In this document: piece after piece, positions 1 through 36,211 of the stretch
How the letters are laid out: the number at the start of each line of letters is the position of its first letter
How positions within the stretch are numbered: the first letter of the stretch is position 1
From: a virus
DNA length: 36,211 bases
Virus record (IMG/VR): IMGVR_UViG_3300031973_001571
Span: 1 to 36,211 of that record
Reading direction: 5' to 3' (one strand)
Made by a program: the position numbers and the translations under genes
The notes under the pieces: generated by a model
Told to the model about the DNA's origin: nothing
The model's input: the letters and a program-made list of their open reading frames with translations, nothing else
Database searches by the model: none

Positions 1-136
1 CTTCATAGGTATTGGTGATGTCGTAACCGTCCATTTTTAACTGGGTAAGGATACGTTCACTATCAACACTGTTCTTAGGGCAGCCGAGAGACACTAGACC
101 TATCTTCCCGCCTTTTGTTTCTATATCATTGCTCAT
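1..136 (-). CDS. rimO: RimO (ribosomal protein S12 methylthiotransferase), phage-supplied N-terminus fused to host remainder, partial
   Basis: The reading frame runs from an ATG at 136 off the left edge (45 codons visible). It carries the RimO N-terminal signature [12 protein letters not shown] followed by DSERILTQL. RimO is a radical-SAM enzyme that methylthiolates an aspartate of ribosomal protein S12; the Cys of GCPK is a ligand of the N-terminal iron-sulfur cluster. Only bases 1-85 are host-derived or shared core. Codons upstream of the 13-bp att core ([10 protein letters not shown] and KIGLVSL) come from the phage, so the prophage replaces the start codon and first residues. No strong Shine-Dalgarno sequence precedes the ATG; a five-codon in-frame mini-ORF ending in TAA lies just upstream. 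The family call is very secure. That the hybrid is expressed and functional is inference. Confidence 0.93.
73..85. other. attL core (13-bp direct repeat)
   Basis: TCTTAGGGCAGCC here is identical to 36121-36133. On the minus strand it encodes Gly-Cys-Pro-Lys of RimO. Host rimO lies to its left and phage sequence to its right. Joining the outer flanks across the repeat gives one continuous RimO reading frame (KIGFVSLGCPK then NSVDSERIL), which proves the site by reconstruction. Serine integrases exchange at a central dinucleotide, so the true crossover lies somewhere inside this repeat. Confidence 0.92.
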
Positions 137-161
137 TATATTTTAACCACGGTTTTTCATT

Positions 162-1853
162 TTGACGCGATTATACAGCTATATCCGATTTTCAACAGCA
201 GAACAGGCTGACGGCTCATCGTCAACGCGTCAAGCTGAGTACGCTGCGAAGTATGCGCTTGATAATGGTTTGGTGTTGGATGAGTCACTTTCGATGCGCG
301 ATGAGGGGCTAAGTGCTTATCATCAAACACATATTAAAAAAGGGGCGTTGGGAGTTTTTCTTCGTGCGGTTGAAGATGGTCTGGTACCAGAAGGTTCTAC
401 GCTAATTATTGAAGCGCTTGATCGGTTGTCTCGTGCTGAGCCGATTGTTTCACAAGCGTTGCTGTCTCAGATAGTTAATGCAGGCATTACGGTTGTGACT
501 GCGAGTGATGGCAAGCATTACGATCGTGAGTCGTTGCGTGCGAATCCTATGGATTTGGTGTATTCGCTGTTGGTATTAATTCGGGCTCATGAAGAATCTG
601 ATACTAAATCGAAGCGGGTTAATGCTGCATTGCGTATTGCTTGTGAGGATTGGATTAGCGGTAAAAAGCGATCGCATGTTCGTAATGGCAGGGCTCCGGC
701 TTGGTTTCGTGAAACGGGTAGTGCTGAGCCTCCGTTGTTTGAATTCATACCTGATCGTGTTGAGGTGCTGCGGGTTGCGATTCGGTTGTATATTGACGGC
801 TACGGTGTGCAGCAAATTCAGCAGCGCTTAAAAGAAGCGGGTTTGCAGTTTACGGATAAGCCACTGGTTAAAACGCATTTTCATAAAATCGTGAAGCGTG
901 AAGATTTAGCGGGTACCAAGATCATTAAGGTGGACGGTGAAGAATATCGGCTAGAAGATTATTACCCGCGTGTTTTAGATGATGCTGAGTATCAATTGCT
1001 GCAGTCGCGTTTGCGTTCTCGGGTGCGATCGCCAGCGAGTAATATACCTGGTGTAATTACGGGTGTTGGGGTTTGTTTCTGTGGGTATTGTTCTAGTTCG
1101 ATGGCCGGTATTAATAATATAAGTCGGGCGCGGGCTGATGGTTCGTTGTCTGATGGATCGCGGCGTTTAATTTGTAACGCTGCGAATGGTGTTGGTGGTT
1201 GTCCTGTTCCGAGTAGTTGTTCAATATCGCCTGTTGAGCGTGCGATTTTAAATTATTGCGCAGATCAAATGAGTTTGTCTGAGCTTGTGAATACCAGCAA
1301 TGAATTTGAATCTGTGCGTGCTAAGCAACTTAAGGTAGAAGCGGATCTGGCAAAGGCTAAGGCGCAAGTTGATAAATTAACAGATGCGTTGCTGCAAACC
1401 GATACGCCGCCATTGGCGTTGATGCGTAAGCAGCGTGAAATAGAAGATAGTATTGTTGTAATGGAAGCTAAGCGCGAATCGTTGGCTCAGCAATTACGAG
1501 TTGATGGCGCGAAAGTTAATAACGACCTGCTGAATGAATGGCATTCATTGTCGGGTTTGGTGTTGGGTTTAGATTTAGATGCTCGGGTTAAAGTACGTGA
1601 TTTGGTTGTGCGTACGTTTGAGCGAATTGAAGTTTATGTTCGTGGGTATTCTGCGAATCAAGAAGGGATTGCTGGACGTATTGCGGTTGAGGTGTTTGAG
1701 AAGAAGTTAGGCGTGGGCTCTCAAATTGGTAGTGCAAAGATTAATGAGAAAAACGGGCCGATTGACTTGGTATTGAAGTTTCGGAGTGGGGCGGTGCGCT
1801 TGCTTCGCATTGATCGCAAGAGTGGAGCTTGGCAAGCGCAGGTTGATTTTTAG
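162..1853 (+). CDS. int: Large serine recombinase (phage integrase)
   Basis: This 563-residue protein catalyses site-specific integration between attP and attB, and excision together with a directionality factor. The N-terminal resolvase domain shows YIRFS with the probable nucleophile Ser11 and the ALDRLSR block at 85-91. A recombinase domain follows (about 150-290). The zinc ribbon has Cys305, 307, 310, 338 and 347. A charged coiled coil spans about 383-455, as in other large serine integrases. The start is a TTG at 162 without a good ribosome binding site; an in-frame stop at 144-146 limits any alternative. The gene starts only 25 bp from the divergent rimO ATG and ends convergently, overlapping the next gene by 4 nt. 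No excisionase (RDF) was recognised, so the RDF is probably one of the unknown small genes. Confidence 0.95.
   Translation: MTRLYSYIRFSTAEQADGSSSTRQAEYAAKYALDNGLVLDESLSMRDEGLSAYHQTHIKKGALGVFLRAVEDGLVPEGSTLIIEALDRLSRAEPIVSQALLSQIVNAGITVVTASDGKHYDRESLRANPMDLVYSLLVLIRAHEESDTKSKRVNAALRIACEDWISGKKRSHVRNGRAPAWFRETGSAEPPLFEFIPDRVEVLRVAIRLYIDGYGVQQIQQRLKEAGLQFTDKPLVKTHFHKIVKREDLAGTKIIKVDGEEYRLEDYYPRVLDDAEYQLLQSRLRSRVRSPASNIPGVITGVGVCFCGYCSSSMAGINNISRARADGSLSDGSRRLICNAANGVGGCPVPSSCSISPVERAILNYCADQMSLSELVNTSNEFESVRAKQLKVEADLAKAKAQVDKLTDALLQTDTPPLALMRKQREIEDSIVVMEAKRESLAQQLRVDGAKVNNDLLNEWHSLSGLVLGLDLDARVKVRDLVVRTFERIEVYVRGYSANQEGIAGRIAVEVFEKKLGVGSQIGSAKINEKNGPIDLVLKFRSGAVRLLRIDRKSGAWQAQVDF
170..195 (-). 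promoter_or_regulatory. Candidate phage-borne promoter for the rebuilt rimO
   Basis: On the minus strand a perfect TATAAT occupies 175-170. A TTGAAA occupies 195-190, but the spacer is only 14 bp, so the -35 assignment is weak. The predicted start would be near 162, about 26 nt before the rimO ATG. The element sits inside the first codons of the integrase gene. Without some phage promoter here the rebuilt rimO would have no local promoter, which is why the match is worth recording. Confidence 0.3.
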
Positions 1854-2122
1854 AATGAGTTCGGTAGTGCTACTGCTCTAACGAACCACATTTGACCTTG
1901 CTGTAATTGAGTTTTTGCCAATGATAGACAGCGTTTTGATTCATTAAATTGATCTGGCATTAAAGGCGGTGCTAGTTCTCCCTGCATTTGATTGCGTAAT
2001 GTGCTGACTTTTTCGATTAGGTTGGCCGTGGTTTCTGCATGAGCTTTTATCTCATTCATTAAGGCCACTTCGGCTTCGCTGAGCTCGCGGTATCCGCTAA
2101 TTTTTCTGTGCTGATTATCCAT
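1850..2122 (-). CDS. acb2: Acb2-like anti-CBASS cyclic-nucleotide sponge, internal-start form
   Basis: An ATG at 2122 has a clear GGAG six bases upstream, and starting there gives a 90-residue protein of the usual Acb2 size. It has the Acb2 pattern: an N-terminal GYRELSEAEVALMNEIK helix, a middle helix ending in LIEKV, and a C-terminal AKTQLQQGQMWFVRAVA helix with a final PNSF. Tyr11 and Lys26 fall at exactly the positions I recall as needed for cyclic-dinucleotide binding in the Pseudomonas phage PaMx33 protein. Acb2 binds cGAMP-type messengers and so prevents activation of CBASS effectors that would abort infection. The identification rests on motif and length memory, not on a search. It is the last gene of the leftward operon. 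Confidence 0.72.
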   Translation of the reverse strand: MDNQHRKISGYRELSEAEVALMNEIKAHAETTANLIEKVSTLRNQMQGELAPPLMPDQFNESKRCLSLAKTQLQQGQMWFVRAVALPNSF

Positions 2123-2404
2123 GGTTTTCTCCAGTTGGTTTTGTGGTTGGTTTATTTGATGGTTGCCAGTGTGTTGTGCGGTGCCTTTGACTCGGTTTTC
2201 AATTGATTGAAAAGTCGGCTCATACTCCGGCCAGTCTGACTCAACAACTACGCAATCAAGTGCTGGTTTTCCTCGCAGTTCACGATAAGCCTTAACTTTT
2301 TCTTCAAGTTGAATTAATTGTTCGCATTCCTCAATTGAAAGAGCTTCGCTAACATCGGACAGTTTTAAAACTGTGTAACGTGTTTCTCGTATAAACTCAC
2401 TCAT
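1850..2404 (-). CDS. Two-domain phage protein, long form: conserved small phage domain fused to Acb2-like domain
   Basis: The full frame encodes 184 residues from an ATG at 2404 preceded by GGAG. Residues 1-72 resemble small phage proteins of unknown role, from memory of the family pattern (motif DCVVVESDWPEYEP and an acidic helix). Residues 73-94 are a Q/N-rich linker. Residues 95-184 match the Acb2 fold described in the nested entry. The two parts are usually separate phage genes; here no stop codon divides them. The start overlaps the stop of the upstream gene (ATGA at 2401-2404), so translation is coupled. Whether the cell makes the fusion, the short form, or both cannot be told from sequence. 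Confidence 0.7.
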   Translation of the reverse strand: MSEFIRETRYTVLKLSDVSEALSIEECEQLIQLEEKVKAYRELRGKPALDCVVVESDWPEYEPTFQSIENRVKGTAQHTGNHQINQPQNQLEKTMDNQHRKISGYRELSEAEVALMNEIKAHAETTANLIEKVSTLRNQMQGELAPPLMPDQFNESKRCLSLAKTQLQQGQMWFVRAVALPNSF

Positions 2405-3111
2405 TCAGCTTGCTCCATTTCTGCCAATACATGATCAATATTTTTATGGATAGCTTCAAAGTCGATTACCCATACCCATTCGTTTTTATTCCAAGATTTT
2501 GGATAGACAGAAGACCATAAATCCGCGAATGCGCCTCTACCACTGTGATGAAGAGAACTTTCACCGTCGTCATTTTGTAGATGGGTAAACCCGGTGCATA
2601 GTGGGCATCCATCGCTAGTGGTGAACGGATAAAACTTGATGCCTTCTTTTTTTGCGTCTTCTTCTGAAATATCTTGAATGCGCTCAACGCGAACGCTGTT
2701 AATTTTTAGTGTTAAGCGACTGGCCCAGCGCGGCATGTGGATTGATGGAATTCCACCGACGTATTCGGGATCGCCTCGATAAATCCAGTCGATATTATCA
2801 TTTTCATGGAGAGCATCATCAGCACCGAAGCGAAGGTCTAGGGTTCCATCTACCAGCAACTTTTCACGCACATAGATTAGGTCGCCAGCTCGCCCAAATG
2901 GACACATTGCTAAAACACTGCTTTTAGCATTTGGGTAAAACAATCCAGCGCCTTTCTTTGCTTCTTTTTTGGTTGCAGGAAATACCCAGCTTGGAAAAAC
3001 ATCAGATACAAAAGGCTGATGCTTAACGATCCTACGCGTCTGCACTTTATTTCCCGCAAGCAGGGCACGAACCATTTCTGAATTAAATATCATTGGGGTT
3101 GTTTTAATCAT
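2401..3111 (-). CDS. Phage ASCH-like protein (often annotated 'morphogenetic protein')
   Basis: The protein has 236 residues. The opening (PMIFNSEMVRALLAGNKVQTRR), the RWASRLTLKINSVRVERIQ stretch, DISEEDAKKEG, and the closing NEWVWVIDFE are typical of a widespread family in lambdoid prophages that resembles ASCH/PUA-like RNA- or modified-base-binding folds. The function is not established; the morphogenetic label in databases is doubtful. It overlaps both neighbours by 4 nt (ATGA), between the cytosine methyltransferase and the Acb2-like gene. That position hints at a role linked to modified nucleotides or counter-defence, which is inference only. Confidence 0.7.
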   Translation of the reverse strand: MIKTTPMIFNSEMVRALLAGNKVQTRRIVKHQPFVSDVFPSWVFPATKKEAKKGAGLFYPNAKSSVLAMCPFGRAGDLIYVREKLLVDGTLDLRFGADDALHENDNIDWIYRGDPEYVGGIPSIHMPRWASRLTLKINSVRVERIQDISEEDAKKEGIKFYPFTTSDGCPLCTGFTHLQNDDGESSLHHSGRGAFADLWSSVYPKSWNKNEWVWVIDFEAIHKNIDHVLAEMEQAE

Positions 3112-4721
3112 GCTGCTTGCTCCTGCTCTTTTGATTCTTTGTTTATATTTGCACGAATTAATGCTGCGAACGGTTCAGGTGCAACAGAATTTCCGCACAT
3201 GCGAACCTGCGCTTTTTTGCTTAGCTTTTTACCGTCAGAAGTTCGGTCATGGATATAGCCAGGTGGAAAAGATTGGGCTGCATAAAGCTCATGCGGCTCA
3301 AGCATTCGCATGCCGATATCAACTATCTGATAATCAACGCCTTTAACGGTTACTAAGCCAAAGCGATCGTTAGTGGTGATCGTGTGCAGTGGTTCGTCAA
3401 CACCTAGCCCGTCTTTTTCATTACCGTAATATTTCAGAAGGAATGCGCGCACTTCACCAATATGCAAGCCGCCTGCAGTGATTGTTGGCACTGGCTCATC
3501 GGTTGGGCTTCCTGTGCAGTTATTACGAAGCTTCAATAAATGAGAAGTCACTAGCGCATGATGATCTGTAGTGGTGATGGTATCGACTGGGTTGGTTAAA
3601 TTAATTCCAGCACCCGTATAGTTACCGCCATAGTGTTTCGCTAAAAAGGCTGTGACGAGTGCAAAGGTTCCACCTTTAGTTTGAGCTGTAATAGTTCTTA
3701 ACGGCTCATCAATTGGCATGTTGCGTTGATTGCTAGCGTTTGCGCATTCAGTAATGAATGGCGCGGCTTCAACTGGAGCAATAAACGGATTAGGGTTATC
3801 AATTACGAATTTCTTTAAGCCGCGAGCAATACGCTGCATTGTTTTTTCAGCAAGAGGGCGCTTACGATTAAATATCGATCTCACCGGCACACTCCAATCA
3901 ATGCATTCAGCGGCAGTGCGGTAAGGCTTTAATTTTCCTGATTGCACTTCAAGGCTATTTGGCTTGCCATGTGTTGGCTTTGCCCAGCAAATTTTTGATC
4001 CGTCTTTTTTGGCAAACATGAATAAACGTTTACGGGTTGTGGGTGCATTATTTTTACAAGCAACAACTTCATTCCAATCAATTGAGTAATTTAGCCCTTT
4101 CGAAAGCTTTAATTTAAGTTTGGTATTATGTTCAATACCCATAGCCACAACTGCTTCGCGCCATGGTGAATAATTGGTTGCTAATCCGGGCATCCTGCAG
4201 ATAGTTTGATTTGGCTTGATGCCCGTTGTAAGCGCTAATTGAAAAGCTTTGAATGTGACTCCTTTGCTGTCGGGGCAAGCATGGCCGCCAGGCAGCAATG
4301 GCCCCCAGCTTTTAAATTCTTCAACATTTTCAAGAGATAGGTTATCTGGTTCTTTTAAAAGCCCCCATTTGGGAACAATCCAAGCCAAGCCTCGAATGTT
4401 TTTATCCATTGGCTTCCCGCCGCGAGCCTTGCTGTGATGCTTGCAGTCAGGAGATGAGTGTACCCATTCGACTTCTCTGCCTTTGCAAGCTTTTATTATG
4501 TCAACATCCCAAACAGATTCGCAATAGTGCTCAGTATCGGGGTGATTAACCTTGTGCATGCTAATGGCTTCAGGATCATGGTTAATTGCAATATCAACAG
4601 GGCGACCAAAAGCCATTTCCATCGCTATTGAAGCACCACCACCACCTGCGAAATTATCTACGAGTAGTTTGTTTGGAAGGTGCAAACCTAGTTGGCCGCG
4701 GTGAGAGTTGTATACGTGCAT
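3108..4721 (-). CDS. DNA (cytosine-5) methyltransferase
   Basis: This 537-residue protein should transfer a methyl group from S-adenosylmethionine to C5 of cytosine in a specific DNA site. Motif I is DNFAGGGGAS at residues 22-31. The catalytic Cys93 lies in SPDCKHHSK, a variant of the usual PCQ motif seen in phage enzymes. ENVEEF (131-136) is the ENV motif. RKRLFMFA follows in the middle, and GNSVAPEPFAALI at the C-terminus is motif X. Between them are about four diverged repeats of the form DEP-L-TIT followed by FLxKxYGG, the probable target-recognition part. No restriction partner is adjacent, so it is an orphan phage enzyme, probably protecting phage DNA from host restriction. Confidence 0.9.
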   Translation of the reverse strand: MHVYNSHRGQLGLHLPNKLLVDNFAGGGGASIAMEMAFGRPVDIAINHDPEAISMHKVNHPDTEHYCESVWDVDIIKACKGREVEWVHSSPDCKHHSKARGGKPMDKNIRGLAWIVPKWGLLKEPDNLSLENVEEFKSWGPLLPGGHACPDSKGVTFKAFQLALTTGIKPNQTICRMPGLATNYSPWREAVVAMGIEHNTKLKLKLSKGLNYSIDWNEVVACKNNAPTTRKRLFMFAKKDGSKICWAKPTHGKPNSLEVQSGKLKPYRTAAECIDWSVPVRSIFNRKRPLAEKTMQRIARGLKKFVIDNPNPFIAPVEAAPFITECANASNQRNMPIDEPLRTITAQTKGGTFALVTAFLAKHYGGNYTGAGINLTNPVDTITTTDHHALVTSHLLKLRNNCTGSPTDEPVPTITAGGLHIGEVRAFLLKYYGNEKDGLGVDEPLHTITTNDRFGLVTVKGVDYQIVDIGMRMLEPHELYAAQSFPPGYIHDRTSDGKKLSKKAQVRMCGNSVAPEPFAALIRANINKESKEQEQAA

Positions 4722-5227
4722 TATGCAGACTCCTGCTCGTCGTAAATTTTTTCAGCCGTTTCAAATTCGTTATTTAGAGCCTGCATCAATTCGTGCTGGC
4801 TATGATAAAACTCATTCTTGTGCTTCATTTCATAATATTCATTTTCAAACCACGCACGATCCCCATCGATAACAAGATTTAATTCGTGGTGATCAATATC
4901 CTGAAGGGCTTCATTGATATTTCTCATGCAGCTTTCAACATCACTAAAAGTTAGACCACCGTGAAGCGAGTAGAAGAACTCTGAAAGCGCCACTTCTGAA
5001 AATGTCATGTATATCTTCCAGCTTCCTAAGCCGTGCTTTGTTCTTTTGCGCTTCTGGTTCGTCTTTTCATTTAAACGACTAAGAACCATATTGGCTTCAA
5101 GTAGCTGAATGAGAGTAAGGCTTTTTAATTCAGCCATTTTCTCGGTGCTTAAATCGCCACGAATTTCGTGATCAATTGCCAGGCTAATTATCTGCTTGGC
5201 TCGGTTTGTTGGCATTGTTAAGTGCAT
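4721..5227 (-). CDS. Unknown phage protein (168 aa)
   Basis: I do not recognise this protein. It is mainly helical, acidic in the C-terminal half and basic around residues 55-66 (a TNQKRKRTKHG stretch), with no signal peptide or membrane segment. It overlaps the methyltransferase start by one base and the upstream gene by one base, so it is translated as part of the leftward operon. Nothing in it indicates an enzyme. Confidence 0.65.
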   Translation of the reverse strand: MHLTMPTNRAKQIISLAIDHEIRGDLSTEKMAELKSLTLIQLLEANMVLSRLNEKTNQKRKRTKHGLGSWKIYMTFSEVALSEFFYSLHGGLTFSDVESCMRNINEALQDIDHHELNLVIDGDRAWFENEYYEMKHKNEFYHSQHELMQALNNEFETAEKIYDEQESA

Positions 5228-5508
5228 TACGCTACCTCATTGATTAATTGCTGTTCTTTGATAGCCAGTACTCTTCGCACATGAAAAGCCCATAGATTCA
5301 CATCTGTTAGATACTTCTCAATATTAATGTCGCCATCTTCATCCATGTATTCACAGTGCTTAGGTCTATCCTTTAGAGATTTTTCAAGCTGTTCAATGCG
5401 CTGGTTTGCTGCTGTGCAAGTGGCATCAATGACGCTCACTTGATTCATTGCTTCGCGTTTGATATGCAGGTGGTCAGCCAATTTTGAAAGTGGGGTTTGG
5501 TAGCTCAT
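5227..5508 (-). CDS. Unknown small phage protein (93 aa)
   Basis: This is a short, mostly helical protein with a heptad-like middle part (residues 25-45, IDATCTAANQRIEQLEKSLK), then an acidic loop (CEYMDEDGDINIEKY). No known motif was seen. Its ATG overlaps the stop of the gene upstream by 4 nt (ATGA), and its own stop touches the next start. It belongs to the coupled leftward operon; a coiled-coil partner protein is possible but unproven. Confidence 0.62.
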   Translation of the reverse strand: MSYQTPLSKLADHLHIKREAMNQVSVIDATCTAANQRIEQLEKSLKDRPKHCEYMDEDGDINIEKYLTDVNLWAFHVRRVLAIKEQQLINEVA

Positions 5509-5750
5509 GCCATCACTCCCTTTCTCATTTTTTTCTTACCGCGTTTTCTCGCAGCTGCAAGTTCTGCACGGGTTTTGTTTGATGTTTGGTCAAATAGCTT
5601 GGGTGTGTATTCTTTGCATTCGTAGCTCGGCACTTCTTGAATTACGCCTCCTCCATTCAAAAACGCTTGTATTTGTGCATTCAGCAACGCGTGTTGTTCA
5701 CGAGCTTTGGCTGAGTTTGGTGGCGTGTATTCTGGTTTTGAATTGCTCAT
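5505..5750 (-). CDS. Small conserved phage protein with basic tail (81 aa)
   Basis: The pattern AREQHALLNAQIQAFLNGGGVIQEVPSYE recalls a small family found in many phages, usually of unknown function. The C-terminus is strongly basic (AAARKRGKKKMRKG), which suggests nucleic-acid contact. It is coupled to both neighbours by ATGA overlaps. No function is assigned. Confidence 0.62.
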   Translation of the reverse strand: MSNSKPEYTPPNSAKAREQHALLNAQIQAFLNGGGVIQEVPSYECKEYTPKLFDQTSNKTRAELAAARKRGKKKMRKGVMA

Positions 5751-6016
5751 GCCGTTTCTCCTTTGCCTGCATGTGGAATTTTTACGCCCTCTGCTGTGGT
5801 GTGGTTGTGCTGAGGTGTGTTGTGTTCGCGAATGTCGATGATCTTGCTAAAGCATTCAATAAACTGGTTGCCGGTTATGTTGAATGTATGTGCAGATACA
5901 TCATTGCCAGTGGCGACGACTTTGCCGTTTTTTACGATCGCTAGTTCGTAGCCAGCGGCCATTATTAAACCGTCGTTATTGGCGGTTATTGTGTTATTTA
6001 ATTCAGTGGCGTTCAT
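5747..6016 (-). CDS. Unknown small phage protein (89 aa)
   Basis: The protein is predicted soluble, with a beta-rich N-terminal half (GYELAIVKNGKVVATG) and a His-rich C-terminus (HNTPQHNHTTAEG). I do not recognise the family. It shares 4-nt ATGA overlaps with the membrane-protein gene upstream and the basic small gene downstream, so it is almost certainly translated. Confidence 0.6.
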   Translation of the reverse strand: MNATELNNTITANNDGLIMAAGYELAIVKNGKVVATGNDVSAHTFNITGNQFIECFSKIIDIREHNTPQHNHTTAEGVKIPHAGKGETA

Positions 6017-6921
6017 GCTGTCTGCTCCTGAGTTTTTTGAATTCTGATGAATCGCTGGCCATCGCGTTTTACTACGTTCATGTGGCTCAGTTGTTCAAAG
6101 ATTAATTTCGCTCGGGCGTGGCGTATGTTGTGTTGCATCATTACGGCTCGTAAGCTGGGTTTTTCGCCGTATTGGTTGTTGTTTATTTCTTCTGCGATTG
6201 TGAGTGCGAGTTCTTCATAAATCGCTGGCTCGTTTGTTTTTAATGTTGGCGCGGGTTGTGGGGCAACTGTCTGGTTTTTCCGGATAGTTGCGGTTTTGTT
6301 TGTGGCGTTGGCAAAACATAGCATTGGGCACAGGTCGATGAGCGCGGCCAGTAGTGCCCAAAATATCCAGCGTGATTCGCTGAGGTTGTTTGCTAATGTA
6401 CTGCCTGAATTATTGCCAGCTGTTTTGTGTTGGCTAATTTCGCGTGTTAGTTTTTCAATTTTATATTCTGTTTGTTCCGCTTGGCGCAGTGTCGATTTTG
6501 CGCGTGCTCTGTAATCTGCGTTTGTGTCTGCACTAGCGTTGTTATTAAGCGTGGCCAGCTTTTTATTGAGCTCGGCTAAGTGCGTAATTTTTTGGTTGTA
6601 AATTACGTCACTTTTTAAATCGGTTTTGTTTGTTGCTTGGTAGCGTGATTCTAACCAGGCGATCGTTGCAGCGGCGCTTGTAATAAATAAAACGAATATG
6701 GCGGCTGTGTGTGCGAGTTTCATTTTTCCGGTGTTTTGCTTTCGCGTAATGAAAAAAAGATATTGGCAAGCAACCAGTGTTGCAGCGATAGAAGCTGCAA
6801 TTACTTGGTCTGCTGTTGTGGTTGCGAATGAACTCCACAACACTGCACTGCAGTAAACTGAGATAACAGCCAGCACTAGGCCGGCTGTTATCGTAAGTGT
6901 ATTTGTTATGCTTTTAATCAT
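6013..6921 (-). CDS. Membrane protein with coiled coil and C-terminal winged-helix-like domain
   Basis: This 302-residue protein has three hydrophobic helices near the N-terminus (about 9-31, 39-58, 67-88), a long polar heptad-type region (about 95-168), and a fourth membrane helix (about 183-204). A cytoplasmic tail follows. Its last part (about 232-297) looks like a winged helix: a first helix LALTIAEEI, then SLRAVMMQHNIRHARAKLIF as recognition part, and a KRDGQRFIRI wing. The order recalls the gamma domain of FtsK, but no ATPase is present. It could tether phage or host DNA to the membrane, act as a membrane-bound regulator, or cause superinfection exclusion. The topology is seen directly; the role is inference. 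Confidence 0.65.
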   Translation of the reverse strand: MIKSITNTLTITAGLVLAVISVYCSAVLWSSFATTTADQVIAASIAATLVACQYLFFITRKQNTGKMKLAHTAAIFVLFITSAAATIAWLESRYQATNKTDLKSDVIYNQKITHLAELNKKLATLNNNASADTNADYRARAKSTLRQAEQTEYKIEKLTREISQHKTAGNNSGSTLANNLSESRWIFWALLAALIDLCPMLCFANATNKTATIRKNQTVAPQPAPTLKTNEPAIYEELALTIAEEINNNQYGEKPSLRAVMMQHNIRHARAKLIFEQLSHMNVVKRDGQRFIRIQKTQEQTA

Positions 6922-7115
6922 GCTGCGGCCTCATTTTCTTGGCAGCTGGTCATGCGATAAACAGGTACGTCATATTCGCCAGCGGGGGTGTTGTGAATTG
7001 CCAGTGGGAATAGGTGGCCTTCTGTAAGGATTCGGCTTTGTGGGTCGGTTAATTCTTCAGGTTTAAGTTTTGTTAAAATGATTTTTTGTGGTGCTTCTTG
7101 TTGTAATTGACTCAT
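6918..7115 (-). CDS. Unknown small phage protein (65 aa)
   Basis: I chose the ATG at 7115 because GAGGG lies about nine bases upstream; the ATG five codons earlier (7130) overlaps that sequence itself. The protein is short and soluble, with a KIILTKLKPEELTDPQ opening and no recognisable motif. Its stop overlaps the start of the membrane-protein gene (ATGA). It is the first gene after an intercistronic hairpin. Confidence 0.6.
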   Translation of the reverse strand: MSQLQQEAPQKIILTKLKPEELTDPQSRILTEGHLFPLAIHNTPAGEYDVPVYRMTSCQENEAAA

Positions 7116-7133
7116 TATTAATTCCCTCATTGA

Positions 7134-7165
7134 TAAAATTGCCGCCCCTTTTTATTGCGGGCGGC
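7134..7165 (-). terminator. Intercistronic hairpin (possible leftward terminator or attenuator)
   Basis: GCCGCCC at 7141-7147 pairs with GGGCGGC at 7159-7165, a perfect 7-bp GC stem with an 11-nt loop. On the minus strand it is followed by AATTTTATC, a short U tract, just after the DUF2303 gene stop (7187) and before the small gene at 7115. It may partly stop leftward transcription and so lower expression of the counter-defence half of the operon. Confidence 0.5.
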
Positions 7166-7186
7166 GTGTTTAATGTGAGTGGTGGG

Positions 7187-8026
7187 TTAGCGCGGTGCGG
7201 TGCCCATTAGGAAGTTGCAGCCGTTAACTTGGTTTTTAATTTGCTTGAGCGTGTCTTGAACAGCGTCTTCGATGCACTTTTGCGGGCGAACTAGGTCGTA
7301 CCACATGATTAAGCCGCCGTTTGAAATGCGGTAGCGGAAGCGTGCTTTGCGTTCGTAGGCTGGGCCGCCTTGGAATGGCTGCAGCTGTACGGTAATTTCG
7401 GTTGGAATGGCTAACTGGCCGTTTTTGCCTGCTTTGCCATCGATCACTTCATTGTAAGCAAATTGCGTTTCGCCGTTGTCGAGCTTGATGGCGCTGCTGA
7501 AGTCGTGTTTGTTGGTTGCTTGCAGGCTGCCTGCAATTTCCAGCATCTGTGCGCCTTGTGGGTTGATGATTTCTTCGGCGTTGTCTTCAATGAATAGTGC
7601 AAATTCTTGCTGATTCATTTTTTCGCCTGAATATCTTAACCAGGTGTTCCATTCTGGCGTTTTAGGACATTGGTACGTTACGCGGTGGTGGCCGTGTTGT
7701 GGGTCGTTGTCTGCGCGGTGGTAGTCGATGATGGCTACGAATTTTGCTTCATGTAGATCGATGAAGATCATGGTGTCGTCGTCGGAGAATTTGTTTAGGT
7801 ATTCTGCGAATGATTGGGCATCGTGTAGCGTTACGCTTGTTTCACAATGCAGCGGTGCGGGCAGTAATTTTTCAAACAGATCCATGTCAACGGCGCTGTC
7901 TTTATGCTTGACAAGCACTTGAGCGAGTTCGCTGTTTGGTAGTTCAAAAGCAATTACTTCTGTTTTGTTTTTTCCGTGTTCGTAAGCTGCTGCTACGTCT
8001 GACTGCGGTTGGTTGTTCTGGTCCAT
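7187..8026 (-). CDS. DUF2303 (YfdQ-like) phage protein
   Basis: The protein has 279 residues and matches the DUF2303/YfdQ family known from many prophages: the TMIFIDLHEAKFVAIIDYH stretch, the PEWNTWLRYSG segment, EFALFIEDN, and the late RYRISNGGLIMWYDL motif are typical. Its role is unknown; in E. coli the relative yfdQ lies in a defective prophage next to recombination-type genes. It lies downstream of a gene that usually accompanies it. The start ATG at 8026 has a GGAAT sequence upstream, a weak ribosome binding site. Confidence 0.85.
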   Translation of the reverse strand: MDQNNQPQSDVAAAYEHGKNKTEVIAFELPNSELAQVLVKHKDSAVDMDLFEKLLPAPLHCETSVTLHDAQSFAEYLNKFSDDDTMIFIDLHEAKFVAIIDYHRADNDPQHGHHRVTYQCPKTPEWNTWLRYSGEKMNQQEFALFIEDNAEEIINPQGAQMLEIAGSLQATNKHDFSSAIKLDNGETQFAYNEVIDGKAGKNGQLAIPTEITVQLQPFQGGPAYERKARFRYRISNGGLIMWYDLVRPQKCIEDAVQDTLKQIKNQVNGCNFLMGTAPR

Positions 8027-8070
8027 GATGGATTCCTTTATTTAAAGTTTTGCTAGGGTTTGTGCGGTGG

Positions 8071-8442
8071 TTAAACCGCTTTAATTTGTGGCTTTTCGTC
8101 GGCCAGTGCTTTGGTTTGTGGTGTTGCGTCTTTTACTGCGCGAACGTCTAGCTCGTGCTGGGCTGGATCGGTGCGCTGCAGGTTGCCTTCTGGCGTGCCA
8201 AAGAAGAGTGTTTTGGCGCGGTCAAACTTAGGAAGGTTCACGTTCATTTGGTCTTCTAAGAAATACTGACCGCTTGCGCCGTCGGGGCGAACTTTGATTT
8301 TTAGCGTGATTTCGCCAACCTTGTTGGTGTCGCGGCACGCTTGAACAAGCTCGCTTAATGCTTCGCTTAATTCTTGCTGGGTGCGGCCGTTGTTTAACTG
8401 TGCAACGGTTGCGTTGAATAGATCGGGTCTTGCTTGGCTCAT
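8071..8442 (-). CDS. Conserved phage protein that accompanies DUF2303 genes (123 aa)
   Basis: The ATG at 8442 is preferred over a longer frame from 8520 because GAGGT lies nine bases upstream and the extra 26 residues look non-conserved. The protein pattern (LFNATVAQLNNGRTQQELSEALSEL, then a beta-rich part with SGQYFLEDQ and TLFFGTPEG) fits a family that in other phages sits beside DUF2303 proteins. The function is unknown. The pair may act in recombination or in annealing, but no catalytic motif is visible. Confidence 0.7.
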   Translation of the reverse strand: MSQARPDLFNATVAQLNNGRTQQELSEALSELVQACRDTNKVGEITLKIKVRPDGASGQYFLEDQMNVNLPKFDRAKTLFFGTPEGNLQRTDPAQHELDVRAVKDATPQTKALADEKPQIKAV

Positions 8443-8531
8443 AATTGTTACCTCAGTGTTTGCTTTAAGTTTTGGTTTTGGCCGGAATCTTCCTGATTCA
8501 TCATCGGTGGCCAGCCGCAATAGCTAGGGTG

Positions 8532-8801
8532 CTATGTTCTTTGTTTCGAGTTGCTGCGGTGTTTGTCGCATGCGTCTCGTGCTTCTTGTGGGTCTTCGAA
8601 AATCCCCAGTAATTCGTAACTAGGCTCGTTTGGTTTCAAGCTCTTTCCCGAGTTCGTCAGAAAGCTTTCGTATCGGAGTGTTCCCATCGAGTGAGCGGCT
8701 GCGATGTGGTATCCATTTGGTTGGCTTAGGAATAGATATTTGTTGGCTCGTTTCCAGCTCAGGGGTTGCGGCAATAGGTCCTTGGTTAATTCTGAATTCA
8801 T
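8532..8801 (-). CDS. Small phage protein of unknown function (89 aa)
   Basis: The sequence has the look of small phage proteins with a W-R/K...YLFLSQPNGYHI core, a middle strand, and a closing LLGIFEDPQEARDACDKH helix. A weak AGAGAAA sequence precedes the ATG. It overlaps the upstream gene by 182 nt in another frame, which is long for phage genes, yet both proteins look plausible. Function unknown. Confidence 0.55.
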   Translation of the reverse strand: MNSELTKDLLPQPLSWKRANKYLFLSQPNGYHIAAAHSMGTLRYESFLTNSGKSLKPNEPSYELLGIFEDPQEARDACDKHRSNSKQRT

Positions 8802-8973
8802 ACGATTTCTCTAATGCGCGATGAAGTAGTGCCAGTTTTGTATTTGTTGCAGTGCTTTGTCGTAACAGTTGCTCGTTTGTTTGCTGCAGTTCAAAACAGT
8901 CGTCTTTTAGCGTTGCAACGATTTCAGTGAGCGTTGCAATTTGTTGCATGCAGCTTTCTATTTGGTTGTTCAT
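8620..8973 (-). CDS. Coiled-coil phage protein, first gene of leftward operon (117 aa)
   Basis: The ATG at 8973 has a strong AGGAG eight bases upstream and is the first start after the leftward promoter. Residues 1-60 form a helical, heptad-like region (IATLTEIVATLKDDCFELQ and so on). The last 57 residues overlap the next gene and are proline- and charge-rich; they may be a read-through tail rather than a folded domain. Function unknown. Confidence 0.55.
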   Translation of the reverse strand: MNNQIESCMQQIATLTEIVATLKDDCFELQQTNEQLLRQSTATNTKLALLHRALEKSYEFRINQGPIAATPELETSQQISIPKPTKWIPHRSRSLDGNTPIRKLSDELGKELETKRA

Positions 8974-9035
8974 GCGTTGCTCCTGATTGATACGTTTGAA
9001 ACGGTTTTGAATAACGTTGCAATTAAAGTACCCTA

Positions 9036-9064
9036 AAGATACATATTTACTATGTACCTTGCAA
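9036..9064 (-). promoter_or_regulatory. Leftward early promoter (PL-like)
   Basis: On the minus strand TTGCAA (9064-9059) and TATCTT (9041-9036) are separated by exactly 17 bp, a fair sigma-70 promoter. It faces the leftward operon, whose first ATG is at 8973. The spacer and -35 are covered by GTACAT-type operator repeats, so repression by CI or Cro is expected. Confidence 0.6.
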
Positions 9065-9071
9065 GTACATA
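9040..9071. promoter_or_regulatory. Operator cluster OL-like (GTACATA inverted repeats)
   Basis: TACATA-N5-TATGTA occupies 9040-9056 and TATGTAC-N7-GTACATA occupies 9051-9071. The two dyads overlap and share a half-site. The same GGTACAT half-site recurs in the cI-cro gap (10643, 10659, 10695). Repetition at both early promoters is what is expected of the phage repressor's binding site. Confidence 0.6.
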
Positions 9072-9126
9072 TTTTGAGAAAAATTAATTTGCTATTATCG
9101 AGGCTTGACTAAATAGGGATGTTTTT

Positions 9127-9468
9127 ATGCAGGAAATTGTATTTAAGGTTAAGGGGTCTGCGATAGATCCGTATATTGTTAGGTTTGTAAATAGTGGCGA
9201 TGATCAGATAACTGCTTTTTGTAGTTGCCCTGCTGGTATTAATGGTCAGTATTGCAAGCATCGTTTTTCGATTATGCGCGGGCAGTTGAAATCGGTTGTG
9301 AGTGGTGGTGATACTGAAGTGGGTATTGTTCATCAATGGTTAGATGGTACTAAGCTTAGAGAAGCATTTTTAGAGATGGATGCTCTCCAGGTAGAAGCTG
9401 ATAGAGTGAATCGATCGTTGGCTAGGGTAAAGAAGGCTGTTTCTCAAATAATGCGAGGGCAGGGATGA
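9127..9468 (+). CDS. Phage protein with SWIM-type zinc motif (113 aa)
   Basis: Residues 32-45 contain C-x-C-P-A-G-x(5)-Y-C-K-H, which fits the SWIM zinc-finger pattern CxCx(n)CxH (Cys32, Cys34, Cys43, His45). SWIM motifs bind DNA or proteins in transposases, Shu2/SWS1 proteins and kinases. The C-terminal half is helical and charged (ALQVEADRVNRSLARVKKAV). It is the first rightward gene after the early operator cluster, with AGGGA before the ATG, and a TATTAT at 9093-9098 may be its -10. Its exact role is unknown. Confidence 0.6.
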   Translation: MQEIVFKVKGSAIDPYIVRFVNSGDDQITAFCSCPAGINGQYCKHRFSIMRGQLKSVVSGGDTEVGIVHQWLDGTKLREAFLEMDALQVEADRVNRSLARVKKAVSQIMRGQG

Positions 9469-9469
9469 A

Positions 9470-9955
9470 ATGGAGGAATTAAATTATTTAGAAAAGATGT
9501 GGGCTGTTAGGACTCGAAGGTCTGAAAGGCTTATTGTTAAAGATGCGACGGCTGACGTGTTGGTTAGTTCTTTTGATTCGAACTGGATGTTTCCTGTGGT
9601 TGGTGCTTTTCGAGAAGCTCTTGATATTAAATATATGAAGAGGGTTAAGGATAAGAAAAGTGTTTGTGTTTGGACTCAGGGGCCTATTTTAAAATTCAAG
9701 GAGGGCGATCTCCTGGCTAATGAGGCTGGATCGTTAGCCGTTCAGGTATATTATGCTGCTCCTATGGGGTGGGATCACGAGTTGGGCTCTATGTATGAAG
9801 GGGCGGTTACATTTGATGTGTTTAGTATTTCTGATGGTAGCTATACTAAGGAGGATCGGCATTCCGTTACTCAGATGCAATTCTTTGAAATGTTGATTTC
9901 TGGCAAGGTTGAGGTGGGTGGTGAAATGATTACTCTGGAATCCACACACCAATAA
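9470..9955 (+). CDS. Unknown phage protein (161 aa)
   Basis: I do not recognise this protein. It starts one base after the stop of the SWIM-motif gene, with AGGG in the end of that gene as ribosome binding site, so the two are co-translated. The sequence alternates beta-like segments (SVCVWTQGPILKFKEGDLL) with acidic loops and has no membrane segment. Its last 26 bases overlap the 3' end of cI on the other strand, so the two transcripts converge. Confidence 0.6.
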   Translation: MEELNYLEKMWAVRTRRSERLIVKDATADVLVSSFDSNWMFPVVGAFREALDIKYMKRVKDKKSVCVWTQGPILKFKEGDLLANEAGSLAVQVYYAAPMGWDHELGSMYEGAVTFDVFSISDGSYTKEDRHSVTQMQFFEMLISGKVEVGGEMITLESTHQ

Positions 9956-10568
9956 CCAGCCCTTTGATTTCAAATTGTCTTGTGATGATTGGGTATTGTA
10001 GGTTGATTGATTGCAGATAGCGTTCGCCGTCTGCTTCTCCGTAAAGTTTAAAAGAAGGTATTTTGCCCTCTATTAATGCAAGCACTCTATCTCCAGATCG
10101 GGTTTCATGTGCGCGATCAGGGTCAACAAATATAATGCTGCCTTCTGGATAGCTACGGCCGTATTGTGCTGTCATTGTGTTGTCTTTTACGCGAGTTGCG
10201 AACGTATTGGGCCCATGCTCTGTGGGGCAAGGGATGGTTGTTGCTAGTTTTTTTGAGTTTTCATTTGTTAGTTGATCCCAGTTTAATAATGGGACGCCTT
10301 TGTTTATTTGGTGGTGTTCAATATTGTCAGATACCTTGTTGGTGTTTCCGGTTCGGTGGTCTGTATCAAGCCAGCCTTTTGGCTTTCTGCATTTAGTTTC
10401 TATGTGTCTTGCTATGCGATCTCCAATGTTTTTAGTAGGATTCGCACCCATGAATCTACTTACTTGAGTGGGTTCTCTGTCGATAATGCGAGAAAACTCT
10501 GCAAGATTATTATATTCGGCTGCTAGGCTCCTAGCGTTTAAAAGTCGTATTTCACTAATTGTGTTCAT
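9930..10568 (-). CDS. cI: CI-like phage repressor (HTH + S24-like domain)
   Basis: The start at 10568 is preferred because AAGGAG lies nine bases upstream; the longer frame to 10727 would run across the operators and into cro. The 212-residue protein has an N-terminal helix-turn-helix (about 10-60) and a C-terminal LexA/S24 fold (about 90-212, with GVPLLNW, PCPTEHGPNTFATRV, and YPEGSIIFVDPD). The usual Ser nucleophile position is Thr131 (DNTM instead of GDSM) and the usual Ala-Gly cleavage pair is Leu100-Thr101; Lys174 is kept. It should hold the lysogenic state by binding the GTACAT operators. Self-cleavage on DNA damage looks unlikely. Confidence 0.88.
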   Translation of the reverse strand: MNTISEIRLLNARSLAAEYNNLAEFSRIIDREPTQVSRFMGANPTKNIGDRIARHIETKCRKPKGWLDTDHRTGNTNKVSDNIEHHQINKGVPLLNWDQLTNENSKKLATTIPCPTEHGPNTFATRVKDNTMTAQYGRSYPEGSIIFVDPDRAHETRSGDRVLALIEGKIPSFKLYGEADGERYLQSINLQYPIITRQFEIKGLVIGVWIPE

Positions 10569-10620
10569 GAGAATGGCTCCTTTGAAAGAGGAATTTCTTT
10601 GATAGCCGTTTGATACTCTC

Positions 10621-10649
10621 ATTATGAATCCTGTATTTTTTAGGTACAT
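10621..10649 (-). promoter_or_regulatory. Candidate cI promoter (PRM-like)
   Basis: On the minus strand CATAAT (10626-10621) stands 17 bp from ATGTAC (10649-10644), which is a poor -35 and overlaps a GGTACATG operator. A weak -35 covered by an operator is typical of a repressor-activated maintenance promoter. The cI ATG is 53 bases downstream. Confidence 0.35.
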
Positions 10650-10702
10650 GCCCTTGACGGTACATGCTTTTGTCTTTATCGTGTGTATCTTAGAGGTACA
10701 TA
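10643..10702. promoter_or_regulatory. Operator region OR-like with three GGTACAT repeats
   Basis: GGTACATG at 10643-10650, GGTACATG at 10659-10666 and GGTACATA at 10695-10702 are direct repeats spaced 16 and 36 bp. The middle one overlaps the -35 of the rightward promoter; the last one covers the region just before the cro ATG. They match the half-sites in the leftward operator cluster at 9040-9071. Confidence 0.6.
10654..10682 (+). promoter_or_regulatory. Rightward early promoter (PR-like)
   Basis: TTGACG (10654-10659), a 17-bp spacer and TATCGT (10677-10682) make a good sigma-70 promoter that would start transcription near 10689, just before cro. Its -35 overlaps the second operator repeat, so the repressor would block it. 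Confidence 0.65.
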
Positions 10703-10705
10703 CTA

Positions 10706-10927
10706 ATGAAGAAATATTGGAAATCACTTAAGGCAAAGGGTAAAGCTGAGTTGGCAGATCGTCTAGACACAACGCCTGAATATTTGAGGCAAGTGTTTCT
10801 TTACGATAAGCCAGCGGGTGCAAAGCTAGCTCGTGAAATTGAGCGGGAAACTAGCGGAGCGGTTACAGCGATAGATCTTCGTCCTGATTTGTTCGGGCCT
10901 ATTGAAGATTCTTATTCTGCCAAATAA
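10706..10927 (+). CDS. cro: Cro-like regulator of the YdaS antitoxin-like family
   Basis: The 73-residue protein is divergent from cI and is the first gene behind the rightward promoter. The sequence fits small Cro/YdaS-type helix-turn-helix proteins: a helix AELADRLDTTPEYLRQVF, a second helix KLAREIERETSGAV, and the typical C-terminal AIDLRPDLF motif. It should bind the GTACAT operators and favour the lytic pathway. GAGGT lies nine bases before the ATG, inside the last operator, so repressor binding could also hide the start region at DNA level. Confidence 0.85.
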   Translation: MKKYWKSLKAKGKAELADRLDTTPEYLRQVFLYDKPAGAKLAREIERETSGAVTAIDLRPDLFGPIEDSYSAK

Positions 10928-10968
10928 TAAAATTATTAACACGTTTTTGTTGTAGGGAAATTAACGAT

Positions 10969-11439
10969 ATGAGCGAATCACAAGAGTTGACGATTGAGCA
11001 GGCGATGTATTGGGCGACTAAAGATTACCCTGGTGGCACAACGGCAATAGCTGCAATTTATGGTTTTAATTCGGCTGTTATGAGTAATAGTTTGAATGTT
11101 AATAATATGCAGCATAAGCCAAATTTAAAGCATTTTGCGGCAGTGTTAGAAGCAACTCAGGACGCTCGTATTTTGAATGCGGTTGGTCAGTTGGCTGGCG
11201 GTGTTTTTATTCCGGTTGGAGATTTTGAGGGTGTCGCGGGTGATGATGCGATTTTAGATAATATGTTGTCGCTGGTTGAGTCTATTGGCAGTTATGGTCG
11301 TGTTGTTCGCGATTCATTAGCGGATGGTAATGTTAATCGTAAAGAGTGGCTTGAGTTGCAGAGTGCTGCGTTAGAGGGCATTAAGGCGATTCATTGTGTA
11401 TTGGCTAATTGCGAACAGATGCGCGGTGATTTCGAATGA
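10969..11439 (+). CDS. CII-like regulator (phage CP76 family)
   Basis: The 156-residue protein fits the CII/CP76 family of lambdoid and P2-like phages: AMYWATKDYPGGTTAIAAIYG with a helix-turn-helix, then SLNVNNMQHKPNLKHFAAVL, and LNAVGQLAGGVFIPV. In related phages such proteins activate lysogeny promoters or replication genes. It lies directly after cro, in the usual CII place, and overlaps the primase gene by 4 nt (ATGA). Its targets cannot be seen from the sequence. Confidence 0.82.
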   Translation: MSESQELTIEQAMYWATKDYPGGTTAIAAIYGFNSAVMSNSLNVNNMQHKPNLKHFAAVLEATQDARILNAVGQLAGGVFIPVGDFEGVAGDDAILDNMLSLVESIGSYGRVVRDSLADGNVNRKEWLELQSAALEGIKAIHCVLANCEQMRGDFE

Positions 11440-12503
11440 GCCGTGTTGATTCTAATTCGTGGGCAGATTGCACGATGGATCAAGTTCATGATGCGTTGCA
11501 GTTTATTAGTGCGGATAAATCTCGTGATGAGTGGGTTCGTGTTGGTATGGCTATTAAGGCTGAGTTTGGTGATGTAGGTTTTGATTTATTTAACGACTGG
11601 TCGATGAGCAGTGATAAGTACGATCGTAAAAACATGCGCGGAACTTGGAAGTCTATTAAAGCCAGTGGCGGTACGAATATTGGTTCGTTGTTTAAGAAGG
11701 CGATGGATGCGGGTTATTCGCATAAGAATATAGAGCGCGATAATGCGGCACAAATTGAGTATCAAAAAGAATTGGCTGCACGTAAAGCTAAGCGTGAAGC
11801 TGAGGCAGTTGCTGAGGCTTTGTGGCATAAGCGTATGCAAGATGTTGTTGCTGATGCGTCTTTGGCTGTTCTTGCTGAATTGGCGACGCATGACGCTGCG
11901 CCTTGTGAATATTTAGATAAGAAGCAGGTTAGGGCGTTTGGTGTTTTTGTTGCTGCGCGTTCGGTGCTAATGGTGGTGAATGATGAGGATTGTTCTTACC
12001 AGGTGTTGACGGGTGAAAAAAACATTAATGCTTTTTTCGCAACGGGTGCAGCTAAGTTAGATCATATTTCTGTTCGTAATATTAAACGCGGTTGTTTGGT
12101 GATTCCGATTTTTAATCGTGAGTTGTCGGTGCGTTCTCTTCAAATTATTTTTTCTAAAAATAAGTCTTTTCCGCGTCACGGTCAAAAGTCTGATTGTTTC
12201 TTTTTTATTGGCGATCAATCGTGTGCGTCTAATGTTTTGTGCGTTGCTGAGGGTTATGCGACGGCGGCCAGTGTTCACATGGCGACTGGGTATCCTGCTG
12301 TTGTTGCATTTGATGCTGGGAATATTGTGAAGGTTTCTAAAATTATGCGTGATATTTTTCCGGACGTTACGATTGTTGTTTGTGCGGATGATGATGATGT
12401 TAATGAGAAGACAGGTGTTAGCACGGGGATAGAAAAAGCAAATCAGGCGGCGAAGATTTGCGGCGGTATTGCTGTGATTCCTGAATTTGGTGAGGTGTTG
12501 TGA
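11436..12503 (+). CDS. DNA primase with PriCT-2 and Toprim domains
   Basis: The 355-residue protein makes RNA primers for phage DNA replication. Residues about 15-95 match the PriCT-2 domain (FISADKSRDEWVRVGMAIK, FDLFNDWSM, GTWKSIKASGGTNIGSLF). A charged helical linker (about 100-140) follows. A Toprim domain occupies about 265-345, with VAEGYATAASVHMATG (catalytic Glu) and VCADDDD (the acidic DxD pair). No zinc finger is present at the N-terminus. The Toprim region appears cut short at the C-terminus, and the missing TDFNDLH motif opens the next gene. Confidence 0.88.
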   Translation: MSRVDSNSWADCTMDQVHDALQFISADKSRDEWVRVGMAIKAEFGDVGFDLFNDWSMSSDKYDRKNMRGTWKSIKASGGTNIGSLFKKAMDAGYSHKNIERDNAAQIEYQKELAARKAKREAEAVAEALWHKRMQDVVADASLAVLAELATHDAAPCEYLDKKQVRAFGVFVAARSVLMVVNDEDCSYQVLTGEKNINAFFATGAAKLDHISVRNIKRGCLVIPIFNRELSVRSLQIIFSKNKSFPRHGQKSDCFFFIGDQSCASNVLCVAEGYATAASVHMATGYPAVVAFDAGNIVKVSKIMRDIFPDVTIVVCADDDDVNEKTGVSTGIEKANQAAKICGGIAVIPEFGEVL

Positions 12504-14218
12504 TGGTTGATAAATCAAAAAAGGAATTGACTGATTTTAATGATTTGCATCGTGCGCAGGGTTTAGATGTTGTTGCGGATCAGGTGAATGTTGCGATTGC
12601 GAAGGCGCGTTCTGTTTCTCCCGAACCCTCATTTGATGTGGCTGATTTTTCTGTTGGTGATGTGTTGGTTGGTGATATTCATGAATCTCCCGAACCCTCT
12701 TCGACTCCGGCGGGGGTTTCTGTTAGTCAGGGTGATGAAATTTCGCTTGAAGGTGCTTTAAAGCGTTATGCGTTGGTTTTTCCTAGCGGTGATGTTTGGG
12801 ACACTCATTCAAAGACCAAGGTTAAGGTTGCTGCGTTTCGTCGTGTGGTGGGCAAGAAAGTTGCGACTGATTGGTTGGACTCTGGTAGTAAGCGCCAGGT
12901 TAACGATTCGGATTTGAAAGCCGCTGCCGAGGCCGCCAAAAAAGCAGGGGTGCGGGGTATTGAGGATGCACTAGAACGTTTTACGTATCTTGAGCCGTCG
13001 CGCAATGTTTGGGATGGTAAGTTGCGTGAGATTGTGCCGATTGAGAATTTGAAGTGTGTGATGCCTGAGGCGTTTGAGTTTTGGAATAAATCGATTGAGC
13101 GCAAGGTGGTTTTGCAATCTAATTTGGTGTTTGATCCTTCTCAGGGTGTGGATCCAGAAACGCATATTAATATGTTTCGTGGTTTGCCGTTATCGCCTGC
13201 GCGTGATGATGATAAGTGTGCCGGTATTCGCAATATGATGTTTACGCTTTGTAATCATGATGATGATGTTTGGAGTTGGTTGAGTAAGTGGTTGGCTTAT
13301 CCGTTGCAGCATGTGGGTGCCAAAATGGATACGGCTGTATTGATGCATTCTGAAACTCAGGGCTCTGGTAAGTCGATGTTGTTTGATGGTGTTATGCGTC
13401 CGATTTATGGCGAGTACGGTGCTACGTTGGGACAGCATCAAATGGAATCTCAATATACTGATTGGCAGTCGAATCTTTTATACGGTTTGTTTGAAGAAAT
13501 TTTTTCTCGCAGTAAAAAGTATTCGCAAATGGGTACCGTTAAGCAGATGGTGACGGGCGATAAGACCAGAATTGAAAAGAAGTTTGTGAGTGGTTGGGAA
13601 GAAGCGAACCATATGAACTGTATTTTCTTGTCGAATGAGTTGCAGCCGTTTCCTGTTGAGCCTAGCGATCGTCGGTTCTGTGTGATTTGGCCGAATTGGA
13701 AGTTGCCTGAAGATCTTCAAAAGAAGGTGGGTTATGAGATTGAAAACGGTGGGCCTCAGGCTTTTATGGCTTGGTTGCAGTCGTTGGATTTGTCGGGGTT
13801 TGATCGTCGTACTAAGCCGCCAATGACGGACGCTAAGCGTCGGTTGATTGATTTTGGTTTGCCATCTTGGGATGTTTTCTTTCGTGAGTGGTCTGCTGAT
13901 AATTTAGATGCGCCTTACCATAGTTGTTTGAGTGATGATTTGTTTATTGTTTATGACAATTGGTGCAAAGCCGGTCATGAGCGAACTATTCCGCGTGAAA
14001 AATTCTCTAGTGCTTTGTCTGTAAAAATTCGGCGGCAGTCTTCTATTAAATATGATGATCCGGGTGGTTTGGGTCGTCATGCTCGTAAAGATCGTAAAGG
14101 TACGTTTTTCATCATTCATGAGAAACCTGAGGGTAAGGCTCAGAAGGAATGGTTGACGGGTTGTGTTAAGAATTTTAGGGATGCTGCAGGGTTGAGTGGG
14201 GACTTTGGTAATGAATAA
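12503..14218 (+). CDS. Phage replicative helicase (DUF5906/SF3-like NTPase)
   Basis: The start is the ATG at 12503 that overlaps the primase stop (TGATG), with GAGGTG upstream; a GTG at 12500 is the alternative. The first residues (KELTDFNDLHRAQGLDVV) are the tail of a primase Toprim region. The NTPase has Walker A ETQGSGKS at about 284-291, a Walker B-like LLYGLFEEIF about 40 residues later, and PSDRRF as arginine-finger segment. A C-terminal part (about 460-540) may bind DNA. It is the probable helicase that unwinds the phage origin, acting as a pair with the primase. Confidence 0.87.
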   Translation: MVDKSKKELTDFNDLHRAQGLDVVADQVNVAIAKARSVSPEPSFDVADFSVGDVLVGDIHESPEPSSTPAGVSVSQGDEISLEGALKRYALVFPSGDVWDTHSKTKVKVAAFRRVVGKKVATDWLDSGSKRQVNDSDLKAAAEAAKKAGVRGIEDALERFTYLEPSRNVWDGKLREIVPIENLKCVMPEAFEFWNKSIERKVVLQSNLVFDPSQGVDPETHINMFRGLPLSPARDDDKCAGIRNMMFTLCNHDDDVWSWLSKWLAYPLQHVGAKMDTAVLMHSETQGSGKSMLFDGVMRPIYGEYGATLGQHQMESQYTDWQSNLLYGLFEEIFSRSKKYSQMGTVKQMVTGDKTRIEKKFVSGWEEANHMNCIFLSNELQPFPVEPSDRRFCVIWPNWKLPEDLQKKVGYEIENGGPQAFMAWLQSLDLSGFDRRTKPPMTDAKRRLIDFGLPSWDVFFREWSADNLDAPYHSCLSDDLFIVYDNWCKAGHERTIPREKFSSALSVKIRRQSSIKYDDPGGLGRHARKDRKGTFFIIHEKPEGKAQKEWLTGCVKNFRDAAGLSGDFGNE

Positions 14219-14227
14219 TTATAAAAA

Positions 14228-14487
14228 GCCTAGTGTGCCTAGTGTAGGCCTAGTGTTTGAGATTATACCCAAGGTCATTATAAGCCTAGTGCTGTCTATG
14301 TTTGGAGTAAAAAGCCTAGGGGCCTAGTGTTTTTTTGTACGCGCGCGGGCGCGTATTATTTTAGTTATTTAATTAGTTTGTTTTTTTCTCTCGTGCGAGA
14401 GATATACCCCTAGGTACCCTAGGCCTATAGGCCTTTGTAGTATTCATCAGTGTTTCAGTGACCTAGGGGTATTTAAAAACACTAGGT
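14228..14487. repeat. CTAG-rich repeat region, candidate replication origin
   Basis: GCCTAGTG occurs at 14228, 14237, 14248, 14284 and 14322; GCCTAGGG occurs at 14314. More CCTAGG or CTAGG copies follow at about 14408-14424 and 14462-14467, and an inverted copy CACTAGGT lies at 14480-14487. In all there are ten CTAG tetramers within about 260 bp. A perfect palindrome GGCCTATAGGCC lies at 14422-14433. The stretch between includes AT-rich blocks (14354-14387). Iterons, an AT-rich block and a place directly after the helicase gene are what a phage origin looks like. Regulation of the Q-like gene is the main alternative. No gene was seen in 14219-14519. Confidence 0.5.
14338..14370 (+). terminator. 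GC-rich hairpin after helicase gene
   Basis: TACGCGC (14338-14344) pairs with GCGCGTA (14349-14355), leaving a GCGG loop. It is followed by TTATTTTAGTTATTT, an imperfect U-rich tract. It may end the rightward early transcript or be part of the origin. Confidence 0.4.
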
Positions 14488-14519
14488 CTACCCAAGGTCT
14501 TTGATTTAAGGATTTAAAA

Positions 14520-14924
14520 ATGATTAACCATATTCATGATCGTCTTGTTACTTGGGCTTCTGCAGCTCTGTCGGATACGTTGGGTGCATTAAGTTACTCA
14601 TCTTGCTTGCTTGAGATGGAAGACGCTTCTGAGCGCTCTCATGACACTGTAGCCTTGTGGTCGCCAGTCGTTGAAGAAGTCGAGAGGGCGGTTAATGATT
14701 TGCGCTATGAATTGCGTGAAACGATTAAGGCGATTTATTTAGAACCAGAGGCGACTATGCAGCAATCAGCAAAACGGTGTGGCTGTAGTGTTGCTACGTT
14801 GCGTCGTCGTCGTAATGAATCGCACGAAAAAATTGAAATCATTTTAGATTCTAATAAAACTTTTTTGTCTACGTTAAAAAATAGTTCTTGCAAACGTGAG
14901 CGATTAGTGGAAAATGTTTCCTAG
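14520..14924 (+). CDS. Q-like late-gene regulator
   Basis: The 134-residue protein has a helical acidic N-terminal half and a helix-turn-helix at about 75-105 (LEPEATMQQSAKRCGCSVATLRRRRNES), as in antitermination Q and ArpU-type late regulators and in sigma region 4. The position between the replication genes and the lysis genes is that of Q. A strong terminator follows directly, which Q would let polymerase pass. The family match is by pattern only, so transcription activation is possible instead. Confidence 0.65.
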   Translation: MINHIHDRLVTWASAALSDTLGALSYSSCLLEMEDASERSHDTVALWSPVVEEVERAVNDLRYELRETIKAIYLEPEATMQQSAKRCGCSVATLRRRRNESHEKIEIILDSNKTFLSTLKNSSCKRERLVENVS

Positions 14925-14970
14925 TTCTTGTTGTGTGTCTGATTGATTCGCAACAAAAAAGCAAACATTT

Positions 14971-15008
14971 AAAACCCGCTTTGATTTATTTCAACGCGGG
15001 TTTTTTTA
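14971..15008 (+). terminator. Rho-independent terminator (tR'-like)
   Basis: AAACCCGC (14972-14979) pairs with GCGGGTTT (14996-15003) and is followed by seven T residues. TTGA and TCAA can lengthen the stem inside. It stands between the Q-like gene and the lysis genes, as in lambda, so it is the likely target of antitermination. Confidence 0.8.
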
Positions 15009-15020
15009 TGTCTGCGATTT

Positions 15021-15713
15021 GTGATGCTGACGTATCCCGCAAATTTATGTGCCATCAGTTTGTTATTTGTGGCAGGGATTAGTTCGATATTGGCTATGTC
15101 GTTAACAGATAGTTATGCCTACCTCAGACTGCCTCTTGCCCCGTGCGTTTTGGCGGGGACTTTTTCTTTTTTATTATTATTTGGATTTGTTATGGCCGCT
15201 TTCTCTGTTGCGTTTAATCGCACTATGAAGAATGAGGGTGGTTATGTGTTGCATGAAGTGGCGGGTGATCGGGGCGGTATGACGTTCGCGGGTATTGCTC
15301 GTAAGTTTAATTCGTCGTGGTCTGGCTGGCAGTTGGTTGATGCTGGGGATCGTGATAGTGCTGCATTAAAAAAGAGTGTGGCGAGTTTTTATTTAAATAA
15401 TTATTTTAATGCGTGTGGTTTAAAACATATTAAATCACAGGTAGTCGCAAACGTTGTTTATGATTTTGCGGTGAATGCTGGTGTGCGTTCTGCGGTTAGT
15501 TTGGTTCAGCAGTGTGTTGGTGTTGATGCTGATGGTATTGTTGGCCCTCAGACTATTTATGCGCTGAATGATGTTGATGGGGATGTGTTTGTTTCTCGTT
15601 ATGCGTTAGCCAAGGTTGCGCGTTATGCCGCTATTGTTAACCGTGATCGTTCTCAGTCTAAGTTTTTACTCGGTTGGGTTAATCGTACGTTAAGAGATTT
15701 GGAGTCGTTATGA
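15021..15713 (+). CDS. GH108-family endolysin (muramidase) with hydrophobic N-terminal extension
   Basis: From residue 58 on, the protein is a glycoside hydrolase 108 (N-acetylmuramidase) domain: FNRTMKNEGGYVLHE with catalytic Glu72, GDRGGMTFAGIARKF, then the C-terminal peptidoglycan-binding-type part with AVNAGVRSAV and DGIVGPQT. It cuts cell-wall glycan strands at lysis. The 57 residues ahead hold two hydrophobic segments (about 10-26 and 38-58). No start has a good ribosome binding site: choices are GTG 15021, ATG 15024, ATG 15096 and ATG 15192. The last would give a usual-sized cytoplasmic enzyme. If the long form is used the enzyme is membrane-anchored, perhaps as a signal-arrest-release type. 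Confidence 0.85.
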   Translation: MMLTYPANLCAISLLFVAGISSILAMSLTDSYAYLRLPLAPCVLAGTFSFLLLFGFVMAAFSVAFNRTMKNEGGYVLHEVAGDRGGMTFAGIARKFNSSWSGWQLVDAGDRDSAALKKSVASFYLNNYFNACGLKHIKSQVVANVVYDFAVNAGVRSAVSLVQQCVGVDADGIVGPQTIYALNDVDGDVFVSRYALAKVARYAAIVNRDRSQSKFLLGWVNRTLRDLESL

Positions 15714-16147
15714 ATATGCCAGGGCTAGGTCAGTTGATCAGCGGTATAGCAAGCGGCGCTGATGAGCTGTTTACGTCTGATGAAGAGCGTTTAAAGTTAG
15801 CGATAGAAGATAAGAAAATCGATGCCGATTTGCTTAAAGGTCAGATGAGTGTGAATGCTGTGGAGGCAACACATAAGAGTGTGTTTGTTGCTGGCTGGCG
15901 TCCTGCTATTGGTTGGATTGGTGCTATCGCATTGGCTTATCAGTTTGTGTTGTATCCATTGTTGGGTTGGTGTTGGTTGCTGTTGCAGGCTAATAACATT
16001 ATTCCAGCCGATCTATCTGTTCCGCCTGTATTGCCCACTGATGCGCTGTACTCGATTGTGTTGGGTATGTTGGGTATTGGTGGTATGCGTTCGTTTGATA
16101 AGAAAAGCGGTAAAGAAACTAATTCAATTCGTGGTAATAAGTTATGA
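15710..16147 (+). CDS. Holin of the 3-TM family
   Basis: The 145-residue protein matches the three-helix holin family (PF11351 type): an amphipathic N-terminal half, then HKSVFVAGWRPAIGWIGAIA, which begins the first membrane helix, then FVLYPLLGWCWLLL, and a third helix ALYSIVLGMLGIGGM, ending in a polar tail. It would open the inner membrane so that the endolysin can reach the wall. GGAG lies six bases before the ATG and the start overlaps the endolysin stop by 4 nt. Confidence 0.85.
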   Translation: MNMPGLGQLISGIASGADELFTSDEERLKLAIEDKKIDADLLKGQMSVNAVEATHKSVFVAGWRPAIGWIGAIALAYQFVLYPLLGWCWLLLQANNIIPADLSVPPVLPTDALYSIVLGMLGIGGMRSFDKKSGKETNSIRGNKL

Positions 16148-16440
16148 GTGGTGATGTTGATTCAGGATCGGTTGCCATTCTCGATAAGCGATTGGGTAGT
16201 ATTGAGGCAAAGCTCGATAGTTTGATTCGGTTAGAAGAAAGACAAGAGAGTCATGCAACTGATTTAAAGCGTGCGTTTGTTCGTATCGAAAAGGTTGAGG
16301 ATCGAGTACGGCAGTTAGAGATTCGTGATGGCGCAACTGCTGTTCGTACTAGCAGTAATGCAGGCGCTATAACTATTATTGTTTCGTCTGTGGTGTCGGT
16401 TGTTGTTGGTGTTATTACTTGGAAGGTTCGTGGCAATTGA
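16144..16440 (+). CDS. XhlA-like lysis-associated membrane protein
   Basis: The 98-residue protein has a coiled coil (about 12-62, SIEAKLDSLIRLEERQE and EKVEDRVRQLE) and one C-terminal membrane helix (about 73-93). That layout is typical of XhlA-type haemolysin/holin partners and of some inner-membrane spanin-like proteins. Its start overlaps the holin stop (ATGA). It is placed in the lysis cassette by position; its exact role is not proven. Confidence 0.65.
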   Translation: MSGDVDSGSVAILDKRLGSIEAKLDSLIRLEERQESHATDLKRAFVRIEKVEDRVRQLEIRDGATAVRTSSNAGAITIIVSSVVSVVVGVITWKVRGN

Positions 16441-16535
16441 GAAAACCCAAGGTACTCCCGCAGGGGGTACTCTCTACGGGGTCGAAACTCGCGAGCTTTT
16501 TCTACAGAGTTGATTCGCTAGGGGGTTGACATACA
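16441..16535. other. Possible cos packaging region
   Basis: This 95-bp gap lies directly before the small terminase gene, the normal place of cos in phages with lambda-type terminase. It is unusually G-rich and has a near-dyad GGTACTCCCGC/AGGGGGTAC (about 16451-16469). I cannot place the nicks, so only the region is called. The other possibility is simply the terminase leader. Confidence 0.35.
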
Positions 16536-17081
16536 TTGGCTATTTCTAAAATTGAATTAGATCAACCTGCTACTCAGGCGGGTTTTGCGCGGTTGGTTGG
16601 AACCAGTCGGCAGGCAATTAATAAGCACGTTGAAAAAGGCGTGTTGAAGGATGGCATGAGTTACGCCGATTGGTTGCAAATCTATTGCGATCGGTTGCGT
16701 GATGAAGCGGCTGGCCGTGGTGGTGATCAGCAAGGTACGTTAACGGCGGTTCGCATTGAAGAGACGCTTGAAAATATTGCAGAGAAACGGCAGCGGCGTT
16801 TAACCGCGTCGGGTGAATTGATGGACCGCGAAACGGTACGCCAATGGATCGTTGAAGCAGCGTCTGGAATTCAGGGGTTTGTGATGGGTGCAGGTGAAAC
16901 CATCATTGAATCGATTAGAGAAAAATACAAAGTTGAGTTAGACGATGACGATGTTACCGGGCCGCTTAGATCTGCCCTCGGACACGTCGGAAGTGCTGGA
17001 TCAGAACTTGCTGAACGTCTCACGGGATTGGGCGGACTATCTAGTTCCGACGCCACCGATGCCGACAGCCGAGTGGGCTGA
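16536..17081 (+). CDS. Terminase small subunit (Nu1-like)
   Basis: The 181-residue protein has an N-terminal winged helix-turn-helix (QAGFARLVGTSRQAINKHVEKG), as in lambda Nu1, followed by helices rich in Arg and Glu for oligomerisation and contact with the large subunit. It would recognise the cos region for packaging. The start is TTG at 16536, ten bases after AGGGGG. Its last 137 bases overlap the large-subunit gene in another frame, which is unusual. The C-terminus (GLGGLSSSDATDADS) is low-complexity. Confidence 0.85.
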   Translation: MAISKIELDQPATQAGFARLVGTSRQAINKHVEKGVLKDGMSYADWLQIYCDRLRDEAAGRGGDQQGTLTAVRIEETLENIAEKRQRRLTASGELMDRETVRQWIVEAASGIQGFVMGAGETIIESIREKYKVELDDDDVTGPLRSALGHVGSAGSELAERLTGLGGLSSSDATDADSRVG

Positions 17082-19038
17082 ATTAAAATTTAGATTGCCC
17101 GCCGAGGGTTCAGATAAACCAGGGCCGTATGATTTAGATTATGCGCCTTACTTATATGGGATCTTTTCAGCATTAGATAATCCTGATGTCGGTGAAGTGG
17201 TCACGATGAAAGCCGCGCAAGTGGGCTGGACGTTTGGCCTTGTTGCATACCTTGGGAAAATCATCGACACAATGCCCTGCGCCGTTGTTGTGATGTTTCC
17301 TAAAACCGATTCGGCGCGAGAGTTTAACGACGAAAAGTTTGAGCCGTCGGTACTTTCAACGCCAGCGCTTAACGCGAAATTAGACGTTAGCAAAACGCGC
17401 AGTAAAGATAACCGCTCGCTGTTTAAAAAATTCACCAATGGCTTTTTAAAATTTGTAACCTCGGGCTCAATCAGCTCGGTTAAATCAACACCGGCTAAAA
17501 TCGTAATTGTTGAAGAGCCTGATGATGCAGTGGGTAACCTAGCTGATCAAGGTAGTGCGATCACGCTGCTATGGGAACGAACAAAACGAAAAGCCAACGC
17601 TAAGCGAGTATTGGGTGGCACGCCATCTACTGATGGCCTAAGCAAGGTTCAAGAGCATATTAAAACCAGCGATCAGCGCGTATTACCAATCGAATGCCAT
17701 GAGTGTTTAGAAACTCACGTACTCGATTGGGAAAACGTCAGCTGGTTGAATACCGACGATGGCACAGAGCACGAGGTTTACGGTACCGCATTGCCCGACA
17801 CGGCCACGTATGTTTGCCCGTGCTGCGGCACGCCTTGGGGTGATTACCAGCGCAAAACAAACATTCGCAATACAATTCGTACTGCCATGGCAAGCGGTGA
17901 TGATAACTGCGGCTGGATAGCCACAACAGAGTTTCATGGTGTGGCGGGTTTTATGGAGTTGTCAGAACTCTACAGCTGTTTGCCTGGTGCGGGTGTGGTT
18001 GAGTTAGTTCGTGATTATTTAAAAGCAGAGCATAAAGCCTCGATGGGCGATGAAACCGATCGCATTGTATTTGTTAATTCAAAACTGGGTCGACCTTATG
18101 CGTTTAAAGATGATCATGCAAATGCTGAAACCCTTCGCGAAAAAGCTATTGAATATACTGAACTTCTTTGCCCGCGTGGCGGTTTACTTGTCACTGTCGG
18201 TATTGATATTCAGCATGATCGTATCGCGATTATCATCCGAGCCTGGGGAAGAGGTGAAGAAAGCTGGTTGCTCTACTGGGGTGAAATATCCGCGTCAGTA
18301 GGTGTATCGGATAAAAACGATCCGGTTTGGTCAGAATTAGATGATGTTGTTTTTGGTGCTATCGATCACGAGCTTGGCGGTAAAATTTACGCCAGTGCGG
18401 TCAGTATCGATTCGTCCGATGGTAATACCAATGACGCGGTATATCACTGGGCCAGAACACGACAAAAGAAACATCCAAAAGTTTTAGTGATGGCAATTAA
18501 AGGATCGAGCTCACAGCAAGATCCTGAAATTTTCACTACGCCTAGTATGTCGAAATTGGTGGATTATAAAAATCCAAAGAAGCGTACCAAGGCTGACAAG
18601 CATGGCCTGAAGGTTTACATGGTCGGCACTAATAAAGCCAAAGATTGGCTTGCTTCGCACATGAAATTAGAAGGGTTGGGTGCAGGTCGCCATCATGTTT
18701 ATCGTGATGTACGAGCCGATTATTTTGAACAAATAACAGGCGAAGTAAAAGCTCCACATCGATCTATACGCAACCGTAAAGTGTGGCAACAAAAAGCAGG
18801 CCGTGCCATTGAGGCATGGGATTGTGAAGTGTATGCCCTGCATGGTTCTCGTGCGCGTCGTGTGCATATCATGAAGCCTGCGCAATGGGATGCATTAGAA
18901 CAAAAACTGCAGCAAGTTGATTTGTTTGCTCAGCCTGAGCAGGCAGTAACGATCGATGCTGATGTTGCAGAAAAAACAAAGAAACGAAAACGCAGTTCGC
19001 GTAGTCGCTCGTCAAGATCTAACAGTTTTACAAACTAA
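16945..19038 (+). CDS. Terminase large subunit (lambda gpA family)
   Basis: The 697-residue protein pumps and cuts phage DNA during packaging. It shows the gpA-type variant Walker A (KAAQVGWT, 89-96), a Walker B-like IVIVEEPDD (186-194), a zinc-binding CHEC ... CPCC set (Cys251, 254, 291, 294), and the nuclease region with VGIDIQHDRI near residue 420. The C-terminal tail is Lys/Arg/Ser-rich, probably binding the portal or DNA. I kept the ATG at 16945 because the WADY...PTAEWAELK segment belongs to the family's N-terminus, although it lies inside the small-subunit gene. ATG 17059 is an alternative. Confidence 0.93.
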   Translation: MTMLPGRLDLPSDTSEVLDQNLLNVSRDWADYLVPTPPMPTAEWAELKFRLPAEGSDKPGPYDLDYAPYLYGIFSALDNPDVGEVVTMKAAQVGWTFGLVAYLGKIIDTMPCAVVVMFPKTDSAREFNDEKFEPSVLSTPALNAKLDVSKTRSKDNRSLFKKFTNGFLKFVTSGSISSVKSTPAKIVIVEEPDDAVGNLADQGSAITLLWERTKRKANAKRVLGGTPSTDGLSKVQEHIKTSDQRVLPIECHECLETHVLDWENVSWLNTDDGTEHEVYGTALPDTATYVCPCCGTPWGDYQRKTNIRNTIRTAMASGDDNCGWIATTEFHGVAGFMELSELYSCLPGAGVVELVRDYLKAEHKASMGDETDRIVFVNSKLGRPYAFKDDHANAETLREKAIEYTELLCPRGGLLVTVGIDIQHDRIAIIIRAWGRGEESWLLYWGEISASVGVSDKNDPVWSELDDVVFGAIDHELGGKIYASAVSIDSSDGNTNDAVYHWARTRQKKHPKVLVMAIKGSSSQQDPEIFTTPSMSKLVDYKNPKKRTKADKHGLKVYMVGTNKAKDWLASHMKLEGLGAGRHHVYRDVRADYFEQITGEVKAPHRSIRNRKVWQQKAGRAIEAWDCEVYALHGSRARRVHIMKPAQWDALEQKLQQVDLFAQPEQAVTIDADVAEKTKKRKRSSRSRSSRSNSFTN

Positions 19039-19052
19039 TTCGTGGAGCCGTA

Positions 19053-19571
19053 ATGGAACCGATCAGTATCGTATCCGGTACCAGCACAAGCTGGAGCCGC
19101 GAAGATCCGTGGGCGCAAGGTTTGTGGCAGTTTGAATATATTTTCACTGGCCCACAACAATTTACCCTGAATGCAGTGGCAGATGCGGGCTGTGTTGATG
19201 TAGCGGTTGCCGTTGCAGATTCGACCAACTGGACCGCGGGGAAATATCAATGGACGCTGCGGCGTAAAAAAGATTTAGAAGTCGTGTTGGTGGCGACTGG
19301 CTTTGTCACTGTTCTTGATAATCCGCTTGAACAGGTAACAGTTGACCATCGATCGCATGCAGAAAAGATGCTGACATTAATCGAAACGCGGTTAGAAGGC
19401 CGGATCATAAGCGATCACGAAAGCTATTCGCATAACGGTCGCAGCTTGAATCGAATCCCGTTAGAGCAGTTAAACAAATTGGCTATTCAATATCGCAACA
19501 AGGTTGCTAATGAAAAACGCCGTGAAGCAGGCAAAAAGCCAGCGCGTCACGCTCGATTTAGGATGCGATAA
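19053..19571 (+). CDS. Head protein with gpW-like C-terminal part
   Basis: The 172-residue protein has a beta-rich N-terminal half (about 1-95, WQFEYIFTGPQQFTLNAVAD and KYQWTLRRKKD). A helical C-terminal part follows, with ESYSHNGRSLNRIPLEQLNKLAIQY. The C-terminal part resembles the head-completion protein gpW of lambda, which plugs the portal. The position between terminase and portal genes supports this. GGAG precedes the ATG. The N-terminal half is not part of lambda gpW. Confidence 0.6.
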   Translation: MEPISIVSGTSTSWSREDPWAQGLWQFEYIFTGPQQFTLNAVADAGCVDVAVAVADSTNWTAGKYQWTLRRKKDLEVVLVATGFVTVLDNPLEQVTVDHRSHAEKMLTLIETRLEGRIISDHESYSHNGRSLNRIPLEQLNKLAIQYRNKVANEKRREAGKKPARHARFRMR

Positions 19572-21104
19572 ATGGGTATTAAAGAAGGTTTTCGAGGTTT
19601 GTTTTACGGCACTGATGAGTCGCCTGCTAAAGAGCTGACTCAAAAACGCTCGGTGCCACATAAAAATGCAGCAGAGCATAAGCGATATGCAGCGGCAAAG
19701 CAGCATGGCACATCGGTGGAACGTTTTGTGGGTGGTTCTCGCAGTATTGATTCAAACCTGCGTAGTCAGCTGGTGAAAATTCGTGAAGCTTCACGAAATG
19801 CTGGTGACGATATTGGTTATGTAAAACGTTATTTCTCCATGGTGCAAACGCACGTTGTTGGGGAAAACGGCTTGCGGTTGCAGTGCGATGTTAAGAATGG
19901 CAAAGGCGATACGATGCGTGATGTTAACCGCGCTATTGAGGCTGCATTTTTAGAATGGGCAGAGCTGGGCAGCGCAGAAGTTGGTGGGCGTATGTCGTGG
20001 ATCGGCGTGCAAGATCTTGCTGCTAAAACCGTTGCTCAAGATGGTGAAGTGTTAATTCGTTATCACTATGATCAAACAAACAAGTATGGGTTTTCTGTCG
20101 AGTTGATCGAGGCCGATCTACTTGATGTGAATCTTAACCAAGTATTAAGCAATGGCAACCGCATTGTGATGGGGGTTGAAGTTAATGCCTCTAATCGTCG
20201 TGTCGCGTTTCACTTATTAACGAATCATCCAGGTGATGATACGTGGGTTAATCAAGGGCAGCGTTATCAGCGCATTGATGCTGAAGAAATGGACTTGCTA
20301 TATGTGGTTTGGCGCCCTGGTCAGAACCGTGGCATACCGTGGGCTCATGCTTCTCTGCTTGAAATGTACGACATTAATTCAATGCGAGGCTCGCAGTTAA
20401 CGTCTGCGAAGATTTCAGCATCGAATATGGGCTTTTACGAGCGTGATCCCGAGCAAGAAATTGCAGATGACTTCGATGAAGAAGGTGAGCTTCTACACGA
20501 ATTAGAAGCGGGGCAAATGAACGTTGTGCCAGAAGGTTACAAAGTTGGACAAACCAACTTTCAACCGCCTCAAAGTGGTGACTTTCAAAAAGATGCGTTA
20601 CGCGGTTCTTCATCGGGCATGGATGTGAATTACAACGTACTTGGTAACGATTATGAAGGTGTTAGTTTTTCCAGTTTACGCCAAGCGATTTTAGAAGACC
20701 GAGACGCATGGAAGCGAAAACAGCGTTGGTTGATTGAACAATTAGGGGGGCCGGTGTTTAAGCGCTGGCTGAAAATGGCATTGCTGAAAAATGCGATACC
20801 AGGCTTAAAAGCCTCGCAGTTATCGCTGCTTTTAAAACATAAGTTTCATGGTCGTCGTTGGCAGTGGGTTGATCCGCTGAAAGATGAGCAAGCGGCAGGT
20901 GCAGCGTTGGACAATTTGACGACAAGCCCAATGCATATTTTGCGTGACAAGGGTATTGATCCTGAAGATGTTGCAGCAGGCTGGGAAGAGTTTGGCAATT
21001 TAATGGAACCGCATTTAGCCACGATTAATAAGCTCATGCCAAAGAAAGCTGCATTAGTTTCTGCAGCTAATCAGGGCGAACCAGAACCAACCGACGAGGA
21101 ATAA
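19572..21104 (+). CDS. Portal protein (lambda gpB family)
   Basis: The 510-residue protein forms the twelve-fold ring at one capsid vertex through which DNA enters. Family signs are REASRNAGDDIGYVKRYF, VVGENGLRLQ, the central HLLTNHPGDD strand region, VWRPGQNRGIPWAHASLL, and YNVLGNDYEGVSFSSLRQAI near the C-terminus. It starts one base after the previous stop with AGGA upstream. The length is normal for this family. Confidence 0.93.
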   Translation: MGIKEGFRGLFYGTDESPAKELTQKRSVPHKNAAEHKRYAAAKQHGTSVERFVGGSRSIDSNLRSQLVKIREASRNAGDDIGYVKRYFSMVQTHVVGENGLRLQCDVKNGKGDTMRDVNRAIEAAFLEWAELGSAEVGGRMSWIGVQDLAAKTVAQDGEVLIRYHYDQTNKYGFSVELIEADLLDVNLNQVLSNGNRIVMGVEVNASNRRVAFHLLTNHPGDDTWVNQGQRYQRIDAEEMDLLYVVWRPGQNRGIPWAHASLLEMYDINSMRGSQLTSAKISASNMGFYERDPEQEIADDFDEEGELLHELEAGQMNVVPEGYKVGQTNFQPPQSGDFQKDALRGSSSGMDVNYNVLGNDYEGVSFSSLRQAILEDRDAWKRKQRWLIEQLGGPVFKRWLKMALLKNAIPGLKASQLSLLLKHKFHGRRWQWVDPLKDEQAAGAALDNLTTSPMHILRDKGIDPEDVAAGWEEFGNLMEPHLATINKLMPKKAALVSAANQGEPEPTDEE

Positions 21105-21107
21105 ACG

Positions 21108-22970
21108 ATGTCAAAAAAAGCTGGCCAGCTGAATAAGCTGCAGCAACACATTCGCGATAAAAACGGACTTGAACCGCAATATCGTGAAGCTGAGTTGCTA
21201 TCAGTAGATGAAGAAAACCGAACAGCCACTTTTAGCTTCAGTTCAGAATTTGAAGTGAATCGATGGTGGGGGGTTGAGATTCTTGATCATTCACCATCGT
21301 CGGTACGTCTTGAGCGTATTAATAATGGCGGTGCGTTTTTAATGGACCACGATCGTTGGGATCAGCGCGGAGTTGTGCTGGATGCTTCGATTGTTGATCA
21401 GCGTGGCGAGTGCACAGTGAAGCTAAGCCAAAACGCTCGCGGTGAAGAGCTATGGCTCGACATTAAAGACAGAATCCGAACACAGGTTTCGGTGGGTTAT
21501 GTCATTCATGAAGCGGTTCTTGAACGCGTAGAAGGCGATAAAGAGTTTTACCGTGTTACTGACTGGGAACCGACTGAAATTTCATCCGTTTCAATTGCTG
21601 CCGATCCGACCGTTGGCCTGGGTCGCAGTGCTGAAAAACAAAGTTATTTACCCGTAAACATTCGCTTAAACGAGCAACAAGGAGCGCCAGCAATGGACCC
21701 AGAAGAGTTAGAAAATGAATTAGACCAGGGCCAGCGCTCTGAAACTCCAACACAAGCACCAATCGTTGCGGCCGTTCGTTCTGCTACAGCACCGGTTGAT
21801 GCTGCGGTACCTGTTGATGCATCTCGCGAGATCGCTCGCATTGGTGCTGAATACGGTGCTACTGAGTTGGCTATGCGTTCAGTTGCTGATGGCCATACGG
21901 TTGAGCAATTTAAAACAGCGCTGTTAAACAGTCATAAAGAGCGTGCAGCTGCACCAGATGCGCAAACAACTATGATTGATGTTGGCTTAACCGAAAAGCA
22001 GCGCGGTGAATACAGCATCATGAATGTTGTGCGTGCATTGAGTACGGGTAACTTTGAAAAGTATGCGCCGTTTGAAACTGAAGTTTCTCGTGCGATTGCT
22101 GAAAAACGCGGTACTGAAGCGCGTGGCATCTTGGTGCCTTACGATGTTTTAGGTGCAGGTCTGCGTCAACAGTCTGCGGGTGCTGCGTCTAAAGGTGGCA
22201 ACTTGGTTGCTACTGAATTACACAGCGAACACTTCATTGAAGCGCTTCGTCAAAACTCAATGATGGCTCAGCTGGGTGCGCGTACGTTGACAGGCTTGGT
22301 TGGTGATTTTGATATGCCAAAGCAAACCGGTACGGCTACGTTTAATTGGCTCGGTGAAGATGCTGATAATACCGACAGCGATGTTGACTTTGGTCTTGTT
22401 TCACTGCGCCCTCGTACTGTTGCGGGTTCTGTTGCGATCACTCGCCGCTTAATGCTGCAAACGTCAGGCGAAGTTGAAAACATGATTCGTCAGGATCTGC
22501 TACTAGGTCTTGCAGAAGCGATTGATAATGATGGTCTTGCAACCATTCTTGCCACGTCGGGCATTGGTGCGCAAGTCATTGCCGATGCGGGCAAAGTGCC
22601 AACGTGGGCTGAGATCGTTGGTCTTGAAACCGATGTTGACGAAGCTAACGCATTGCGTGGTGATCCTGCTTACGTTATGCGTCCAAGCATGAAAGGCACG
22701 CTAAAATCGACCGTTAAGGCAGCGGGTACGGCTGAGTTTATCTGGGCTGAAAACATGGTTAATGGCATGCGTGGTGCATCCACTACGCAAATGACTGCCG
22801 CACAAATCTTGTTCGGTGACTTCTCTCAGTTAATGATCGGCCTATGGGGCGCGGTTGACCTTACGGTTGATACGTCTACTAAAGCTAAGTCGGGCGGCAC
22901 TGTGCTTCGTATTTTCCAAGATGCGGATACTGCAGTTCGTCATGCGGGTGCGTTCAGCCTAGCGCAGTAG
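21108..22970 (+). CDS. Fused prohead protease and HK97-type major capsid protein
   Basis: The 620-residue polypeptide begins with a U35-type prohead protease (about 1-185): FLMDHDRW with probable catalytic His81 and QVSVGY with probable Ser128. A Pro/Ala/Glu-rich linker or scaffold-like part follows (about 190-310). The HK97-type capsid domain occupies about 320-620 (GGNLVATELHSEHFIEALR, FDMPKQTGTATFNWLGE, and the AEAIDNDGLA E-loop/spine region). An internal ATG at 21693 (residue 196) has AAGGAG eight bases upstream. It would give a separate 425-residue capsid protein. The fusion would deliver protease to the shell and be self-cleaved. Confidence 0.92.
   Translation: MSKKAGQLNKLQQHIRDKNGLEPQYREAELLSVDEENRTATFSFSSEFEVNRWWGVEILDHSPSSVRLERINNGGAFLMDHDRWDQRGVVLDASIVDQRGECTVKLSQNARGEELWLDIKDRIRTQVSVGYVIHEAVLERVEGDKEFYRVTDWEPTEISSVSIAADPTVGLGRSAEKQSYLPVNIRLNEQQGAPAMDPEELENELDQGQRSETPTQAPIVAAVRSATAPVDAAVPVDASREIARIGAEYGATELAMRSVADGHTVEQFKTALLNSHKERAAAPDAQTTMIDVGLTEKQRGEYSIMNVVRALSTGNFEKYAPFETEVSRAIAEKRGTEARGILVPYDVLGAGLRQQSAGAASKGGNLVATELHSEHFIEALRQNSMMAQLGARTLTGLVGDFDMPKQTGTATFNWLGEDADNTDSDVDFGLVSLRPRTVAGSVAITRRLMLQTSGEVENMIRQDLLLGLAEAIDNDGLATILATSGIGAQVIADAGKVPTWAEIVGLETDVDEANALRGDPAYVMRPSMKGTLKSTVKAAGTAEFIWAENMVNGMRGASTTQMTAAQILFGDFSQLMIGLWGAVDLTVDTSTKAKSGGTVLRIFQDADTAVRHAGAFSLAQ
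21693..22970 (+). CDS. Possible separately started major capsid protein (internal start)
   Basis: AAGGAG precedes an ATG at 21693 within the fusion gene, giving a 425-residue protein of normal HK97-type capsid size with an acidic helical delta-domain-like start (MDPEELENELDQGQ). A phage needs hundreds of capsid subunits but few proteases, so a second start makes sense. The ribosome binding site is seen; actual use is inference. Confidence 0.5.
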   Translation: MDPEELENELDQGQRSETPTQAPIVAAVRSATAPVDAAVPVDASREIARIGAEYGATELAMRSVADGHTVEQFKTALLNSHKERAAAPDAQTTMIDVGLTEKQRGEYSIMNVVRALSTGNFEKYAPFETEVSRAIAEKRGTEARGILVPYDVLGAGLRQQSAGAASKGGNLVATELHSEHFIEALRQNSMMAQLGARTLTGLVGDFDMPKQTGTATFNWLGEDADNTDSDVDFGLVSLRPRTVAGSVAITRRLMLQTSGEVENMIRQDLLLGLAEAIDNDGLATILATSGIGAQVIADAGKVPTWAEIVGLETDVDEANALRGDPAYVMRPSMKGTLKSTVKAAGTAEFIWAENMVNGMRGASTTQMTAAQILFGDFSQLMIGLWGAVDLTVDTSTKAKSGGTVLRIFQDADTAVRHAGAFSLAQ

Positions 22971-22990
22971 TTGCTTGGTTAAACAGTGTT

Positions 22991-23030
22991 AAAAAAAAGG
23001 CGGTTGCTTAATAGGTAGTCGCCTTTTTTG
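22991..23030 (+). terminator. Rho-independent terminator after the capsid gene
   Basis: AAAAAAGGCG (22993-23002) pairs with CGCCTTTTTT (23020-23029), a perfect 10-bp stem with a T tract. It lies just after the capsid stop (22970) and before the next head gene (23076). It probably makes extra capsid-ending transcripts; late transcription must read through it to reach tail genes. Confidence 0.85.
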
Positions 23031-23075
23031 TTTGTGTTGAAATATTTAAACAATTATTAAGCGAGTAAGAAGATC

Positions 23076-23330
23076 ATGGCTAAGAAAACAGACGTTAAAA
23101 AAGTTACGGTAAAAGTCATTCGAGGTTTTATGGCGGCGGGCAAAGTTATTCCTGCTGTTATTAAAAGCGGTAAAGATGGTAAAGACTCAGCTGCGTGCGT
23201 TGTTGATTTGCCAGTTGCGTTTGCGCGTGAATTGATTGCAAACGGCAAAGTGGTTGAAACCACTGAGAAGAAAAATTTCGATTTGCCGAAAGAAGAAAAA
23301 ACGCTCGAAGATGAGTTGGCTGAACTTTAG
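23076..23330 (+). CDS. Small head-region protein (84 aa)
   Basis: The protein is small, with a Lys-rich start, a central RGFMAAGKVIPAVIKSGKDG hairpin-like part and an acidic C-terminus (PKEEKTLEDELAEL). It lies between the capsid and head-tail connector genes, so it is probably a virion or assembly protein. I do not recognise the family with certainty. Confidence 0.6.
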   Translation: MAKKTDVKKVTVKVIRGFMAAGKVIPAVIKSGKDGKDSAACVVDLPVAFARELIANGKVVETTEKKNFDLPKEEKTLEDELAEL

Positions 23331-23361
23331 CCGTTAACGCATTGATTTGTGAGAAACAAAT

Positions 23362-23691
23362 ATGACCTTCGCCACTGATTTAGATGCCGATATTGGCAAT
23401 GTATTTTTTGATGACTACGGTGTGGATGCGCTATTGGTTCGAGAAAAAGAACCATTGGTAGATCCTGCGGGCATCCGTTGCATTGTAGGTCGTGGTATCG
23501 ATCGTTTTGTGGATGGGGGTTATATAAAAAACTCTTGGGAAATTGAGTTTAGTGTAAATGACAAGGTTCGTACCGGTGATCAGGTGCAGGTGCTGGATGA
23601 CGATGGTGGTGTTGTAAGAAAGTATTTGGTTGGCAATCAGGCGGATAGAGCGGGTGAGGTTGTAACGTTTGCCGCAAAAATTGATAAATAG
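23362..23691 (+). CDS. Head-tail connector (lambda gpFII-like)
   Basis: The 109-residue beta-rich protein has features of the FII/gp13-type joining proteins: an acidic start with DADIGNVFFDDYGVDALLV, then DRFVDGGYIKNSWEIEF, DQVQVLDDDGG. Such proteins sit between the portal/gpW and the tail. The place between the capsid and gpZ genes fits. The assignment is by pattern and position. Confidence 0.7.
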   Translation: MTFATDLDADIGNVFFDDYGVDALLVREKEPLVDPAGIRCIVGRGIDRFVDGGYIKNSWEIEFSVNDKVRTGDQVQVLDDDGGVVRKYLVGNQADRAGEVVTFAAKIDK

Positions 23692-23706
23692 CTAGGTTGA
23701 TAAGTT

Positions 23707-24270
23707 ATGGCTGTTAATAACAAAGCTCAATTAAACGCAGTGACTAAGCGTCTGCTTAAATACGCGCAAAAGGATATACCTAATGCTCATCGCATGGCCA
23801 TAAATCGAACGCTTAAAAAGTCAAAAGTTGCTCTAGTTAAAAAAGTGGCTGAAGACACAGGTATTAAGCAAAAAATAATTAATCAATCGAAGGCTGCTAA
23901 AAAGCGGGTTTCGGTTGAATCTGCAACAGGTGGCGCTAAAGCAAAGGCGGCAATGTTAAAGTTTAATACGAAAGGCATACCACTAATCAATTTAAAACCA
24001 AAGTTTATAGCCGGTGGCGTATTGGCTTCTGGTTATGTGGTGCCTGATGGATTTATTGCCAGCGGTCGAAAAGGAAAGGGCAAAGGGCGATTAAAACAGT
24101 CGCATGTTCTACAGCGTGAAAGCGATGCGCAGTATCCAATTAAAATCGTGCGGGTAGAAATTGCCAGTGTGGTTAAAAAAAATGGATTACTAACTGTGCG
24201 GCAGACGTTCGGCAAAGAATTTCAAAAAGAATACAACAGCGCTATTAAGTTGCTGAGATCTCGTACTTAG
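23707..24270 (+). CDS. Minor tail protein Z (gpZ-like, tail completion)
   Basis: The 187-residue, strongly basic protein has the gpZ layout: KYAQKDIPNAHRMAINRTLKK, a Lys/Ala-rich middle part (SKAAKKRVSVES), and FGKEFQKEYNSAIKLL at the end. gpZ joins tail to head. It lies between FII-like and gpU-like genes, the lambda order. Confidence 0.8.
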   Translation: MAVNNKAQLNAVTKRLLKYAQKDIPNAHRMAINRTLKKSKVALVKKVAEDTGIKQKIINQSKAAKKRVSVESATGGAKAKAAMLKFNTKGIPLINLKPKFIAGGVLASGYVVPDGFIASGRKGKGKGRLKQSHVLQRESDAQYPIKIVRVEIASVVKKNGLLTVRQTFGKEFQKEYNSAIKLLRSRT

Positions 24271-24296
24271 ATCGTACTAAAAATTAAAGGCAAACC

Positions 24297-24716
24297 ATGG
24301 ATTTACAGATTCTAAGCAATTTGCGGTCGTCTGTGCGTAACGCATTAAAAGCAGCATACCCAACAACCGATATTTATACCGCCGAGATCACCAGTTTAAT
24401 TGATGAGGATGATTCGAACGTTGTTGAATTTCTTACCGTGTTTTTCTCAGAGGGTGACGAAGTTGAAGACGGTGAAGATTTAGACGATGAAACGTACCGA
24501 ACCGATACTTACTTAACCGTGGGCTACTTTCACGAAAAAGCCGAACGTGACCAAGGTTGGTTAGATGCTGAGGCGGGTACGATCCGTGAAGCTGTGATGG
24601 CATTGGATGATGTGTTTGCTGGCGACATTAAGCGAGATGGCTGGCAATACTTGCCGAGTGCTGATGGTTCGGTACCAGGCATTCAATTCAAATTTGCAGT
24701 TAATTATTCTAATTAA
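24297..24716 (+). CDS. Minor tail protein U (gpU-like, tail terminator)
   Basis: The 139-residue acidic protein fits the gpU family: LRSSVRNALKAAYPTTDIYT at the start, a very acidic loop (EGDEVEDGEDLDDETY), and a beta strand TDTYLTVGYFHE followed by a helix. gpU forms the ring that ends tail-tube growth. It follows gpZ as in lambda. Confidence 0.8.
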   Translation: MDLQILSNLRSSVRNALKAAYPTTDIYTAEITSLIDEDDSNVVEFLTVFFSEGDEVEDGEDLDDETYRTDTYLTVGYFHEKAERDQGWLDAEAGTIREAVMALDDVFAGDIKRDGWQYLPSADGSVPGIQFKFAVNYSN

Positions 24717-24757
24717 TTGTTGTTTTAACTTTTATTAAACCAAAGCAGGAAAAGAAT

Positions 24758-25186
24758 ATGTCTCTTAAAAAAGGTCGTGGCCTAAAATTATTTGTTAAAG
24801 CATCTGGTGCAGAAGATACGGCTTATGTTCGCATCAATAAAGTAAAAACCTATTCACCAGGTGAAGAGTCTGTTGCAACGCAGGATTCTACCTTTATAGA
24901 TCAAGATGATGATTACATGTATCACACGACGGGAATGATTGATCCTGGTGAAGTCTCATTCACAGCGGAGCGTAATCCTGCGGATGCAGGGCAAAAATTA
25001 TGTGATGACAATCTTGGTGTAGGGCTTGACTTTAAAGTTCAGTGGAAAGATGGCAGTGGCGAAGAATATTCCGGCACCGTGACAAAACGCGCAACGGGTG
25101 AACCAAGCGAAGATGATTTAGTTCGCAGTTATTCAATTAAACGCCAAGGGGCTCCGGTTCCGTTTACTGCTCCGGTTGGGCCGTAG
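24758..25186 (+). CDS. Major tail tube protein
   Basis: The 142-residue protein is beta-rich (KKGRGLKLFVKASGAED, EVSFTAERNPADAG, FKVQWKDGSGEEYSG), as expected of a lambda gpV-type tube subunit. Its place between the tail terminator and the chaperone genes is the standard one. The C-terminal Ig-like domain of lambda gpV is absent. Confidence 0.83.
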   Translation: MSLKKGRGLKLFVKASGAEDTAYVRINKVKTYSPGEESVATQDSTFIDQDDDYMYHTTGMIDPGEVSFTAERNPADAGQKLCDDNLGVGLDFKVQWKDGSGEEYSGTVTKRATGEPSEDDLVRSYSIKRQGAPVPFTAPVGP

Positions 25187-25195
25187 GGGAATTCT

Positions 25196-25708
25196 ATGAG
25201 TCTTCTTATGTCTAGTAATTTATTTGCCGCGCTGGCGGCGGTGCTTGCTATTGCGCCCTGCGGTTTTTTGATCTATTTCGTTATCAATGTGATTGCAAAA
25301 TCTGCGGTTCCTGGAGGTTATAAATTTTTAACGGTGGAAATTCTTGGTCGAGTTTTTACGCTAGTTGAGATTTCAGCATTGCAGCGTTTGGAGTATTTAA
25401 AGCGCTGCATGAAATTGAATGCGAGTGATGGCTTTGAGTTTATGCGCGATGACCTGGTTGTGAGTACCGATTTAATAGCGTTGCATTTGCGGCGCTGGTA
25501 TTTACCTCGATGGGTTATTGCGTATCGATTGCGGGGGTTGTCTGCGGGAGCAATTGCGGAACTGTTTCGAAGTTGCGTAACGCTTAGTAATTTGCCGTTT
25601 TCGATAGTTAAAGATGAGCCGATTGCTTCCACTGATGATTTGGACGATGAGTGGGATTGGATCGGTGATGAAGATGAAAAAAAGAAACGTCCAGTTGTGC
25701 GCCAATAG
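25196..25708 (+). CDS. Tail assembly chaperone (gpG-like) with N-terminal membrane segment
   Basis: The 170-residue frame has a chaperone-type core from about residue 43 (YKFLTVEILGRVFTLVEIS followed by ALQRLEYLKRC) and an acidic C-terminus. The first 36 residues add one hydrophobic segment (SNLFAALAAVLAIAPCGFLIYFVI), which is unusual for a cytoplasmic chaperone. A perfect GGAGGT at 25314-25319 stands just before the conserved part, but no ATG follows at good distance (a GTG at 25337 is the nearest). The chaperone binds the tape measure protein with the frameshifted form. Near its end is the A_AAA_AAG slippery site. Confidence 0.75.
   Translation: MSLLMSSNLFAALAAVLAIAPCGFLIYFVINVIAKSAVPGGYKFLTVEILGRVFTLVEISALQRLEYLKRCMKLNASDGFEFMRDDLVVSTDLIALHLRRWYLPRWVIAYRLRGLSAGAIAELFRSCVTLSNLPFSIVKDEPIASTDDLDDEWDWIGDEDEKKKRPVVRQ
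25678..25684 (+). promoter_or_regulatory. -1 programmed frameshift site (A_AAA_AAG)
   Basis: In the gpG-like frame the codons are GAA AAA AAG, so the heptamer is A_AAA_AAG, the most efficient -1 slippery sequence known in E. coli. The -1 frame is open from 25684 to the stop at 25938 without interruption. This is the usual G/GT arrangement of siphophage tails. Confidence 0.85.
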
Positions 25709-25938
25709 ATTTTGAATATCTGCTCGGTGTTCAACTGGGCTGTGTTGATGTGCGTGACATGCTATTGAGCTTGTCGTGCAATCAATATGATGGCTGGTAT
25801 GCGTTTTATAAAAATAATCCGTGGGGGCCTCATATAGACGGTTTTCGAAACGGCCAGTTATGTGCCGCGATATTCAATAGCACTGGGCACATGAAAAAGC
25901 CGGTGCTGGTTGATGATTTTATACCTCGATTTCATTAG
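25684..25938 (+). CDS. gpT-like part of the tail assembly chaperone (made by -1 frameshift, GT fusion)
   Basis: After the slip, translation continues for 84 residues (ETSSCAPIDFEYLLG onward) to the stop at 25938, giving a GT fusion of about 247 residues starting at 25196. The T part holds the family's YDGWYAFYKNNPWGPHID and a final DDFIPRF. An independent GTG start at 25750 has no ribosome binding site and would cut off part of the conserved region, so frameshifting is preferred. GT bridges the tape measure to tail tube subunits. Confidence 0.8.
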   Translation, partial: ETSSCAPIDFEYLLGVQLGCVDVRDMLLSLSCNQYDGWYAFYKNNPWGPHIDGFRNGQLCAAIFNSTGHMKKPVLVDDFIPRFH

Positions 25939-25947
25939 GGCGCTTCC

Positions 25948-28089
25948 ATGAGTAATAAATTAGATAACTATACGATATCGATCAATGGTGATGATAAAAA
26001 TCTTCAGTTAGCGGTTCGTAATAGTGTGGGCGGCTTAAACAAAGTTGGTCGCGCTGCGAATGATGCTGATGGTGGCACTAAGGCGCTGTCGGGTAGTTTT
26101 CGAGATGCTGCTACTCATGCTGCGGCATTTGAGGGGCCGCTTGGTGGTATTTCTGGTCGCCTGGGTGCGATGTCTACTTTGCTGGGCAATGTTAACCCTC
26201 TAATGATTGGTTTGGGGTTGGCTGTAAGTGGTGTATCGGTTTTTATGGCCAGTGCAGTTAAAGAACACGATCAGCTTGCTTTGCGAAATAAAAAGCAAGA
26301 AGCACTTTTAAAATCGACAGGTTATGCAGCGGGTTTTGCAGCGCATGAGCTTGATGAAATGGCGAAAGCAGTTGCGCTAAATACTCTAGCTAGTGTTGAG
26401 GGTATTAAAGATACGCAGAACGTTTTATTAACGTTTAAAGGTGTTTCGGAAACAGCATTTAAAGATGCTATTACGTTGTCGCAAGATATGGCCGCAGTAA
26501 TGGGCACTGACTCAAAAGCAGCGGCTTTGCAGCTAGGCAAGGCGCTTGAAAGTCCGACTGAAGGAATATCTGCATTAAAGCGTGCGGGTGTTTCGTTTAG
26601 CCAGGCTGAGAAAGAGATGATTCGCGATATGGAAAACGCGGGCCGTGTTGCAGATGCGCAAACCTATATTCTTGAAACATTAAAAAATCAAATCGGTGGT
26701 GCGGGTGAGGCAGAAGCGGGAACGCTTGCGGGTGCGGTTGATACACTGAGTCAGAATTGGCAAACACTGAAAACGGTAGTTGCAGAAGATTCAGGTGCTG
26801 CGGCTGGAATGAAGAATTTAGCCACTGGCATGGCTAATATTATTGACCGAATTAATCATTCATTAGCGCCGGATGATGATAGTCGCCTTGCTCAGTTGTG
26901 GGTTGAAAGTCAAACGCTTCAAAAAAGTTTAGATGATTTGTGGAGTGGTGAAGATCGTTCGTTTTTATCCTACATTGTTGGTAAAGATTCAGAGTCGTTA
27001 CGCTTGAATAGTGAGATTTCTTTGATTGATAAAGAGATCGCCGAAATCGAAGCTCGACAAGCATCGCGGAAAGCTGAAGAGGAAAAAGCGGATGCTGCGG
27101 CGGTTGCCAATGAGAATGCAAAAACAGAAGAGCTTTTACAACAAAAGAAACTTGCTGAAGATAAAAAAACAGCCGTAACCCAAGCAAAATACGCTTCTGA
27201 CCTTTTATCAATGGATATGCAATTTGCAACCGAAACCGAAAAGGCTGAGTTGCAAAATCAGAAATACCTTACTCGTATTGATAAATGGCAATTGAGCGAG
27301 CAGGAAATAAAAGCTCGCGGCTTCGAAACCATGGCTGAGCTTCAAGAAAGCTACCGCGCATTAGCGGATGAAAAGCTTGATTCTGATTTATTAAAGATAA
27401 AATTGAAAATTGATAAAGCAGAAGAAGAAAAAACTAAAAAAGCAAAAGATGAAGCTGAGAAGCGCGCTAAAAATGAAGCGGCTGCGCAAAAGCAAGCACT
27501 TCAGGCGGTGCTCACGACCAGCGGTCAGTTTTTGAACTTGCTAGAAAGCAACGGCCAAAAACAATCGGCTGTTTTTAAGCTGTTATTCGCAGCACAGCAA
27601 GCCGCGCAAATTCCAATGACGATTGCTAACGCAGAAGCGGCAGCATCGGCAACGGTGGCACACGATGCTCCGATCATGGGCGTAGGTGCATTAACAACCG
27701 GTAATATTATTCGTGCGTCGGGTTACGCCAGTGCAGGGATTATTGCAGGGCAAGCCATCGCGGGTGCGTTTGAAAATGGCGGTATCGTCGGCGGTAATAG
27801 TTATACCGGCGACAACTTAACCGCATTTGTAAACAGTAGCGAAATGATCTTGAACAGGCCCCAGCAAAAGCAACTATTCGACATGGCGAATGGTGTTGGC
27901 GCAGGCGGTGGATCTTCACCAATTATTAATATTATCGAAGACGCTAGCAGGGCTGGTCAAACTGAGCACGAAAGTGGCGGTTTGACGAAAGAGGATGTAA
28001 TTAACATCTACGTTGCGAATGTTACGCAGGGCGGTGCTGCTGCTCAAATTAAAGAACAGATCTACGGATTGGAGCGTGTAGGACGATGA
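25948..28089 (+). CDS. Tail tape measure protein
   Basis: The 713-residue protein sets tail length. The first half has the tape-measure domain (LLKSTGYAAGFAAHELDEMA, AAALQLGKALESPTEGISALK, and GVSFSQAEKEMIRDMENAG). A long charged coiled coil spans about 350-500. Hydrophobic and Gly/Ala-rich stretches (about 85-105 and 555-610) may cross the membrane during DNA ejection. The usual ENGGIVGG-type end is present. It follows the chaperone pair as always. The length suggests a tail of roughly 100 nm by the usual residue-to-length rule. Confidence 0.92.
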   Translation: MSNKLDNYTISINGDDKNLQLAVRNSVGGLNKVGRAANDADGGTKALSGSFRDAATHAAAFEGPLGGISGRLGAMSTLLGNVNPLMIGLGLAVSGVSVFMASAVKEHDQLALRNKKQEALLKSTGYAAGFAAHELDEMAKAVALNTLASVEGIKDTQNVLLTFKGVSETAFKDAITLSQDMAAVMGTDSKAAALQLGKALESPTEGISALKRAGVSFSQAEKEMIRDMENAGRVADAQTYILETLKNQIGGAGEAEAGTLAGAVDTLSQNWQTLKTVVAEDSGAAAGMKNLATGMANIIDRINHSLAPDDDSRLAQLWVESQTLQKSLDDLWSGEDRSFLSYIVGKDSESLRLNSEISLIDKEIAEIEARQASRKAEEEKADAAAVANENAKTEELLQQKKLAEDKKTAVTQAKYASDLLSMDMQFATETEKAELQNQKYLTRIDKWQLSEQEIKARGFETMAELQESYRALADEKLDSDLLKIKLKIDKAEEEKTKKAKDEAEKRAKNEAAAQKQALQAVLTTSGQFLNLLESNGQKQSAVFKLLFAAQQAAQIPMTIANAEAAASATVAHDAPIMGVGALTTGNIIRASGYASAGIIAGQAIAGAFENGGIVGGNSYTGDNLTAFVNSSEMILNRPQQKQLFDMANGVGAGGGSSPIINIIEDASRAGQTEHESGGLTKEDVINIYVANVTQGGAAAQIKEQIYGLERVGR

Positions 28090-28565
28090 TTGATTTTACG
28101 CGTTATCCGAACAACGTTTTGCCGTTGCCTCTTTTAAAAACTCATAGCTTAAAACGTAAGTCTATGCGGCTGGAATCAAAGATGGATTCTGGTTATTCGC
28201 GCTCACGCAGGCGGTTTAAAAATCCTCCGTCTGAAATGGCTGTGAGTTTTTTGTTTAGCAATGATCAGCAAGAAATATTCGAGGGCTGGTATCACGACAT
28301 TATCAATGCCGGCACAAGTTGGTTTGTTATGCCTGTGAAAGTTGGAAGTGTGGTGGCTGATCACGAATGCAAATTTATCGGTGATTACTCGCAGAAAAGT
28401 CCAAGCAAAAATTTATGGACGATCAGTGCAAAATTATTAGTTAAAAATCTTCGTGTGATAAGCGCGAATGAAACACTCGGGCGCATTCATGATCTGCCAA
28501 ATATGGCGACGTCGGTACGCGACGGGTTGGATGAAGCTGTCACAAATTATGTTAATGAAGGGTAA
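28086..28565 (+). CDS. Minor tail protein (gpM-like position)
   Basis: The 159-residue protein follows the tape measure gene with an ATGA overlap, the place of lambda gpM. It has an RLESKMDSGYSRSRRRF start, then a beta/alpha core QQEIFEGWYHDIINAGTSWF with VMPVKVG, and a helical tail. These features resemble distal or minor tail proteins of siphophages. The family call is by position and general pattern. Confidence 0.65.
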   Translation: MIDFTRYPNNVLPLPLLKTHSLKRKSMRLESKMDSGYSRSRRRFKNPPSEMAVSFLFSNDQQEIFEGWYHDIINAGTSWFVMPVKVGSVVADHECKFIGDYSQKSPSKNLWTISAKLLVKNLRVISANETLGRIHDLPNMATSVRDGLDEAVTNYVNEG

Positions 28566-28571
28566 GCAGTA

Positions 28572-31500
28572 ATGGCCGAAAATATTAGTGAGTTGTTAGC
28601 CGAAGTACAAGACCTGGTAGCAAAGCTTGAAGTAATCGGATTTGGTGGCGGTGAAGAATCGGTTACCCATAAGGGCATTACTCGCAGCACATTGGCAAAG
28701 GCTATGAACGAAGAAGTTGCATCGCGCTGGGTTGCGATCGCCTCGCTCGCCCAGTCTCGCAATGTCGTAGAAACGTTTGCAGAATTACCGGTTACAAGTG
28801 ACGGCAGCGTTATGTATGACGTTTGGAATGACTTGGTTGTTGCAAATAATGGCCTTTATGGCTGGGACGGTTCTGCGTGGATCAAATCACCGTTTGATGT
28901 GAATCGAATAGCTCAAGAAGGCCAGTTGCGAATCGGGAAAAACTGGCTGGCTCCTTCAACTACCCATAAGTTTCAAGATGTGGCGAATGGTGAAGCGATT
29001 GTCTCTGCTATTTTAGCAGTGCGCGGGATTGGTGTGCCTCTTGATGATTCTTATTGCATAGTCGTAATGGCGCATAATGATCCGGTATATCATGATAGAG
29101 TCATGATTAAATCGAGTGAGAATCTTGCGTGGGATACTGATACTTTTACCGTGTTGGATAAAACCAATGGTCCTGTCTGGGTTACAGCTGATCGTTACGA
29201 CGGTAGTCGTTTTGAGTTGTTAATTGATTATGGTCTATTAGCAGGTGTTGAAGGGACTTTGTTGAATAGTTCAAGTCCATATATTCCGATTTCGTCATTG
29301 GCGCTGCTTGAAGGGGATCAAATCACTAAGAATGCTGATCTGTCAGTCCGGATTGGTAATGTTGAGAGTGATGCTTATCCGTATATTGATAGTGCGCGTT
29401 TAGATACAGCTAATCTTAATCATGTTGCTATTGCCTCTGCAATACTGAGTGCCCGAATTTTAAAAGGGGATGATACAAAAGATTACGCCGTTAACGTGTT
29501 TTCTCATCAAGACGGCTCGTTTAATAATGATATTTGGGTAAGTGACGGATCGAACACTGTTGCTAGAGTTATTGGTGCTAACAATGTGCCGAATCCTTCA
29601 GGAATCACGCGGATAGTGCTTACCCAGTATGCTGCCTCTGGTGTCGAAATAGAGCTGTATGTTGATTATTCTAAACTGGAAAATAAAACAGGGGTGTTAA
29701 TTAACGGTTCGCGACTGTGGTTAAAGCTTGGTCGACATAGTATGCCGTCATTGATTGCTGATTCGGTAGCCGAAAGCGCCGCAATATTAAGGCAGGAGAT
29801 GTCATTTTCAAATGACGGTTCTTCTCTAAAAAATTTGCGAGTTTCTTTTATTGGCAGTTCAACGACGTGGGGGCAGGGCTATTTAGGCAGCGACAGCTAT
29901 GCAGGTAAGGTTGAGGACTATCTGCGTAGTAAATTAGCAACAACGATTCCCGCGGCAGAATTAACAACTACTGGCACTTGGCAGGTTTTATCGAATGAGC
30001 CTATGTGCTATCAATCAAATATAGGTCAGTTGTCGGGCGTTGATGCGACTGTTGATTTTGAGCTTTACGGTGACGAGATTAGTATTGCGCTTTGTTTGGA
30101 ACGTGGGAACGATGGCGCTTCTATTGTTGAGTTGTTAGTTGATGGGCAGGTACACGACACGTTTAGTACTTATAATTGGTTGCCATCGGGTACAGACGTT
30201 TTTAATGCCGTGGGAAATGGCAGTGATAAAACATTTGATTTAGGCCGCGCATTTACTTATGGCCATGTCGTAACTCTTGATGCAGCGGGCCAGACAGGGC
30301 GAATGAATCAGGGCGGCTACGGTGGTTCGTTTGTTGGGGATGATGTATGGATGGTCGTGCGTAAATTGTTTGATTTGGGTGCGGGTCAGTATGAGGTGCG
30401 CCACTTTCTAACGTTTAAAGATGCACCGGCGAATGGTGTCGCGATTCAATGTAATTTTAGTTATGGTGAAACGATAAAACCTACGCTTAGTACTGTGGGG
30501 AACTTGGGTGCGGAAATTGGAAGTGGTGTTGAATCATCCTACGGTGGCGGTTCAACGGTTTACGATCCTGCTAATCCGGTGGGGTTGTCTTCCGGTTTAG
30601 ATTTTCGCCAGAATGATCCTCGTGCAATTAAAACATGGCGTTTTAGTGATTCTGCTGTGCGCCAATTTAAGTTAAGAATTAAATCACTTGATAGTCGTGC
30701 AACGGGTTCTGTGCCTGCATTATTTTTAGGATTTGTGACCAATCGCATGCACTACATTCAAAATGCTGGCATCGGGGGTTATAAGACGAGTAACTTTTTA
30801 CAGACTAATAATCTTACAAATTTACGGCAGATAGCCAGCTTCAAACCTGATTTAGCTTTTGTTAAATTAGCAGCTAATGACGATTGGGTTGTGCATGAGT
30901 TTAAGGCATGGATGCCAAAAACAGGAGTTACGGATGCTGAGTTAAGAGCTGTGGATTCATCACTGTATCTGAAGTCAATTTCTGGCAGTGGCGATAACTA
31001 TTCTGTTGATGATAGTCGTTGCCCGATTGTTGTGATTACTCCGTTTTCAGTGACGTTTGATTCTGCTGTTCAACTGGGTGCGGTTGCACCAGGTGATCAA
31101 ATTATATTTGGTGATTACAAAGGTGATAACCGCCGTCTAGCAGTGCGTATTGTTGATAGCTGGTCTGGCCATACGGCAACTTTTAAGCAAGAGTTGTTGG
31201 TTGATGATTTAGCTCATATTAGTTCGCTAACGGAATTAGTTGGTGCGACTGCGCAGGTTAAATCGATCGCGCAGTGGGATCAAAATATTCGAAGTATAAT
31301 TGCTGGTTTGCATGATGTATTGCCTTCATTAAAAATTGGCTTAAGTACTGACGGTTTGCCGAATTATAATATGCGCAGGCTTGAGGGTTATGCAGAGGCG
31401 GCTGAAGTTATTGCAGGTTCTCTTTCTGATGTCGATTTCGTCGATGCTTATGGTGCTACTAAGCGTTGGACGTATGATCAAAACCAGAATATTTCAGTTT

Positions 31501-31886
31501 ATCTTGATGCGTCACAAGGTACGGCATCAACAGGTGCGTCTGAATACCCGCTATTTAAGTCCGATGGTATTGCATGGGCGTTTAAAGCCCCTCGTAATTT
31601 ATCTGTTAAGGTTGATGGTGTTGAACGGATAAATGATGGTTGCTATGTACGGGGTGGTGAGAAAAAAGGCTGGCCTATTGATGTGGTGACAATGACAACC
31701 TCTAATGCTGTGACGGTAATTGATCCTCAAGTATTGGTGTTCACTAATAATGTGCCAGCACCGGGTGCAGTTATTGAAGTTCGTTATTCATCTGCTAAAT
31801 GGAGTTCTGACGATTGTCATCCTAGCGCTGTTGGTAATAAGTTGTTTGGTGCGGTGGCGATTGATGCGTTAAAAAGGATTGTCTAA
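28572..31886 (+). CDS. Tail fibre with SGNH/GDSL-type esterase domain
   Basis: This 1104-residue protein starts with a coiled-coil-like helix (ISELLAEVQDLVAKLE) and a fibre-type FAELP...GLYGWDGSAWI segment. Two related beta domains follow (about 125-240 and 260-390; see findings). The SGNH hydrolase region begins at about 420: VSFIGSSTTWG (nucleophile Ser430), then IGGYKTSNF, then KLAANDDW (Asn of block III), and at the C-terminus DDCHPSAVG (catalytic Asp and His). A beta insertion of about 300 residues lies between the first two blocks. It probably binds and deacylates host surface polysaccharide. Its place between the gpM- and gpL-like genes instead of after gpJ is uncommon. Confidence 0.85.
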   Translation: MAENISELLAEVQDLVAKLEVIGFGGGEESVTHKGITRSTLAKAMNEEVASRWVAIASLAQSRNVVETFAELPVTSDGSVMYDVWNDLVVANNGLYGWDGSAWIKSPFDVNRIAQEGQLRIGKNWLAPSTTHKFQDVANGEAIVSAILAVRGIGVPLDDSYCIVVMAHNDPVYHDRVMIKSSENLAWDTDTFTVLDKTNGPVWVTADRYDGSRFELLIDYGLLAGVEGTLLNSSSPYIPISSLALLEGDQITKNADLSVRIGNVESDAYPYIDSARLDTANLNHVAIASAILSARILKGDDTKDYAVNVFSHQDGSFNNDIWVSDGSNTVARVIGANNVPNPSGITRIVLTQYAASGVEIELYVDYSKLENKTGVLINGSRLWLKLGRHSMPSLIADSVAESAAILRQEMSFSNDGSSLKNLRVSFIGSSTTWGQGYLGSDSYAGKVEDYLRSKLATTIPAAELTTTGTWQVLSNEPMCYQSNIGQLSGVDATVDFELYGDEISIALCLERGNDGASIVELLVDGQVHDTFSTYNWLPSGTDVFNAVGNGSDKTFDLGRAFTYGHVVTLDAAGQTGRMNQGGYGGSFVGDDVWMVVRKLFDLGAGQYEVRHFLTFKDAPANGVAIQCNFSYGETIKPTLSTVGNLGAEIGSGVESSYGGGSTVYDPANPVGLSSGLDFRQNDPRAIKTWRFSDSAVRQFKLRIKSLDSRATGSVPALFLGFVTNRMHYIQNAGIGGYKTSNFLQTNNLTNLRQIASFKPDLAFVKLAANDDWVVHEFKAWMPKTGVTDAELRAVDSSLYLKSISGSGDNYSVDDSRCPIVVITPFSVTFDSAVQLGAVAPGDQIIFGDYKGDNRRLAVRIVDSWSGHTATFKQELLVDDLAHISSLTELVGATAQVKSIAQWDQNIRSIIAGLHDVLPSLKIGLSTDGLPNYNMRRLEGYAEAAEVIAGSLSDVDFVDAYGATKRWTYDQNQNISVYLDASQGTASTGASEYPLFKSDGIAWAFKAPRNLSVKVDGVERINDGCYVRGGEKKGWPIDVVTMTTSNAVTVIDPQVLVFTNNVPAPGAVIEVRYSSAKWSSDDCHPSAVGNKLFGAVAIDALKRIV

Positions 31887-32378
31887 ATGTCCCAAATCCT
31901 ACAAACAGTTCACGCTTCTGTAACTGACGACATCAAACACCACACTTTAGAACTGCCCCACGAATCATTTCCTAACGGAGTGATTCGCTGGGTGCAGGGC
32001 TTTAGTGATGAAACGCTGGGTCTTGAGAGCGGCGAGCAGGTTTTATTTGAGCAGATGCCCTTCGGGGTTTCTCTGCCCGATAAATCAATTCGCGGCAATC
32101 AAGATCTACAGTTTCAGCTTGATAACGTTACTGGCGAAGCGTTGAAATATATTCGTTCAGTTTTAAATTCAGGCAAAAAATTGCCGGTTATTTATCGCGT
32201 CTATTTAGAAAGCAACAAATCATTCCCTGCTGAGTCTGCGATAACGATGACCGCAAACGGTTTTAACGCTGATTTGCAGTCGGTCATGATCATTGCTGAT
32301 TTTCATGATTTTGTTAATAAACTCTGGCCGCGTTTGCGTTATACACCCACGCTTGCGCCAGGCTTAAAATATATGTAA
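31887..32378 (+). CDS. DUF1833 minor tail protein (gpL-like position)
   Basis: The 163-residue beta-rich protein fits DUF1833: IKHHTLELPHESFPNGVIRW, then FEQMPFGVSLPDKSIRGNQDL, and IYRVYLESNK. Such proteins take the gpL place in tail tips of many marine and Pseudomonas siphophages. The Cys residues of lambda gpL's iron-sulfur domain are missing. It starts at the base after the fibre stop. Confidence 0.8.
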   Translation: MSQILQTVHASVTDDIKHHTLELPHESFPNGVIRWVQGFSDETLGLESGEQVLFEQMPFGVSLPDKSIRGNQDLQFQLDNVTGEALKYIRSVLNSGKKLPVIYRVYLESNKSFPAESAITMTANGFNADLQSVMIIADFHDFVNKLWPRLRYTPTLAPGLKYM

Positions 32379-32425
32379 TCCGTTCTTTTTTATTCTGTTA
32401 TCAATCAAACAATTACGCACTCATT

Positions 32426-32881
32426 ATGAATCTATCTGCATTGTCTCAGTATAAAACTGTGCCCTATGTCGATGGCGGCCGAGTCGTGTCTGATGATAAA
32501 GAAAAAAGCGGTTTAGATTGTTTTGGCCTCGTGCGCCATGCGTTGCATTATGTGTTTGATGGCCCGTTGCTTGGTTCGTTTTTCGGTATTTTTCGTGCTG
32601 ATTTATTACAGATGACGAATGAATTTAACGCGGCCATTGATGAAAATAAGCCCGCGATTGCGCAAGGTTATTCGTTCGAATTGTGCGGGCCCGAAGCGGC
32701 CGCGCTGGCGTGCTGCTTTCACAAAACCCAAAACGGCATGATTTTTCATCACATCGGCATTTGCATTGATGCTACTAATGTTATGCATACGTCTGCAAAA
32801 CACGGGTATTCAGTGCTGCCCGTTCGCGCTTTTCGTCGTCTTGCAAATCATGTTGAGTTTTATCGTTGTGTTAAACGATGA
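32426..32881 (+). CDS. NlpC/P60-like tail hydrolase (gpK-like)
   Basis: The 151-residue protein has the NlpC/P60 catalytic signs SGLDCFGLVRHAL (Cys32) and FHHIGICID (His109), with His121 as possible third residue. Such enzymes cut peptidoglycan peptides during DNA entry or process tail proteins. It precedes the J-like gene and overlaps it by 4 nt (ATGA). It has only the peptidase part; the JAB-type N-terminal domain of lambda gpK is absent. Confidence 0.85.
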   Translation: MNLSALSQYKTVPYVDGGRVVSDDKEKSGLDCFGLVRHALHYVFDGPLLGSFFGIFRADLLQMTNEFNAAIDENKPAIAQGYSFELCGPEAAALACCFHKTQNGMIFHHIGICIDATNVMHTSAKHGYSVLPVRAFRRLANHVEFYRCVKR

Positions 32882-35439
32882 CTGAAAAAACAAATAGAGA
32901 AATAATTATGTCTGTTCACTCTCATGTAGAGATTAGAGTTTATCCCAATCAGCTAAATCGTGAAGAATACGAGTTGGTGGGTTGTGACGCGGGAATAACA
33001 TTGCTCGATTATTTGCATGAGAATGTGCCGGCATACCGAGAGCGACCAGCGCCTCTTTTTTCTGTGCTGCTCAATGACGAACCGTTAGTGTTTAAAGATT
33101 GGGGTATTGTGAAGTTTGAAAGTGGTGATTTGGTTGAATGCATCATTGAGCCGAAAGATCCAGTAACCGCAGTCATGGTTGTGATCGCGGTGGCCAGCGC
33201 CGCGTATTCTATTCATTTAGCGAATCAGCCACTTCCCGACACGTACAACACCACATCCCCCAGTGGATCTTCTATTTATGATGCCAACGCGCAAGGTAAC
33301 CGCCCTCGCTTAATGGGTATTGTGCCGGTGCTGTTTGGCCGCCATAAAATATTCGCTGATTATTTGAATCCGCCAAAAATTGTATACAGCAATAACGAGC
33401 AAGTGCTGCAAGTAATGCTGTCGCTTGGTCACGGTTCGTATGATTTTTCTAGCAGCGATATCTATATTGGTGATACAAAAATTTCTCAATACGGAAATGC
33501 TGTTAACTATAAAATATTTCAACCGGGCGAGAACGTGACATCGCATCCAGCGCATTTAACTGAATATCGATCTGTTGAAGTTGGCAGTACTAGCAGCTCA
33601 CAAGGTTTAAAAATTAAGGGTTCGCCTTATAGTTTTTATTATTTTAACAACGGCTGGAGCGTGAAAAATTCAACAGAACTCCAGCTTTATAATGCGGTGG
33701 GTTACAGTGGTGCTCTTTTTGATGATGATTATAATAACAAGACAGGGGGAACGTTAGTCGGTAAGACTTTAGAATTTTTGCATCCAAACGGAAACACTTG
33801 GGGAATTTTTAAGCTTTTATCATCGCGGCAGGATAATACTATTGCAAAATTTGCGCGTTTAAATTCTGACGGAAGTATTGATACGGATTGGGCAGGGTTC
33901 CAGCATCCAGGTAATGGGGAGAATGGTGTTGAGCTTCTTCTTTACGCATCTTTTCGCATTGTTGAGCCTGTTGAGGCTGATAGATATGTAGGGGCATTTT
34001 TATCTGTTCCTGACTCAGAATCAACAAACAGATTTATGTTAGATTTTCGATTCAATTCAGGTTTAACAAAACTGAATAATAGCGGTGTTCCTACGTCTCG
34101 CACAGTGACGTTAGAAATTCAATGGCGCAACGAAGGTGAGGCGAATTGGAATACAGTTTTAAAAGGTCATACCGATTCGACTGTTGATCAGTTAGCGTAT
34201 ACACATGAAATAACTGTTCCTTCAGGCACTCGGCCAGAAGTTAGAGTTCGCAGAACAACGACAGAGTGGAGCGATATTACATATAAAGATTCTGTAGATT
34301 GGGTTGGCTTGCGAGCAGTGCTGCCGAATGGAACTGCATTGAGTTATCCAGGATTAACAACGATGGCGCTTGAAATTCGCGGTTCGAATGAATTAGCGGG
34401 TTCAGCTGAAAATAAAATAAGTATTGTGCCCACACGCAAGCTTAAAAAATTCAACAGTGCAGGAGCGATGGTAGATTACGGCCCGACGCGCTCAATAAGT
34501 TCAGCTGTTTATGCTGTGGCGGATGAGTTGGGTTACGATTTAGATATGGATGAATTGTGGCGTTTGCATCAGGTTTGGGAAGATCGTGGCGATACGTTTG
34601 ACGGCGTGTTTGATAATCCGAGTACGGCATGGAAAGCAATTCAGCAAATTTTAGCCGTGGGTTTTGCTGAACCAACGTTGGATTTTGGTAAAATAATTCC
34701 GGTTCGTGATGAGGCTCAGACTGTTATTAAGTATCCGTATCAGTCTGATAATATTCTGCCAAATTCATGGAAAATGGATGGCTCTTTTGTCGATAGTTCA
34801 GATAACGACGGCATTGAAGTTGAATACATGAGTTCTGAAACGTGGAAACCTGAGACGGTTCTTTGTTTATTGCTTGGTGATGCGGGTGATAATCCTGAAA
34901 AAGTCCGTGCATACGGAGTGACGAATAAAACACAAGCTTATCGTTTCGGTATGCGGAAGCGCGCAACACAAAAGCACCGTCGTATTCGTCATCATTTCTC
35001 TACAGAAATGGACGCATTGAATTCACGCTATATGTCATACGATGCGCTGGGCATTGATATGCCCGGTTACTCACAAACGGGCAGGGTTGAGAATGTTGCG
35101 GGTAGGGTGCTGCAGCTGAATCAGGACTTAGAGTGGGGCGATTTAGCTGTAACGCATTACTTGGGTATTCGTCGACCAAATGGCACGTTATCAGGCCCGT
35201 ATCAATGCTCGCCTGGTGCAGCGCCTGATGAGGTTGTGATTAATGCTGATCTTGATTTTGTCCCAGTTTTCAACGGCTCGCATGAACCACCATATTTTAT
35301 GTTCGGTCAAGCTGACGAATGGTGTATTCCAATTTTAGTGACTGAGATTAAACCAACGGGCACAGATAGAGTGAAAGTGACAGCGTTTGAGTATTCAGAC
35401 AACGTTTATCTTTATGATGATGCTGTGCCGCCTGCGTAA
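32878..35439 (+). CDS. Tail tip/host specificity protein (gpI-J-like)
   Basis: The 853-residue protein combines a gpI-like N-terminus (about 12-120: a beta-grasp part, VEIRVYPNQLNREEYELVG, and a hydrophobic helix VTAVMVVIAVASAAYSI) with a gpJ-like hub (from about 140, NRPRLMGIVPVLFGRHKIFADY). The central hub has an insertion of beta type (about 240-500), then LDMDELWRLHQVWEDRGDTFDG, and KRATQKHRRIRHHFS near the C-terminus, as in J-type baseplate hubs. ATG 32878 is coupled to the NlpC/P60 gene; ATG 32908 is the alternative. No long fibronectin-type tail follows, so the receptor contact probably lies in the separate fibre. Confidence 0.85.
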   Translation: MTEKTNREIIMSVHSHVEIRVYPNQLNREEYELVGCDAGITLLDYLHENVPAYRERPAPLFSVLLNDEPLVFKDWGIVKFESGDLVECIIEPKDPVTAVMVVIAVASAAYSIHLANQPLPDTYNTTSPSGSSIYDANAQGNRPRLMGIVPVLFGRHKIFADYLNPPKIVYSNNEQVLQVMLSLGHGSYDFSSSDIYIGDTKISQYGNAVNYKIFQPGENVTSHPAHLTEYRSVEVGSTSSSQGLKIKGSPYSFYYFNNGWSVKNSTELQLYNAVGYSGALFDDDYNNKTGGTLVGKTLEFLHPNGNTWGIFKLLSSRQDNTIAKFARLNSDGSIDTDWAGFQHPGNGENGVELLLYASFRIVEPVEADRYVGAFLSVPDSESTNRFMLDFRFNSGLTKLNNSGVPTSRTVTLEIQWRNEGEANWNTVLKGHTDSTVDQLAYTHEITVPSGTRPEVRVRRTTTEWSDITYKDSVDWVGLRAVLPNGTALSYPGLTTMALEIRGSNELAGSAENKISIVPTRKLKKFNSAGAMVDYGPTRSISSAVYAVADELGYDLDMDELWRLHQVWEDRGDTFDGVFDNPSTAWKAIQQILAVGFAEPTLDFGKIIPVRDEAQTVIKYPYQSDNILPNSWKMDGSFVDSSDNDGIEVEYMSSETWKPETVLCLLLGDAGDNPEKVRAYGVTNKTQAYRFGMRKRATQKHRRIRHHFSTEMDALNSRYMSYDALGIDMPGYSQTGRVENVAGRVLQLNQDLEWGDLAVTHYLGIRRPNGTLSGPYQCSPGAAPDEVVINADLDFVPVFNGSHEPPYFMFGQADEWCIPILVTEIKPTGTDRVKVTAFEYSDNVYLYDDAVPPA

Positions 35440-35459
35440 GTGACATTATGTGATGTCAC
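35440..35459. repeat. Inverted repeat after the tail tip gene
   Basis: GTGACAT (35440-35446) pairs with ATGTCAC (35453-35459) around TATGTG. It starts at the base just after the J-like stop codon. No T tract follows on the plus strand, so it is a weak terminator candidate or a 3'-end stabiliser. Confidence 0.4.
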
Positions 35460-35513
35460 AAAAATACAACTGATTTGGCGTGTGGTGTCCTAAATACTAC
35501 AAGCGGTTACTGA

Positions 35514-35552
35514 GCCATTACATTACAGCGTAATGGCACGGTTTATTTTTTA
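35514..35552 (+). terminator. Rho-independent terminator of the late operon
   Basis: GCCATTAC (35514-35521) pairs with GTAATGGC (35530-35537) with an 8-nt loop, followed by ACGGTTTATTTTTT. It lies 75 bases after the last tail gene and just ahead of the small gene at 35595. It is the likely end of the late transcript. Confidence 0.7.
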
Positions 35553-35594
35553 ATAAAATCGAGTTGTTTGTAGGAATTTTTAGGGAGCGTTTTC

Positions 35595-35807
35595 ATGGAT
35601 AGAGCATTGATGCAGGTAAGTAATGATGGGCCAGAGCGATGGATCACGCAGATTGTTGGCGGAGTTGTGACGCTGATTCAGCGAATAGATGCTGATGCCG
35701 TTGTTGTGCGGCTGCAGGATTTACCGGATTTGTGTGCGAACGTGGATTTGGTGAGTGATGAGCAAGCTACGTTGATAGTTGGCGCTATTCGTTATCGTTT
35801 GGAATAA
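35595..35807 (+). CDS. Unknown small protein near attR (70 aa)
   Basis: The ATG has a TAGGGAGCG sequence eight to ten bases upstream. The protein is acidic with strand-like segments (ITQIVGGVVTLIQRIDADAVVVRLQDLPDL) and a helical end. It stands after the late terminator, so it may be its own transcription unit, as morons are. It overlaps the convergent nuclease-like gene by 23 bases. Function unknown. Confidence 0.6.
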   Translation: MDRALMQVSNDGPERWITQIVGGVVTLIQRIDADAVVVRLQDLPDLCANVDLVSDEQATLIVGAIRYRLE

Positions 35808-36087
35808 CAATTAAGTTGATGTCAGGTGCGGCGATCAGTAGTCTTTGAATGAATCTTTGCTCTGACTTCTTACAAATTAATGCCACTGTCGGCACCTTTC
35901 CAGTTACTTTGCTGTAATACAAAGCTTGGCCAATTCCTTCGGCCCACTTTCTGCACCAATCAAATTCTATCGATTGTTTATCGGTTAGGCAGTCTATTCT
36001 TGTGCGATCGGGAAGTCTGTATTCAATCTTGCCATTCCATTGCGTGCAATAGTGGTTAACGTAATCTGACTCTGTGTGAAAATCCAT
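35785..36087 (-). CDS. Small PD-(D/E)XK-like nuclease-fold protein (100 aa)
   Basis: The core RLPDRTRIDCLT followed by IEFDWCRKWAEGIGQALYY has the arrangement Asp32, Glu41-x-Asp43, Lys47, then the KWxEGIGQ helix. This fits a group of short PD-(D/E)XK-fold proteins known from gammaproteobacterial genomes and phages. The lysine is shifted from the classic ExK place, so activity is uncertain. The ending VALICKK...INLIVIPND completes the fold. It is the only leftward gene at the right end and sits 14 bp from the rimO-fragment stop. It may be a lysogeny-expressed accessory gene. Confidence 0.65.
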   Translation of the reverse strand: MDFHTESDYVNHYCTQWNGKIEYRLPDRTRIDCLTDKQSIEFDWCRKWAEGIGQALYYSKVTGKVPTVALICKKSEQRFIQRLLIAAPDINLIVIPNDNE

Positions 36088-36100
36088 TTATAGCCTTGTT

Positions 36101-36211
36101 TTACTGTATCTTTCGAGTGCTCTTAGGGCAGCCTAGGCTTACAAAGCCAATTTTGCCGTTGCTATCGTGCTTGCTGCTGGCGAGAATTTCACTAGCGGCC
36201 AGTGCTTCTGG
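36101..36211 (-). pseudogene. rimO: 5' part of host rimO, cut by prophage integration
   Basis: On the minus strand the frame enters from the right edge and reads PEALAASEILASSKHD, then NGKIGFVSLGCPK, the native RimO N-terminal region. After the att core it continues into phage sequence as STRKIQ and stops at 36101. So the native start region of rimO now encodes a short dead-end peptide. Its host promoter now fires toward the right end of the prophage (leftward), into the nuclease-like gene. Confidence 0.9.
36121..36133. other. attR core (13-bp direct repeat)
   Basis: TCTTAGGGCAGCC, identical to 73-85. Phage sequence lies to its left and host rimO 5' sequence to its right. The bases just outside (TG-n before and n-AG after) also agree between attL and attR, which extends the similarity but not the perfect match. 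Confidence 0.92.

Follow-up and report, generated by a model that had tools for sequence, protein, structure and literature searches.

A mirror-symmetric iteron array directly after the helicase gene of a temperate phage is a probable replication origin

The gap after the helicase gene

The window, by which we mean the whole stretch of DNA analysed, is a virus record of 36,211 bases (IMGVR_UViG_3300031973_001571). Judging from its gene content it encodes a temperate tailed phage, with a serine integrase, a terminase, a portal, a major head protein and tail proteins. The large serine recombinase/integrase is found at the left end (162-1853, plus strand). On the minus strand, 1850-2404 encodes a 184-aa protein with a C-terminal Acb2/Tad1 hairpin domain (PF24729, E 2e-18) and an extra N-terminal part, likely to act as a sponge for nucleotide signals of the host's CBASS/Thoeris defence, and 3108-4721 encodes a 537-aa C5 cytosine DNA methyltransferase, in the same phage as the C-rich iterons described below.

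Between the gene of a DUF5906 helicase (12500-14218) and that of a Q-like protein (14520-14924) lies a gap, 14219-14519. It contains a mirror-symmetric set of about 12 short putative binding sites directly after the helicase gene, the first iteron starting 10 nt past the helicase stop. The sites were read by hand from the sequence, with relatives (loci numbered L) as a guide. The features are as follows.

11436..12503, plus strand: primase subunit, PriCT-2 and Toprim (Pfam PF08707, E 2e-18, and Toprim; phrog_2249, DNA primase)
12500..14218, plus strand: DUF5906/NrS-1-like hexameric (SF3/D5-type) helicase (PF19263, E 5e-17; phrog_2249/4762)
13931..14188, plus strand: predicted C-terminal winged helix of the helicase, codons 478-563 (AF2 secondary structure)
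14228-14235, 14237-14244, 14248-14255, plus strand: left outer iterons, three copies of GCCTAGTG (exact matches; positions kept in relatives)
14268..14275, minus strand: inverted left site CCCAAGGT (ACCTTGGG), counterpart of 14461-14468 (inverted site at the same place in L063-L065)
14284..14291, plus strand: extra iteron GCCTAGTG between the outer and inner sets, outside the mirror (from sequence)
14314..14329, plus strand: left inner iterons GCCTAGGG and GCCTAGTG, spacing 8 (exact matches)
14338..14355, no strand: alternating GC tract ACGCGCGCGGGCGCGT (same place in nearly all relatives)
14356..14387, no strand: AT-rich block, at best 23/25 A/T, containing the mirror axis
14388..14401, no strand: dyad CTCTCGTGCGAGAG, local version of the TTTTTTCTCnCGCGAG element, next to the right inner iterons
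14408-14415, 14417-14424, 14425-14432, minus strand: right inner iterons, inverted, spacing 9 and 8 (same spacing in L001, L064, L065 and L073)
14461..14468, plus strand: direct site ACCTAGGG, pairing with 14268-14275 (same position in L063 and L065)
14480-14487 (CACTAGGT) and 14491-14498 (CCCAAGGT), minus strand: right outer iterons, inverted (compare L063/L065)
14520..14924, plus strand: Q-like regulator, downstream of the array (phrog_36, E 3e-7)

When left and right sites are paired by their coordinates, the axis of the mirror falls at about 14362-14373, within the AT-rich block, which would be the unwinding element. The GC tract could have a further role as a terminator stem, given its terminator-like match, and the TTTTTTCTCnCGCGAG element (14388-14401 and its equivalents) is possibly the site of a second, invariant factor. 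An Rfam search gave no match. The neighbours of the array are the primase and the helicase, which form one fused protein in many relatives, and among the ten proteins scanned around the array there was no match to a RepA or DnaA family. A DnaA or plasmid RepA-type iteron origin, which has an initiator gene of that type beside it, was thus rejected. The initiator would here be the helicase.

Exact matching found five copies of GCCTAGTG on the plus strand (14228, 14237, 14248, 14284 and 14322), one copy of GCCTAGGG on the same strand (14314) and one inverted (14417-14424), bearing out an earlier note on this DNA that had listed five exact iterons with variants. That note had counted one inverted copy; inverted copies do occur, and they are more numerous, the right half being a mirrored inverted set with a further site on the left at 14268. 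The other elements it had named, a palindrome GGCCTATAGGCC (14422-14433), a GC hairpin (14338-14355) and CTCTCG-TG-CGAGAG (14388-14401), are all present, the palindrome being simply the junction between the second and third right inner iterons.

The gap holds about 13 copies of one 8-bp word, and GCCTAGKG has a single further match outside it in the 36 kb window. Ten CTAG fall within 260 bp. When the window was simulated 300 times as a first-order Markov sequence, the densest 260 bp held 3.7 CTAG on average and 7 at most, in agreement with the claim that the density is not due to chance. The accompanying claim, that CTAG is among the rarest tetramers, fails for this genome (64 observed versus 70.4 expected), and rarity was dropped as evidence. 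CTAG as such is not rare here and is not the point of the array; its clustering stands.

A fixed frame with changing words

A nucleotide search against named phages gave essentially no match, and relatives were therefore sought by protein searches. With the helicase as query, 62 loci were recovered from genomes and hundreds from viral contigs. An array lies immediately 3' of the same DUF5906/NrS-1-like helicase in about 130 relatives (133 distinct helicase loci), a positive outcome for the check in relatives that had been proposed. Nearly every locus with enough sequence past the helicase stop has the same layout with another word, and at least 24 words occur across the relatives. The best 8-mer had a median of 11 copies (7-13) in 39 representatives, versus 4 (at most 7) in dinucleotide shuffles. 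Words were assigned as follows.

CCTAGGG: the window, L001, L063-L065
GGCCGGAGG: L073-L078
TTACCGGA: L068
TGCCGGA: L069
ACCCGTAAA: L079
TGCCGTTCA: L082
GTGCAGGGT: L004, L081
TGTGTTGGGT: most Pseudomonas loci, also the named phages Lodos and PG1
TGTGTCAGGT: L007
GACTAGGGT: L031
AGTTGAAG: L067
TCAGACAGA: Halomonas phage H4907

Stenotrophomonas phage S1 carries a GTGCGGG array, and looser arrays are found in the Moraxella phages Mcat4, 7 and 9. On the helicase-core tree, the 24 hand-made word classes need 24 changes.

The frame that stays constant consists of outer and inner iterons, the GC tract, AT-rich DNA, the CTCnCGCGAG element, followed by a second pair of inner and outer sets that mirrors the first. 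Spacing lists mirror each other in many representatives, such as L067 (9-11-11-43-8, a centre of 119, then 8-43-11-11-9) and L073 (11-11-44-8-9, a centre of 94, then 9-8-44-12-11). The mirror is not universal, the right outer iterons being direct in arrays of the Pseudomonas type. In most relatives, whatever their word, the GC tract occupies the left side of the core between the inner sets and TTTTTTCTCnCGCGAG the right side; Moraxella does not follow this pattern.

Two apparent exceptions, L083 and L099, have one extra small ORF between helicase and array (L083:7614-8075 and L099:7623-8075). Its product of about 150 aa looks like a free-standing helicase C-terminal winged-helix domain and is possibly a regulator or a second iteron reader.

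The protein that probably reads the word

An AlphaFold2 model of the helicase, built from a 50-sequence alignment, had a mean pLDDT of 82, mostly 86-95 in the C-terminal domain. It predicts a recognition helix at residues 499-507 and wing strands at 511-520 and 529-538. A fold search with this model matched the C-terminal region of NrS-1 (6k9c, E 1e-17), the SaPI5 primase-helicase (7ola, E 1e-8) and, more distantly, poxvirus D5-type helicases, while a sequence search matched NrS-1 only (6k9c/6k9e, E 9e-12). Domain (PF19263, E 5e-17) and fold (6k9c) together place the protein with the NrS-1-like/DUF5906 helicases. From the model and the comparisons below, the winged helix of codons 478-563 would be the iteron-reading domain.

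Two clean replacement events bear on this point. The primase-helicases of L002 and L093 (words TGTGCAGGGT and GCCACAGGT) share 93.8% identity, and their differences cluster beyond the recognition-helix motif TKFSLLLSVKE. Their DNA identity is about 95% as far as 200 nt upstream of the helicase stop and drops to 36-64% between -150 and +400. In the downstream gene it rises again, to 62-94% between +400 and +750, and the Q-like products match at 111 of 128 positions (87%). In loci L003 and L091 (words TATACAGGGT and TGTGCAGGGT), DNA identity is about 97% up to -300, falls to 34-76% between -300 and +300 and reaches 94-100% between +300 and +600; their Q-like proteins are 100% identical. The replaced part comprises the wing and what follows it in the first pair and the whole winged helix in the second. 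Judged from these sequences, a different word comes with a different winged helix, while Q, primase and helicase core do not change with it.

Wings were 40-71% divergent in all 15 close pairs whose words differ; these pairs are non-independent and fall into about five groups. Across the 1,458 same-word pairs the median wing divergence was 27%, dropping to 1% among the closest; some wings differed by up to 55%. This comparison replaced a correlation over 3,415 close pairs, in which, after removal of helicase core distance, the partial correlation with the word was 0.16 for the wing and 0.01 for Q; the wing value is weak because most pairs share one Pseudomonas word. The word TGTGCAGGGT is common to L002 and the Marinobacter-type loci, whose wing motifs are also similar (KSRERF...MFFV and KSRERF...MMFV) although their cores are very different, which fits a word read by the winged helix.

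A global sliding-window analysis covering all 39 representatives placed the strongest word correlation in helicase residues 70-99 (partial 0.52), not in the winged helix. These residues were dropped as a specificity determinant and the signal was read as a clade effect, because the region is nearly identical in L002 and L093 despite their different words. At residues ~85-105 (window ~12752-12814) two motifs, VEGTTxVWD and VPDGKIWD, alternate and correlate with word class across clades; this motif region is unchanged in the same pair.

The earlier note had proposed binding sites for the helicase/primase or for Q. The helicase is indeed the probable reader, and the Q part finds no support. An alternative is that the array controls late transcription as an operator or antitermination site bound by the Q-like protein, by CII or by the repressor; this would suit the position directly upstream of the Q-like gene and the terminator-like score of the GC tract. 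However, in both replacement pairs words differ and the helicase C-terminus is changed, whereas Q is 100% or 87% identical, and among close pairs Q distance carries no information on the word after correction for helicase core distance. Q was rejected as the iteron reader, and we regard an array for late control as highly improbable.

The array as a probable replication origin

From its sequence and by analogy with characterised systems, 14219-14519 is very probably a phage replication origin recognised by the helicase, and one that probably fires in both directions. An origin had been judged the most likely function from the sequence alone, and conservation of the array directly 3' of the helicase in about 130 loci supports this judgement. 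The helicase encoded just upstream would bind the iterons through its C-terminal winged helix. Two helicase assemblies, one on each mirror-image half, would flank the AT-rich centre, melt it and be loaded in opposite directions, and the adjacent primase would then start synthesis. The SaPI, PICI and Cch2 systems (PMC6092414, PMC7581432) are the models for the proposed binding and melting, for two helicases in opposite orientation and for replication in both directions. GC skew showed no switch and was uninformative, nearly all genes right of the repressor running one way. No mapped origin for this phage group was found in the open-access literature searched.

Plasmid iterons often have a control role too. 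This, and the fact that the outer sets are separable from the inner ones, would favour a site used mainly for copy control or incompatibility, or for regulation of the helicase gene itself, and a true origin lying elsewhere. An origin nevertheless accounts for the mirrored sites around AT-rich DNA and for the position 3' of the gene better than an autoregulatory site does, and the counterparts characterised in SaPIs and PICIs are origins (PMC6092414), which makes such a control site highly improbable. Chance or low-complexity clustering of CTAG, to which the window-wide count at expectation might lend itself, has next to no probability, given that the densest simulated 260 bp never exceeded 7 and that the array conserved in about 130 relatives already refutes it.

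The closest counterpart of the proposed helicase-recognised origin is the Rep-ori module of SaPIs and PICIs, including SaPI5 PriRep and the E. coli PICI origins. There the origin is directly 3' of rep, two iteron sets flank AT-rich DNA and the helicase C-terminal domain recognises them (PMC6092414, PMC7581432); a PICI rep-ori is able to replicate as a plasmid when cloned (PMC6092414). The phage array likewise lies immediately 3' of the putative initiator gene, in the same place in nearly all relatives (in two with an extra ORF between), its iteron sets flank AT-rich DNA, and the SaPI5 primase-helicase has a related fold (7ola). The 'new type' of phage origin put forward in the earlier note is therefore not supported, because the layout had already been described for these satellites (PMC6092414, PMC7581432). 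There are differences: the phage helicase is DUF5906/NrS-1-like and is accompanied by a Toprim primase, and the phage arrays have at least 24 words, a mirror order and, independent of the word, a GC tract and a CTCnCGCGAG element. Moreover, SaPIs and PICIs are satellites that need a helper for capsid and tail, whereas the array belongs to a complete temperate phage with its own terminase, portal, major head protein, tail proteins and integrase. The array would work like a PICI or SaPI origin; the element is not a PICI.

Other systems share single traits. NrS-1, whose helicase is the nearest solved one, has an AEP PrimPol that recognises TTTGGTTA as a priming site (PMC8718748), whereas the phage has a Toprim/PriCT-2 primase and iterons that track the C-terminal winged helix. 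In SCCmec the C-terminal domain of the Cch2 helicase binds repeats directly downstream of its own gene (PMC7581432), a similar arrangement, but with three AAGTG iterons, no mirrored 12-site frame and an A-family polymerase primase. PLE satellites of Vibrio phage resemble the phage array in that the DNA-binding domain of the RepA_N initiator and the origin are swapped together in nature (PMC8263062), so that initiator-origin module swapping was already known; they differ in their RepA_N domain, iterons of ~30 bp that are semi-palindromic, and an initiator that is not a helicase. The sites of the phage are the 8-bp words described above. The P4 alpha protein, compared by description, is like the phage system a Toprim primase-helicase with an origin-binding C-terminal domain, and is unlike it in having separated ori and crr.

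As a tentative generalization, which may well not hold, this phage lineage would use one fixed, two-fold symmetric origin frame with exchangeable words of 8-10 bp, and a specificity cassette made of the last 60-100 helicase codons and the array. Origin specificity is predicted to lie in as few as ~60 residues, and the replacement pairs resemble ready-made natural domain-swap experiments. The word-protein pairs, at least 24, are available for testing a recognition code and replicon compatibility between phages; if the relation of wing to word is regular, the code would be readable. Perhaps parasites or origin-targeting nucleases select for word diversity, a kind of selection shown for PLE satellites. 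The presence of a mirror-symmetric SaPI/PICI-like layout in complete temperate phages of Pseudomonas, Stutzerimonas, Marinobacter, Hahella and Oceanobacter, and more loosely of Moraxella, means that it is not exclusive to satellites, and suggests a shared source for both kinds of replicon.
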